The position numbers and the translations under genes are program-made. Source: a virus. From it: DNA of 49,347 nt. Positions within the stretch are counted from its first letter, which is position 1, and the number at the start of each line of letters is the position of its first letter. This document shows positions 1 through 49,347 of this stretch, in pieces. A model generated the notes under the pieces. That model saw nothing but the letters and a program-made list of their open reading frames with translations. It was not told where the DNA came from and did not search any database. Location: positions 1 through 49,347 of IMG/VR virus record IMGVR_UViG_3300033981_001202. The stretch is one strand, 5' to 3'.

Positions 1-2319
1 AGAATATCCAATGAAGGTCCAGTCTTGGGTTTGGCAGGGTCAACAAACACAAACACACAATCTGTGTTTATCAACAAGGATGGTATAGCAACAAAGGATT
101 GGATGTCTTTTTGGGAAATGTCTGGGCTGTCCAATGTATATGGAAACAATGTTGAGTTTATGGGATCATCTACAGCCGCGTTTTACTACAAAACATTGTA
201 TGGAACAAGTAATGCTTTGTTGGAAAAATCCATGGCTTGGCCGAGTATTAAAGCAGAACTTGAAAAAAAAGGAACCCTAGAACAAGAACAATTTATTGCA
301 GATTCACTGATTTCACCAAGTACTTTTGGAAAGGCTTTTAAAACTTCCGTTGTTGGTCAAACTCTTTTTGGGCCAGTTTATAATGAGGCAACTACCCAAC
401 TCCCGCTTATCAGCAGTATAAAAGCAACTGTAATTAACCCAGAACTTACCTTGTTCCAAGCCAAGGATCCAGACTTTAATCCCAATTCACTTGTAGATTC
501 AATAAAAGAAATGGATCCAGATTTCTGGTCATTCCTACAATCAGTGGGTGTAGAAGAAAACGAACTTAGAACAGCAAACAACATATTTGATTTTAGGTTT
601 AGGTTAAATACAACTGTTCTAAACGATGCCTTAGCAAAATCAGCCGAGGCTGAAACAAGAAGAACAAACCCTATTGTTAAGGGTGTTAATTTTACCGCCG
701 ACATGGCTATTAGTAGTATTGACTCACCAGATTTTGCTGGTCAAGTTTTAATCGCTGTTTCCACAGCTGGTCTTGGAAATTTAGCAGCAGGGGCGGCAAC
801 ACTAAGCACCAAAATAGGTTCTGCAACCGCAACCACAGCTGCAAGGACGGCAAGAATCGCAAGCATTGCTACAAAGATGCAAAGAGTTGGCAGTGGTATT
901 AAAAAAGTAAAAGACTACCTTCCCGTAAACATCGCGTCTACTTTATTGGAAGGTTCAAACAAGGCATGGAAAACCAACAAGCTACTCAAGTATGTTGTTG
1001 GTCCAGCGGCTACTGAGTTTGTCGAAGAAGGCGCAATTGATGTTGTTAACCAGCTGTTGAACATTCATGTGAACAACACCCAGATTAGTTATGATTTTGA
1101 AAGAACATTTGATGCCTCGGTATCTGGTGCTTTGGCGGCTCCCCTTCTTGCAGGAACGTTCAAGATTGGTGTAGATTTACCAATAGCAATCGTAAGTTAT
1201 ACTGGCGGTTATGTTGGAAACTGGGCTACCAACCGAATCATCGGAAAAACAATCAATGTTAATCCAACAAGATTCAGAGAGTTTAGACTATATTACGATA
1301 ATTTTACTGGTAGGAAGTTTGAAGACAAGACACCAGCTGAACAACAAATGCAGATAGCTGGTGAAGTCAGAGCCCTTGTCGTTGAGGGTCTGCTGAACGA
1401 AATGACAGACAACCAGTTTGGTAGACTAGATGACGAAAAAAACTTGGATGTTCTTGGTGGTTTGGAGGCTTTGACCAGAATCGACATGGCAACCGACGAC
1501 ACAAACCAAAGAAGCATGTTGGATGTGGTCGTGGCTGTAAACGACTGGTTGTCAAATGTATCTGCTCTTGGAACCACCGACACCACGACTGGAAAGTTTA
1601 CCAGAAAAATCCAACCATTCATGGACAAAAATCCAGGTTTTTTCAGAGAGACAAAAGATGGTAAACTGGTCATGTCCAAGGAAGCAATGGAGACAGTCTT
1701 GTTGGTCGTATCTGCTGCATCCAAAAGCAACTCAACCGAAGCTGTTTCCATAAGCACTTCTGTGTTGCAGAACATGCTTGTCAAGAAATTGTTTGATGCA
1801 GAAGTAGCCAAGGGAACCCCAAAGGAAGAGATTCCCCAAAAGGTTGAAGATGCCATACAGAACGAAACAGAGGATTTTGTAAAGGCCAAGGAAAGCATAG
1901 AAAACCTTGGCAAGGTGGCCACCGAACTAGTTGGCGAAGTCGGGTCTTCCGATGCAGCGCCACCAGAAAGCGGAGATAAGGAAATAATCAACAACACGCT
2001 GGAAGTAGGTACCATTGTCAGCGATACGGTGGAGAAGATCGTACAGCAAGTCACTAAGGTTTCTAAAACCACTCCTGTAGTTACCAAAACTGAACCATCT
2101 GCATGGGACGATCCAGAAACAGCTCAACTAATAGAAGCTCTTCGTGCCGAAAGGGCAGCGGAATCAGAAAAAGTTAAAACCGTACCCACGGCTCCTGAGG
2201 CTGCTCCCGAAGTAAAAGTTTCAGCCACAATAACCAATGCTATAGATACCGACAAAGCCATCAACATCGTAAAAGCCAAACCAGAACTAATTTCCCTAAT
2301 CAGCAAGATTTGTAAGTGA
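1..2319 (+). CDS. Virion-associated protein, 5'-truncated by window edge
   Basis: The frame is open to the first base of the window with no upstream stop, so the start lies outside; an internal TTG at 25 is only a nominal start. At least 772 residues are present. Hydrophobic Ala/Gly-rich stretches occur near residues 235-265 and 365-395 (counted from the TTG), and the C-terminal part from about residue 600 is Glu/Lys/Val-rich and looks disordered or coiled. It lies 6 bases before the giant virion protein gene, so by position it is probably an internal core or ejection protein (analogous in place to T7 gp15), but I recognise no domain. Alternatives are a tail or core component of unknown function. 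Confidence 0.8.
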   Translation, partial: RISNEGPVLGLAGSTNTNTQSVFINKDGIATKDWMSFWEMSGLSNVYGNNVEFMGSSTAAFYYKTLYGTSNALLEKSMAWPSIKAELEKKGTLEQEQFIADSLISPSTFGKAFKTSVVGQTLFGPVYNEATTQLPLISSIKATVINPELTLFQAKDPDFNPNSLVDSIKEMDPDFWSFLQSVGVEENELRTANNIFDFRFRLNTTVLNDALAKSAEAETRRTNPIVKGVNFTADMAISSIDSPDFAGQVLIAVSTAGLGNLAAGAATLSTKIGSATATTAARTARIASIATKMQRVGSGIKKVKDYLPVNIASTLLEGSNKAWKTNKLLKYVVGPAATEFVEEGAIDVVNQLLNIHVNNTQISYDFERTFDASVSGALAAPLLAGTFKIGVDLPIAIVSYTGGYVGNWATNRIIGKTINVNPTRFREFRLYYDNFTGRKFEDKTPAEQQMQIAGEVRALVVEGLLNEMTDNQFGRLDDEKNLDVLGGLEALTRIDMATDDTNQRSMLDVVVAVNDWLSNVSALGTTDTTTGKFTRKIQPFMDKNPGFFRETKDGKLVMSKEAMETVLLVVSAASKSNSTEAVSISTSVLQNMLVKKLFDAEVAKGTPKEEIPQKVEDAIQNETEDFVKAKESIENLGKVATELVGEVGSSDAAPPESGDKEIINNTLEVGTIVSDTVEKIVQQVTKVSKTTPVVTKTEPSAWDDPETAQLIEALRAERAAESEKVKTVPTAPEAAPEVKVSATITNAIDTDKAINIVKAKPELISLISKICK

Positions 2320-2325
2320 GGACCT

Positions 2326-5300
2326 ATGCCCTGTAGTATTGATCAACTTAAGCACATTGCAGACAGATTGTTAAAGCAAGGATATTCAGAGGAAGAGGTT
2401 ACTTCTGTTGTTACTTTGATTTCCAAAAGAGATCTTGATTCAGACCTAAGCAAGAAGATCGATTCATTGGTGACCAACCCAATTACGACAGAGGATCAGG
2501 ATTTCCTAAGAAAGTCAGTTGCAACCATGATTGCTAATGTTGATAAGGTTGTCACAGGTGGTAGTATACTAAGACTTGATGAACTCCTTAGCAGGGTATT
2601 GCCAGCCGAGGATGTAACTAGGGTAAAGGAACTCATTAAGAAGATCAGAATAGCAGATGGCAATGTAGACCTATTTAGCATCTCCTATATTGAAGATATC
2701 GATAACCTCATTGAAATGAATAGAAACCTAGGTAGAGAGTCAATCCTACCGATGCTTTTTGATCGGCGTGATAAAGCAGTTCAGAAGATGAACGAGTCTC
2801 GTCGCTATGAAGATACCAAAGAAGGAAACAAAAGACGGGAAAGAGATGAAGCCCTAAACAAGATCAATCAACTCAAGCACCTTTTAAACTATGTTGAATA
2901 TGTCATTAACATGACAACACCAAAAGGCACCAGTAACAAGGTAAAGAGATACCTAACTGCAAAGGAAAAGATAAAGTCGTTGCAGAAATCACTGAAGACA
3001 GAAAGATCCTTGGTAAAGAGATTCAAGGCTGGTGTCAAGGGTTTCAAGGAAACAAACCAGAGAATCAAGGAACTTGAGAAAGAACTAAGCGATGCCAAGC
3101 AGGAAGAACAAGTTGCCTTTGAGGACATTGTAAACGACAAGTTCCTTGAACTTTCCGATGGAAAGAAAACAATCAAGCTTAAGTCTGTTGCAAAAGCACA
3201 GGAACAGATCAAGAACGCAATTGAAAGGGAAGCAAAGAAGGTGGATGGGTTTGGTGTCGAGGAGATTTCCAAGCTTACAGCCGCTGCAACCAAGTCATTG
3301 GCTGAAAAACTTGTCCAGGAACGCATTGCTTCTAGAAACATCAAAGCAACCGTAGAAAGAATGAACAAACTTGTTGATTTCTACGAAGAAGAAAAGGAAA
3401 AAGCTGGCGAAACAAGGGATGCAATTGACCATATCTTCATGGGAACCATTGTCGGCAAGGCTGTAGTCGAGCGTTGGTTACGCAAAAACAGAACAAAGAA
3501 GGCGGAAGATGGTTCGATGGAAGTTGACCGTAGACCACTTAGCGTTCTTGCTGCAAAAGACATCATAAACGAATGGAAAGCCCTTGCTTGGTTTGGTGTT
3601 CAGGAAGGCACATTCTCCGACGATGTAGCCACAGCCGTGGATTCCGAACTTGCCTTGCTGGAAAGCATGGTTAATTCGTCTGGAGTGGCAAACCCACTAA
3701 GCATGGATGTTAACAACATGCGTGTAAAGCAGGATAGAACTGGTGCTGAAGCCGCCATGATGACCAATATTGGCGTAATCCCAGAAGAAAATAAAGCCCA
3801 GACAGCCAGACAGCTGTCCTCCTGGCTTGAGTACACCATTAGAGGTCTATACAGTCTAAGGGCAAGCCCCTTCTACAACGGCACCGTCACATCCAAGGCC
3901 ATCGATATGGTTTTACACCCCAAACTGTACGATTTAACCATCAATTCAGATAGTCTTGGTTTGGTCAGTGGCAAGAAAAGAAAAATGAACCAACCAAGTA
4001 AAGCCATGTACCTTGGTCGTATGAAGGAGTTGCTAAAGGATCTTGGAATTGAAGACCCAGAATCCCTACCAGAGTTCAAGCCAGATTTCAGTACTAACAG
4101 AAATGCCATTTCATATGACATCGAAACGGACCCAGTAGACAAGGGTACCAGCAACCCAACAAAGATCATCAGCATGCAGATCAGGGTTCAAGACATTGAT
4201 TCTGGTGCTGAGCCAGTAAGCTATGTATTTACCAATGCAGATGATTCCAAGCCACCCGTAAACAACCTTACGGTGGATGGACCAAAGAAACCACTGACCA
4301 AGCAGCAGATTGAATGGGTTCTTCGGTTCATGGAAGAGTATCAAAACAAAGGATTTAAGTTGGTTACCTTTGCTGGAAATAGCTTTGACCTCGGCAAGCT
4401 AAACAATCCAGCGTTTGTCGATGATGCAAAGCTGGTGACAAGAATCGCCCTACGCAGCTATGACTTACAAAGAAACCTTGGTTTCCACAACAAGGAAAGA
4501 AGAAAAGGTGGGAAATATTTTTCCTCCAAGCCTAAGAATGCTGGTCTCAAGTCAATAGCCAAGAACAACCTACCAGACTCCAGGACAGTAACCGAAGATG
4601 GTCGTTATGTCGTTACAAACGGAGCCGTATACGAACTCGGTGAAGGTGGAGTTGAGGTTGAGATTCTGGGAAAGGAAGCCGAGGAAAACTTCAACAAGGC
4701 AAACCTTGACAACGATTGGGCAAAGTTCAACCTATATGCCGACAACGATGTTATTACTACTTTGGACTTGTTCAACTACTTCATAACAAACGCCCAGACC
4801 AATGTATCCATTGTGGATGAAATTGACAGCGGTCTCAGTTATTCCATCATGATAAACAGACCACAGTCCAACATGATGCTTCCTCTTGACGACAATAACA
4901 CAAATTCAATTACTTTCAGTGAACTGATGTCCAGCTTTACGGATGTTGACAGCAGAATCAAGGAGTTTTCCCATGATGTCGAGTATGTCGAGGAAATGGA
5001 CATCAACCTTGATAAATTGATCTCGCTATTGGAAACTTGGTACATCCAGGCTTTGTCCATGGATCCAGAATCCAAGGATAAGTTAAACCAGCTACAGAAG
5101 GCATTGACCGACACCATTAACACCGAAACCATAGTCCAGCAGACTGGCAAGAAGGTAGCCGACAGAATGGCCAAGGCCGTTAAGGAGTCAGCAAAGGAAA
5201 ACTTCGCCAGGTTTGGGTATGTACTTGCCATAAATACCGATGAAAACGGAAACCCAAGACTAGACACAGAAGATGAACACTCCTTGTTCCTTCCAGCAGA

Positions 5301-8300
5301 TTCCGAGACAGTATACGTTGAAAACCTTGTCGAAGCATTTGTCGATGCACTGAAGACTTCCCGTTCCTTGGATTCCGTTGAAAAGGAAATGGTTGAGAAA
5401 TTCAACATACGATCAAGACAGCAACACGAAGAACCATCTGTATACTTCCAGAGATTCCTTACACAAGTGCTGAATACCTATTTCCCAATCAACGCTTTGT
5501 CTGATTTTGGCAATGGCAATGTTGACTGGCATCCAGCAAGGGATGTCGGGGTTGCATTGGCCCATGTCTTTACCAACAGAAAGGAAGGCATGTCCTTGGT
5601 TGATGTAAAGACAATGATGGGAACCCAGGGTTTTTCTGGACGACAATTTGCAGCTGAAGAAGCAACAAACAGGGGTGTACCCAGGTTCTTCCTGCTTGAC
5701 GGAACCAACTTTGCGTCTCCATGGGGAATCACCGAAGAAGCCTTGATCTATGACAACTTCAGGTTGCTAAGCAGAATGAAAGACATCATGGAAAGAGACC
5801 TTACCGAGGAGGAAATGAAAGACATTGAGAAATGGGCTACAACCAAGGAAGACAGCGATCCAGAGGTCGCCTTGTCCGTTTTCCGAAGAGGAGCCGTTCC
5901 TACAGTATTCCCAAAGGTAACAAGTAGAGCAGCCTATGATTTCCTACCAAGCCTTTCCGAACGAGAGTTGATGGGTCAGGAGTTCTTGTTTGATATCCCA
6001 AGACTGATGATGTTCATCAACCACGATGCCTTCTATACACCATTGGCTCAGAAAGGACGGTGGTTGCAAGACGGAAGCATTTACTATGCCGAGGACTTCT
6101 TTACGGCTGGTGCTCCGACCGCTAAGATGATCCTGTCTGGCGCAATTGACCATATTGCTTGGTTAGTCAGCTTTGACAAGCTAAATCCAAACAACAAAAA
6201 CCTGGATAAAGTCCTTCGCAAGGCGTTGTCCGATGGTATCGACGCGGTGATCGCAGACCCAACGGTCCAGGACTCCGCAAACAAAAACGACTACTCGTAC
6301 CACGGTGTTCACATCCAGCTTATGCTTTTGTTGTCTGCAAGCGGCGAGCAAGATGTGTTTGACAAATTCCTAGAGGAACTGACCAAAAAACTCGACACCG
6401 AGCAAGAAGCCGATGTCCGTAAGAACTTCGAGCAGTTCAAGAAGGAAAACGATCCAAGAAACAAACTGAATGACATGCTTATCGACTTGCTTGAACAAGC
6501 CAAAAACAACAGAGAGCAATTCAAAGGCTTGTTTAACTTAAGTGAAGACCAGACAAACGCATTCCTTGAGCTTTTGCCATTCTTGGAAGATCCAACACCA
6601 AAAAGAAAAGAATTCCTAAAAGGAATCATTACACCATCCATGTATTCAGCTGGTTATCAAGGAATTTTCAAGGGTATTCTTGCAAAGGCAGATTCCGCTG
6701 GTCTTACAAACATCACGGAAAGACATGCTTCCGTTGTTGCGAAAATCGTTACCAATAAGATAAAAGACGAAAATGCAAGATATGTTGATAAGGCAATCGG
6801 TATTTACGGCAAGACCAAGCAAGGCAAGGACAAGAAACAGGTCATCATTGATGTTCTTTGGGGAATGTCGGCTAGGATTGATGAGGCAAAAATCAAGGAA
6901 AATGCATTTAAGAACTTCAACAACGAGGTGGATGCCAAAAAGAGAATCGATTCCGCGGTGGCCTATCTCAAGACATTTATTCGGTTGATGGTAGATCAAT
7001 CCATGAGCAAGGCTGGCAAGAACGAAGATGATATCAAAAAGGAAAGAGAAGCAAAGATAAACGAACTCAGCGATAAGTACCAAGAAAGAATGAACAAGGC
7101 CGCTGCAATCATGGCAAAACACGACATGAGGGATCCAGATGTAAGGAATGACCCAAAAATCCAAGATGAGATCAACATTGCCTTGATGGGAGACAAGAGA
7201 TCCTACCACACCCACTTGATGCTGCACACCATCGCAAGACGGGCTGCCACTCCATTTAAGTTGCTTGCAGACAAGGAAACTATGGAAATGCATTCGGCCT
7301 ACGCTGGCCAGCATATCGATGAGGCGGATGTTACTCCATTCATGAGCAAGACTCTGTTCAATGCCATGGGCCTTGAGCTAGCCAGCGGCAGACACCATAT
7401 GTTTGGCAACTATGAGTGGGGACCTCAGGGATCCAAGGCCGCGCAGATACGGGTTCTCCACGGCAGCGATAAGAACGAACTTGGAATCTGGGACATTGAA
7501 GAGGTATACAAGAACACCGAACGAAATAAAGCCTATAGAGAAGCGTATGTCCGTCAGATCATGCTTGACCTCGCTCCAAACTACTACCCACCAGGATATG
7601 ATCCAGAGACAGAAAGCATGGAAAGCTTCTTTGATGCCATGAATAAAAGATCAAGGTTGGAAAGAGCAGCACAGGTAAGGGCGCAAAACACCCTTGACAT
7701 CAATAGAATCATTGACAGAAATGATCCAAATGCCAGAAAGATATCAGACACGGCGGAAAAACTAGAAGAAAACAACTTCAAGAGCAGACTTGGTTGGATC
7801 CGTGGCAACTACCAGAGAGACCGTTCAAAGCCAATTGTATTGGATCCAACCGTCAGCGGCCTTGCTGCGTTGCGTCCCCGTCATGCAAACATCGATTACA
7901 CCCAACGGGGCATGTATGCCTTGATCGGCATGATGAAAACCAGAGAAATCGAACAGACCGAAATGTTCAAGAGAAACAAGTTGGTCCAGGAAGCACCCAA
8001 GGATGGGGACCCAAACAACATCATTCCAAAGACAATGCGTGGTTTTGTGAAGACAACGGACAAAAGAAACATGCCGTATGTCCCCCACCAGTCAGGAAAC
8101 ATGATAACCTCCCTAACGATCAGTCCAAACAGAGAGGTTGAGATAGAGGCGGTAAGGCTTAGAAACACCCTTACAAACTTTGCCGTTGACAACGGTCTTG
8201 AGGACATGCTTAAAAAAGGCGAGTGGACAAGACTGTGGATGATCAAGGAATGGCGAAGACAGGGTCTGGAAGGTGCCATCTACAGCATGAAGAACCAGAA

Positions 8301-11300
8301 CAAGAGCGATCTATCTTCCATGATGCTTAGCCGCATCAAGATGTACGAAGCGATATTCAAGTTGATGGGAACAAACGCCAGAGCCTATAGCCCAGAAAAG
8401 ACATATAGCACCCTGGATCTTATGGCTAAACCAGAGGATGTCAGCTTTACCGCCGATGAGATCGATGAACTTCGCAAGAACTTCCCAGATGGCCTAAGAT
8501 ACCTTGATTTGCTCCGTCACATCTCTGGTAGGTTCGATAGGTTGACTGGTCTGGCAAACAACAGGCCATTGGTTGCGGTCCCAGGTATCATCGCAAGAGG
8601 CAATCCTGGGCTTATTGTAAACGAACCAGCATTGAGATCCTTGTCGGCATTCAGCATCGAAAACAACAACAACATCTCCATGATGTTGATCATGACCGAT
8701 GTATTCCAGGAAGAAGCGGAAAAGGAATACAAGGATGATCCGTCAATTCCAAGGGATTCGGCTGGCAACATCGCCCTTTCAATGATTCCAGCCGATAAGA
8801 ACAAGTCGATGAAGATCTTTGAACGGGTGCTTGCCCGAGCCAACGATGTGGCATCTGAATGGGGTACAAGAAAGGATATTGTGATGGTATTTTCTCCAGA
8901 ACAATTGGAAGAATATAACAACACCCAGAAGGAAGTTGCCAAGCAGGGAGAGAACCAACTTACATTGCAGATGCCTTTGACATCAAGTACCCATGTGTTC
9001 AACCAAGTTAGCAATCCAGATACCTTGTGGTATTTCACACCAGACATGGTAATCCAGTTCCTTAACTCCTTGAGAAACGACGACCCAATTACAAACTACG
9101 AACTTGGTTGGCAAACCAGAAAGACAGTTGGTTTTGTCCGTACCGATGCCGATATTTTGGTGATGGAAGAGCAAAACCAGTTGATGGACAACCTTGGCCG
9201 CAGCGTCGATCTGTCCCATCAAGCTCTGGTCCTGCTACATACCTTGGATCCATCGCCAGACAACAATACCCTGTTGTACCAGAACAACTACAGAAAACTA
9301 GATAACATGGGCAACCCTACGATGACATTGGATGCCACCGCATATCTCGGTAGTTCCTTTGAAATCAACCTGGAAATAGACGGAACAGAGCAGTCGATAG
9401 CCATAAGCTTGGAAACCGCCATGTTTGCAACGGACATTCTTTCTGCAATCACCAGGGCTAGAAAACTAGGGATGTACGAAGAAGCCAATAAGTTGTCCTT
9501 ATTCTTGTACAATGAGTTGACGGAACCAAGCGTTGACATTTCAAAAGATGCAACAAAGATCAACCCAACTAAGGACATCGTCATAAAAGCTGCCGTATTG
9601 AAGTCCCGTTTGGATGGGCTGAACAATGTACCAGTCTACCGAATCAGGGAAATCATAATGAGTACCCTACAGACCGAGATCAGCGCAGAAGATGCAAAGA
9701 ATGCTTTTGAGATGGCCCATGATGTGTCACGGCTTATCCAGAAGATTGCGGATACAAATCCAGACCAAAACCAGAAGATGAACTATGTTGCAAATGCCTT
9801 GCTCAGCAGAAGAGAGATGGCTGAGGAAGGCGTGGAAAACGACTCTTCATTGCAGGGCATGATCATACAGGCTGTCGGTGCTAAGGATACTCCGCAGGAA
9901 AGAAGCAAGGCAATGAGAGCCTTGTACATTGCCCAACAAGACCTAAGTACGGTACCAGAAGACAGGCCATTCGGGCATCTCCCATGGGATGCAAGAAAGG
10001 ATGTAGCCAGGTTTGCAGACCAAGACGAATTCATCAGGGCATTTGGCGATAGCGGTCGTGGTATCGTGGACCAGTTGAACGGCATGGTGTCAATGGGCTA
10101 CATGAGCAGACGGGTTGCGGACATGAAGATGATCCTCATAGGATCGTTGGCCATTGTCAACCCAGACATCCTAAGCGATCTTTCCCTTGATGCCTCCGAG
10201 TTTGACGGCCAGACATACGCTAGGATGGCAAAGCAAAACGGAAAGTACAGCATCGGTGTAAACATCAAGGCAATGGAAACAACACCAGAAAACGAAATGT
10301 TGTTGAAGTTTGCGGAAGAACTGGTCCACCTTGCAAGAGTAAAGTACATGGCCGATGGCTCCGAGGAGTACAAGAGAATCCAGGCTGTCTTCAGGTTGCC
10401 CAACTCAGAAGGCATGATCAGGGAAATGTTGTTAGCAATGCACAATGGAAAACCATACGCAGCCATCGAACAAGATGTTCAGTATGCAATGGACAATACG
10501 GATGAATTCCTGGCTCACTGGGGTGCTGTTGTCCTATTGTCGGAGACGGTATACAGCCCAGATACCTTGGTCAAGCTTGAAGCCAAGTATGCCCCAGTAG
10601 AGATGACAAGTAATTGGTTCAAGAGAGCGTTCTTCAAGATTAAGAACATCGCCATCCGTGCCTTGAACATGATGAGCCAGATGTCGTTGGATCGCAAGTA
10701 TTCAGACAGCTTTAATGAAATGTACGATGTCATGCAAGGATTGATCGGACAAGGATTGACCGATAGACGGGATGTAGGAAATCCAGACATGGCCTTTAAT
10801 GCGGTGTTTTCAATCAAGACCGACCAGGTTCAGGTGACCCCAGGAATGTACATGGACATGCGGGTTGCCGTGTTTGAGAAAAACAGGTTGAATGGAAGAA
10901 TACGGGCTGGCGATGCGACACCAGCCGACGAAACGCAGTTAAGAACCATAGAAGACACCCTTAATGATCCAAAAGCAAATCCACTTGGAATCATGGGAAT
11001 GACCCTTTCCCAGGTTGTCGAGGAAATGGAAAACATTAGTAGATCCGAAAGCGGAAACATTGTCAGGATCAAAAATGGAAGCTTGGCAAACAGAGCTATC
11101 CTCCAAAAAGCCATGACACATTACTTTGGACAGAGAGGCACCAGAGTAGACAACTCAGGAACCTTGGGTGGAACGATAAGAAACATGTTCAGGGGTGCGG
11201 ATGACTTCATTTCGTTACAGATCCAGAACAGACTGCTACAGTCATTCAACAACTCAAACCTGACATACAACTCACCAGAAGCAATACTTGTGTTTATTTC

Positions 11301-14300
11301 GGATGCAATTGACAACACAGCCGTAACCACCCAGTCTTCATACATGCCTTCCCAGACCCAAGGTGGTTTTGAGGCTCATAAGGAAGGACTGAAGTTATAT
11401 GTAAACGATATCATTCATACGGCGCTTGGGATCCAACACAAACACAAGGAACAGGCAAATATCGATGCCATCCACCGCAATGCTGGGTTGATTGCGGCTG
11501 GTCTTCCACTTGATGCCTCGTTTACCAACCCAGACATGATCGAAGATGCAAAAAGACTGGGTAATAAGATCAAGCTATTCAATAACCAACTAAGATCCAA
11601 ACTGGTCGAATCCAGAATCAAGGATACGGGAGACAACCTGGATGCAATCGGATTGAAGCTGGTAAAGTCAACGCAGCTGGAACAAGAGCAAAGAGACATG
11701 GGATACAATGCCGTTGTCAATGCAATGCGGGCAAAGTATCTGAACAACCTCGACAACGACAGACTTGATTCGATTGTCAATCCATTCATGATGTACATCG
11801 CTGGATTGCTGGTCAATCCATCTTCGGACAAAAACTCACTACAGAGTGCTGAGTTCAGGAATGAGATCATCAAGTTTACCAAAAACCCAAACAATGCTGC
11901 TATAAACGCAAAGGAAGCATCCATCAAGAATCTGGTAAACATGGCTATGGTAATCAGGTTGCAGAAGGAAAAGCAAATGTATCCAAGCAGAACCATAGGA
12001 GACATCCAAACCAAGGTAGCCAGGGATCCATTCTATCTCAACGAAGAGATAATAGAAGCCAGCAATAGATTCATCGTTGCCACAAGAGAAAACTCATCTA
12101 GATTCAACACGGCCTTCAACAACCTCACGAACACCGAGATACAGTTGATCCATGCTGCCGTCAGGGAAGTGGTAGCAACCAGAGAAGGAGATGAAAGTTC
12201 ATTGGTTGCAACCAGAATCAAGGAGATAAAGAGCAACAAGGAATCGTTCGGGTACTATCAGGGCAAGAGCAACTACTATCCGCGCAGAACGGATCTGTCA
12301 AACCCAATGTTCATCCTTGCCGACCAGTTCCTAGGCAAGCTTGGATCGACGGCCTATCTATTCTTAAATAGCGGACCAGACCTCACATACGCGGACATTT
12401 TCTTGAATCCAATAGGAATAGATCCAAGAGACCAGCAGTATCTACAGCGAATGTTTGACGATGACATTCCGACAATCCAGCAAAGCCTGATGAGAGGACA
12501 GGGATACGATGCAATCCAGAGAATCATCGTCCAAAAGATGACTGGCATAGAAGGTGCGTACTTCTCCATCTCACAGCTCATTGATATGTTTGAGACAGAG
12601 GTACAAGCACGGGGTCTGGCCCACAACAACATGCGTGTTCAGAACTTTGATAATAGAAGAGACGATCACAGGGAACAAACCTTGTTGAATGGATTGCAAA
12701 AACTGAGGGTTGCCAACAGCAAGGCAAAGGAAGTTCTTGGCGTTCGGGAAGAAAACCAACCACTAATCGATGCGATTAACAAGTACGGCCCGATTGCAAC
12801 GACCCTGGCCTACGGACCCAACGCAGCCTTGGCCACAACACTGGTGGAAGGAACCATGGGTGCCTTGGAAAGCGTCCTACAGGGAGCTGCTGGCGGAATG
12901 GCCACATCCCCGATCACATTCCTTTTTGAAGCATTCAAGATGAACATGGACTCAAGCCTGAGGACAGTCCAGAAGATCGTAGATAGACGGGACGGCAGAA
13001 CATCGTTCTTCAATGTAGATCCATACTTGCTAAGCAAGACGGCGGAAAACGCATTGTGGATGATGGAAGAAACCACATCACCGCAAATCCCAGGCCAGCT
13101 TACCGTCAATGCCCTGAGCGCCGATGAAAAGGCAAATATGAATACTTTTGACAGATTCATGGCATTCTCAAGAAGAGCATACTCGGATCCAATGAGATCT
13201 TTAAGAGTTGCAGCCGAGAATCAGGCAAACAGGGGCGTTGTGGAAAGACTGAGGGATGGATCCTTGGTCAGGTTGCGGGACAGCGTGAACCGAATCCTAA
13301 GGGACAATCCAAGTCCAAGCAACGAAGTACTAAGGGAAGTCCTGAGGGATGCAGGGGTGCGTATGGATGTCGAACTGATGCTCATCTACGTCAGGTCTGG
13401 TATATTCGTACCTGGCCGCATCGAAGCACTACAGTACACCATGTCTCAAGCACCAACCAAGACAAACAGGATCATGTACCAGGTCATGGCAGACATCGAA
13501 GCAGACCTTAGGCTAGGAACGACATACGATGGTGTTACGATCACCCCAAGCCTGATGCACGATGCAAGACTCAGCATGGCAACCCTGTCCAAAGCATATG
13601 CAAACCTAAGCATAGTCATGGACCATCCATTGGATGGCACCGCTGCATCCGATGGCCTAAGCGTTGTCCTTACATTCTACAAGTCGTATCCAACCTTGTT
13701 CATGGCTCAGCAGATCTACAGACGGGGAAGCGTAGCCCCAGCGTTCAGGCACGGCATCAGGTTGCTTACCCATGCAATGCTTGACATGATCTATAACATC
13801 CTGTTGGCCTTGGCAAGCGGCTGGTACAAGTGGGAAGAACTCATGGAACGGATAGAGAAGGGAAACATTAACTACACCGAGCTAGCCAAGTTGGTATTGA
13901 GATATCCCGTGTTCAGCATGAACAAGGTTGGATTAGTCAGTCAGTTGTTGGTAACCCTTGCAACAGACAAAATGAACAAGAACAGCATAATAAGCTCAGT
14001 CGGTGAACAAGCCATCATAAACACGTTTTTCAACATGGGTAAAGCCGTAGAGTCATACTATTACTGGGCTACTGGTCAGGTAAGCAAGGAACACCCAGGT
14101 GTTGCCACATACGCAGCACTCAGGGGATTCCTAAGTGCAGTCCCAGGAAACACACTGATCAGGATAATTCTTGAGCAATCCTTTGGTCAGTCTGGAACCA
14201 CAGGCACAGCCACCAGACTGCCAGCCGCACTCATGAGGCAAGTTGACATGGTTTCAGATGAAAGACCAATGAAGGAATTCGTCCGAACCCTGTTCCCAGA

Positions 14301-14466
14301 TGGCGTTAAGAACAAAAAACCAACGGTAAAGCCAATGAAGCTGACGGATATTCCGAAGATTCGTCCGCTATCTAGACAAACCCCAAAGACCAATACCCCA
14401 ACAACCAAATCCCCCAGTATCAAGGAACAGGCAACCACGCCATTAAAAGCTCCGTCTGGTTTTTAG
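2326..14466 (+). CDS. Giant virion protein with exonuclease, RNA polymerase-like and zincin-like regions
   Basis: 4046 residues, starting at ATG 2326 after a GAGGA ribosome site. Lys/Glu-rich coils lie at about 150-330. Residues 590-815 form a DEDDy 3'-5' exonuclease: D598-I-E600 (Exo I), D688 in NSFD (Exo II), Y804 and D808 (Exo III). Residues about 1240-1720 carry single-subunit RNA polymerase-like motifs: GR1245, motif A D1322 in DYSYHGVH, motif B K1432 with Y1440 eight residues on, and a possible imperfect motif C near H1712. The A-to-B spacing (110) is close to that of phage N4 virion RNA polymerase. Residues 2660-2730 look zincin-like (EELVH, then DEFLAHW) but lack the first metal His. 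Hydrophobic segments lie near 3500-3540 and 3812-3840, and the C-terminal tail is Pro/Thr/Lys-rich. Size and place suggest a protein injected with the DNA. The RNA polymerase assignment is inference; the exonuclease is clearer. Confidence 0.85.
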   Translation: MPCSIDQLKHIADRLLKQGYSEEEVTSVVTLISKRDLDSDLSKKIDSLVTNPITTEDQDFLRKSVATMIANVDKVVTGGSILRLDELLSRVLPAEDVTRVKELIKKIRIADGNVDLFSISYIEDIDNLIEMNRNLGRESILPMLFDRRDKAVQKMNESRRYEDTKEGNKRRERDEALNKINQLKHLLNYVEYVINMTTPKGTSNKVKRYLTAKEKIKSLQKSLKTERSLVKRFKAGVKGFKETNQRIKELEKELSDAKQEEQVAFEDIVNDKFLELSDGKKTIKLKSVAKAQEQIKNAIEREAKKVDGFGVEEISKLTAAATKSLAEKLVQERIASRNIKATVERMNKLVDFYEEEKEKAGETRDAIDHIFMGTIVGKAVVERWLRKNRTKKAEDGSMEVDRRPLSVLAAKDIINEWKALAWFGVQEGTFSDDVATAVDSELALLESMVNSSGVANPLSMDVNNMRVKQDRTGAEAAMMTNIGVIPEENKAQTARQLSSWLEYTIRGLYSLRASPFYNGTVTSKAIDMVLHPKLYDLTINSDSLGLVSGKKRKMNQPSKAMYLGRMKELLKDLGIEDPESLPEFKPDFSTNRNAISYDIETDPVDKGTSNPTKIISMQIRVQDIDSGAEPVSYVFTNADDSKPPVNNLTVDGPKKPLTKQQIEWVLRFMEEYQNKGFKLVTFAGNSFDLGKLNNPAFVDDAKLVTRIALRSYDLQRNLGFHNKERRKGGKYFSSKPKNAGLKSIAKNNLPDSRTVTEDGRYVVTNGAVYELGEGGVEVEILGKEAEENFNKANLDNDWAKFNLYADNDVITTLDLFNYFITNAQTNVSIVDEIDSGLSYSIMINRPQSNMMLPLDDNNTNSITFSELMSSFTDVDSRIKEFSHDVEYVEEMDINLDKLISLLETWYIQALSMDPESKDKLNQLQKALTDTINTETIVQQTGKKVADRMAKAVKESAKENFARFGYVLAINTDENGNPRLDTEDEHSLFLPADSETVYVENLVEAFVDALKTSRSLDSVEKEMVEKFNIRSRQQHEEPSVYFQRFLTQVLNTYFPINALSDFGNGNVDWHPARDVGVALAHVFTNRKEGMSLVDVKTMMGTQGFSGRQFAAEEATNRGVPRFFLLDGTNFASPWGITEEALIYDNFRLLSRMKDIMERDLTEEEMKDIEKWATTKEDSDPEVALSVFRRGAVPTVFPKVTSRAAYDFLPSLSERELMGQEFLFDIPRLMMFINHDAFYTPLAQKGRWLQDGSIYYAEDFFTAGAPTAKMILSGAIDHIAWLVSFDKLNPNNKNLDKVLRKALSDGIDAVIADPTVQDSANKNDYSYHGVHIQLMLLLSASGEQDVFDKFLEELTKKLDTEQEADVRKNFEQFKKENDPRNKLNDMLIDLLEQAKNNREQFKGLFNLSEDQTNAFLELLPFLEDPTPKRKEFLKGIITPSMYSAGYQGIFKGILAKADSAGLTNITERHASVVAKIVTNKIKDENARYVDKAIGIYGKTKQGKDKKQVIIDVLWGMSARIDEAKIKENAFKNFNNEVDAKKRIDSAVAYLKTFIRLMVDQSMSKAGKNEDDIKKEREAKINELSDKYQERMNKAAAIMAKHDMRDPDVRNDPKIQDEINIALMGDKRSYHTHLMLHTIARRAATPFKLLADKETMEMHSAYAGQHIDEADVTPFMSKTLFNAMGLELASGRHHMFGNYEWGPQGSKAAQIRVLHGSDKNELGIWDIEEVYKNTERNKAYREAYVRQIMLDLAPNYYPPGYDPETESMESFFDAMNKRSRLERAAQVRAQNTLDINRIIDRNDPNARKISDTAEKLEENNFKSRLGWIRGNYQRDRSKPIVLDPTVSGLAALRPRHANIDYTQRGMYALIGMMKTREIEQTEMFKRNKLVQEAPKDGDPNNIIPKTMRGFVKTTDKRNMPYVPHQSGNMITSLTISPNREVEIEAVRLRNTLTNFAVDNGLEDMLKKGEWTRLWMIKEWRRQGLEGAIYSMKNQNKSDLSSMMLSRIKMYEAIFKLMGTNARAYSPEKTYSTLDLMAKPEDVSFTADEIDELRKNFPDGLRYLDLLRHISGRFDRLTGLANNRPLVAVPGIIARGNPGLIVNEPALRSLSAFSIENNNNISMMLIMTDVFQEEAEKEYKDDPSIPRDSAGNIALSMIPADKNKSMKIFERVLARANDVASEWGTRKDIVMVFSPEQLEEYNNTQKEVAKQGENQLTLQMPLTSSTHVFNQVSNPDTLWYFTPDMVIQFLNSLRNDDPITNYELGWQTRKTVGFVRTDADILVMEEQNQLMDNLGRSVDLSHQALVLLHTLDPSPDNNTLLYQNNYRKLDNMGNPTMTLDATAYLGSSFEINLEIDGTEQSIAISLETAMFATDILSAITRARKLGMYEEANKLSLFLYNELTEPSVDISKDATKINPTKDIVIKAAVLKSRLDGLNNVPVYRIREIIMSTLQTEISAEDAKNAFEMAHDVSRLIQKIADTNPDQNQKMNYVANALLSRREMAEEGVENDSSLQGMIIQAVGAKDTPQERSKAMRALYIAQQDLSTVPEDRPFGHLPWDARKDVARFADQDEFIRAFGDSGRGIVDQLNGMVSMGYMSRRVADMKMILIGSLAIVNPDILSDLSLDASEFDGQTYARMAKQNGKYSIGVNIKAMETTPENEMLLKFAEELVHLARVKYMADGSEEYKRIQAVFRLPNSEGMIREMLLAMHNGKPYAAIEQDVQYAMDNTDEFLAHWGAVVLLSETVYSPDTLVKLEAKYAPVEMTSNWFKRAFFKIKNIAIRALNMMSQMSLDRKYSDSFNEMYDVMQGLIGQGLTDRRDVGNPDMAFNAVFSIKTDQVQVTPGMYMDMRVAVFEKNRLNGRIRAGDATPADETQLRTIEDTLNDPKANPLGIMGMTLSQVVEEMENISRSESGNIVRIKNGSLANRAILQKAMTHYFGQRGTRVDNSGTLGGTIRNMFRGADDFISLQIQNRLLQSFNNSNLTYNSPEAILVFISDAIDNTAVTTQSSYMPSQTQGGFEAHKEGLKLYVNDIIHTALGIQHKHKEQANIDAIHRNAGLIAAGLPLDASFTNPDMIEDAKRLGNKIKLFNNQLRSKLVESRIKDTGDNLDAIGLKLVKSTQLEQEQRDMGYNAVVNAMRAKYLNNLDNDRLDSIVNPFMMYIAGLLVNPSSDKNSLQSAEFRNEIIKFTKNPNNAAINAKEASIKNLVNMAMVIRLQKEKQMYPSRTIGDIQTKVARDPFYLNEEIIEASNRFIVATRENSSRFNTAFNNLTNTEIQLIHAAVREVVATREGDESSLVATRIKEIKSNKESFGYYQGKSNYYPRRTDLSNPMFILADQFLGKLGSTAYLFLNSGPDLTYADIFLNPIGIDPRDQQYLQRMFDDDIPTIQQSLMRGQGYDAIQRIIVQKMTGIEGAYFSISQLIDMFETEVQARGLAHNNMRVQNFDNRRDDHREQTLLNGLQKLRVANSKAKEVLGVREENQPLIDAINKYGPIATTLAYGPNAALATTLVEGTMGALESVLQGAAGGMATSPITFLFEAFKMNMDSSLRTVQKIVDRRDGRTSFFNVDPYLLSKTAENALWMMEETTSPQIPGQLTVNALSADEKANMNTFDRFMAFSRRAYSDPMRSLRVAAENQANRGVVERLRDGSLVRLRDSVNRILRDNPSPSNEVLREVLRDAGVRMDVELMLIYVRSGIFVPGRIEALQYTMSQAPTKTNRIMYQVMADIEADLRLGTTYDGVTITPSLMHDARLSMATLSKAYANLSIVMDHPLDGTAASDGLSVVLTFYKSYPTLFMAQQIYRRGSVAPAFRHGIRLLTHAMLDMIYNILLALASGWYKWEELMERIEKGNINYTELAKLVLRYPVFSMNKVGLVSQLLVTLATDKMNKNSIISSVGEQAIINTFFNMGKAVESYYYWATGQVSKEHPGVATYAALRGFLSAVPGNTLIRIILEQSFGQSGTTGTATRLPAALMRQVDMVSDERPMKEFVRTLFPDGVKNKKPTVKPMKLTDIPKIRPLSRQTPKTNTPTTKSPSIKEQATTPLKAPSGF

Positions 14467-14650
14467 AAAATCAACTAATACCAAATCGACTTAGGGGTCG
14501 AGAATTTTCGTGGGGGTAATAGTAGCTTATGGTAGGCTATTAACCCCCCGTACCCCCTTCTTTAGGGATAAGGGATGTTAGCTGCTGCTAACACCGTACC
14601 TATGCGGACCATAGGACCAACGCCACCAAGTGTGGCAGAAAGGGCCAACC
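14467..14650 (+). promoter_or_regulatory. Hairpin-rich spacer: terminator-like stem and leader hairpins
   Basis: This 184-base gap separates the giant gene from the GC-rich module. It contains a small stem at 14486-14501 (TCGAC/GTCGA), a long stem at 14512-14522 with 14537-14548 (GGGGGT-AATAG against CTATT-A-ACCCCC, one bulge) that could end the late transcript, a perfect stem at 14577-14592 (GTTAGC-TGCT-GCTAAC), and a perfect stem at 14622-14636 (GCCAC-CAAGT-GTGGC) just before the ribosome site. The last two resemble the leader hairpins before the next module genes. No protein gene is visible. Confidence 0.6.
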
Positions 14651-15001
14651 ATGGCCAGCACCTATTCCTTCGATAAGAAGGAATACAAGACTCTCGGTAC
14701 GGACTACGGTTCGTGCCGAGAAGTAAACCTGGACGAAGCCGTCAAGGTCTACGGCGAAAGCCTTCGACTGGTGGTTGCGATGTCAGTCGCAACCAATTCG
14801 GGTCGCGTGGTCCTTGCAAGGACCCACGCGAAGTGCCAGGGGAAGTGGGTGGAGCTGGAACTCAGGTTGCTGTTGATGAGGTTTTCATCAGACAAGGTCT
14901 GTGTGGAAGTCCTCGAAGACATCATCGTCCCCGAAACGGAAGGATTCACCGAAGGGATGGACTTCCGCCAAAGAGACAGGTTTAACATCATAGGGTGTTA
15001 A
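14651..15001 (+). CDS. Hypothetical protein, first gene of GC-rich module
   Basis: 116 residues from ATG 14651, chosen because AGAAAGG lies 9-15 bases upstream and the sequence before it is a leader hairpin. I recognise no family. The protein alternates charged and hydrophobic segments (for example LRLVVAMSVA and WVELELRLLLMRF), consistent with a small beta-rich cytoplasmic protein. Codons are GC-richer than in the flanking giant gene. It stands alone between a hairpin leader and a strong terminator (15022-15056), so it appears to be monocistronic. No function can be assigned. Confidence 0.7.
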   Translation: MASTYSFDKKEYKTLGTDYGSCREVNLDEAVKVYGESLRLVVAMSVATNSGRVVLARTHAKCQGKWVELELRLLLMRFSSDKVCVEVLEDIIVPETEGFTEGMDFRQRDRFNIIGC

Positions 15002-15008
15002 ACCAGCC

Positions 15009-15075
15009 AAGCCCTACTGTCGCTCCCTCCTAGGTAGGTCCCTAGGAGGGAGCTTTCAGTTGCGCTTTGCAACAA
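15009..15075 (+). repeat. Terminator plus leader-hairpin unit, copy 1
   Basis: Order of elements: AAGCCCTACTGTCGC, a long terminator stem, CTTTCAG, then the hairpin GTTGCGCTTTGCAAC and AA. A near-identical arrangement recurs at 15281-15343. The outer sequences are conserved while the terminator arms differ in sequence, so the unit looks functional: an end for one transcript and a start or 5'-protecting hairpin for the next. Its second half may hold the promoter for a dedicated polymerase. Confidence 0.7.
15022..15056 (+). terminator. Intrinsic terminator after first module gene
   Basis: A perfect 13-bp stem (15022-15034 with 15041-15053) with a 6-base loop, followed by only three T. The stem contains CCTAGG in both arms. 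It is part of a larger repeated unit (15009-15075 and 15281-15343). Confidence 0.8.
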
Positions 15076-15119
15076 GGTGTACCTGTGCACCAACGCACCA
15101 CAGGAAGAAAGGACATGGA

Positions 15120-15281
15120 ATGTTCTACTACAAGGTGATGAACGAGTTCGGTATGTTCGTGGATTCGGAGTCCTTTGAGACCGCCGAGGCCCGCGACAAG
15201 GCGTTGGCCTTGAAGAACTTTGACTCGTACTACACTATCTGGGTTGGCCAGGACGGCCAGCCCGCCAAGCAAATTCAGTAA
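15120..15281 (+). CDS. Small hypothetical protein in GC-rich module
   Basis: 53 residues from ATG 15120, with GAAAGGA about 8 bases upstream. An ATG five bases earlier is in another frame and gives only a seven-residue peptide. The protein reads as one compact alpha/beta unit (FYYKVMNEFG, then ETAEARDKALAL, then YYTIWVG), resembling small proteins with a strand-helix-strand order. No family recognised. It is flanked by both copies of the terminator/leader unit, so it is a single-gene transcription cassette. Its leader carries a further stem at 15076-15091. Confidence 0.65.
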   Translation: MFYYKVMNEFGMFVDSESFETAEARDKALALKNFDSYYTIWVGQDGQPAKQIQ

Positions 15282-15343
15282 AGCCTTACTGTCGCCCCCC
15301 TAGGAGAAATCCTAGGGGGGCTTTCAGTTGCGCTTTGCAACAA
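15281..15343 (+). repeat. Terminator plus leader-hairpin unit, copy 2
   Basis: AAGCCTTACTGTCGC is followed by a perfect 12-bp terminator stem (15294-15305 with 15310-15321, GAAA loop), then CTTTCAG and the hairpin GTTGCGCTTTGCAAC plus AA, the same order as at 15009-15075. The 23 bases after each terminator stem (15053-15075 and 15321-15343) are identical. Confidence 0.7.
15294..15324 (+). terminator. Intrinsic terminator with GAAA loop
   Basis: Perfect 12-bp stem GCCCCCCTAGGA/TCCTAGGGGGGC closed by a GAAA tetraloop and followed by TTT. It ends the transcript of the 53-residue gene. Confidence 0.8.
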
Positions 15344-15405
15344 CCCTGGCTTGTGGGGATCACAAGCAAACAAATCTTGGCAATGCCAAGAGAAAGGTAG
15401 ATTCC
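15344..15405 (+). promoter_or_regulatory. Two-hairpin leader of the module RNA polymerase gene
   Basis: Two perfect stems precede the ribosome site: 15349-15367 (GCTTGTG-GGGAT-CACAAGC) and 15376-15390 (CTTGGC-AAT-GCCAAG). The ribosome site AGAAAGG begins immediately after the second stem. Together with the GTTGC hairpin of the repeat unit this gives three stems in about 70 bases, which could protect the 5' end or tune translation. Confidence 0.6.
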
Positions 15406-17205
15406 ATGTCTATCATGGATCTGATGGGCGAAAGCCTCAAGGTGGTGTTCGGTGGTCGTTCGATGTCTTTCGCCACTGCGGCGATGAACGCGATGAAGAT
15501 CGCGTCAGCCGTGGAGACGGAGGCGAACGAGCAGACCAGCAAAACCTGGGAACGCAGCAAGATGATGCTGCAAGAGCTGATCAGAGCGGGTGTGCTTCAC
15601 ACCACCCAGATCAGCAACCCGACCACGGGATTGGCGCAGACCTACTGCGCCTTCACGGAAGGCTTCGCCCTGCGTGAGTTCCGTAGGGAGCCATCTATCA
15701 AGGAAGAGGATCTCCTCACCACCGCTCGGACGGCGGGTGTCCTCAGCTACCTCGGTAGCTGCGGTATTCGCATCAACCCCGAGGTTGTGGCGTTCATCCG
15801 CCGCAACAAGGATCGGTACGAGAAGACCGACTCCATGGGACGGAAGGTCACGCCTCCGTCCCTGTTCCTCAGGGACGCACAGTCCTTGGAGAACGAGGAG
15901 GATGATCGCCCGATCTTCATGGACTACAAGAGTCCTGACAACAGGCGGTTCTACGCTCTCCACAATCGGTTCACCCATCAGGGTGCCGAGTGGATGCGCG
16001 CCTCTGTCGATGCGGCTGAGGAGAAGCCGATCAAGCCAGAGGACATCGATGATGCGTTCATCATCGTGACCAAGGAGACGGGCGTGACCCGTACCAACTG
16101 GCGGGCCATCCTCAAGGACGAGTCCCTGTGCTTCACGGGCAAGCACCTGGGCCTCAAGACCAGCAAGCCCGCAGCGGTGTACCGTGCCGCAATCTTCTTC
16201 AGGGAGATCCTGGAGAAGGGACGTTCTGGGTACATCATCCAGCAGGACCAGACCTGTTCGGGGTTCCAGATCATCGCCATGCTGCTGGCGTGTCGGAACC
16301 TGATGACGCTGACTAACCTCAATGGTGGCGAGGAGCAGGACTTCTACACTGCTTCGTCGGATCTGGCCAGGGGCATGTATTCGGGTGAGTTCTTCCCCGA
16401 GTGCTTGTTCATCCGCAGCGGCGCGAAGTACTTCGTGCTTCGCATCGGCTACGGCGCGGCCACATCCTCGCTGGCACGGGGTCTCATCCTCGCCAACCCG
16501 CAGGAGAGTCCCGTCCAGTACCTCACCGAAGAGGGGGCGTTCATCCCTGGAGTCCTCGACAAGCTCCCGATCCAGGACTTCAACGAGGACTACTACGAGA
16601 TGTGGAAGGATCTCGGATGGAAGAGGGCGGTGGAAGTCTCACAGCAGACCTCCAAGGCGTACTACGGGGCCATCATGCAGATCAGCCCCAAGCTGCGTTG
16701 GTTCCTGTCCAGCATGAAGCTGGCGAACAGGATTGCCCTTGAGCGGGGCGAGTTCCTGTCGTGGGAGCCGATCCCAGGCGAGGTCAAGAAGAATGTCCGC
16801 TACACGGCGGACTGGAAGGCCAAGCCCCGCAAGGTGCAGTTCTTCGACAAGAACGGGAAGGAGTTCTATGTGAACATCCACCCGTTTGAGAAGGATGCGG
16901 CGGCAAGTGCGGCCCCGCCGTGCTATGTGCACTCCTTTGATGGTGCGACCATCATGCTGGTGGTGGAGATGTGCAAGGAACTCGGTATCCCCGTGTTCCC
17001 GATCCACGACTCCATCGGCACCACGGTGGACAACTTCAAGAAGGTGAAGGAGATGTGGCTCAATGCCACGCGGCACATCTTCTGCTACGGTCCCTCTCCC
17101 TTCTGGGATGTCGTCAAGAAGTACAACCTCCCAGTTCCCGCGTCACTGTTCCCCAACGGGCACCCAGAGCCCATCGATGTCTGGGGCGAGCATTTCATGG
17201 GTTGA
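15406..17205 (+). CDS. Divergent minimal single-subunit (T7-type) RNA polymerase
   Basis: 599 residues from ATG 15406 (AGAAAGG upstream). Motifs of the T7/mitochondrial polymerase family occur in order: MDYKSPDNRRFYAL at D173, matching the DxRGR region but with the glycine lost, followed by HQG; motif A D281 in QDQTCSGFQ (compare DGSCSGIQ); motif B K341 with Y349 in the canonical eight-residue spacing, ending GYG; VHSFDGA; motif C H534-D535-S-I-G-T. Both catalytic aspartates and the motif B Lys and Tyr are present, so the enzyme should be active. In T7 the DxRGR motif lies near residue 424; here it is near 173, so most of the N-terminal promoter-recognition domain is absent. Codon use is GC-rich compared with the 811-residue polymerase at 28677. 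The promoter and template are unknown. It is probably co-transcribed with the next gene, 22 bases downstream. Confidence 0.85.
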   Translation: MSIMDLMGESLKVVFGGRSMSFATAAMNAMKIASAVETEANEQTSKTWERSKMMLQELIRAGVLHTTQISNPTTGLAQTYCAFTEGFALREFRREPSIKEEDLLTTARTAGVLSYLGSCGIRINPEVVAFIRRNKDRYEKTDSMGRKVTPPSLFLRDAQSLENEEDDRPIFMDYKSPDNRRFYALHNRFTHQGAEWMRASVDAAEEKPIKPEDIDDAFIIVTKETGVTRTNWRAILKDESLCFTGKHLGLKTSKPAAVYRAAIFFREILEKGRSGYIIQQDQTCSGFQIIAMLLACRNLMTLTNLNGGEEQDFYTASSDLARGMYSGEFFPECLFIRSGAKYFVLRIGYGAATSSLARGLILANPQESPVQYLTEEGAFIPGVLDKLPIQDFNEDYYEMWKDLGWKRAVEVSQQTSKAYYGAIMQISPKLRWFLSSMKLANRIALERGEFLSWEPIPGEVKKNVRYTADWKAKPRKVQFFDKNGKEFYVNIHPFEKDAAASAAPPCYVHSFDGATIMLVVEMCKELGIPVFPIHDSIGTTVDNFKKVKEMWLNATRHIFCYGPSPFWDVVKKYNLPVPASLFPNGHPEPIDVWGEHFMG

Positions 17206-17227
17206 ATCAACCAGAAAGGACAGCACA

Positions 17228-17716
17228 ATGCAAGTCAAGATCAAGTCCATCGGCAAGCGCGTGGCAGACCTCAACGCCGAGGTCGGCCACATCCCAGGTA
17301 CCGAGTCGGGTACCACCCAGGTCTTCGTCCGCGAGGGGGACAAGATTAAGGTTCTCATCGATCTCAAGGACAAGAGCACCAAGTCTGCCTTCTGGCAGAA
17401 GAAGTTGGTGCAGAACGAGAACGGGTTGTTCGTTCTCATGAGCAGCGAGACCCCAGCTCAGGTCTTCGGCCATGAGTTGGTCATGGAGAAGAAGGACACC
17501 CAGTACCGTCTGGGTGTCAAGGTGACCGACAAGGAGGGCACCAAGCTCGGTGTCTTCTACGGTCCCGTCACCAACAGCCCCGAAGAGGCCAAGAGGCTGT
17601 TCTGGTCCACATGGAACATGAAGGAACTCAATCCCTTCATCCCCGCAGATCGCAAGACGGTGCATCTCCGTCTTGCCGTCATGGGGTACCGCACTCAGGA
17701 GGTGGCCTCCTTCTGA
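17228..17716 (+). CDS. Hypothetical protein co-transcribed with module RNA polymerase
   Basis: 162 residues from ATG 17228, with AGAAAGGA about 9 bases upstream. The gene begins 22 bases after the polymerase stop without a terminator between them, so the two should share a transcript. The protein is Lys/Val/Thr-rich with alternating strands (VREGDKIKVLIDLKDK, QYRLGVKVTDKEGTKLGVFYG), suggesting a beta-rich fold that may bind nucleic acid. I recognise no family. Position makes it a candidate accessory factor of the polymerase; that is inference only. Confidence 0.7.
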   Translation: MQVKIKSIGKRVADLNAEVGHIPGTESGTTQVFVREGDKIKVLIDLKDKSTKSAFWQKKLVQNENGLFVLMSSETPAQVFGHELVMEKKDTQYRLGVKVTDKEGTKLGVFYGPVTNSPEEAKRLFWSTWNMKELNPFIPADRKTVHLRLAVMGYRTQEVASF

Positions 17717-17734
17717 CAGAATAGATAGAGCAGC

Positions 17735-17756
17735 ATAACCCCTTCGGGGTTTCTTG
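17735..17756 (+). terminator. Terminator resembling the T7 Tphi start
   Basis: AACCCC-TTC-GGGGTT followed by TCTT, after the context AGCATAACCCCTT, which matches the first part of the T7 late terminator Tphi as I know it. It is the first member of the palindrome array that follows. Confidence 0.6.
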
Positions 17757-17940
17757 TGCCCCCTTCGGGGTACAATGCTATCCCTTCGGGACCTACGCCC
17801 TTACGGTAATGTCCCCTTCGGGGCCTTCGCTACCCCTTCGGGACCTTCGCTGCCCCTTCGGGAAGGTGGGTCACTATCATCAGTGGGTATGCCCCTAGGG
17901 GGCTTTAGACCCTTCGGGACCCCTACGGGTACCCTTCGGG
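17737..17940 (+). repeat. Array of TTCG-centred short palindromes
   Basis: About ten short palindromes of the form CCC-TTCG-GG, some variant, lie at 17739-17749, 17759-17770, 17782-17790, 17798-17808 (TTACGG variant), 17813-17823, 17833-17842, 17853-17862, 17910-17918, 17921-17929 (TAC variant) and 17932-17940. The first seven are spaced about 16-23 bases apart. In RNA each would form a very stable small hairpin, several with the C(UUCG)G loop. The sequences between them are not conserved. No coding sequence is credible here. Confidence 0.8.
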
Positions 17941-18234
17941 CGTTAGAACGCCGTATAGGCGATCCTAGGGGCATTAAAATGCATGTGGTAACCTCTTTGG
18001 GAACGTGTTTCCCTTTGGGGTTACCTGTTTTTCCCCTTGGAACTGCCATAACATGTCATGTGACTGCCATTTCATGCCATATTGGCACACCCACGCCCCG
18101 CGCACGCGAGATCCCAACACCAACGCGCCTTCGGCGTGCGGGCAACTCTAAGTTGCCCTTGTTGAGAAAATGTCGGGGTGATTGTTCACGGCGCGTATAC
18201 TGTGACAATGACCCCCATTGCGAAAGGACAGAGA
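17941..18234 (+). promoter_or_regulatory. Non-coding spacer with further hairpins and leader of the 86-residue gene
   Basis: Further stems follow the array: 18126-18137 (GCGCC-TTCG-GCGT type) and a perfect 8-bp stem at 18140-18158 (GGGCAACT-CTA-AGTTGCCC). Near the next gene are a small dyad GTGATTGTTCAC at 18178-18189, which may be an operator, and a TATACT at 18196-18201. I find no -35 element at the usual distance, so a host promoter is not established. No gene is seen in the roughly 520 bases between 17716 and 18235. Confidence 0.5.
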
Positions 18235-18495
18235 ATGGCAGACATCAATGAGGCAGCCGCAAAGTTGGCGGCATTCGGAGTAACCGTGACCACCCAGCCC
18301 GTAAAGCGGGAGACACGGGTGGTCGATCCGCTCAACCGAGCTATCGGTCTCTTGGCTGCGGCCAAGAACCCCAACCTGAGCGAGGAGAGCCGAGCAGCCG
18401 CCATGGCCCGCCTTGGTGCCCTGCTCGACAGCCAGCCTGAGCTGGCATCCAGCGTGTCAGCTGTAGCTGAAAAGCAAGCCAACAGCGGTCGCTAA
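18235..18495 (+). CDS. Small hypothetical protein, last gene of GC-rich module
   Basis: 86 residues from ATG 18235, with CGAAAGGACAGAGA upstream, the ribosome-site style of the module. The protein is Ala/Arg/Glu-rich and mostly helical by composition (DINEAAAKLAAFGV near the N-terminus; SEESRAAAMARLGALLDS in the middle). The middle part is reminiscent of short helical capsid-associated or scaffold-like phage proteins, but I recognise no family. It is GC-rich like the other module genes, and the structured RNA region begins directly after its stop. Confidence 0.65.
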   Translation: MADINEAAAKLAAFGVTVTTQPVKRETRVVDPLNRAIGLLAAAKNPNLSEESRAAAMARLGALLDSQPELASSVSAVAEKQANSGR

Positions 18496-18519
18496 ACTCC
18501 ACTAGGGGAGTATAAAGTA

Positions 18520-19420
18520 GTTAAGCCTAGTGCGTCCCCGTGGCAACACGGGGGGTCCCGACTGCTACAACCGTGGCAACCGTAGACTTGAAACACCTAC
18601 GGCAACTATTGCCAGTTTCAACGGTCAAGGGCTAACTTATATGGAATACCTAAACCCACATTCCATACATGGCAGGGTAAATAGGGTTACATGGGGCCTC
18701 CTAGCGGAAACGCTAGGTGGTCTTTTCCTTCCCAGCTACTGTTGCTTAGGGCTGGGGTCGGAAGGATTAACAAGCAACTGCAAACACAGGAATGAGCCCA
18801 ACTGTGTTAAGATTTGGAGGCTCCCATGCTTCTTAGTGGGAAACCATTAAGAAGTATTTCTCCTCGTAAGAGGAAGGCCCATAAAAAATTGGCAATTCTG
18901 GGCACCGCAAGCAACCTAGCCCATAGGCGGTATATAAATAGTGGGACACCCTTTTGTTGTGGGTTTGGGAATGATCACCCCAAGCCAACCGAGCCTGAAT
19001 ATGCTCTGGTCATCAAAACTATTTTGGACTTAGGGTAAGTGGATGTCCCTAGGCGTACTTTGATACGCGCAACCATAAAACCTTGGGAATACCAATGCAT
19101 GGGTCTGCTGATAACCCCGTAAGTTTTCCAAAAGGTGAGAAGAACCTCACAACGCCATGTCAGATCAGGAATCTTGGCACGAACTTAACGCAGCCATCCA
19201 TATCCATAGGGTATGGTAGATGGGGTTGTATAGGACTCTACAGGAATTTCCTTGTAGATACGCCGCCTAATTAGCGGTACACTCTAGTTCTGCACTAGAG
19301 GGTGATACTCTCCTGAGTGCAGCAGGAGCGGATATGGTTGCTGGCAAGCCATGTCTGTATAAAAGCCACCGTGTTACTCCGAGCGGGCAATTCGGAGTTC
19401 CTTATAAGATGTACTTTAGT
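18520..19420 (+). ncRNA. Large ornate structured RNA candidate (GOLLD/ROOL-like)
   Basis: No credible gene occurs for about 950 bases, yet paired stems run almost continuously. Seen directly: 18536-18553 (7 bp, GCAA loop), 18641-18666 (7 bp), 18700-18717 (7 bp, GAAA loop), 18783-18808 (7 bp), 18829-18854 (11 bp, GAAA loop), 18861-18874 (5 bp, GTAA loop), 19282-19300 (7 bp), 19309-19327 (6 bp), 19376-19398 (7 bp), plus multi-branch elements near 18570-18625 and 19195-19220. A loop-loop pairing is possible between GTTGCTT (about 18741) and AAGCAAC (about 18772). Four GNRA loops in one transcript suggest tertiary docking. Known phage-borne giant RNAs (GOLLD, ROOL) have similar size and lie near tRNAs. 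Exact ends and class are not determined. Confidence 0.6.
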
Positions 19421-19454
19421 GTACAGAGTGCGCCTTTACAGGAGACAAACAATG
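19409..19454 (+). promoter_or_regulatory. Duplicated leader, copy 1
   Basis: ATGTACTTTAGTGTAC forms a small dyad (GTAC-TTTAGT-GTAC), followed by AGAG, TGCGCC, TTTACAGGAGACA and the start codon. A close copy precedes the next gene at 19703-19747. The shared core GTGTAyAGAG and the fixed distance to the ribosome site suggest a phage promoter or an RNA-processing hairpin. Confidence 0.5.
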
Positions 19455-19691
19455 CACCTTTATGATTATGTTTTCAACGATAGGGATGCTACATTTTGGC
19501 ACAAGTCCTATAAGGATTGCCTCAAGAACTTGGAAAGCGCAGAGACTTTGAACGACACTCTTCGCAAGAAGATCTCTGAACTTGAGTATAAGTTGATCAA
19601 GTATGAGGCAAACCAACTGTACAATACCCTGTGTATGCAAGGCAAGTACGATGACGCAAGGGTTGTTCATGAATTGATCACCCGCATCTAA
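19452..19691 (+). CDS. Small coiled-coil hypothetical protein
   Basis: 79 residues from ATG 19452, preceded by CAGGAGACAAAC. The N-terminus is aromatic (YDYVFNDRDATFWHKSYKD); residues about 25-55 form a heptad-like coil (LESAETLNDTLRKKISELEYKL), followed by a short helical segment. No family recognised. It is the first gene after the structured RNA and carries the first copy of the duplicated leader. Confidence 0.65.
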   Translation: MHLYDYVFNDRDATFWHKSYKDCLKNLESAETLNDTLRKKISELEYKLIKYEANQLYNTLCMQGKYDDARVVHELITRI

Positions 19692-19702
19692 CTGAAGAAA
19701 CA

Positions 19703-19747
19703 AATGTACAATTGTGTATAGAGTATGCCTTTACAGGAGACACAATG
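19703..19747 (+). promoter_or_regulatory. Duplicated leader, copy 2
   Basis: ATGTACAATTGTGTATAGAG, then TATGCC and TTTACAGGAGACA, aligns with 19409-19454 with few changes. The changes keep the small dyad (TGTAC/GTGTA), which supports function. Confidence 0.5.
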
Positions 19748-20122
19748 ACAAGAATTGAAACAATGGATGATTGGGCCAGGTTCATCGACAACTACCCCCG
19801 TAAGGTGGTTGGCAACAGCGTAATGCGGCCAGGAATGATGCTTGGTGATGGCTGTACCCTGAGCATTCAGGCAAGTGAGTTACATTACTGTACTCCTCGT
19901 TCATCCTCTGCAACCTTTTACACCGCATGGGAAATTGGGTTTCCTAGTAAGGTTATCCCAGAGATCCTAGAGTGGGCAGAAAATTCCGATGACCCAACCG
20001 AAACAGTCTACGGGTATGTCCCTGTAGATGTGATTCTCAATGTGATCAAGGCCCGAGGTGGTACCGTACAGCAAGAAAAAACATATGAGCAAGCAACGCA
20101 AGATCAATCGTCGGAAGCGTAA
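19745..20122 (+). CDS. Hypothetical protein
   Basis: 125 residues from ATG 19745, with CAGGAGA at optimal distance. Contains a globular-looking sequence with WARFIDNYP, GDGCTLSIQASELHYCTPR and a helical segment IPEILEWAENSDDPTETVYGYVPVD. Not recognised. The start was preferred over an upstream ATG at 19712, which would place the ribosome site inside the gene. The 3' end overlaps the next small gene. Confidence 0.75.
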   Translation: MTRIETMDDWARFIDNYPRKVVGNSVMRPGMMLGDGCTLSIQASELHYCTPRSSSATFYTAWEIGFPSKVIPEILEWAENSDDPTETVYGYVPVDVILNVIKARGGTVQQEKTYEQATQDQSSEA

Positions 20123-20216
20123 GACTGGGTATGTCAACCTGGTTCCTGCGTCTCCATTCACCCGTACATTCACCTCTTTCAAGGAGTTCGCAGATGCAAT
20201 GGTACATCGCAGCTGA
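20085..20216 (+). CDS. Small basic peptide
   Basis: 43 residues from ATG 20085, overlapping the previous gene by 38 bases and read in another frame. The N-terminus is strongly basic (SKQRKINRRKRKTGY), followed by a Ser/Thr/Phe-rich half. CAAGAAAA before the ATG is a weak ribosome site. A basic nucleic-acid-binding peptide is possible, but coding status is moderate. Confidence 0.45.
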   Translation: MSKQRKINRRKRKTGYVNLVPASPFTRTFTSFKEFADAMVHRS

Positions 20217-20271
20217 CGGAACTGTTCACACGACTGCACAAGCAGCCAAGGAGACCATGGATGGCCGTTGA
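20194..20271 (+). CDS. Very small peptide gene
   Basis: 25 residues from ATG 20194, with AAGGAG eight bases upstream and ending in an overlap with the next gene. The peptide begins QWYIAADGTVH and ends in a helix. The strong ribosome site and tight overlaps on both sides favour translation, possibly as a coupling peptide. No function assignable. Confidence 0.4.
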   Translation: MQWYIAADGTVHTTAQAAKETMDGR

Positions 20272-20671
20272 TCCAACCCTATTCAATAAGGTGGTTGCCA
20301 ACAAGACCGCCCTTCGGGAAAATATGATTGGTAGTGTCATGGCAAGTGGCAAGCCTAGGTGGGCTGCGGCCATGCTGGTTGACCAGCGCATGCCTACGAC
20401 AACCAACCGCAAGCAGCTTGCAGAGGTTGGTATTAATGTGACTGGACCAGACCAGATCCAGGAAATCCTGGATACCATGGCCATGTTTGGTGTTTACTTT
20501 GTGAACACCAAGGGCAAGACCAAGGAAGAATTCTGGGACCAGCTTCAAAACGTCCTTGACGAAGAGGTCAACGACCTTCCGCCTAACAACGACATGTGTG
20601 AGTTTATTGACCTCATGGGACAAGAGGGCAATAACGAGTTTTTCAATGTCCCAGTAAAGGAATTGAGCTAA
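20261..20671 (+). CDS. Hypothetical protein
   Basis: 136 residues from ATG 20261, preceded by AAGGAGACC. Mixed alpha/beta composition with a conserved-looking segment VDQRMPTTTNRKQLAEVGINV and an acidic C-terminal half (FWDQLQNVLDEEVNDLP). One base separates it from the next gene, so they are co-translated. No family recognised. Confidence 0.75.
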   Translation: MAVDPTLFNKVVANKTALRENMIGSVMASGKPRWAAAMLVDQRMPTTTNRKQLAEVGINVTGPDQIQEILDTMAMFGVYFVNTKGKTKEEFWDQLQNVLDEEVNDLPPNNDMCEFIDLMGQEGNNEFFNVPVKELS

Positions 20672-20672
20672 C

Positions 20673-20912
20673 ATGAGTGACAACATTCGCATTGCTCTTT
20701 GGGAAGTCAACAGTGAGAATCCCAAGAGCCCCAAGTTCAATGGAATTGTGACCATTGATGGTAAGGAGATCAAGGTTTCGGTGTGGGACAACAAGGATGC
20801 CCAGCATCCCAAGGCCCCCCGACTCAAAGGCAAGACCTCGCGTCCTGCGCCTATGGCGGAAACGGCAGAGCCTGAGACCCTGGATTCAGTCCAGGCACCT
20901 CTGCCTTTCTAA
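20673..20912 (+). CDS. Small OB-like phage protein with SSB-like tail (hypothetical)
   Basis: 79 residues from ATG 20673. The first 50 residues alternate strands (IRIALWEVN, FNGIVTIDGKEIKVSVWDN) in the pattern of small phage proteins written as ALWxNxxKxPxFxGxIxIxGxxxxVSxWxN, whose role is unknown. The tail is acidic and proline-rich and ends APLPF, which resembles the C-terminal tip of single-strand DNA-binding proteins. It is the last gene before a large branched terminator. Confidence 0.7.
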   Translation: MSDNIRIALWEVNSENPKSPKFNGIVTIDGKEIKVSVWDNKDAQHPKAPRLKGKTSRPAPMAETAEPETLDSVQAPLPF

Positions 20913-20927
20913 TAACAATACATATAA

Positions 20928-21050
20928 GGGGAGTACTTAGGTTGACCTAGGATACTCTAGGAGTTATAACATATAGTTATAATACTACTTAGGTAATATA
21001 CCTAGGTAACCTAGAGTCCACGGTTAAACCTAAGTACTCCCCATTTTTTT
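20928..21050 (+). terminator. Large branched terminator structure
   Basis: A perfect 16-bp stem (20928-20943 with 21027-21042, GGGGAGTACTTAGGTT and its complement) encloses about 83 bases and is followed by a run of seven T at 21044-21050. Inside are an 8-bp stem ACTCTAGG/CCTAGAGT (20954-20961 with 21009-21016), a hairpin TTATAAC-ATATA-GTTATAA, and AGGTA-ATA-TACCT. The region is therefore a multi-branched RNA ending in a terminator, far larger than a usual intrinsic terminator. Confidence 0.8.
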
Positions 21051-21058
21051 CCCCAAGT

Positions 21059-21301
21059 ATGACTTTTAAACATAGACTGAATGTAACCCTGGAACAGGAG
21101 ACCTATGATGTCTTAGTTCTTGTAGAAGGTGTTGTGATCCCTGAGCCTTATGGTTCCGTGGACAGGCACCATCCTGTTGTTATTTCCTTTAAGATTCTTA
21201 ACCAAGACAACCCTGTACTGTATGATTTGATCAACACAATGTACATGCCTCAACTAGAAGAAGCTGTAAGTAACAACTTTATTGGAGTAGACAATGCATA
21301 A
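21059..21301 (+). CDS. Hypothetical protein
   Basis: 80 residues from ATG 21059, directly after the branched terminator; no strong ribosome site (CCCCAAGT). Contains beta-rich sequence (FKHRLNVTLEQETYDVLVLVEGVVIPEPYG) and ends in a helix. It overlaps the next gene by eight bases. Not recognised. Confidence 0.65.
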   Translation: MTFKHRLNVTLEQETYDVLVLVEGVVIPEPYGSVDRHHPVVISFKILNQDNPVLYDLINTMYMPQLEEAVSNNFIGVDNA

Positions 21302-21647
21302 GAAAATCGCAAACAAATGGGTAACCGCTCTCCGTAGCGGGAAGTATCGCAAGACTACTGGCGAACTTTGCAAGGTTGCCGAGAATGGTAACAAAAGTTG
21401 GTGTTGTCTCGGTGTTCTAACCGACCTGTACAACAAGGAACATAAGCAAGATCCTATTGAAATTGATGAAGGAGATGAAGATCTTCCAGATTCAGTTGAG
21501 AAGTGGTCTGGTATGTGGTCTTGTAGTGGTAAGTTGCAATACAACAATGCTGTTACATCCCTTGCTGAACTCAATGATTGCAAGAAGAGCAAGCGTTCCT
21601 TCAAGCGTATTGCTGACATCATTGAAAAGAACTGGGAGCAACTGTGA
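21294..21647 (+). CDS. CCLGV-family hypothetical protein, copy 1
   Basis: 117 residues from ATG 21294. Family pattern: W-x-x-ALRSGKY near residues 9-18, CCLGVLTDLY near 37-46, WSGM near 71, LAELND near 90, and IADIIEKNWEQL at the C-terminus. Small proteins with CCLGVL-D-L are widespread in phages; their function is not known to me. This copy is most like copy 5 at 25247, sharing KYRKTTG, LCKVA and the C-terminal end. The cysteine pair suggests metal binding or a structural disulphide, which is inference. Confidence 0.85.
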   Translation: MHKKIANKWVTALRSGKYRKTTGELCKVAENGNKSWCCLGVLTDLYNKEHKQDPIEIDEGDEDLPDSVEKWSGMWSCSGKLQYNNAVTSLAELNDCKKSKRSFKRIADIIEKNWEQL

Positions 21648-22018
21648 AGAAAGAAATTGCAGACATGTGGTGTGCAGCTCTCCAAAGTGGGGAGTACAAC
21701 CAAGGCAGAGGAACTCTTTGTCTTCAATATAGTAATGACACAAAGGCTTGGTGTTGCCTTGGTGTCCTGTGTGACTTGTACAACAAGCACAATCCTCCAA
21801 TGAAAGTAAACATGCTTTCTGGTTCTGGGGGAAAGTATGTATCCTTCAACCAATATTCAACTAACTTGCCCCCAGAAGTTTGTGTTTGGAGTGGCATGAC
21901 AAGCACAAACGGAAAACGAACAGGTTTTAGCGTTAGTCTTGTTACTTTGAATGATCATTATGGTTATTCTTTTGCAGAGATTGCCAATGTGATTGAAAAG
22001 GAATGGGAGACACTGTGA
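21644..22018 (+). CDS. CCLGV-family hypothetical protein, copy 2
   Basis: 124 residues from a GTG at 21644 that overlaps the previous stop as GTGA. Shows W-x-AALQSGEY, CCLGVLCDLYNK, VWSGM, VTLND and IANVIEKEWETL in the family order. The middle between CCLGV and WSGM is longer and Ser/Gly-rich. Tandem with copy 1, consistent with duplication followed by divergence. Confidence 0.85.
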   Translation: MKKEIADMWCAALQSGEYNQGRGTLCLQYSNDTKAWCCLGVLCDLYNKHNPPMKVNMLSGSGGKYVSFNQYSTNLPPEVCVWSGMTSTNGKRTGFSVSLVTLNDHYGYSFAEIANVIEKEWETL

Positions 22019-22251
22019 AGTGGCAACCCATTGAAACCGCACCTAAGGATGGTACTAAAGTTGTGTTGTATTGTCCATCAAACGATACATTTATCTTTGA
22101 TGCTGTATATCGAAAAGTGGCATTCTCTAACAGCCGTAGTGATTGGCACGAATGGGATGGAGAATATGTCGGTGCTTGGAGTAAACTTCCTGATTGGTTT
22201 AAGCCAACTCATTGGATGATTGTTACACCGCCTAATGGAGACAACGAATGA
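22015..22251 (+). CDS. WQPIETAPKDGT-type small phage protein (DUF551-like)
   Basis: 78 residues from a GTG at 22015 overlapping the previous stop; an in-frame ATG four codons upstream would start inside the previous gene's last codons. The N-terminus WQPIETAPKDGTKVVLY and the end FKPTHWMIVTPP match the short phage proteins usually grouped with DUF551, whose role is unknown. Tryptophan-rich, probably a small beta fold. Confidence 0.8.
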   Translation: MKWQPIETAPKDGTKVVLYCPSNDTFIFDAVYRKVAFSNSRSDWHEWDGEYVGAWSKLPDWFKPTHWMIVTPPNGDNE

Positions 22252-22595
22252 ACCAAGAAATTAAGCATCGCTGGATTGATGCCCTCCGTAGTGGTGACTA
22301 TGAGCAGGGTAAGAATTACCTGTGTAGTGGGAACGGTAGTGGAGGCAGAGTGTGGTGTTGTCTCGGTGTTCTCACCGACTTGTATCAGAAAGAAACAAAC
22401 AACAAGCTTATTGCTACTGGTGACAATCCATGTACTTTTGGTGCAGTTGTGTATGGTAATTCATGTATGTATCTTTCATCAGAAGTTCATGAGTGGGCTG
22501 GTCTTACTATCAAGCAGGTTGATGTGTGTATTAAACTTAATGACTCACACAGTGTAAGCTTTGAAGGCATTGCCGCTGTGATTGATACTTGGTAA
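22248..22595 (+). CDS. CCLGV-family hypothetical protein, copy 3
   Basis: 115 residues from ATG 22248 overlapping the previous stop. Shows RWIDALRSGDY, a Gly/Ser-rich loop, WCCLGVLTDLYQ, VHEWAGL, IKLND and IAAVIDTW. The C-terminus is shorter than in copies 1 and 5. It ends ten bases before the tRNA-Lys gene. Confidence 0.85.
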   Translation: MNQEIKHRWIDALRSGDYEQGKNYLCSGNGSGGRVWCCLGVLTDLYQKETNNKLIATGDNPCTFGAVVYGNSCMYLSSEVHEWAGLTIKQVDVCIKLNDSHSVSFEGIAAVIDTW

Positions 22596-22604
22596 CAACC
22601 ATAG

Positions 22605-22677
22605 GCTTCGGTAACTCAGTTGGTAGAGTATCGGACTTTTAATCCGTCAGTCGCGGGTTCAAGTCCCGCCCGAAGCA
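22605..22677 (+). tRNA. tRNA-Lys (TTT)
   Basis: Complete cloverleaf: acceptor GCTTCGG/CCGAAGC, D stem ACTC/GAGT, anticodon loop CTTTTAA (anticodon TTT), T arm GCGGG-TTCAAGT-CCCGC, discriminator A. No CCA is encoded. Reads AAA and AAG, abundant in the AT-leaning phage genes. Confidence 0.95.
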
Positions 22678-22691
22678 TTACAGGAATTCTT

Positions 22692-22964
22692 ATGTATAAT
22701 TACAGAGCTAGAAAAGAATCATTTCAAATGGTTAGGAAAACATGCCCACATGTTGATGCTGCCTTGGCAAGTGTTGGGCAAGAAATCAAAGAACAACTTG
22801 ATGCGTCCTTGCAGATGGCAGAAAAAAGCATCAAGGAACAAACACAAAATCTTTGTGATGCTTTGATTGAGGCTCTTGATCGAGCACTCACAGCGGAAGA
22901 CCAAGTAGCAGAGCTAGAAAACAGAGTTGCAAAACTTGAATCACAACTGGAGAACCATACCTAA
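22692..22964 (+). CDS. Coiled-coil hypothetical protein
   Basis: 90 residues from ATG 22692 with ACAGGA upstream; the open frame extends back through the tRNA, which argues for this start. From about residue 30 the sequence is a long heptad-type helix (IKEQLDASLQMAEKSIKEQ; VAELENRVAKLESQLENHT). Probably an oligomeric coil. Not recognised. Confidence 0.7.
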   Translation: MYNYRARKESFQMVRKTCPHVDAALASVGQEIKEQLDASLQMAEKSIKEQTQNLCDALIEALDRALTAEDQVAELENRVAKLESQLENHT

Positions 22965-22965
22965 C

Positions 22966-23205
22966 ATGACCCCTAAGTACCCGCACATCACCGTTAACCT
23001 TGACAATGTAGATGGAAATGCTTTTGCTGTAATGGGTGTTGTCACCCGTGCATTGAAGAAGCATGGTGTTCCCTGGGAAGAGATTGATGCATACCGTAAG
23101 GAATCAATGAGCGGAAATTACGACAATCTCCTACAGACTATTCCTAAGTGGGTCAATGTCGAGTGGGGATATCCCGACGACGATGATGATGACTTCGAGG
23201 ACTGA
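22966..23205 (+). CDS. Hypothetical protein with acidic tail
   Basis: 79 residues from ATG 22966, one base after the previous stop. Begins MTPKYPHITVNLDNVDGNAFAV, then a helical part (VVTRALKKHGVPWEEIDAY), and ends in a run of aspartates (PDDDDDDFED). The segment NAFAVMGVVTRALKKHG is a recurring small phage protein type of unknown role. The acidic end could be a protein-interaction tail. Confidence 0.75.
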   Translation: MTPKYPHITVNLDNVDGNAFAVMGVVTRALKKHGVPWEEIDAYRKESMSGNYDNLLQTIPKWVNVEWGYPDDDDDDFED

Positions 23206-23219
23206 AAGGAGACTGACCA

Positions 23220-23606
23220 ATGAAAAAGAAGATTGCAAATATGTGGATTACCGCCCTTCGTTCTGGTGAATACACGCAGGGTTATCGTGCGCTTTGTCGT
23301 GTTTACAATGGTTCTAAGACCTATTGTTGTCTTGGTGTTCTTTGTGATTTGTATCAGAAGAATCAAACAAAGAACAAAAAGAAAAAGCTTAGCGTGAAAA
23401 CTGTGACAACCGATTCTTTTGAAAGCGTTATTGTTTTCGGTGGCAACGCTGGTGTACTCCCTATTGCAGTACAGAATTGGGCTGGAATGTCTTCCTATAG
23501 TGGACGCATCCCTTTTGGTGGTCCTAATCTCGTTAAAATGAACGATAATAGAAAGACATTCATTGAGATTGCCGACCATATCGAAAAGCACTATAAGGAG
23601 CTGTGA
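23220..23606 (+). CDS. CCLGV-family hypothetical protein, copy 4
   Basis: 128 residues from ATG 23220, with GAAAGGAGA upstream. Shows MWITALRSGEYTQGY, YCCLGVLCDLYQK, a Lys-rich insertion, NWAGM, VKMNDNRKTFIEIADHIEKHYKEL. The longest of the seven paralogues because of the basic linker after CCLGV. The C-terminus is the closest match to the relic at 24913-24996. Confidence 0.85.
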   Translation: MKKKIANMWITALRSGEYTQGYRALCRVYNGSKTYCCLGVLCDLYQKNQTKNKKKKLSVKTVTTDSFESVIVFGGNAGVLPIAVQNWAGMSSYSGRIPFGGPNLVKMNDNRKTFIEIADHIEKHYKEL

Positions 23607-23607
23607 T

Positions 23608-24138
23608 ATGAAAAAGAAACTGACCAAGGCAGAGATGCGTATTGCAATCGCAAAGGATGTGATTGCACAGATCAAGGCAAAAAAGTACAACCCAATGCAG
23701 GGTTGTTGGGTTGATCAGGTAGGTGGCCAAGACTATGATGATTGGCTTTTTGCTAATCCAGAGAATTGTAAGGTTGATGTACAGGTATACACCAAGAGCA
23801 TCAAGAAGTGCAATGTCTGCGCTCTTGGTTCTCTGTTCGTAAGTGCCGTGAACAAGTACAACAATGTCTACGGAACTTTTAATACCGTTTCAACCAATGA
23901 AGTCTTTGATACCAGTGAGACAAACAACCGCAGTCCACTGCTTAGGTACTTTACTCTCAATCAGATTCGGTTGATTGAGGCTACTTTTGAGGGTGGAATG
24001 GGAGCTGTTTATTTCGATTACGATCATCCAATGGTCAACAAGTCGCGTGCATTCTACTCTCGGTATCCCAATAGCAAGGATCGTCTCCTTGCAATCATGA
24101 AGAACATCGTCAAGAACAACGGAACATTCAAGCCATGA
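23608..24138 (+). CDS. Larger relative of the CCLGV family
   Basis: 176 residues from ATG 23608, one base after the stop of copy 4. The segment KKCNVCALGSLFVSAVNKYN (about residues 71-90) parallels CCLGVLCDLY with CVCALGSLF, and residues 115-130 read YFTLNQIRLIEATFEG, a pattern I associate with longer phage relatives. The basic helical N-terminus is unlike the short copies. Homology to the short family is inferred from the shared Cys-Leu-Gly core and adjacency. Confidence 0.75.
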   Translation: MKKKLTKAEMRIAIAKDVIAQIKAKKYNPMQGCWVDQVGGQDYDDWLFANPENCKVDVQVYTKSIKKCNVCALGSLFVSAVNKYNNVYGTFNTVSTNEVFDTSETNNRSPLLRYFTLNQIRLIEATFEGGMGAVYFDYDHPMVNKSRAFYSRYPNSKDRLLAIMKNIVKNNGTFKP

Positions 24139-24401
24139 TTGCTAAGGTTGCTCAGTCCTATATCTACCACGAAGATAAACTCTTCTTCATATCTACCAGC
24201 AACCGTCAGTCATCTGCAATGATTACTGATCCTCCTTGGTACACAGAAACTTTAGTATGGGAACTTGAGCCAGATCACCCAACTAATGTGGGCGATCTTG
24301 TTCATGAACCTAGTTCAAACTTTATGAACGATATCACCAGTCACTTTGAAGTTTGTATGCAATTCTTTAAGAATGGAAAAGCAAATGAAGAAGATGAGTG
24401 A
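24135..24401 (+). CDS. Hypothetical protein
   Basis: 88 residues from ATG 24135 overlapping the previous stop (ATGA). Compact alpha/beta sequence with paired motifs SYIYHEDKLFFISTSNR and WYTETLVWELEPD; the end is acidic (KANEEDE). A protein describing a short sandwich fold is possible, but no family is recognised. Confidence 0.7.
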   Translation: MIAKVAQSYIYHEDKLFFISTSNRQSSAMITDPPWYTETLVWELEPDHPTNVGDLVHEPSSNFMNDITSHFEVCMQFFKNGKANEEDE

Positions 24402-24912
24402 ACCACTAGAAATCTTTCGTGGTCCTAACTGTTCTATTTGGTCAGACAGTACAATAAGGTTTGATGACGGCGTTGGATGGGGTTCAACGGACAAGGAAGA
24501 AACCCATCAATTGTACCTTGCCCTAAAGTCTTTATTTGAAAAGGAAATCACACCAATGAATCTATCTGTAAATGCGTATGGTAATGTTTCGGTTTGTGAA
24601 AAGAATCTTCATACTAATTGGTCTTGGACATTCACCCCAGAAGAAAGCCTACGGCTTTTCAATCTACTCGCCAAGTACCACCAGCCAAAGCCAACCATCA
24701 GTGTTGAACTCGACTACCTCAAGGAGTTTGTGAACAAGGTTGTCAAGACAGAAGTCTTCAATGATGGGTCTATTAACTACATGATTCCACCAAACATTGG
24801 GGGTGCTAACTACCTTGAGGAATTTGGTTTGTCCAAGGAAGCAACCAAGTACATCGAGTCTATTGCCCGAGACAACCTGATCAAGAAGATTGAGAAGTTG
24901 GGCAATGAATGA
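24394..24912 (+). CDS. Hypothetical protein
   Basis: 173 residues from ATG 24394, inside the last codons of the preceding gene; in-frame ATGs at 24373 and 24385 are alternatives and I cannot decide between them. Sequence begins SEPLEIFRGPNCSIWSD; the middle (EEITPMNLSVNAYGN region) is beta-rich and the C-terminal part is helical (YLKEFVNKVVKTEVF). No family recognised. Confidence 0.7.
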   Translation: MSEPLEIFRGPNCSIWSDSTIRFDDGVGWGSTDKEETHQLYLALKSLFEKEITPMNLSVNAYGNVSVCEKNLHTNWSWTFTPEESLRLFNLLAKYHQPKPTISVELDYLKEFVNKVVKTEVFNDGSINYMIPPNIGGANYLEEFGLSKEATKYIESIARDNLIKKIEKLGNE

Positions 24913-24996
24913 AAAAGAAACAAGACCTTCAGTAAAATCGCAGATTGGATCGAAACAAACATTAAGGAAACAAACGATGACTATGACCGCAGCTAA
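24913..24996 (+). pseudogene. Relic of a CCLGV-family gene (C-terminal end only)
   Basis: Between the stop at 24912 and the next gene an open stretch reads KRNKTFSKIADWIETNIKET and ends in TAA at 24994-24996. This matches the C-terminal end of the CCLGV family (for example NRKTFIEIADHIEKHYKEL in copy 4). No start codon or N-terminal part remains. It looks like the tail of an eighth copy lost by deletion. Confidence 0.6.
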
Positions 24997-25243
24997 TATC
25001 GTTAACCACAGTTCTTATTACAACAACCGAATCTTCTTTAATAAGGGATGGCAGGATCGAATGGCTGGATACGAGCGGTTCAATCCTTGGGTTGTCGAGG
25101 ATTCTGAACTTGATGGCATGCCTGAGTATGCTCGTATGGCTCTTGAGGATTACACGGATGGCTGGGACAGAGCAAATTCCAAGATCAAGGAAATGCGGGA
25201 AGCACACGCTAATGCCGCTGTTTTCGTTAACAATTGGATCTAA
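24977..25243 (+). CDS. Hypothetical protein
   Basis: 88 residues from ATG 24977, with AAGGAAACAAACG upstream. Longer starts at 24890 or 24905 would run in another frame through the CCLGV relic and give an unlikely N-terminus, so they were not chosen. The protein has aromatic and acidic patches (NRIFFNKGWQDRMAGYERFNPW; EYARMALEDYTDGWDRA) and a helical end. Not recognised. Confidence 0.7.
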   Translation: MTMTAANIVNHSSYYNNRIFFNKGWQDRMAGYERFNPWVVEDSELDGMPEYARMALEDYTDGWDRANSKIKEMREAHANAAVFVNNWI

Positions 25244-25246
25244 CCG

Positions 25247-25606
25247 ATGAATAAAAACATCATGAAGAAGTGGGTCAAGGCTCTTCGATCAGGTAAGTAT
25301 CGCAAGACTACTGGCGACCTTTGCAAGGTTGCCCAGAATGGCAACAAGAGTTACTGCTGTCTTGGTGTACTGACAGACCTGTACAACAAGGAAAACAAAC
25401 GATGTCCAGTTGAAACTGTAGGTGAAAAGGATCTTTCACATTGGGTTATGGATTGGTCTGGCATGCACTCAAGTTTTGGATCCCTTAAGTATGGCTACAG
25501 TGATAAAACAATCACAAGCCTTTCCGAACTAAACGATTGCAATAAAGCCAAGCGTTCTTTCAAGCGTATGGCTGATATCATCGAAAAGAATTGGGAGCAA
25601 CTGTAA
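25247..25606 (+). CDS. CCLGV-family hypothetical protein, copy 5
   Basis: 119 residues from ATG 25247. Near duplicate of copy 1: KWVKALRSGKYRKTTGDLCK, YCCLGVLTDLYNKENK, DWSGM, LSELND, KRSFKRMADIIEKNWEQL. The two copies differ mainly in the acidic stretch between CCLGV and WSGM. It lies about 4 kb from copy 1, so the duplication is not strictly tandem. Confidence 0.85.
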   Translation: MNKNIMKKWVKALRSGKYRKTTGDLCKVAQNGNKSYCCLGVLTDLYNKENKRCPVETVGEKDLSHWVMDWSGMHSSFGSLKYGYSDKTITSLSELNDCNKAKRSFKRMADIIEKNWEQL

Positions 25607-25947
25607 TGAATAAAAACGTAAAGCAACTGTGGATTAATGCCCTTCAGTCTGGTGAGTACATGCAGGGAAGTGGGTGTCTTCTTTCGTGTTCCAAGGAAGG
25701 AAACAAGAAGTTTTGTTGTTTGGGTGTTCTTGTGGATTTGTTTGAAAAGGAACACATACTTACCTTTACCAAAGATTCTTCTGGGTTTGGCCCCAACCAT
25801 CAATACGCCCTTCCAAGCATTGTTGCTCTTTGGTCTGGTGTTTCCAGACGACAGGAAAGTATCTTGATGGAACTTAATGACAAGAAAATTTCCTTTGGAT
25901 CTATTTCTAAAATCATTGATATGTTTCCAGAAGAGGTGCAGCCGTGA
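25606..25947 (+). CDS. CCLGV-family hypothetical protein, copy 6
   Basis: 113 residues from ATG 25606, overlapping the previous stop as TAATG. Shows LWINALQSGEYMQGSG, FCCLGVLVDLFEKEH, LWSGV, LMELND and ISKIIDMFPEEVQP. The C-terminal motif is diverged. The stop is shared as GTGA with the following GC-rich gene. Confidence 0.8.
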   Translation: MNKNVKQLWINALQSGEYMQGSGCLLSCSKEGNKKFCCLGVLVDLFEKEHILTFTKDSSGFGPNHQYALPSIVALWSGVSRRQESILMELNDKKISFGSISKIIDMFPEEVQP

Positions 25948-26195
25948 GCGACACACCGAGGACGGACGCGGCGGAAACCAAGCACGAGTTTGCTGCTGAC
26001 CGATGGGTCAAGTCGGACTTCGCCCGCGAACTGGAGCGCGAACTCACCGCCGCGATCAAGCAGCGAGACGAGGCGCGGCGGGAGGTGTGCGAACTGCTAG
26101 CAACGATAAGCCAAACTACAAGTCGCCCCACGCAGCCATTGAATATCTCGAACTGGCGCGGCTGGGACTGTTTCGACCGAGAGGAGGAGAAGTGA
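25944..26195 (+). CDS. RGWDCF-tailed coiled-coil protein (GC-rich)
   Basis: 83 residues from GTG 25944 overlapping the previous stop. Begins SDTPRTDAAETKHEFAADRWV, a start common in temperate and lytic phage accessory proteins, then a charged helix FARELERELTAAIKQRDEARREVC, and ends NWRGWDCFDREEEK. Codons are much GC-richer than in the neighbouring CCLGV genes, a sign of recent acquisition. ARREVC and RGWDC recur in the genes at 34110 and, with RALC, at 36085. Confidence 0.8.
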   Translation: MSDTPRTDAAETKHEFAADRWVKSDFARELERELTAAIKQRDEARREVCELLATISQTTSRPTQPLNISNWRGWDCFDREEEK

Positions 26196-26413
26196 TGCCA
26201 AAAACGATTTACATCGGCCCTGAGTCGCAACGCACTGGCATCAGCATTGAATGGACTCCGTCTACCGAAAGGCTGTACATCTCAGGTTGGTACGACTGCA
26301 TGGTCGGCATCGAAGGCGAATCGCTGACCCTGCGCGAGTTCTTCGACCGCCTGAACATCACCGAGGCGCATTGCCGCAAGGCGTTCCGCGAAAAGAAAGA
26401 GGTGCAGCCGTGA
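26195..26413 (+). CDS. Hypothetical protein (GC-rich)
   Basis: 72 residues from ATG 26195 overlapping the previous stop, with GAGGAGA upstream. Reads IYIGPESQRTGISIEWTPSTE, LYISGWYDCMVGIEGESLTLREFFDRLNI, a mixed strand-helix pattern. It shares the GC-rich character of the gene before it, so the pair probably arrived together. No family recognised. Confidence 0.75.
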   Translation: MPKTIYIGPESQRTGISIEWTPSTERLYISGWYDCMVGIEGESLTLREFFDRLNITEAHCRKAFREKKEVQP

Positions 26414-26628
26414 AAGTTAAAACCTTTAGTAGAAATGCTGTGATCGACGCAGATATTCTTCCTCTTCAAGCTGGGCTTGTCTACGAACTTTCATTAAAAG
26501 CATTTCAAAAAGGAGATCAGAAAGAGTACATCTACCTTCAGGGAGTGGCAGCTATGCTGTACCACCTTATGAACGGACACTATAGGATTGTGGTCGAGGA
26601 AGAGTTTGATAACACAAGGACGTACTAA
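26410..26628 (+). CDS. Hypothetical protein
   Basis: 72 residues from GTG 26410 overlapping the previous stop. Returns to AT-leaning codons. Sequence VKTFSRNAVIDADILPLQAGLVYELSLKAFQKGDQKEYIYLQGVAA suggests an alpha/beta fold. Not recognised. Confidence 0.65.
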   Translation: MKVKTFSRNAVIDADILPLQAGLVYELSLKAFQKGDQKEYIYLQGVAAMLYHLMNGHYRIVVEEEFDNTRTY

Positions 26629-26976
26629 ATGAAAATGAATAAAGAAATCAAGGAAAAGTGGATTGCTGCCCTCCGCAGTGGTGACTATGCACAGGGAGAA
26701 GAAGCCTTGTGCAAGCAGGATTACAACTCAAAAGAGTATCACTTTTGTTGTCTGGGTGTTCTTTGTGATCTTTCCAATCCAAGTAGGTGGCATCACGAAG
26801 GAGACAATAACTCACTATACGAATTTGAAAACGGTATCTATGAGAATGAAATGCCAACTAGAGACTTCCTTGAATCCCTGGGTATTGCTTGGAATACAGC
26901 GGAAACTCTTGCTAACATGAACGATGTTGGAGAACCATTTTCTGAGATTGCAACCTATATCGAGGAAAACCTGTGA
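26629..26976 (+). CDS. CCLGV-family hypothetical protein, copy 7
   Basis: 115 residues from ATG 26629; an in-frame ATG at 26635 matches the usual family N-terminus better and may be the true start. Shows KWIAALRSGDYAQGEEALCK, FCCLGVLCDL, a shortened middle region, and FSEIATYIEENL. The WSGM position is replaced (SLGIAWNTAET). Confidence 0.8.
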   Translation: MKMNKEIKEKWIAALRSGDYAQGEEALCKQDYNSKEYHFCCLGVLCDLSNPSRWHHEGDNNSLYEFENGIYENEMPTRDFLESLGIAWNTAETLANMNDVGEPFSEIATYIEENL

Positions 26977-27080
26977 ATGAAGACGAATGGATTGATCTCA
27001 ATGAGGAAAGGTGGTGCTGTGAACCCAGTGAATTCGAGACTGATCCGCAATACGGATCCCTTGATCGCTATGAGAATTAA
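26973..27080 (+). CDS. Very small acidic protein
   Basis: 35 residues from GTG 26973, overlapping the preceding stop as GTGA. Reads NEDEWIDLNEERWCCEPSEFE and ends DRYEN: strongly acidic with a CC pair. The overlap style matches the neighbours, which favours it over a longer frame starting at 26977 whose N-terminal half has poor composition. Confidence 0.5.
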   Translation: MNEDEWIDLNEERWCCEPSEFETDPQYGSLDRYEN

Positions 27081-27210
27081 TCTCTTGTATGAAAATGGAA
27101 GCATCCAAGATTATTCCGAAGATGGTTGGGTGCTGGTCGGTAAAGAATGGTATCCTTTTGAAACTTATGAAGAAAGAGCAAAGAATGCTGAAGATTCACT
27201 CAAATATTGA
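27070..27210 (+). CDS. Small hypothetical protein
   Basis: 46 residues from ATG 27070, overlapping the stop of the 35-residue gene. Reads RINLLYENGSIQDYSEDGWV followed by KEWYPFETYEERAKNAEDSL, a compact strand-helix unit. The start upstream at 26977 was rejected on composition. Confidence 0.55.
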   Translation: MRINLLYENGSIQDYSEDGWVLVGKEWYPFETYEERAKNAEDSLKY

Positions 27211-28120
27211 TGTAAACAACGTGCTCGGTAGTTCTGGTCTTGATTGGCGTGTTGCCAAAAAGCCTGTGCTTGTCGAGTCAAACAACAGTTCTTGCGATTA
27301 TGTCGCAAGCAAAGATTTCATGGCGGTTGTCCGAAGCGATACCCAGGATATCCTTGGTATTGTGTCGGACAAGTACCAGCCTATCCAGAATGAGGAACTA
27401 TTGTGGTGCGCTGAGCGCGTGTCCAATGGTGTTCTGAACCTGGTGTCGGCTGGCTATACAGGAAACGGAGAACGAGTTTATGCCCAGCTCAATGGCAATC
27501 CGTGGGGCATCGGCCCAAACAAGGACGAGGTCTATCCTACTTTTGTACTTAGCAATGGTCACGATGGTAACCATCCAATTAGTGGATGGCCTACTACTGT
27601 TCGCGTGATCTGCGAGAACACGCTGAATATGTCTGGCAATCTTGCCAAGAAGCGTGGTCACATGATGATTTCTCTTCGACATCGTGGAGATGTCATGGGT
27701 CTCCTTGAGGAAATCCTCAACAGCGTTGAAGAGTACCACAACAGGGCCGAGCAGTTCAATATCAAGGCCAATGCCCTTGCCTCCAGTTCCCTTAGTGTGG
27801 AACAGGTCCAGCAGTTCTGGACCAATGTGTACACCCAGATGTTCGGTGTTATCCACACGAATGTGGAGAATGAAGCACAGGTACAGGCAAACAAAAAGGC
27901 TGCCAGTGTCATGATCAAGTGGGCAGATACCTTTGATTCCGAGGTCAAGCATAGCGGTGCAAATCTTTGGACTGCTATGAATGCTGTGACCAACTGGCTT
28001 GATCATAACCAGGTCTATCGTGGTTCTGGGAAGACCGACAACCGTTTCAATGACACTGTCTTTGGAAAAGGTGCGTCCGAAAAGGTCGAGGTCATGAACA
28101 TGGCCTTGGCTCACATCTAA
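27185..28120 (+). CDS. DUF932 / phage-plasmid-like protein (TIGR03299 type)
   Basis: 311 residues from ATG 27185, chosen because AAGAAAGAG lies upstream and the open frame before it overlaps other genes. Family hallmarks visible: DWRVAKKPV near the N-terminus, ASKDFMAVVRSDTQDILGIVSDKYQPIQNEE, and the core VRVICENTLNMS, followed by HRGD and a long helical region. DUF932 proteins occur in phages and plasmids; a molecular function is not established to my knowledge. The gene ends eight bases before a strong terminator, so it closes the accessory block. Confidence 0.85.
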   Translation: MLKIHSNIDVNNVLGSSGLDWRVAKKPVLVESNNSSCDYVASKDFMAVVRSDTQDILGIVSDKYQPIQNEELLWCAERVSNGVLNLVSAGYTGNGERVYAQLNGNPWGIGPNKDEVYPTFVLSNGHDGNHPISGWPTTVRVICENTLNMSGNLAKKRGHMMISLRHRGDVMGLLEEILNSVEEYHNRAEQFNIKANALASSSLSVEQVQQFWTNVYTQMFGVIHTNVENEAQVQANKKAASVMIKWADTFDSEVKHSGANLWTAMNAVTNWLDHNQVYRGSGKTDNRFNDTVFGKGASEKVEVMNMALAHI

Positions 28121-28127
28121 CAATACT

Positions 28128-28165
28128 GGGGAAAACAATGGAATTCCATTGTTTTCCCCTTTTTT
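28128..28165 (+). terminator. Strong perfect-palindrome terminator
   Basis: A perfect 32-base palindrome (28128-28159, GGGGAAAACAATGGAA and its complement, GAATTC at the centre) followed by six T. It separates the accessory block from the RNA polymerase region. Confidence 0.9.
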
Positions 28166-28184
28166 AAACAAGAGTGCTATTCGT

Positions 28185-28628
28185 ATGGAACTACGGGTTG
28201 TCTTTTACAAACCGTCTAATCTTGCCTTTATCGGCGCTAATCAAGTAATAAATACTTTTATCAAACGAGGTCATTGCGGGCTTCTTCTCATTGGAAAACA
28301 TGTGACAAAGTCCGTTCATTTCTTTGATGATGGAACTTTTATCTGCGACTACGGAAAAGACCCGCTCAAGGTATATGAGGTAGATTCAATAACGATAGGA
28401 AAGACTCCATTTACCATGGATTATGTGCTTTCATATTGCCGTAGCTTGCAAAATCCAGGTCGAAGTCTCGCTATCTTTGAGCGATTGCTTTGGTTGATTA
28501 CCTTTGGAAGGTACAGACCAAGACACAATTGCGTATACAATTCAAGTATGGTTGTCAACCATCTGTTTGGGTATCCTGTCTGTCATGGGACTCCGACTCA
28601 GCTGAAGAAGATTTATGATTCCCTATGA
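28185..28628 (+). CDS. Possible papain-like (NlpC/P60-type) protein
   Basis: 147 residues from ATG 28185. N-terminal half: LRVVFYKPSNLAFIGANQVI and GHCGLLLIGKHVTKSVHFFDDG; C-terminal part: RHNCVYNSSMVVNHLFG and TPTQLKKIYDSL. The pattern of an N-C-V motif followed by a TP-x-x-L end resembles small phage proteins of the NlpC/P60-like fold, with C in HNCV as the candidate nucleophile. Assignment is tentative; cell-wall or host-takeover roles are both open. It precedes the RNA polymerase gene by about 50 bases. Confidence 0.6.
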   Translation: MELRVVFYKPSNLAFIGANQVINTFIKRGHCGLLLIGKHVTKSVHFFDDGTFICDYGKDPLKVYEVDSITIGKTPFTMDYVLSYCRSLQNPGRSLAIFERLLWLITFGRYRPRHNCVYNSSMVVNHLFGYPVCHGTPTQLKKIYDSL

Positions 28629-28634
28629 CCTTGC

Positions 28635-28676
28635 ATGTAGCTATGCTACAACCACCAACATTTGATGGAGACAAAC
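28635..28676 (+). promoter_or_regulatory. Leader of T7-like RNA polymerase gene
   Basis: A small hairpin GTAGC-TAT-GCTAC lies at 28637-28649, followed by an unstructured stretch and the ribosome site GGAGACAAAC, identical in style to that of the gene at 19452. Confidence 0.45.
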
Positions 28677-31112
28677 ATGCTAGAAATGTGGAAACAATTG
28701 TCTAAGGAACAGCAGAACACCAGGTATTCTGTTCAAAAGACCAACGAAGAAGAGTTGCTAACAAACAGTATTGACAAGTATTGGAGAGAATACAATAGAG
28801 CACCTGATGAAGGAAAGCCAGAACAACTATTGCTAGAGAGTGCAGTAGATCACCTTACTCCTTTCTACCAAGAATGGATTGACAAGGTATGTTCTGCCCG
28901 TAAGTCGCCTGATTGGTTGGCTCCTCTGTTGCTTATTGGTCCCAGCAAGATGGCAGACATAACCATCAGGAATGTCCTCAAGGCTTTTCTTTCTAGGACA
29001 ACCTTGCAGAATTTTGATGACTCTGTTGGCATTCCTGAAAACGCACCCGTAGGTCAGCAAGTTGCCAAGGCTATTGCAGAGGATGTAATCAACATCATTG
29101 CCTACCAAAGTGCAAAGAAATCTTTCAAGGATGACTGGAAGCGTCAATCCAAGTTCATCAAGTCGTGGACTCCCAAGCGTTGTCTTGGGTTTACCAAGAA
29201 GATGACTGGAATTCCCAAGTACAAATCAAAGGACAAGGAAGACTTTGGTCACAACATGCTTAGGATTGCCCTTGCCAGTGACATCCTCATAAAGAGAATT
29301 CACTGGAATGGTAGAAACAAGAAGACCATGTTGGTTTCCTTTGCTCCTTGGATTCTAAAGGAACTTTCCCATAGGCATGAGATGCTGGAAGCAGCTTGCA
29401 TGGTCTACCGACCCATGATCTGTCCTCCTGTGGAAAACACAAAGAATGAGAATGGTGGTTTCCTGTCGCCCTGGATCAGAAAGAAAATGATCAAGCGGTA
29501 CCATCCAGTGGGTGCAAACCCAAAGGATTGGGACTCCAAGCCATCCGAACTAGTTCTTCGTGGTCTCAATGCACTTGGCAACACCGAGTGGTCTGTGAAT
29601 GAAAAGGTCTACTCTGTAATGAAGACCATGTTTGAAAACGACTACAGAATTGCCAATGTCCCAGCAAGTTCCTTCAGGGATTTTTCCTTTAACATTCCCT
29701 ATCCAGAACATGGGACCAAGGAACAAAAAGCAATCTGGATGAGAGAATCTAATGAAGCATGGGGAGAGTGGTACAAGGAAGAGCAATCCCGTAGTCGCAT
29801 GATTGTCCGTCTTGAGCTGTGCAAAAAGATGATTAGCTGGGGATTCTTTTACATGCCATACACCCTTGACTTTAGGGGACGAGCTTATTCCGTTTGCGAG
29901 TTGCTGTCTCCCCAGGGTGTTGACTTTGATCGCGGCCTTGTTCAGTTTGCCATGCCAAGAAAGCAAACAACCTCTGGTTTGTGGTGGATGATGGTTCACC
30001 TTGCAAACCTGTTTGATCAGGACAAAAAACCATATACTGAACGGGTCAAGTGGATAGACGACAACTGGGAAATGATCACCAGAATTGCCGAAGACCCCTT
30101 GTCTAACCGAGAGTGGGTGGATCTGTCCAAGAAAAAGAACAAGTCTTTCCAAAGACTTGCAGCTATCTTTGACATCACTCGCACAGACGGCATGACCCAG
30201 GTTCCTGTCCAGATGGATGGAGCCAATAATGGCGGACAGCATTGGGCTGCTATCCTTAGAAACAGAAAACTAGCTGAGCTTACAAACCTGTTGAGTGCAG
30301 AAGAACCCAAGGATTTGTACAAGTATGTAGCAGATGCTTCCACAGAACACATGAAAAACCATACCGATAACGAATGGTTTTCTACTTTCTTGACGCACTG
30401 GCCTGATGGCTTGCCTCGTTCGGTGACCAAGCGGCCTACTATGTGCGATGCATATGGCCTGACATTTTATGGAATGCAGAAGTATGTAAACCAGGAAGGA
30501 CATGTGGATTGGGTTCCCAAAGATCAGCGCAATGGTGCGGTCGTACAGCTAAGCCGCGCCATTCAGGCTGGTCTTGGTGAAACAATGGCTTCGCCAAACA
30601 CGGGCAAAGAGTGGCTAAGAACAGTGGCAAGTGTTGTTAATGATATGAACAAACCATTGGTGTGGACAACACCAAGTGGGTTTGAGGTTCATCATGTATA
30701 CAACCAAGTAGTAGAGCGAGTAAGTTATGCCGAGTTGTTCAACAAACAACAATTGGTTTTCTCCACTATTACCGAGGATCTAGATGGGACGGCGCAGTAC
30801 CTTGCTATTTCGCCTAACTTCATCCATGCCTTGGATGCTGCTCACATGTTTATGACAATCGGCAAGATGCTAAACAAGGGGATGACTGGGTATTCCTTTG
30901 TACATGACTCTTATGGAACATATGCTCCAGATATCGACACAATGCATACGATCCTAAGAGAAGAGTTTGTTGAAATTCACAAAGAGAATCAACTTGAAAA
31001 GTTTAAAAAAGAAACAGAAGAAAGATACGGTATCTTCCTCCCTGAGTGTCCAGCCAGGGAAGACGGGTTCAAGATCGAAGAAGTCCTTAACAGCAGATTC
31101 TTCTTCGCTTAA
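28677..31112 (+). CDS. T7-like single-subunit DNA-directed RNA polymerase
   Basis: 811 residues from ATG 28677, chosen because GGAGACAAAC precedes it; a TTG at 28662 would put the ribosome site inside the gene. All family motifs are present: D398-FRGR, motif A D514 in MDGANNGGQH, motif B K585 in VTKRP with Y593, motif C H743-D744-S-Y-G-T. The C-terminus RFFFA corresponds to the FAFA foot of T7 polymerase. Length is near the usual 880, and unlike the polymerase at 15406 the N-terminal part is present. Expected role: transcription of middle and late phage genes from phage promoters. Confidence 0.97.
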   Translation: MLEMWKQLSKEQQNTRYSVQKTNEEELLTNSIDKYWREYNRAPDEGKPEQLLLESAVDHLTPFYQEWIDKVCSARKSPDWLAPLLLIGPSKMADITIRNVLKAFLSRTTLQNFDDSVGIPENAPVGQQVAKAIAEDVINIIAYQSAKKSFKDDWKRQSKFIKSWTPKRCLGFTKKMTGIPKYKSKDKEDFGHNMLRIALASDILIKRIHWNGRNKKTMLVSFAPWILKELSHRHEMLEAACMVYRPMICPPVENTKNENGGFLSPWIRKKMIKRYHPVGANPKDWDSKPSELVLRGLNALGNTEWSVNEKVYSVMKTMFENDYRIANVPASSFRDFSFNIPYPEHGTKEQKAIWMRESNEAWGEWYKEEQSRSRMIVRLELCKKMISWGFFYMPYTLDFRGRAYSVCELLSPQGVDFDRGLVQFAMPRKQTTSGLWWMMVHLANLFDQDKKPYTERVKWIDDNWEMITRIAEDPLSNREWVDLSKKKNKSFQRLAAIFDITRTDGMTQVPVQMDGANNGGQHWAAILRNRKLAELTNLLSAEEPKDLYKYVADASTEHMKNHTDNEWFSTFLTHWPDGLPRSVTKRPTMCDAYGLTFYGMQKYVNQEGHVDWVPKDQRNGAVVQLSRAIQAGLGETMASPNTGKEWLRTVASVVNDMNKPLVWTTPSGFEVHHVYNQVVERVSYAELFNKQQLVFSTITEDLDGTAQYLAISPNFIHALDAAHMFMTIGKMLNKGMTGYSFVHDSYGTYAPDIDTMHTILREEFVEIHKENQLEKFKKETEERYGIFLPECPAREDGFKIEEVLNSRFFFA

Positions 31113-31152
31113 GAATGTTACCTATCCTGACAAGATACCTCGTCTTGTCGTA

Positions 31153-31383
31153 GTGGAGTGGGTAGACGCAATGACAATAGGTGGTTCTGGATGGCTTGAC
31201 AAGGACGAAGCAAAATCCAATGCCAAGGAACCACTGCCAATGATGCTGACCGTAGGGTATGTGCTGCATGAAGACAAGGAGCAGATATCCTTGACAAGCA
31301 CCATAGGACCAGGAGAAACAGCTCAGGTAAACAAGATTCCAAAGAAAATGATCGAAAGAATAAGGGAGATTGGGAATGGCTGA
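31153..31383 (+). CDS. Hypothetical protein downstream of RNA polymerase, start uncertain
   Basis: The frame reads PRLVVVEWVDAMTIGGSGW, TVGYVLHEDKEQISLTSTIG and ends PKKMIERIREI, typical of a short beta-rich protein found behind phage polymerase genes. The conserved-looking part begins before the first usable start (GTG 31153, 76 residues). A TTG at 30967 exists upstream but lies deep in the polymerase gene and would add a Lys/Ser-rich tail. The true start is therefore unclear. Confidence 0.6.
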   Translation: MEWVDAMTIGGSGWLDKDEAKSNAKEPLPMMLTVGYVLHEDKEQISLTSTIGPGETAQVNKIPKKMIERIREIGNG

Positions 31384-31504
31384 GCAAAAGAATGTCCGAA
31401 GAAAGGACTATAAGGAGTTCAATATTGAAAAGTACAAACGAGAACAAGACAGAAAACGCAGAGAAAAACAACGTAGACAAGCCCGTAGATCGGCATTTCA
31501 ATAA
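31376..31504 (+). CDS. Small basic protein
   Basis: 42 residues from ATG 31376 with AGGGAGA upstream, overlapping the previous stop. Lys/Arg-rich helix throughout (VRRKDYKEFNIEKYKREQD; RRREKQRRQARRS type), so a nucleic-acid-binding or polymerase-associated peptide is conceivable. No family recognised. Confidence 0.55.
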   Translation: MAEQKNVRRKDYKEFNIEKYKREQDRKRREKQRRQARRSAFQ

Positions 31505-31646
31505 GTACCAGCAAATGCATCTGGATGGTCTTATTGACGTATACTCACCAATTTCACAAGAACAGGGAGAACCACTTCCTTCGCTGAGTGTTCAGTGGAA
31601 GGAAGATGCAAGGAGACGCTATGGCAAGAGTATTGGTAATCGGTGA
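31392..31646 (+). CDS. Small hypothetical protein, overlapping start
   Basis: 84 residues from ATG 31392, or 43 residues from ATG 31515. The first half overlaps the basic peptide gene in another frame and has poor composition; the second half (FNKYQQMHLDGLIDVYS, PSLSVQWKEDARRRYG) looks real. I cannot decide the start. The end overlaps the phosphoesterase gene. Confidence 0.5.
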   Translation: MSEERTIRSSILKSTNENKTENAEKNNVDKPVDRHFNKYQQMHLDGLIDVYSPISQEQGEPLPSLSVQWKEDARRRYGKSIGNR

Positions 31647-32286
31647 TCTTCATTGTCCTGCGGATCATAAGGACTATCTGCACCATTGCCTGAGGATGCA
31701 GAAGAAATACAGGACAGATCATACTGTTTTCATCGGAGACATCGCAGACAACGAAGCAATTAGCAACTATGAAAAGAATCCAGAACTTCCGTCAGCACTG
31801 GAATTGTACAACCTTACAACCAAGGCCATCAGCAAGTGGCACAAAATCTTCAAGGGAGCTTCGGTTGTCATTGGAAACCACGACAAACGGGTCCACAACA
31901 AGGCAATTAAAAATGGAATACCTTCGCTTTATCTACAATCCTATAAGGATCTTTACAATACTAGTAGTTGGAACTGGGATCATTCTTTCTGCATCGACAA
32001 TGTTTTGTATGTCCATGGTGACGGTTGGTCTTCTGAGTATCCTGCATTCAATGCGGCAAAAGCCCACATGCAGTCGGTAGTCAGCGGTCACACCCATTCC
32101 AAGTTTAGCATCAACTGGGCACAGGGTCCCAACAACAACTCAATCTTTGGGATGAATGTTGGTAGTGGGGTAGACCTAAACAACCCTGTATTCAAATACT
32201 CACAGCCACACCTCAAGAAAGCCATCCTTGGATGTGGTATTGTAATTGATGGCAAGTATCCTTATTTGGAGAAAATGTATGTCTGA
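31621..32286 (+). CDS. Calcineurin-like metallophosphoesterase
   Basis: 221 residues from ATG 31621 with AAGGAGACGCT upstream. The metal-binding signature is complete: GD9-L-H11, GD40IAD, GN86-H87-D88, and GHTH near residue 156. Such enzymes hydrolyse phosphomono- or diesters using two metals; phage versions act on nucleotides, RNA ends or signalling molecules, and the substrate here is not readable. It sits between the polymerase and the ssDNA-binding gene, suggesting a role in early nucleic-acid metabolism. Confidence 0.9.
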   Translation: MARVLVIGDLHCPADHKDYLHHCLRMQKKYRTDHTVFIGDIADNEAISNYEKNPELPSALELYNLTTKAISKWHKIFKGASVVIGNHDKRVHNKAIKNGIPSLYLQSYKDLYNTSSWNWDHSFCIDNVLYVHGDGWSSEYPAFNAAKAHMQSVVSGHTHSKFSINWAQGPNNNSIFGMNVGSGVDLNNPVFKYSQPHLKKAILGCGIVIDGKYPYLEKMYV

Positions 32287-32449
32287 GCAACCCCAGGTTC
32301 CCGCAGTTCCAGTAGAGGCCGTAGTACTCTACCTGACGGACATGGCTAAGATGGTTGAATCTATCCATGCAAATCTAATCAACAACATCAACACGCTTCG
32401 GCCTAAGGTCGAGGGAGAAATCGTAAATGCCAGCAGCACCGAAGAGTAA
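32279..32449 (+). CDS. Small hypothetical protein
   Basis: 56 residues from ATG 32279 overlapping the previous stop by eight bases. Pro/Val-rich N-terminus (SEQPQVPAVPVEAVVLYLTD), then a helix (MAKMVESIHANLINNIN). Overlaps the next gene by 23 bases. Not recognised. Confidence 0.65.
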   Translation: MSEQPQVPAVPVEAVVLYLTDMAKMVESIHANLINNINTLRPKVEGEIVNASSTEE

Positions 32450-32897
32450 TTATGGTAAGTCCTTTGTGACGGGAAATGTCACGGTCAAGTGGTCACATCT
32501 TATGTCGCCAGACGACAAGTATGGCAACCCAAACCACTCGGTCACTGTAGAGGTTACGCCAGAACTCAAGAAGCAGATCGACTCTGCCGTCAAGTCTCTT
32601 GGTGGCAAAAAGATCAATGGCTTCAAGGAGCAGGATGGACTTAAGACCATCAAGTTTAAGAATACCTTGATTGCCAAGAGCGGTGAAAAGACATTCCCCG
32701 TTACTGGTCCTGATGCCAAGCCAACCACAACCGTTCCTTTTGGTACTGATGTGGTTCGCGTCAAGGTAACCCCAGGTCTTATTGCCCGTGATAACTCGGT
32801 GTCCTTCTATCTTGAAGGCATTCAGCTTATCGAACGGAACTATGTAGGCAATGATTCGGACTTCAAGCCAGTTGAAGACACCGAGTCACCGTTCTAA
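32427..32897 (+). CDS. Putative single-stranded DNA-binding protein
   Basis: 156 residues from ATG 32427. Beta-rich OB-like body with VTVKWSHLMSPDDKYGNPNH, SVTVEVTPELKKQIDS and VRVKVTPGLIARDNSVSFYLEGIQLIE, and a C-terminal tail PVEDTESPF. Acidic, aromatic-ended tails are typical of phage SSBs such as T7 gp2.5, where they contact replication proteins. Position between phosphoesterase and RusA resolvase fits a replication/recombination group. Assigned from pattern, not from a diagnostic motif. Confidence 0.7.
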   Translation: MPAAPKSNYGKSFVTGNVTVKWSHLMSPDDKYGNPNHSVTVEVTPELKKQIDSAVKSLGGKKINGFKEQDGLKTIKFKNTLIAKSGEKTFPVTGPDAKPTTTVPFGTDVVRVKVTPGLIARDNSVSFYLEGIQLIERNYVGNDSDFKPVEDTESPF

Positions 32898-32908
32898 GTA
32901 GGTGACGG

Positions 32909-33289
32909 ATGATGGAGTACAGGTTTCCAATAAATCCCATAGCTGCATCACGACCAAGAGTCAGCAGATATGGCGCGTATTTTACTGGACCCTATAAGAA
33001 GTTCCGTTCCGAGGCATCCTTGATAATTAACAGGGTACTCGGACGGAACTTCACTCCATTGTCTGGAAAGCTTGCAGTAGACATCGAGTGTCATGTAACA
33101 AGACCTAAGACAACAAAGCTAGAATATCCAAGGGCTGATGTGGACAACTACAGCAAGTCCATTCTAGACTGTCTTAATGGTAAGTTGTGGGATGACGATT
33201 CACAGATCGTCGCTTTGTTCATTTCAAAGAAGTGGGCAAAGGAAGGTGAAAGTGGATACTTCACCGTATCTGTAGAAAAGATCAAGTAA
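32909..33289 (+). CDS. RusA-like Holliday junction resolvase
   Basis: 126 residues from ATG 32909 (ATG 32912 also possible). Typical RusA features: an N-terminal PIAASRPRVSRYGAYF region, then YKKFR, and the acidic active-site block RADVDNYSKSILDCLNG followed by WDDDSQIV. RusA-type enzymes resolve branched DNA during recombination and packaging. T7 uses a different endonuclease, so this is a replacement seen in other phages. Confidence 0.9.
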   Translation: MMEYRFPINPIAASRPRVSRYGAYFTGPYKKFRSEASLIINRVLGRNFTPLSGKLAVDIECHVTRPKTTKLEYPRADVDNYSKSILDCLNGKLWDDDSQIVALFISKKWAKEGESGYFTVSVEKIK

Positions 33290-33660
33290 TGAACATCGAA
33301 AAGTACAGCAAACTAGCCTGGACTGAGCTCAACAAGGTTGGTCTTCTTAGGAACTACAACCATGTGTCTGTCATACTGAGAAACAACGATGTTGTTTCCC
33401 TTGGTATCAATAGACGAAAGACACATCCTCTTGCCATGAAATATGGCTATAGGAATCAAGAACTCCACAGTGAGTTGGATGCCTTGATAAAGATTCCAAG
33501 GATTCACAGAAACAATCTTGTTCTGCTCAACTTTAGGTTTGGTACACAGGGAGAGTTAAAGATGTCAAGACCATGCAGCCTATGCTTGCCTTGGTGCATT
33601 GCAACATTTGATGAGATATATTACTCTGTCCCTGATGGACTTGTCCAGATGGTGCTATAG
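33289..33660 (+). CDS. Cytidine deaminase-like zinc protein
   Basis: 123 residues from ATG 33289, adjacent to the RusA stop. Zinc and catalytic signature: H60-S-E62-L-D-A-L, and PC96SLC99 followed by PWC. This is the deaminase-fold pattern HxE and PCxxC. The substrate could be a nucleotide (dCMP or CMP) or a base in nucleic acid; the sequence is short and diverged, so substrate is not assigned. It would fit with ThyX and the reductase in supplying dUMP. Confidence 0.75.
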   Translation: MNIEKYSKLAWTELNKVGLLRNYNHVSVILRNNDVVSLGINRRKTHPLAMKYGYRNQELHSELDALIKIPRIHRNNLVLLNFRFGTQGELKMSRPCSLCLPWCIATFDEIYYSVPDGLVQMVL

Positions 33661-33669
33661 GGTTAGTGT

Positions 33670-33741
33670 GGAGGGTTGCCTGAGCGGTCAAGGAGTCGGC
33701 ATATAACCGACCACAGACAGGTTCGACTCCTGTACCCTCTA
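33670..33741 (+). tRNA. tRNA-Ile (TAT), atypical A33
   Basis: Acceptor GGAGGGT/ACCCTCT (one G-T pair), D stem CCT/AGG, anticodon stem GTCGG/CCGAC with loop CATATAA, T arm ACAGG-TTCGACT-CCTGT, discriminator A. By loop geometry the anticodon is TAT, reading ATA. Position 33 is A instead of the nearly universal T. Confidence 0.8.
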
Positions 33742-33746
33742 TTGTT

Positions 33747-33830
33747 GGATCTGTGGCTGGAATTGGCAGACGCAGCGGACTCAAAATCTGCTTCCTATAC
33801 GGAGTGTGGGTTCGACTCCCACCAGATCCA
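33747..33830 (+). tRNA. tRNA-Leu (CAA)
   Basis: Acceptor GGATCTG/CAGATCC, anticodon stem GCGGA/TCTGC with loop CTCAAAA (anticodon CAA), long type II variable arm TCC-TATAC-GGA, T arm GTGGG-TTCGACT-CCCAC, discriminator A. 84 bases, as expected for leucine tRNA. Confidence 0.92.
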
Positions 33831-33947
33831 TTCTCTAGTATGCTGAGCCTAAATGCATAAAGAACTCTAGAGTCCAAACCCGAGGGGCAACGACTTACAG
33901 TTCACAGGAGGGGTTGCGTTTAATCCTTAGAAGAACGCACATGGTTA
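33831..33947 (+). ncRNA. Structured spacer between tRNAs
   Basis: 117 bases without a gene. Paired elements: CTCTAG with CTAGAG enclosing TATGC/GCATA, GCAAC with GTTGC, and GCGTT with AACGC (near 33916-33938). It is not a standard cloverleaf. It may be a small RNA or a degenerate tRNA pair. Confidence 0.4.
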
Positions 33948-34014
33948 ACGATCTTCGTCTAATGGTAAGGCGGCATCGACGGATGTAATGTAGGTTCGAT
34001 TCCCACAGATCGTG
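33948..34014 (+). tRNA. tRNA-like element with collapsed anticodon arm
   Basis: Acceptor ACGATCT/AGATCGT is perfect, D stem GTCT/AGGC pairs, and a T arm GTAGG-TTCGATT-CCCAC is present with one mismatch. The anticodon arm is too short: the best stem is CATC-GACG-GATG with a four-base loop, and total length is 67. No standard anticodon can be read. Either a degenerate tRNA or a tRNA mimic. Confidence 0.65.
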
Positions 34015-34019
34015 TTGTT

Positions 34020-34093
34020 ATTCCTGTAGCTCAAGTGGATAGAGCAACAGCCTTCTAAGCTGTGGGTTACAGGTTCAAGTCCTGTCAGGAATG
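34020..34093 (+). tRNA. tRNA-Arg (TCT)
   Basis: Acceptor ATTCCTG/CAGGAAT, D stem GCTC/GAGC, anticodon stem ACAGC/GCTGT with loop CTTCTAA (anticodon TCT), T arm ACAGG-TTCAAGT-CCTGT, discriminator G. Reads AGA and AGG, which are common in the phage genes. Confidence 0.95.
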
Positions 34094-34109
34094 TTAAAGG
34101 AGGATACAC

Positions 34110-34340
34110 ATGCCAACCTATGAAGAAGACAAAGCAAGTTTGCAAGCAACTATCAATATACTTAATGATGAGTATGCACTACTTGAGCGAGAGTTGCTTG
34201 ACACAAGAAAGAAACTGGCTCAAGCCCGTAGAGAGATTTGCCAAAGAACGGCAGGATATTCACAATATCCACACGGTGCTCATGTAGAAGCAAAGATGCG
34301 TGGATGGGATTGCTGGGAGGAACGTTATGACGACAACTGA
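34110..34340 (+). CDS. RGWDC-tailed coiled-coil protein
   Basis: 76 residues from ATG 34110 with AAAGGAGG upstream. A charged helix (LQATINILNDEYALLEREL; LDTRKKLAQARREIC) is followed by a short loop and the end KMRGWDCWEERYDDN. ARREIC and RGWDC link it to the genes at 25944 and 36085, although codon use here is AT-leaning. Function unknown. Confidence 0.75.
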   Translation: MPTYEEDKASLQATINILNDEYALLERELLDTRKKLAQARREICQRTAGYSQYPHGAHVEAKMRGWDCWEERYDDN

Positions 34341-34551
34341 AGAAATGCTAAATGCAATAGACAATGCCCGTAACTTTATGTATAGGTTGCTTGATCCCAA
34401 GCAGACACCTAGGGTTCCAAAGTCTGTAAGAAAAGACGCAAGAAACAGACTCAAGCATTTTCCACACAAATCTGATGTCCAGACAATCAAGGAATCCCTT
34501 GAGTTTGAAGATAAGGTTAGAAATATGTGGCCATTTAGAAACGGAGAATAG
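34327..34551 (+). CDS. Hypothetical protein
   Basis: 74 residues from ATG 34327 overlapping the previous stop. Helical, basic middle (NARNFMYRLLDPKQTPRVPK; VRKDARNRLKHFPHK). The sequence is reminiscent of small phage proteins that pair with nucleic acids but has no diagnostic motif. Ends one base before the next gene. Confidence 0.65.
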   Translation: MTTTEEMLNAIDNARNFMYRLLDPKQTPRVPKSVRKDARNRLKHFPHKSDVQTIKESLEFEDKVRNMWPFRNGE

Positions 34552-34746
34552 ATGACTACTAAATTGTATATCGATCCACCATCTGGTTGGAAGTATGGAT
34601 TTCCTAAGCCAGCACCAGACAACCTTACAAAAATGAACCAAGCCCAGCTCAATCAATGGTTTATTGAAAACGGATACCCAGAAATTGAACTTAATAGTTT
34701 CAAGTATGGAATGCCTTTTAGGGTAATCGAAGGAGACTATGAATGA
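34552..34746 (+). CDS. Hypothetical protein
   Basis: 64 residues from ATG 34552 with GGAGA upstream. Reads KLYIDPPSGWKYGFPKPAPD followed by LNQWFIENGYPEIELN. The PPSGWKYGFPKP segment is a recognisable small phage protein type of unknown function. Confidence 0.7.
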   Translation: MTTKLYIDPPSGWKYGFPKPAPDNLTKMNQAQLNQWFIENGYPEIELNSFKYGMPFRVIEGDYE

Positions 34747-34991
34747 AGATGTTTGTTGTTCACTATAGAAAAGAATGGGAAGATAATTTCTTCCTCAACG
34801 AGTACGACATTCTTTTTGCAAACGATGCCGATCAGGCAATGCAAATCTACAAGGAGTCCTATAGTAAAGACGAGTTTCTCGTGGCTGTCTATGAAGCTAA
34901 AATGGTGTGGAAAGATCCGTTGACAACTCTGACAGAACTAGATGAAGGGACTGATGGTTATGATGACGATTGTGAAAGGAAACAACTATGA
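34743..34991 (+). CDS. Hypothetical protein
   Basis: 82 residues from ATG 34743 overlapping the previous stop. KMFVVHYRKEWEDNFFLNEY and FANDADQAMQIYKESYSKDEF suggest a strand-helix-strand fold; the C-terminus is acidic. Not recognised. Confidence 0.65.
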   Translation: MKMFVVHYRKEWEDNFFLNEYDILFANDADQAMQIYKESYSKDEFLVAVYEAKMVWKDPLTTLTELDEGTDGYDDDCERKQL

Positions 34992-35224
34992 GTGATGGCA
35001 AACCGCACCGTGTAGTTGTAGAGAAGTTTGGCAAGCGAAGACTTTGCAGGGTTACTGCATACGGCGAACCCCAATTAAGTTACACATCAGAGCAAATCTT
35101 GTGGGTTGAGCGTGGAGAAGATGAATATGCCATACCTCACTACAAGCCACCGTTCTGTGTCCTGTACCGAGAAGACTGGCTTATGGGTCAGGATCAACTG
35201 CAATCAAGCAAGGAGAACAAGTGA
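34988..35224 (+). CDS. Hypothetical protein
   Basis: 78 residues from ATG 34988 overlapping the previous stop (ATGA). Beta-rich, basic at the N-terminus (HRVVVEKFGKRRLCRVTAYG), with aromatic C-terminal half (HYKPPFCVLYREDWLMG). Not recognised. Confidence 0.65.
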   Translation: MSDGKPHRVVVEKFGKRRLCRVTAYGEPQLSYTSEQILWVERGEDEYAIPHYKPPFCVLYREDWLMGQDQLQSSKENK

Positions 35225-35484
35225 AAGACAACCACAGCAATAGCGATTATGTCGAGACGGACACAAAAAAAAGGTGGGAGCAAGGCATCCCCCATCACCC
35301 AGAGTCTGAGAAGATTTTTGCCTTCCTCCGAAAGGCAGACGAGAAGTACGACTTCTTCGACTGGAAAGCGGGAGGTGACGGGGACAATGGAGAGGAGCTG
35401 ATGTATGCCCTTGATGTCTATTTTGACCTCAAGGATCGTGAAAACAAGGAGAGCAAGCGCCGTGCAAAGGAGGTGCAGCGATGA
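35221..35484 (+). CDS. Hypothetical acidic protein
   Basis: 87 residues from GTG 35221 overlapping the previous stop. Strongly charged (ETDTKKRWEQGIPHHPESEK, KYDFFDWKAGGDGDNGEELMYALD) with a basic end (RENKESKRRAKEVQR). Not recognised. Its 3' part contains the AAGGAGGT ribosome site of the next gene. Confidence 0.65.
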   Translation: MKDNHSNSDYVETDTKKRWEQGIPHHPESEKIFAFLRKADEKYDFFDWKAGGDGDNGEELMYALDVYFDLKDRENKESKRRAKEVQR

Positions 35485-35612
35485 GCGACTACTGGGAACT
35501 GGATCTAGACCGCCTTGTGGGGTGCGGGCTTCCGCTATTGGCGGTCGCGCTCCTCGCCATCGGCGCAGCCGTGGGGCTGCTGATCGCGTACCTGATCTGG
35601 GGTGTCGCATGA
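35481..35612 (+). CDS. Small single-pass membrane protein
   Basis: 43 residues from ATG 35481 with an ideal AAGGAGGT upstream, overlapping genes on both sides by four bases. Residues about 14-40 form one transmembrane helix (LPLLAVALLAIGAAVGLLIA). N-terminus acidic (SDYWELDLD), no positive tail. Size and form would fit a holin-like or host-membrane effector peptide, but no family is recognised. GC-rich codons like the two genes after it. Confidence 0.65.
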   Translation: MSDYWELDLDRLVGCGLPLLAVALLAIGAAVGLLIAYLIWGVA

Positions 35613-36088
35613 GCGACAACACAGACATCGTGCAGCGGCTTCGAGGACAGAGCGTCGGGGACTACTCCGTTTTGCTGTGGGAAGCCGCAGACGAAATTGA
35701 GCGCCTCCGCGCCAACCTCCCGCAGTTGTGGAGAACCAAGACAACCAACGCCAAGCTCCGCGCCGAACTCGCGCAGCGCACCGCCGAGCGCGACGCTCTC
35801 GCAGCCGAACTCGCCGCGCTCAAGGCCCACGACCCGCTCGCGGAGATGTGGCGGGAACTTGCGGAGTACCAGACGCAAGCCGACGCGGACGGACACGGGG
35901 AGTCGTGGCGCATCATGTGCAGCGAGCGGACGACACCAGCGGCGTGGGAGGCATGGGGTGATGCGGTACGGGTTTTAGCGCGCCACGAAGCGCGGGTTGC
36001 GGCTAGGTCTGCTGGCGATGCCGCGTCGTTACATTCGGCGTTTGACGCGGTCACCGCGATCCGTAAGGCGAAGGAGGCGAAGCGATGA
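35609..36088 (+). CDS. Coiled-coil accessory protein (GC-rich)
   Basis: 159 residues from ATG 35609 overlapping the previous stop. Starts SDNTDIVQRLRGQSVGDYSV and EAADEIERLRANL, the pattern of many temperate-phage accessory proteins, then a heptad coil with LAQRTAERDALAAELAALK, then a helical Ala/Arg-rich half. Strongly GC-rich. The DNA coding for LAQRTAERDALAAE is repeated nearly exactly in the next gene, so the two share a recombining segment. Confidence 0.8.
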   Translation: MSDNTDIVQRLRGQSVGDYSVLLWEAADEIERLRANLPQLWRTKTTNAKLRAELAQRTAERDALAAELAALKAHDPLAEMWRELAEYQTQADADGHGESWRIMCSERTTPAAWEAWGDAVRVLARHEARVAARSAGDAASLHSAFDAVTAIRKAKEAKR

Positions 36089-36498
36089 GCGACAACACTC
36101 TGACAAGAGAGAACCAGTTCTACGCGGAGATTGCCGCGCTCCGCACCGAACTCGCGACTGTAACTCAGGCGTTTAAAGCCAAGGCGGCGGAGCTCGCGCA
36201 GCGCACCGCCGAGCGCGACGCTCTCGCAGCCGAGAACGCCGACCTCAAGGACCGAATTGCAACGGCGTTGTTCGACAAAGCGGCGGTCGAGCGCGGCGTC
36301 ATGCGCCTCCGCGCCGACCTCGCGCAGCGCACCGCCGAGCGCGACGAGGCGCGGCGTGCTCTCTGCGTTTCCCAAGCCGTTGATTATTTGTGCGAAACGA
36401 ATCCAGACGAACCGATCTCGTACGACGAGACTCGCCGCATCGCAGCCGAGTTTGCCGCCGAGCGCGGCTGGGACTGCTTCAAGAAGGAAAACAAGTGA
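36085..36498 (+). CDS. RGWDCF-tailed coiled-coil protein (GC-rich)
   Basis: 137 residues from ATG 36085 overlapping the previous stop. Two successive coil blocks LAQRTAERD, then EARRALC, and the C-terminus FAAERGWDCFKKENK. Shares the coil block with the preceding gene and the RGWDCF end with 25944 and 34110. Probably a modular, host- or structure-facing accessory protein; function unknown. Confidence 0.8.
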   Translation: MSDNTLTRENQFYAEIAALRTELATVTQAFKAKAAELAQRTAERDALAAENADLKDRIATALFDKAAVERGVMRLRADLAQRTAERDEARRALCVSQAVDYLCETNPDEPISYDETRRIAAEFAAERGWDCFKKENK

Positions 36499-36701
36499 GC
36501 AACGAAGTTTGGTATCTGTTGTTTGATGGAACCAGTGTTGACGGTACAGGACCTGGAGAATACATAGGACGCACAACCGACTATGAAGAAGCACGCAAGC
36601 ACTATAAAAAGTGCGAGCGCAATCCATACAGTGTTGGAAAAGTAATCATTGTAACAGACACAAGACACGACCGTGCTTGGAGTCAAGATTGGAAGCATTA
36701 A
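36495..36701 (+). CDS. Hypothetical protein
   Basis: 68 residues from GTG 36495 overlapping the previous stop. Reads NEVWYLLFDGTSVDGTGPGE and GRTTDYEEARKHYKKCERNP, a pattern of small phage proteins in which a strand hairpin is followed by an EARKHY helix. Codon use returns to AT-leaning. Not further assignable. Confidence 0.7.
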   Translation: MSNEVWYLLFDGTSVDGTGPGEYIGRTTDYEEARKHYKKCERNPYSVGKVIIVTDTRHDRAWSQDWKH

Positions 36702-36703
36702 AC

Positions 36704-36964
36704 ATGGTAACAATTGAACATAACTTTGAAATTGAATTTGAAGGCGAGTTCTACTCTGGTATTCTTATCATCGACGCTGTTGTAGAGGAAGATCAGATGC
36801 TGTACGAGAACAATACAAGGTACATCCGTACCGCAAAGATCTTTGGTACTGAGTTGTTTGAGGTAACTCCAACACCAAGTGGACCAAAGACATTGAACAA
36901 ACTAATTGAAACAATTCTGATTGTTGATGAAGAAGAAATTGAATCCAGAATCCTACAGGAGTGA
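36704..36964 (+). CDS. Hypothetical protein
   Basis: 86 residues from ATG 36704. Beta-rich and acidic (HNFEIEFEGEFYSGILIIDA; ENNTRYIRTAKIFG), with an acidic helical end. Resembles in style small phage proteins written as VTIEHxFxIExxGxxY, function unknown. Lies seven bases before thyX. Confidence 0.65.
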   Translation: MVTIEHNFEIEFEGEFYSGILIIDAVVEEDQMLYENNTRYIRTAKIFGTELFEVTPTPSGPKTLNKLIETILIVDEEEIESRILQE

Positions 36965-36971
36965 AGCGACG

Positions 36972-37607
36972 ATGGTAATTGTTGAATACATTGATCACAT
37001 GGGAACAGACGAGGATGTGTGCGATGCAGCACGGGTATCTATGAACAAGTCGGCTGATCTGTTCACAGTAAATCAAAACTACAAGTTGATTGAGTATCTA
37101 GCCAAGCACAACCACTGGAGTCCATTTGCCCACGTCACCGTAAAGATGCGCTTCCGCGCTCCCATCTTTATTGCTAGGCAGTTGGCCAAGCATCAAGTTG
37201 GCTTTGCGTGGAACGAAGTAAGCAGACGATACGTCAAGAATGAACCCGAGTTCTGGTGGACAAACCAGTTCAGAAATTCTGCCGAAAACATCAAGCAAGG
37301 TTCTTCTTCAGAGATTAACAGATCTGCCGACGACTTTGCCTCTAGTCTCAGGTTTATCAACAACTATACGAGAACATTGTATGAGAACGCGGTAAGCAGC
37401 GGCATCTGTCCTGAACAGGCAAGAGCCATTCTTCCCCAGTCAATGATGACCGAGTGGATCTGGACTGGTTCTCTGTACGGTTGGTCAAGAATGTACGCAC
37501 TTAGGGCTGATCCGCATACCCAGAAAGAGACGCAGGAATATGCACACCGAGTCGGAGAGATCTGTTCTAAGTACTTCCCAATAAGCTGGAGTGCCCTGAC
37601 ATCATGA
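36972..37607 (+). CDS. thyX: Flavin-dependent thymidylate synthase
   Basis: 211 residues from ATG 36972. The ThyX signature is present as KHQVGFAWNEVSRRY (canonical RHR...S form altered to KHQ with one more residue), preceded by FIARQLAK. Other matches: VIVEYIDHMGTDEDVCDAARVSM at the N-terminus, PEQARAILPQSMMTEWIWTG near residue 155, and LRADPHTQKETQEYA. The enzyme makes dTMP from dUMP using FAD and methylene-tetrahydrofolate. The KHQ form I have seen in phage enzymes, so activity is expected. Confidence 0.95.
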   Translation: MVIVEYIDHMGTDEDVCDAARVSMNKSADLFTVNQNYKLIEYLAKHNHWSPFAHVTVKMRFRAPIFIARQLAKHQVGFAWNEVSRRYVKNEPEFWWTNQFRNSAENIKQGSSSEINRSADDFASSLRFINNYTRTLYENAVSSGICPEQARAILPQSMMTEWIWTGSLYGWSRMYALRADPHTQKETQEYAHRVGEICSKYFPISWSALTS

Positions 37608-37783
37608 ACTATACCCCAGAAGAAGTAGTGGTTTTGCTGGAAAACGCAATTGAATTTAACCAACATGAAAAATACCATGCTGGATACACAGCCAAGGAAC
37701 TGCATACCATGGCCTACAAGGTCATCAAGGATATGCTAAAAGAAAGGAACAGTAAGAATGACAAGTCGCGTTACGACCTCTAA
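37604..37783 (+). CDS. Small helical hypothetical protein
   Basis: 59 residues from ATG 37604 overlapping the thyX stop (ATGA) and overlapping the primase start by 26 bases. Helical and charged (PEEVVVLLENAIEFNQHEKY; KELHTMAYKVIKDMLKERN). Not recognised. Confidence 0.6.
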   Translation: MNYTPEEVVVLLENAIEFNQHEKYHAGYTAKELHTMAYKVIKDMLKERNSKNDKSRYDL

Positions 37784-39467
37784 AAGATGTCCAAAATGTG
37801 CGGCTAATGGAGGCGACACATCTGGTGACAACCTAAAGGTATATGACGATGGTCATGCGTATTGTTTTGCTTGCAATTTTTATGTGAAAGGAAACCAACC
37901 AACCATGGTTGAAGAAACTAGCTCGGTGTTCGCTACGGAGTCATTTAGACAAGGAACCATCAAGGAGTTGCCGCATAGGCGGATTACAGAAGACACGGCC
38001 AAGCATTACGGCTATGCCACTGGAATCAATAACTCCGAGATTGAAAACTTCTATGGACCAGACGGAAAGATCCAAGCCCAGCATATTCGTTATGATGGCA
38101 AGAAGTTTGCGTGGATCGGAAACACAGACAATCTTCCGTTGTTTGGTCAGCATCTTTTCAGTGCTGGCGGCAAGCGTCTACTGATTACAGAAGGCGCGAT
38201 TGACTGCTTGACAATGTCTCAGGTGTTTGGCAACAAGTACCCAGTTGTGTCGATCCCCAATGGAGTAAGCTCTGCTGTTCGTGCAATCAAGGACAACTAC
38301 GAGTTTGTCTCTTCCTTTGAGACAATCGTTCTCTGCTTTGACATGGACGATCCTGGTCAAAAGGCTGTTCGGGATGTGGCTGAGATCCTTCCTGCTGGCA
38401 AGGTAAAGATCATGTCCCTGCCGCGAAAGGATCCAAATGAGATGCTTGTACACGCGGAGCAGACCGCCCTTGTTCAGGCATACTGGAATGCAAAAGGCTA
38501 CAGTCCAGACTCCATTCTCCATGTGAGTGAAATCGTTGGCTCGGAGAACACGGAAAAGAATCTTGATGTCTTCGAGTATCCTTGGGATAGCCTGACTACA
38601 TTCATGATCGGGCAGGATAAGCGGCGGCTTAATCTTTGGACAAGCGCCACGGGTCACGGCAAGTCCACTATCATCAGAGAGCTTGTGTCCGATCACCTCA
38701 ATGCTGGTCGTGCCGTAGGTGGCGTCTTCCTTGAAGAGTCCCCAGAACAAACCGTAGACGACCTTATCTCCCTTAAGATCGGCAAGCCAGTGTCAAAGAT
38801 CAAAGCCCAGCGAATCCTCAATGAACTCAGGTCAAAGAAAGGCAAGAGCCTGATTGACGAGGTAAACGACACGCTAACCGAAGAAGAATACAACACTGCC
38901 AAGGCAGAAATTAGTTCCAAACCACTGTATCTATATGACCACATCGGCAATGCAAACATTAACAACATCATCAACAGGCTTGAGTACATGGCTATGGGTC
39001 TTGATTGTCAGGTCATTTTCCTTGATCACATCACCCTTCTTGGCAATATGCTGCTGTCCAGTGGATCTGATTTTGGTAATGATGAGCGTCTGGTTCTTGA
39101 CTCTGTCATGAAGAAACTAAGAGAGATCATCGAAAGAACCAATGTAACAATCCATGTGATTGCCCATATCAAGAAGACCGATAAGAATGTTGACGAGGGT
39201 GATCGAATCTCCCTCAGTGATCTTCGTGGTTCTGGTTCTCTTGGTCAGATCTCAGACAATGTGTTTGCCCTTGAGCGCAATGCCCAGCACCCAGACCCGT
39301 TGATCAGAAACACAACCAACCTAAGGTGTCTTAAGAATCGTCGTGGTGGCCGAAGAGGCATCGCTTCTGCCCTATGGTATAACGAGCAGACCAGCAAGCT
39401 TGTCGAGGTGCCGTTTACCATTACCCCTGAAAACGAAGTATTGTACAGACACGAACTTGTAATGTAA
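37758..39467 (+). CDS. T7 gp4-like primase-helicase
   Basis: 569 residues from ATG 37758. Zinc finger C11-x2-C14 and C36-x2-C39; TOPRIM region LLITEGAIDCLTM followed by LCFDMDDPGQKAV; helicase Walker A G299-x2-GK302-ST in TGHGKST; Walker B VIFLDHITLL; then IHVIAHIKK and the SDLRGSGSLGQISDNVF block typical of DnaB/gp4 helicases. The protein unwinds DNA at the fork and primes lagging-strand synthesis. Length matches T7 gp4 (566). Confidence 0.97.
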   Translation: MTSRVTTSKRCPKCAANGGDTSGDNLKVYDDGHAYCFACNFYVKGNQPTMVEETSSVFATESFRQGTIKELPHRRITEDTAKHYGYATGINNSEIENFYGPDGKIQAQHIRYDGKKFAWIGNTDNLPLFGQHLFSAGGKRLLITEGAIDCLTMSQVFGNKYPVVSIPNGVSSAVRAIKDNYEFVSSFETIVLCFDMDDPGQKAVRDVAEILPAGKVKIMSLPRKDPNEMLVHAEQTALVQAYWNAKGYSPDSILHVSEIVGSENTEKNLDVFEYPWDSLTTFMIGQDKRRLNLWTSATGHGKSTIIRELVSDHLNAGRAVGGVFLEESPEQTVDDLISLKIGKPVSKIKAQRILNELRSKKGKSLIDEVNDTLTEEEYNTAKAEISSKPLYLYDHIGNANINNIINRLEYMAMGLDCQVIFLDHITLLGNMLLSSGSDFGNDERLVLDSVMKKLREIIERTNVTIHVIAHIKKTDKNVDEGDRISLSDLRGSGSLGQISDNVFALERNAQHPDPLIRNTTNLRCLKNRRGGRRGIASALWYNEQTSKLVEVPFTITPENEVLYRHELVM

Positions 39468-39476
39468 GGAAACTGG

Positions 39477-41192
39477 ATGAAAACATATGCCTTTGACATA
39501 GAAGCCAATGGCCTTCATGAAATCATCAAGGACAAGAAAGGCTATAAAAAGGAATTTGACACCATCTGGTGTCTTTCTCTTGTCGATGTAGACACGGGAG
39601 AATCCCTGTTGTTTGAACGAGACAACATCTCCTATGGTGTGAAGATTCTAGAGGAAGCCGATATCATTGTCGGTCATAACATCTATGGATTTGATCTTCC
39701 TGCGCTGATTAGGAAGTTCAACCTAAAGATCAAGGATCCATTCACAAATGTAGTCGATACCCTTATCCTCAGCCGTCTTATCTATGGAGATGATCCGCCA
39801 ACCAAGGATAATAGCCATTCATTGGAAGCCTGGGGTGAGTTTCTTGGGAACAAGAAGGACAATTACACCAATGGATGGGATGAATACACCAATGAAATGG
39901 GTAACTATTGCGTCCAGGATTCAAGGGTAACCAAAGATCTATATCATTTCTTGGTGAAGGAAGCAAAGAAAAAAAACCTAAGCCAGCAAGCAATGCGTCT
40001 TGAACATGTCGTTGCAAACATAGTAATGGGTCAGGTCGAGAATGGATTTGCCTTTGATGTGGATGCGGCTGAAAAGCTAGTCATGGAGTTACAGTATGAG
40101 ATTTGTAAGATCAACGACGAAATGCAAAAAACATTCCAACCAATCGTCACTCCTCGATATCATAAGACAACTGGAAAACCCCTCAAGGACAAAATCGAAG
40201 TCTTCAACCCAGGAAGTAGACAACAAATTGCAAAGAGGTTGTTTGAAAAGTATGGGTGGGAAGCAACCGAGACCGAAAAGGGAAACCCAAAAGTCGATTA
40301 TGAGGTTCTATCTAAGCTAGAGTTTCCAGAAGCAAAGATCCTTTGCGAGTATTTCGACAAGGAAAAACTCAAGTCTCAGGTGGAAGACTGGATCAATAGA
40401 GCCAATCTTTCTAGAGATAGTCGTGTCCATGGTCTTGTAAACACTCTGGGTGCCGTAACTGGTCGCATGTCCGCAAGAGAACCAAACCTACAGAATGTCC
40501 ATTCGGATCCAAGAGCAAGGGCTTGTTTTGTCGCAAGCAAAGGAAAGAAAATCGTAGGTGCAGACCTAAAGGGTCTGGAACTACGGATGCTTGCCCATTA
40601 TCTATTCCAATACGATGGTGGTACATATGTCAAGGAAGTAACCCAAGGCGATGTACATGTCCTTAACCAGAAAGCCATGGGCGTTGATTCTAGAAACACA
40701 GCAAAGACAGGCATCTATTGCTATCTGTACGGTGGTGGCGATGCCAAGTTTGCCAAGACAATCAGTGTATCTGAACACAAGGCACGAAAAGTCAAGGAAA
40801 ACCTGACAAACAACATCGTCGGATTAAAGAAAGTGGTTGAAAACTGCAAGTTTGATGCCATTGCAAACGGCTTTGTAAGGCCGTTTGACTGGAGACCCGT
40901 ATATGTAAGAAAGCAACACGCTGCCTTGAACACTTTGCTGCAATCTTCTGGTGCTCATATTGCAAAGGCGTGGTTGTGCATTGCCGATACAAATCTAAGA
41001 AATTCAAAACTACCTTATAGATGGTTGGCAAATGTTCATGACGAAGTTCAGGTAGAGACTGATTCAGAACACGCGGAAGAAATCGGTAAGATTATCTGCA
41101 AGGCTGCTACAATTGCTGGTGAATACTTCAAGTGTAGCTGCCCCATCGAAGCAGAATACAAAGTAGGAAACAACTGGTCGGAGACACACTAA
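39477..41192 (+). CDS. T7-like family A DNA polymerase
   Basis: 571 residues from ATG 39477 with AAGGAAAC upstream. Exonuclease: D7-I-E9 (Exo I), GHNIYGFDLPAL (Exo II), YCVQDSRVTKDL (Exo III). Polymerase: motif A with D363 in GADLKGLELR, motif B RNTAKTGIYCYLYGGG, motif C H521-D522-EV. Shorter than T7 gp5 (704 residues): the thumb and the region that binds thioredoxin appear reduced. It should replicate the phage genome together with the primase-helicase upstream. Confidence 0.97.
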   Translation: MKTYAFDIEANGLHEIIKDKKGYKKEFDTIWCLSLVDVDTGESLLFERDNISYGVKILEEADIIVGHNIYGFDLPALIRKFNLKIKDPFTNVVDTLILSRLIYGDDPPTKDNSHSLEAWGEFLGNKKDNYTNGWDEYTNEMGNYCVQDSRVTKDLYHFLVKEAKKKNLSQQAMRLEHVVANIVMGQVENGFAFDVDAAEKLVMELQYEICKINDEMQKTFQPIVTPRYHKTTGKPLKDKIEVFNPGSRQQIAKRLFEKYGWEATETEKGNPKVDYEVLSKLEFPEAKILCEYFDKEKLKSQVEDWINRANLSRDSRVHGLVNTLGAVTGRMSAREPNLQNVHSDPRARACFVASKGKKIVGADLKGLELRMLAHYLFQYDGGTYVKEVTQGDVHVLNQKAMGVDSRNTAKTGIYCYLYGGGDAKFAKTISVSEHKARKVKENLTNNIVGLKKVVENCKFDAIANGFVRPFDWRPVYVRKQHAALNTLLQSSGAHIAKAWLCIADTNLRNSKLPYRWLANVHDEVQVETDSEHAEEIGKIICKAATIAGEYFKCSCPIEAEYKVGNNWSETH

Positions 41193-41413
41193 TGCCAAGA
41201 GATTACAAAGATGAGTACAAGAAGTTCCAATCCTCGGAAAAATCAAAGAAAGACCGAGCGCACCGTAACAAGGTTCGCCGCGAAGCCCTGAGAAAAGGTC
41301 GTGTAAAGAAAGGTGATGGCAAAGACATCGATCACAAAGATGGAAATCCTAGAAACAATAGTAGATCTAATCTTCGTGTAGTTTCCAAGTCAACCAACAG
41401 GGCAAAGAGATGA
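41192..41413 (+). CDS. Small HNH-like protein
   Basis: 73 residues from ATG 41192. Basic helical N-terminus (RDYKDEYKKFQSSEKSKKDR; RNKVRREALRKGRVKKGDG) and a compact HNH-like end: DIDHKDGNPRNNSRSNLRVV, then STNRAKR. D-H, N and N correspond to the HNH motif. Such small proteins sit next to the DNA polymerase in many T7-like phages. Nuclease activity is likely but not shown. Confidence 0.85.
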   Translation: MPRDYKDEYKKFQSSEKSKKDRAHRNKVRREALRKGRVKKGDGKDIDHKDGNPRNNSRSNLRVVSKSTNRAKR

Positions 41414-41622
41414 ACTCTGTTTTGTTTATGAAACAGATAACCGACTTTATAGCAAAGCATTCGGACCATCCAATGATTGTTGAGTACAATAAAGGTAACA
41501 TTGGACTTGGGTATATCATTAGAAACTGGGACAAACTACAAAATGAGACTAATTCAAATCTCTGGGATTGGAAGAGTTGGGAAAACAACCCTAGCTCATA
41601 TGGTGTGCAAAGAAGCATTTGA
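41410..41622 (+). CDS. Hypothetical protein overlapping kinase
   Basis: 70 residues from ATG 41410 overlapping the previous stop. The N-terminal 45 residues (SVLFMKQITDFIAKHSDHPM; NIGLGYIIRNWDKLQNE) look real; the remaining part overlaps the kinase gene by 80 bases in another frame and has shadow-like composition. Moderate coding confidence. Confidence 0.5.
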   Translation: MNSVLFMKQITDFIAKHSDHPMIVEYNKGNIGLGYIIRNWDKLQNETNSNLWDWKSWENNPSSYGVQRSI

Positions 41623-42184
41623 ACTTGGATATAGACCAGTCATTATTCCTTTTGCGGATGCGATTAAGAAAGCCGCTGCCAAAAAAGGATTAACCAAGGA
41701 ATCCAATAGCGAAGAGTACAGAAAGTTTTGCCAGAAGATTGGGGCTAGCAAGAGAAAGAAAAACCCAGATCACTGGGTGGATGAAACGGAAAAGGCAATC
41801 CTTGAGTACATGGAAAAGGAAGTAAACAATAAACGCAAACTGCTCACTAACTGGGAGTATGTTATCGTGCAGGACGATGTTCGATACATGAACGAACTTG
41901 CCTTTGGCCGCAAGCTAGCCGCTATCCAGTTGTTTATCTATGCTGGTGATCGGAAAATACCAGAACACGACGCAGAATGGAGAACACATGAATCGGAAAC
42001 CCTGGCTAACCAAGTGTCGGCTTTTATGGGCATGGCTAACTCTGAGTACGACGATCTTTATGATGCCGTTTTGTACAACTCGGGAACAATAAAGGACCTT
42101 GAGGAAATGGTCAAGAACAATGTTCAGGACTGGCTTAATTCGTCTTGGATCGAACTAGAGGAAGACAATGGAAGCAATACTTGA
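41543..42184 (+). CDS. Deoxynucleoside monophosphate kinase-like protein
   Basis: 213 residues from ATG 41543. A P-loop near the N-terminus reads ISGIGRVGKTTLAHMV, followed by FADAIKKAAAKKGL, the lid-like basic segment KIGASKRKKNP, and VIVQDDVRYMNELAF. This order matches phage dNMP kinases (T4 gene 1 type), which phosphorylate dNMPs for DNA synthesis. The upstream frame from 41477 was rejected because it overlaps the previous gene. Fits with ThyX and the reductase. Confidence 0.85.
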   Translation: MRLIQISGIGRVGKTTLAHMVCKEAFELGYRPVIIPFADAIKKAAAKKGLTKESNSEEYRKFCQKIGASKRKKNPDHWVDETEKAILEYMEKEVNNKRKLLTNWEYVIVQDDVRYMNELAFGRKLAAIQLFIYAGDRKIPEHDAEWRTHESETLANQVSAFMGMANSEYDDLYDAVLYNSGTIKDLEEMVKNNVQDWLNSSWIELEEDNGSNT

Positions 42185-42944
42185 CGGAGATATCATAGCC
42201 TATAGGGCTGCGTTCTGGGCTGATGTGGAGGGTGTTGACGAGCTGCCCCACAGGATCAAGAAAGACATAGAACTATGGACACCCAAGGGTTCTACAAATG
42301 TTATTGTTGCCATGTCTTGTCCTCGTTCCGATAACTTTAGGCGAGACTTCTGGCCTAGATACAAGCAGCACAGGGATGACTTTAAATCCCCAGACTCCAT
42401 GAAGGTTGCCCTAGAGTGCATTTACAACACCTGCACAACACGTTGTGTTGCCAGACTGGAGGCGGATGACCTTATTGGCATGCTTGTCAGCTCTGGCAGG
42501 GCAATTGGCGTGACGGTTGACAAAGACCTTAGGCAGATTCCTGGGATTCATTGGAACCCAGATAAGGAACCAGAGCCTGTTACAATATCCCAAGAAGACG
42601 CTGATTTTTACTTTTATCAACAGTGGATGACTGGGGATACTACCGATAACATCTGGGGTTTGTGGAAGATTGGTCCAGCTAAGGCCAAAAAACTTCTTAT
42701 GCTAAAGCCAAGAGAAGCTTGGGATTCAATTATCATGGCAATGTACCAGGACGAAGACTGGTCCAAAAGACCAGAAGAAAAGCGTCCATTGGAAATGTAC
42801 AGGGAAGAGTTTGCCCTGTCCCAAGCACGGTGCGTAAGAATTCTAAGGAATGGGGATTACAACAAAGAAACAGGGGAGATTAAGTTATGGACCCCTAATA
42901 ACAATGTAATTAGAGACATTTTGGAGAACAAGGATGAGCAATAA
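42168..42944 (+). CDS. T7 gp6-like 5'-3' exonuclease
   Basis: 258 residues from ATG 42168 overlapping the kinase stop. FEN/PIN-type motifs: ILDGDIIAYRAAF, ARLEADDLIGM, VTVDKDLRQIPG, and the helix-hairpin-helix region TGDTTDNIWGLWKIGPAKAKKLL. The acidic residues of DGD, EADD and DKD form the metal site. It removes RNA primers and degrades host DNA in T7. Position after DNA polymerase matches. Confidence 0.93.
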   Translation: MEAILDGDIIAYRAAFWADVEGVDELPHRIKKDIELWTPKGSTNVIVAMSCPRSDNFRRDFWPRYKQHRDDFKSPDSMKVALECIYNTCTTRCVARLEADDLIGMLVSSGRAIGVTVDKDLRQIPGIHWNPDKEPEPVTISQEDADFYFYQQWMTGDTTDNIWGLWKIGPAKAKKLLMLKPREAWDSIIMAMYQDEDWSKRPEEKRPLEMYREEFALSQARCVRILRNGDYNKETGEIKLWTPNNNVIRDILENKDEQ

Positions 42945-44847
42945 ACTACTAAATGAAGTCGTGGCGGTCGATAAGTATTGCAGGTGGCGGGATGACCTAG
43001 GTCGAAGAGAGACCTGGCATGAGGCCGTTGACCGTTATTTTGGTTATTTAATCAATAGGTTTAACCTTAAGAAACTACCTGTTGAAGCTCAGAAAGCCCT
43101 GCATGATGCCAGAAATCTTATGTACAACAAGGAGATTTTTGGTTCCATGCGGGCACTCTGGTCTGCTGGTCCAGCCCTTGACCGTGACGATGTGTGTGCC
43201 TATAACTGTGCTTACATGCCAACCAAGTCATTCCTAGACTTTCAGTGCGCCATGTACATTCTTTCCTGCGGTACTGGTAATGGTTTCTCGGTAGAGGGTA
43301 AGTATGTCTATCAGCTACCAGACCTACCCAAGCACCTGGATTATTCTGGTGTTATTGTAGTAGAAGACTCCAAGGAAGGATGGGCTGGCGCTCTTCGTCA
43401 GTTCTTGGATAGCGTATTCAACGGTGTCGTGCCTGTCGTAGATGCTTCTAAAGTTCGTCCCAAGGGAGCAAGACTAAAGACATTTGGCGGCAGAGCCAGT
43501 GGTCCTGAGCCATTTATCAGGCTTATTGATTTCATTACTAAGACCGTAGAAAGAGAAATGAAAGAAGGACATACCAAGCTTACCCGTGTAAGCGCCCATA
43601 AAATTCACTGCATGATTGCAGATGTTATCGTATGTGGTGGTGTCCGTAGGTCTGCCGAGATTTCTCTCAGTGATCTTGAAGATGATCAGATGGCTGCGGT
43701 AAAGTCTGGTAACTGGTGTGACAAGGAGTTGTTCTTGTCCAACAGCAACAACTCGGCTGTCTACGAGCAGAAGCCCAGCATGTCTACCTTCCTCAAGGAG
43801 TGGTCTTCGTTGTACAATTCATTCAGCGGAGAGCGTGGTATCTGCAACCGTCAGGCCATGAAGACAATTGCCAAGGCAGTTGGTCGTGATGACTCGTATG
43901 ATTTTGGTACAAACCCATGCAGCGAGATCATCCTACGTCCTTATCAGTTCTGCAATCTTTCTACAATTGTAGTCAGAGAAGACGATACCCCTGTTACCTT
44001 GATCAAAAAGATCACGGCAGCCACCATCCTTGGTACTCTCCAGAGTGCAATGACAAACTTCACATATTTTGAAAAGATCGGGGCAACGGACTGGAAGAAA
44101 AACTGTGAAGAAGAACGTCTACTTGGCGTGTCCATGACTGGTATTTTTTCCAACAATCTAATGAATGGTGGTCATGGTGCAGAGGAATTGCAAAAGATTC
44201 TTACAGCACTGAGATCGGTTACAAAAGTTGTGAACGCGGAGTGGGCCGAATACATCGGGATCAACCCATCCAAGTCAATCACCTGTGTCAAGCCAGAAGG
44301 AACTACATCCAGTGTTGCTGGGTGTCCGTCTGGCATCCACCCAGAGTACGCTCCTTACTTTATTCGTCGCGTTCAGTTCAGCAAGAACGAACCAATTACC
44401 CAGTTCTTGATGGATCAGAACGTACCATGGGAAACCTTGAATGGCAAGCCAGATATGGTTGTCTTTGAGTTTCCCTGCAAGGGTCAAGGTGTCACGGCAG
44501 ACCAAGTCGATGCCATCGGTCAGCTCAACCTGTGGCTTGCATACCAGCTTTGGTACTGCGACCACAAACCAAGCATCACCGTTTACTATAGAGACAACGA
44601 GTTTATGCGGGTCGGTGACTGGGTCTGGAATCATTGGGATCTTGTTTCTGGTGTTGCATTCCTGCCAAAGGATGACAATGTCTATACGCAAACTCCCTTT
44701 GAAAAAATCTCGGAAGAAAGGTATAACGAGCTCATGACGAAGATGCCAAAGGAAATCAATTGGAGTCTTTTGTCTTTGTATGAGGTAGAAGACAATACCA
44801 CTGGATCTCAAGAATTCGCCTGTGTTGGGGATTCCTGTAAAATCTAG
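42934..44847 (+). CDS. Class II (B12-dependent) ribonucleotide reductase
   Basis: 637 residues from ATG 42934. Motifs: CAYNCAYMPTK near residue 91, YILSCGTGNGFS, the active-site loop N327-P-C329-S-E331, VKPEGTTSSVAGCPSGIHPEY, and C-terminal redox cysteines C630-x4-C635 in CVGDSC. The absence of an adjacent radical subunit gene and the C-terminal CxxxxC favour the monomeric B12-dependent class (Lactobacillus leichmannii type). It reduces ribonucleotides to deoxyribonucleotides for replication and implies that the host has or takes up cobalamin. Class assignment is from motif pattern. Confidence 0.93.
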   Translation: MSNKLLNEVVAVDKYCRWRDDLGRRETWHEAVDRYFGYLINRFNLKKLPVEAQKALHDARNLMYNKEIFGSMRALWSAGPALDRDDVCAYNCAYMPTKSFLDFQCAMYILSCGTGNGFSVEGKYVYQLPDLPKHLDYSGVIVVEDSKEGWAGALRQFLDSVFNGVVPVVDASKVRPKGARLKTFGGRASGPEPFIRLIDFITKTVEREMKEGHTKLTRVSAHKIHCMIADVIVCGGVRRSAEISLSDLEDDQMAAVKSGNWCDKELFLSNSNNSAVYEQKPSMSTFLKEWSSLYNSFSGERGICNRQAMKTIAKAVGRDDSYDFGTNPCSEIILRPYQFCNLSTIVVREDDTPVTLIKKITAATILGTLQSAMTNFTYFEKIGATDWKKNCEEERLLGVSMTGIFSNNLMNGGHGAEELQKILTALRSVTKVVNAEWAEYIGINPSKSITCVKPEGTTSSVAGCPSGIHPEYAPYFIRRVQFSKNEPITQFLMDQNVPWETLNGKPDMVVFEFPCKGQGVTADQVDAIGQLNLWLAYQLWYCDHKPSITVYYRDNEFMRVGDWVWNHWDLVSGVAFLPKDDNVYTQTPFEKISEERYNELMTKMPKEINWSLLSLYEVEDNTTGSQEFACVGDSCKI

Positions 44848-44855
44848 GAGTCGCC

Positions 44856-45068
44856 ATGTCTCAGTACTTTATTGAAACAGAGTATGATCTTGATCTTGTC
44901 ACGGCAGAGACAATCAAGCTTATCAAGCTCAACCACACTACCGTCAACATCGGTTTTCACAACAAAAAGATGGTCAAGATTTTTTTAGACAACCTAAATG
45001 CAACACTGGAAGAACAACAGGTTGAAAAGAACAAGAAAGTAAATATCAACATTTCGGTAATCACATGA
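44856..45068 (+). CDS. Hypothetical protein
   Basis: 70 residues from ATG 44856 with TAGGAG upstream. Strand-helix pattern (SQYFIETEYDLDLVTAETIK; KMVKIFLDNLNATLEEQQV), suggesting a small alpha/beta fold. Sits between the reductase and morphogenesis genes. Not recognised. Confidence 0.65.
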   Translation: MSQYFIETEYDLDLVTAETIKLIKLNHTTVNIGFHNKKMVKIFLDNLNATLEEQQVEKNKKVNINISVIT

Positions 45069-45322
45069 ACAGACTAGAAATACTCTTAGCCCGATTAAAG
45101 AACAACCAGATCCTTGATCCAGACCTTAAACTAGCACTTAGTATTATTCTAAAGGACAGATTGCATGGCATTGATGATCACAAAGGAACTCCTGGAATAC
45201 CTGACAAAACTGATAACGCTGAATCCATCGGACCTAAAGTTAAAGGACTACGAAAGGGGATTCAAGGCAGGGCAGATAGAGGTGGTGGAGAAGATCAAGG
45301 CACTTTACGAGAAGGAGAATAA
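45065..45322 (+). CDS. Small protein, 3' part overlapped
   Basis: 85 residues from ATG 45065 overlapping the previous stop. The first 40 residues (NRLEILLARLKNNQILDPDL; KLALSIILKDRLHGI) are convincing; the rest is Gly/Arg/Lys low-complexity and overlaps the gene at 45165 in another frame. Coding of the 3' half is doubtful. Confidence 0.5.
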   Translation: MNRLEILLARLKNNQILDPDLKLALSIILKDRLHGIDDHKGTPGIPDKTDNAESIGPKVKGLRKGIQGRADRGGGEDQGTLREGE

Positions 45323-45335
45323 ACATGGGAGGTAA
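45165..45335 (+). CDS. Small helical protein upstream of portal
   Basis: 56 residues from ATG 45165 with AAAGGA eight bases upstream. Helical and well-composed (ITKELLEYLTKLITLNPSDL; FKAGQIEVVEKIKALYEKE). It overlaps the previous gene by 158 bases and the next by 11. Composition favours this frame in the overlap. Confidence 0.6.
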   Translation: MALMITKELLEYLTKLITLNPSDLKLKDYERGFKAGQIEVVEKIKALYEKENKHGR

Positions 45336-45681
45336 AGCACCTAAGGGACCAACGCAAGCTGAAATGGATGCCCAGATGCGTCGAAACGAAGAGTTTCAGA
45401 TGCGTCAGTTTAACCTACAGCAGCAGTACCAGCTAGAAGCAGAACAAAGAATGAGAGACGAACGGGAAAGACTAAGGATTTCTGAAGAACTGTCAAGACA
45501 GAGAGCAGCTGAAGAAAAGAGAGTAAGGCTGACCCGTGAAGAACAGCAAGAAACCGCGATGTTCCAGGAAATGACTGCTCAAAGCAAAAAGCCAACCAGC
45601 GATGAGTTCGGTGGTGGATCTAACCTTGCAATGCCTACAATTGAAAGACCTGGTTACGAGACCGAAAACAGACCAATCTAA
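45325..45681 (+). CDS. Coiled-coil head-associated protein
   Basis: 118 residues from ATG 45325 with AAGGAG upstream. Gln/Glu/Arg-rich coiled coil at residues 12-80 (MDAQMRRNEEFQMRQFNLQQ; SEELSRQRAAEEKR), then a flexible Pro/Gly end. Directly upstream of the portal gene, so a virion assembly role is likely, but the family is not recognised. Confidence 0.75.
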   Translation: MGGKAPKGPTQAEMDAQMRRNEEFQMRQFNLQQQYQLEAEQRMRDERERLRISEELSRQRAAEEKRVRLTREEQQETAMFQEMTAQSKKPTSDEFGGGSNLAMPTIERPGYETENRPI

Positions 45682-45690
45682 GGAGAGTAC

Positions 45691-47298
45691 ATGAAGTCTG
45701 AAAAAACCATTAAAGAAAGGTGGGAGAAGCTTGATGCAAAAAGAACAACCCGTCTAGACAAAGCACGGGCTTGTTCAGCCATCACCGTCCCAAGCCTGTT
45801 GCCGTACCACTCCATGAGTGGAGAAGACAACCTTATTCAGACTTACTCTTCCGTGCAAAGCAGAGGAGTTACTTCCCTTGCCAGCAAGATCCTAAGTGTT
45901 TTGATTCCACTTAATGACACTCCTTTCTTTTCCTTTGGTCTTAAGAATGGACGGGAACCAACCAATGAAATCAAAGAATACTTGGAAAATCTGTCATTCC
46001 AGGTGTATCGAAAGTTGATGTCAAACAACCTAAGAGAAACCGCTTATTTGGCGATGCAACATGCAATTGTAGTTGGCGATGTTCTTATTGTAATGGAGAA
46101 TGATTTTTCATTCAGGTTGATCAGACTTGATCAGTTTGTTGTTCGCAGGGATGTAAATGGTTCCATAAAAGAATTCATATATCTTGAGTTTATTTCCCCA
46201 AGTAATGAAGAAGATGCAAGTGCCTACGAGTTCATGTCGGGTGAGACAAACCAGCACGGGTACAAAACCGTGTACATCAGAGTCTATCAAACTAGTTCTG
46301 GACAATGGGCTGTTGAAAAAGAGGTTGACGACAACATAATAGAGGTCGGCTACTATGATGTCTTGCCATATGTTATAATCAGGTGGGCCAGTGTGGCTGG
46401 TGAAGACTATGGTAGATCCCATGTAGAGGATATCTATGCCGATATCAGAACCCTGGAAGCGTATACCAGAGCGGCAACACAAGGTATGGCGGCTGGTTCT
46501 ACTTTCTTTATGGGTGTCAATCCAAGCGGCGTGACCGAAATAGACGACCTTGCTGGTGCTCAGAACGGCACCTGGGTTGCAGCCAGAAAAGAAGACGTCT
46601 TTACCATATCCCCCTCGGATACCATCAATCCCCAGGTTCAGATATCAACAGCCGCCGTTGGTGAAATGAGAAAGGAAGTTGGTCAGGGTTTCTTGCTCCA
46701 AACCGCAGCAATGCCCACAGGAGATCGTGTAACAGCCACAGCCATCAGAGCCGTTGGCAACGAGCTTGAGACCGTGCTTGGAGGCACCTTTTCTGCCATT
46801 GCCAGGGACTTTATGGTTCCGATCATTAAGAGAACAGTATACCTGATGCTGGAAAACGGTGAAATTGATCAAAAACTAAGTCAGCAGTTTGATGAAAAAG
46901 ACGGTATTTTAAACATTGAGATCCTTACTGGTCTTCAGTCTCTTAGCAGGGAATCGGACATTACCAAGCTTCTTCAAATGGGCGAAATGGTTCGTAATCT
47001 ACCGCCAGAAGCAGCCGCTTCCTTCAAGTGGGAAGAATACGCCAGATCCTTAATTACTTCCCTTGGTTTTGATCCACAAAACTGGGTTCGTAGTCGGGAA
47101 GAAATCGCAGCAGAGCAACAAGCTTTGGCCGCACAGCAACAGAAGATGGAAATGCAGAAAATCTTTGCTCAGAATGCAGCTGGTGCAATGGGTGCTGCTG
47201 CTCAGCAAGACATTATGGCAACGGGTGGACAGAATATCCCACCTGAAATGGCTGAACAAGCAATGCAGATGCTGCAAGGAGGAATGAGTGGCCAGTAA
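45691..47298 (+). CDS. T7 gp8-like portal (head-tail connector) protein
   Basis: 535 residues from ATG 45691 with AAGGAGAG upstream. Almost the exact length of T7 gp8 (536). Recognisable features: ARACSAITVPSLLP near the N-terminus, the stem region with RGVTSLASKILSVLIPLN, the MQHAIVVGDVLIVMEND block, VAGEDYGRSHVED, and TATAIRAVGNELETVLGG followed by a Gln/Ala-rich C-terminal helix. Portal proteins form the dodecameric ring through which DNA is packaged and ejected. Confidence 0.95.
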   Translation: MKSEKTIKERWEKLDAKRTTRLDKARACSAITVPSLLPYHSMSGEDNLIQTYSSVQSRGVTSLASKILSVLIPLNDTPFFSFGLKNGREPTNEIKEYLENLSFQVYRKLMSNNLRETAYLAMQHAIVVGDVLIVMENDFSFRLIRLDQFVVRRDVNGSIKEFIYLEFISPSNEEDASAYEFMSGETNQHGYKTVYIRVYQTSSGQWAVEKEVDDNIIEVGYYDVLPYVIIRWASVAGEDYGRSHVEDIYADIRTLEAYTRAATQGMAAGSTFFMGVNPSGVTEIDDLAGAQNGTWVAARKEDVFTISPSDTINPQVQISTAAVGEMRKEVGQGFLLQTAAMPTGDRVTATAIRAVGNELETVLGGTFSAIARDFMVPIIKRTVYLMLENGEIDQKLSQQFDEKDGILNIEILTGLQSLSRESDITKLLQMGEMVRNLPPEAAASFKWEEYARSLITSLGFDPQNWVRSREEIAAEQQALAAQQQKMEMQKIFAQNAAGAMGAAAQQDIMATGGQNIPPEMAEQAMQMLQGGMSGQ

Positions 47299-47578
47299 AA
47301 AGAACATGCCTTGTAATAAACCAAGACCCTCCACATCTCCAGGTAAGAAGAAAATGGTTAAAGCCTGTGCCAACGGTCAGGAAAAAATCATTCATTTCGG
47401 CGCTAAGGGATATGGCCATAACTATAGTCCAGAAGCTAGAAAGAGTTTTAGAGCTAGACACAACTGCTCTGGTGCGACAAACAAGTTATCTGCTAGATAT
47501 TGGGCTTGTAAAAACTTGTGGGCTGGTCCAGGTGGTTCTAAGCAATCATGCCCTAAAGGCAGGAAATGCAAGGGATGA
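47288..47578 (+). CDS. Cys-rich conserved phage protein
   Basis: 96 residues from ATG 47288 overlapping the portal stop. Reads MPCNKPRPSTSPGKKKMVKAC, FGAKGYGHNYSPEARKSFRA, RHNCSG, SARYWACKNLWAGPG and a final CPKGRKCKG. Five to six cysteines suggest zinc binding. Phage proteins with FRARHxC and ARYWxCKxLW are known (DUF5872-like in my memory) but have no firm role. Confidence 0.8.
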   Translation: MASKKNMPCNKPRPSTSPGKKKMVKACANGQEKIIHFGAKGYGHNYSPEARKSFRARHNCSGATNKLSARYWACKNLWAGPGGSKQSCPKGRKCKG

Positions 47579-49296
47579 AAAATCAAAAACAATCGGCAAT
47601 TAGCAGACGATTGTCAAAAACCAGTTCATCGTCTGTTTTTCAAAACCTCGAAACAAGAATTGAAAGCATTGAAAATACTGTTCTAGAGACAGTTAATCAG
47701 GTATCGCAAACAACCAATACTCTTGCTTCAGTCAAAGAAGCAACGGAATCAACCCAGTCTTTACTGTCTAACCAACTAAACTCAAGCAATTCTGGGTCTG
47801 TTGTTGCCGAGATAGAAGAACTGAAGCAAAGTCTTGACGATGTAGGAAGTGGTGGTATCGACCCAACAGACCCATCACAGCCAATTCTTATTTTTGATAA
47901 CTTTGTATCCCAGAGTAATGGAAATCCGTCTGGAAGTCTTCTCTATTTTCCTACCCACCCAGAAGGGGTTTTGACTGGCTCACAGTTGTTAAATCCAAAT
48001 GGTCCTGTAATTCTTGAAGCACCATCAGAAACAGACCATGTGGGTGTTGTTAGATGCTATACCGACGTAAATGGATATCTGAGTATAAACAATGGTAACA
48101 CTCTTGATTCTGTAAACTGGGAAAACTTTAATAGAGCTTACTTTATAATTAAACCACTGTCTACAGACTCTGACTATACAATTCAACTTGGATTATTCGA
48201 TGATATAGACGCACCGACAAAAGGTGTTTACGTCACTGGTACTAGGGGTGGTGATTGGGAATTTGAAACCAAGGATACAGGAACAACAACTGAAACAGCA
48301 ACTGGTTTTGCCAACGATTGGATAAAGATCAGAATAGAAAAACTGAGTGCAACCAGTGCTGTGTTTCAAATCAACAACGATACCGAAGTCATAATAACCA
48401 CCGATGTCCCCTCTGGGTATTTTACGTTTGGTATTAGATGCGTTATTGATACCGATCCTTTTGAGTTTCTTATTGATTTTTTTAGTTTAAAGCTTGGTGA
48501 AACAACACCAGTTGTTCCAAGTGGCACTACAATAGAAGGCACGGCAAACGAAGTCGAGGTGACTACAACTGGTAGCACGGTTACAATCGGACTCCCACCA
48601 AGTATAACTGTAGACGAAGTAAAGACTGACGAGGTTTCGTTCGACACAACGATCACAGCTCCTACCCTTCTTCCTGGTCAGATGTCATGGGATACCGAGC
48701 ACGATACCGTTATCCTACAGGGAAGTTCAACCGTGCATATTCCTTTAGGCCACGGCCTTTACCAGCATGTACACAACAACTCTGGTGGTTCGATTTCCAA
48801 GGGAGAAGTTGTCTATATCTCTGGATCCCAGGGAACAGACAGACTACGCATAGCCAAGTCACTTGCAACATCGGAAGCAACATCAGCTCCTACTGTTGGA
48901 TTAGCCGCAGAGACAATCGCAAACGGTTCGGATGGGTATGTTATAACCTATGGTTTGCTTACTGGTTTGAACACTAATACCTACACGGCAGGGCAACCAT
49001 TGTTTCTGTCGGACACAACCCCTGGTGGTTGGAGAACAACCTTCCCAACCGCACCAAACCACGGAACATTTATTGGTTGGGTTGTCAAGTCCGCTGGTAG
49101 TGGTGCTGGTTCTGTCTTTGTAAAGATAAACAACTACAACGAGATTTCTGAATTATCAGATGTTTTGATTTCATCTCCATCCAATGACCAAGCTCTTGTT
49201 TACGAATCTTCGTCTGGAGTATGGAAAAATAAAACAATAGCTGGTGGTGGTGTTGATGAAGATTTTGTAATAGCCATGGCTATCGCCTTAGGATAA
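47575..49296 (+). CDS. Tail fibre or virion surface protein with concanavalin-like domain
   Basis: 573 residues from ATG 47575 overlapping the previous stop. Residues 20-90 form a coiled coil (VFQNLETRIESIENTVLETV; QVSQTTNTLASVKEA). Residues about 115-310 resemble a concanavalin/LamG beta sandwich (SVNWENFNRAYFIIKPLST; FEFLIDFFSLKLGE). A later domain (GGSISKGEVVYISGSQGTDR; GLLTGLNTNTYTAGQPLFLS) is a capsid-decoration or fibre type seen in many phages. Placement directly after the portal is unusual for a fibre and may be due to a compact order; a role in adsorption is inference. Confidence 0.75.
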   Translation: MKNQKQSAISRRLSKTSSSSVFQNLETRIESIENTVLETVNQVSQTTNTLASVKEATESTQSLLSNQLNSSNSGSVVAEIEELKQSLDDVGSGGIDPTDPSQPILIFDNFVSQSNGNPSGSLLYFPTHPEGVLTGSQLLNPNGPVILEAPSETDHVGVVRCYTDVNGYLSINNGNTLDSVNWENFNRAYFIIKPLSTDSDYTIQLGLFDDIDAPTKGVYVTGTRGGDWEFETKDTGTTTETATGFANDWIKIRIEKLSATSAVFQINNDTEVIITTDVPSGYFTFGIRCVIDTDPFEFLIDFFSLKLGETTPVVPSGTTIEGTANEVEVTTTGSTVTIGLPPSITVDEVKTDEVSFDTTITAPTLLPGQMSWDTEHDTVILQGSSTVHIPLGHGLYQHVHNNSGGSISKGEVVYISGSQGTDRLRIAKSLATSEATSAPTVGLAAETIANGSDGYVITYGLLTGLNTNTYTAGQPLFLSDTTPGGWRTTFPTAPNHGTFIGWVVKSAGSGAGSVFVKINNYNEISELSDVLISSPSNDQALVYESSSGVWKNKTIAGGGVDEDFVIAMAIALG

Positions 49297-49299
49297 CGC

Positions 49300-49347
49300 A
49301 TGAAAGCACTATTAGGAATTGATTTCAATGGGTCTTATACCTTTGAT
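49300..49347 (+). CDS. Start of a gene cut by window end
   Basis: ATG 49300 opens a frame reading KALLGIDFNGSYTFD to the last base. Overlap-type spacing to the previous gene (three bases) fits the operon. Too short to assign. Confidence 0.6.
   Translation, partial: MKALLGIDFNGSYTFD

Follow-up and report, generated by a model that had tools for sequence, protein, structure and literature searches.

Long phage transcripts can be cut between cistrons, as at the RNase III sites of phage T7, and tandem pseudoknot domains are found at the 3' ends of plant viruses. No report of tandem pseudoknot arrays in phages was found in the open-access literature. The pistol ribozyme cleaves between the two bases which join P3 to P2, and the length of this P2-P3 junction is strictly constant at 2 nt (PMC4604425). 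Why phages carry pistols is not settled in the accessible literature. The array of RNA elements described here is headed by a pistol, which is followed by a chain of pseudoknots; both were overlooked in an earlier note on this DNA.

The window (the whole stretch of 49,347 nt that was analysed) is a complete IMG/VR record of a T7-like podovirus, whose other genes include primase/helicase, DNA polymerase A, exonuclease, ribonucleotide reductase and a head-tail adaptor. This one phage has two single-subunit RNA polymerase genes (Table 1), and a 4046-aa ORF (2326-14466) might encode a virion polymerase-like or an internal virion protein. The array occupies 956 nt (18496-19451) and is flanked by two small genes; its RNA starts directly past the stop codon 18493-18495 and has its 3' limit at about 19451. 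It stands at the start of a series of small genes that lie upstream of the gene for the T7-like RNA polymerase. No sigma-70 promoters above chance were noticed. The spacer upstream of the array is crowded with CUUCGG-type hairpins (17740-18060).

Several measures show how strongly this stretch is structured. Its minimum folding energy is -339.5 kcal/mol, compared with -296.0 +/- 8.7 kcal/mol in shuffled sequences (z = -5.0). Perfect stems of at least five pairs capped by GNRA loops (G-U allowed) number exactly four, the figure given in the earlier note, against an average of 0.28 (at most 2) over 200 dinucleotide shuffles. The perfect stems reported there are equally real, with 30 positions of perfect 6-bp Watson-Crick stems versus 7.6 +/- 3.5 in shuffles. 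A de novo search returned 8 H-type pseudoknots compared with 1.0 +/- 1.0 in dinucleotide shuffles, none of 200 shuffles reaching as high; these are candidates rather than proven pseudoknots because some overlap simple hairpins (18700, 18822). The peak of such pseudoknots in the whole window falls in this stretch, and the enrichment recurs in most relatives. An unspecified loop-loop kissing pair had been suggested as well; what was found instead are H-type pseudoknots, in which a loop pairs with a downstream single strand.

Nearly 1 kb without genes had been claimed, and this holds: computed ORFs in the stretch (heuristic calls, for example 18530-18850) carry in-frame stops in five relatives (L004, L005, L030, L060 and L073). 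A coding region was rejected on these broken frames, and the conserved reading frame named beforehand as the sign against a structured RNA is absent. That the structure arose by chance in a decaying gene or spacer is barely credible: long computed ORFs do exist, but they are broken in relatives, and both the compensatory changes described below and the z of -5 speak against it.

The Rfam search of the stretch gave a single family, pistol RF02679, at 18496-18557, with 38.9 bits over a gathering cut-off of 34.5. This is the lowest score of the set, the others ranging from 40 to 66 bits. The AUAAAUA linker is two nucleotides short, the P2 of the model is not formed, and the alternative GUAG/CUAC helix needs 8 extra nucleotides, its 3' strand apparently lying that far beyond the expected junction. 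The alternative pair is CUGG/CCAG in L073, a compensatory change. By our reading the predicted cut would fall at G18555^U18556; as the P2 helix is atypical, cleavage of the window copy is presumed from family membership. Pistols were present in 16 of the 21 records searched, the unrelated Cellulosimicrobium phage DS1 included, with exactly one per genome, and in the related genomes the single copy always lies inside the array.

Table 1. Features of the array and its surroundings (window coordinates unless a relative is named)
Feature	Position	Strand	Details
Second RNA-polymerase-like gene	15328-17205		shorter, divergent
86-aa ORF, upstream	18235-18495	+	stop codon 18493-18495 abuts ribozyme
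Pistol self-cleaving ribozyme	18496-18568	+	match to Rfam RF02679
Pistol P1	18496-18499/18508-18511		ACUC/GAGU, 4 bp
Pistol loop pseudoknot	18500-18506/18526-18532		CACUAGG/CCUAGUG, 7 bp
Pistol P2, probable	18517-18520/18565-18568		GUAG/CUAC, unusual spacing
Pistol P3	18535-18542/18547-18554		8 bp, GCAA loop
GCAA-capped stem	18543		8 bp
PKA, H-type pseudoknot	18580-18619	+	S1 CCGUAG/CUACGG, S2 GAAAC/GUUUC
PKB, H-type pseudoknot	18640-18688	+	S1 UAUGGAAU/AUUCCAUA, S2 AACCC/GGGUU
GAAA-capped hairpin with UUUU, terminator-like	18693-18726	+	terminator-like site 18700-18717
GAAA-capped stem	18707		7 bp
PKC pseudoknot	18726-18778	+	outer UCCUUCC/GGAAGGA, S1 CCCAGC/GCUGGG, S2 GUUGCUU/AAGCAAC
PKD pseudoknot	18784-18823	+	S1 ACACAG/CUGUGU, S2 GAGCC/GGCUC
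GNRA hairpin, GAAA	18826-18857	+	
GAAA-capped stem	18840		14 bp
GNRA hairpin, GUAA	18861-18874	+	
GTAA-capped stem	18866		5 bp
Stem leading into PKY	within 18826-18903	+	GGCCCA...UGGGC
PKY, compact pseudoknot	18904-18948	+	S1 ACCG/CGGU, S2 CCCAU/GUGGG, then ACA
PKX-type pseudoknot, degenerate	18988-19025	+	S1 GAGC/GCUC, L1 C
PKV pseudoknot	19290-19327	+	S1 CUGCAC/GUGCAG, S2 UCCUG/CAGGA; detected de novo
Conserved 3' end	19366-19451	+	hairpin ACUCCGA/UCGGAGU, second hairpin, ribosome-binding site of next gene
79-aa ORF, downstream	19452-19691	+	
816-aa single-subunit RNA polymerase gene	28662-31112		
Type II hammerheads of L025	2037-2102 and 2516-2584 (L025)		flank 128-aa ORF

Relatives were collected with the 816-aa RNA polymerase, which led to 35 viral loci, and a further set was added later, seven of them more distant; searches with the other RNA polymerase-like protein (gene at 15328) or the 86-aa protein found no close relatives. 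The array comparison covers about 15 related viral contigs, many of them closely related. Covariation among homologues had been set as a test beforehand, and it is strong: in relatives holding the region the helices change their sequence and stay paired. For PKA, 95.5% of the cells are paired and the covariation is 0.604 versus 0.170 after shuffling (0/500). The pairing of its S1 is complete (100%), both bases being altered in five of the pairs, and S1 occurs in five different sequences, each with 6/6 pairs. PKY is the most conserved element of the array, with conserved CAAGCAACC and AUAAAUA; 92.8% is paired, compared with 31-46% in slid controls, and the covariation is 0.337 versus 0.135 (0/500). 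The PKY model (R1) recovers a full copy at 15 further loci, and the copy in L004 is broken.

PKB, PKC, PKD and PKV were assessed by explicit segments, in the case of PKB because the MAFFT alignment across all relatives was misregistered. The S1 of PKB has a different sequence and is nevertheless paired in L073 and L014, it forms 6/6 pairs in L015 if CUAGGC/GCCUAG is used, and its S2 reads AGGUCU/AGACCU in L014. PKC and PKD are supported by two sequences each, PKC having other bases with the pairing kept in L010, where the S1 of PKD is UCCCG/CGGGA. The S2 of PKV is CUCCG/CGGAG in L010 and CCCG/CGGG in L030. Since the segments had been read by eye before testing, the homologue-free de novo pseudoknot searches serve as an independent check. 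The GUAA hairpin and the GGCCCA stem are also present in L073, and the 3' end of the array is nearly identical in five relatives despite differing downstream genes. Outside this phage group, matches to PKA have no pistol next to them and resemble chance matches, of which several lie in coding sequence; in bacterial genomes PKY gave 23 pattern matches without helices, a number about that expected by chance.

The 5' unit has the order pistol, PKA, PKB and hairpin, closed by the GAAA hairpin, which recurs in relatives with an altered stem. It is possible, if unlikely, that this unit yields a trans-acting phage small RNA of ~170 nt (about 18556-18725), with a 5' end made by the ribozyme and a 3' end made by the terminator, which would bind a host or phage target. 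The terminator-like site, the strong covariation of PKA with its conserved unpaired GAAACA, and the fact that the unit stays together while its position relative to PKY switches (the pistol, upstream in the window, is downstream of PKY in L014, L015, L016 and L048) are in keeping with such a product. No target is known, however, the downstream part is replaced in L018, L019 and L020, and the remaining array is equally structured.

The modules are loosely assembled. PKC and PKD are missing from L073 and L005, a deletion runs through PKY in L004, which makes PKY dispensable, and ORFs lie between the modules in L010 and L015. PKY is kept in L024 and L027 and followed there by a tRNA cluster. Fragments resembling tRNA, with T arm and acceptor-like ends, were noticed in the arrays of L014 (4465-4575), L010 (about 3510-3610) and L037 (6545-6590), and ARAGORN called no tRNA in those of L010 and L014. 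Modules which are independently lost, reordered and split by ORFs are unlike a single fixed giant fold. Of the suggestion that the stretch belongs to the known giant RNAs or to a new class, one part survives: a large structured RNA, possibly of a new class, is supported by the covariation and the broken frames. Membership is not supported, as the Rfam models of GOLLD, ROOL and OLE gave no match at the gathering score, nor any weaker one up to E = 5. The contiguous conserved architecture by which we read that class is likewise not seen in the array. A GOLLD- or ROOL-like ornate RNA folding as one body into RNA-only multimers would suit the size, GNRA loops, pseudoknots, phage origin and nearby tRNAs of L024 and L027; in view of the missing Rfam match and the independent fate of the modules it is quite improbable, nothing in the analysis pointed to multimers, and such a cage is the least likely of the structured readings.

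PKX is a small pseudoknot with the consensus RAC-C-UGAGCA-U-GUY-nnUAAAC-UGCUCA, of which the relatives have up to four copies per array. No stretch of the window matches the consensus pattern; the only copy there is the degenerate one of Table 1, its S2 UGAAUA forming 5/6 pairs and its L3 ending in AAAAC. At least 75 other viral contigs (L226-L305 and others) also carry PKX, with at least 120 stretches matched. The third pair of S1, left free in the search pattern, is complementary in 124/124 distinct copies among the matches listed (47% expected). A relaxed search, in which S2 varies and the pairing is kept, gave 147 distinct matches compared with 3 in shuffled sequence. Among the matches listed, a stop codon lies no more than 60 nt upstream of 51 of 75 sites, compared with 16% for random sites. 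A general association of pistols with PKX (3 of 105 pistols, 0.9 expected) was too weak to claim. Covariation supports both PKY and PKX, neither of which matches an Rfam family, the array is a kind of phage noncoding RNA absent from Rfam, and PKX merits a separate study.

It is rather unlikely that the modules are separate cis-regulatory elements, akin to riboswitch or attenuator leaders, which were joined once intervening gene cassettes had been lost. In favour of this, ORFs separate some of the modules in L010 and L015, PKX in other viral contigs mostly follows closely on a stop codon and precedes another gene, and the array is conserved without its flanking genes (neither the 86-aa nor the 79-aa ORF has homologues in the relatives tested). 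On the other hand, no module has a consistent downstream gene and covariation persists where no ORF follows. This explanation and the trans-acting ~170-nt RNA are the main rivals.

The anatomy of the array, that is the ribozyme match, the pseudoknots, their covariation, the modularity and the noncoding nature, is well supported. Its RNA probably processes and protects phage messages. The fuller reading, in which the array is an intergenic element for RNA processing and end protection whose pistol cuts and whose pseudoknots shield the products, is given about an even chance. We infer the following order of events: the pistol would cut its own transcript immediately past the upstream gene's stop codon; of the two products, the upstream message would end with the folded ribozyme and carry a 3' cyclic phosphate, and the RNA downstream of the cut would begin with a 5'-OH. 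The pseudoknots, the GNRA hairpins and one or more terminator-like hairpins may then each obstruct host nucleases as a compact unit of its own, and stable transcript ends would result from these knotted obstacles. Protection from nucleases is hypothesised here from structure and anatomy. A broader version is doubtful and put forward tentatively: a kit-like phage RNA composed of a self-cleaving ribozyme and interchangeable H-type pseudoknots, in which PKY and PKX would be new classes blocking nucleases like the xrRNAs of RNA viruses, and PKX would be an intercistronic element across many unrelated phages.

Self-cleavage seems to be a conserved property, as L025, a relative without a pistol, has a gene flanked by two type II hammerheads in the corresponding region of its genome (Table 1). 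The pistol heads a conserved, re-arrangeable pseudoknot chain, occurs once per genome and is apparently replaceable by hammerheads, which makes a role in RNA processing directly testable. Phage DS1 is cultured and has one PKX within about 350 nt of its only pistol, and it is therefore experimentally accessible. In another phage contig (L148, 3471-9390) six pistols separate consecutive genes or sit at their ends, most ending 15-20 nt upstream of the next start codon; judged by these positions, the contig supports pistols as putative gene-boundary cutters. Near the pistols of other phages H-type candidates number 1.2 versus 0.67 per 500 nt, hence pseudoknots are not their general companions. Two further pistols are followed by 700-900 nt without an obvious ORF, one in L181 (11433 onward) and one on the reverse strand of L208 (5642-5695), the latter with a tRNA within.

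Compared with known systems, the window copy shares with pistol RF02679 the P1, the loop pseudoknot, P3, the UUAAG and GCGU stretches, the phage intergenic location and a score over the gathering cut-off; it differs from a typical pistol in its linker, two nucleotides shorter, in the apparent 8-nt displacement of the P2 3' strand and in the long pseudoknot chain of this phage group that follows. Like the 3' ends of plant viruses the array has consecutive H-type pseudoknots as end structures, an anatomical likeness, whereas it is intergenic, ribozyme-headed and belongs to a DNA phage. As do the T7 RNase III sites, it would cut long phage transcripts between cistrons; in general terms the ribozyme and pseudoknots might stand in for such sites, with the difference that the array would cleave itself and need no host enzyme. 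With the theta (HDV-like) ribozymes which process phage tRNAs (PMC10879173) it has in common a phage self-cleaving ribozyme and a role, here predicted, in transcript processing, but it uses a pistol, usually has no tRNA directly attached and carries the pseudoknot chain downstream. From GOLLD and ROOL (PMC12286853) the array is set apart by the absence of a sequence-structure match, by its modular, re-orderable build and by the self-cleaving ribozyme at its head; like them it is large, noncoding and phage-encoded, with GNRA loops and several pseudoknots, and in some relatives tRNAs lie close by.
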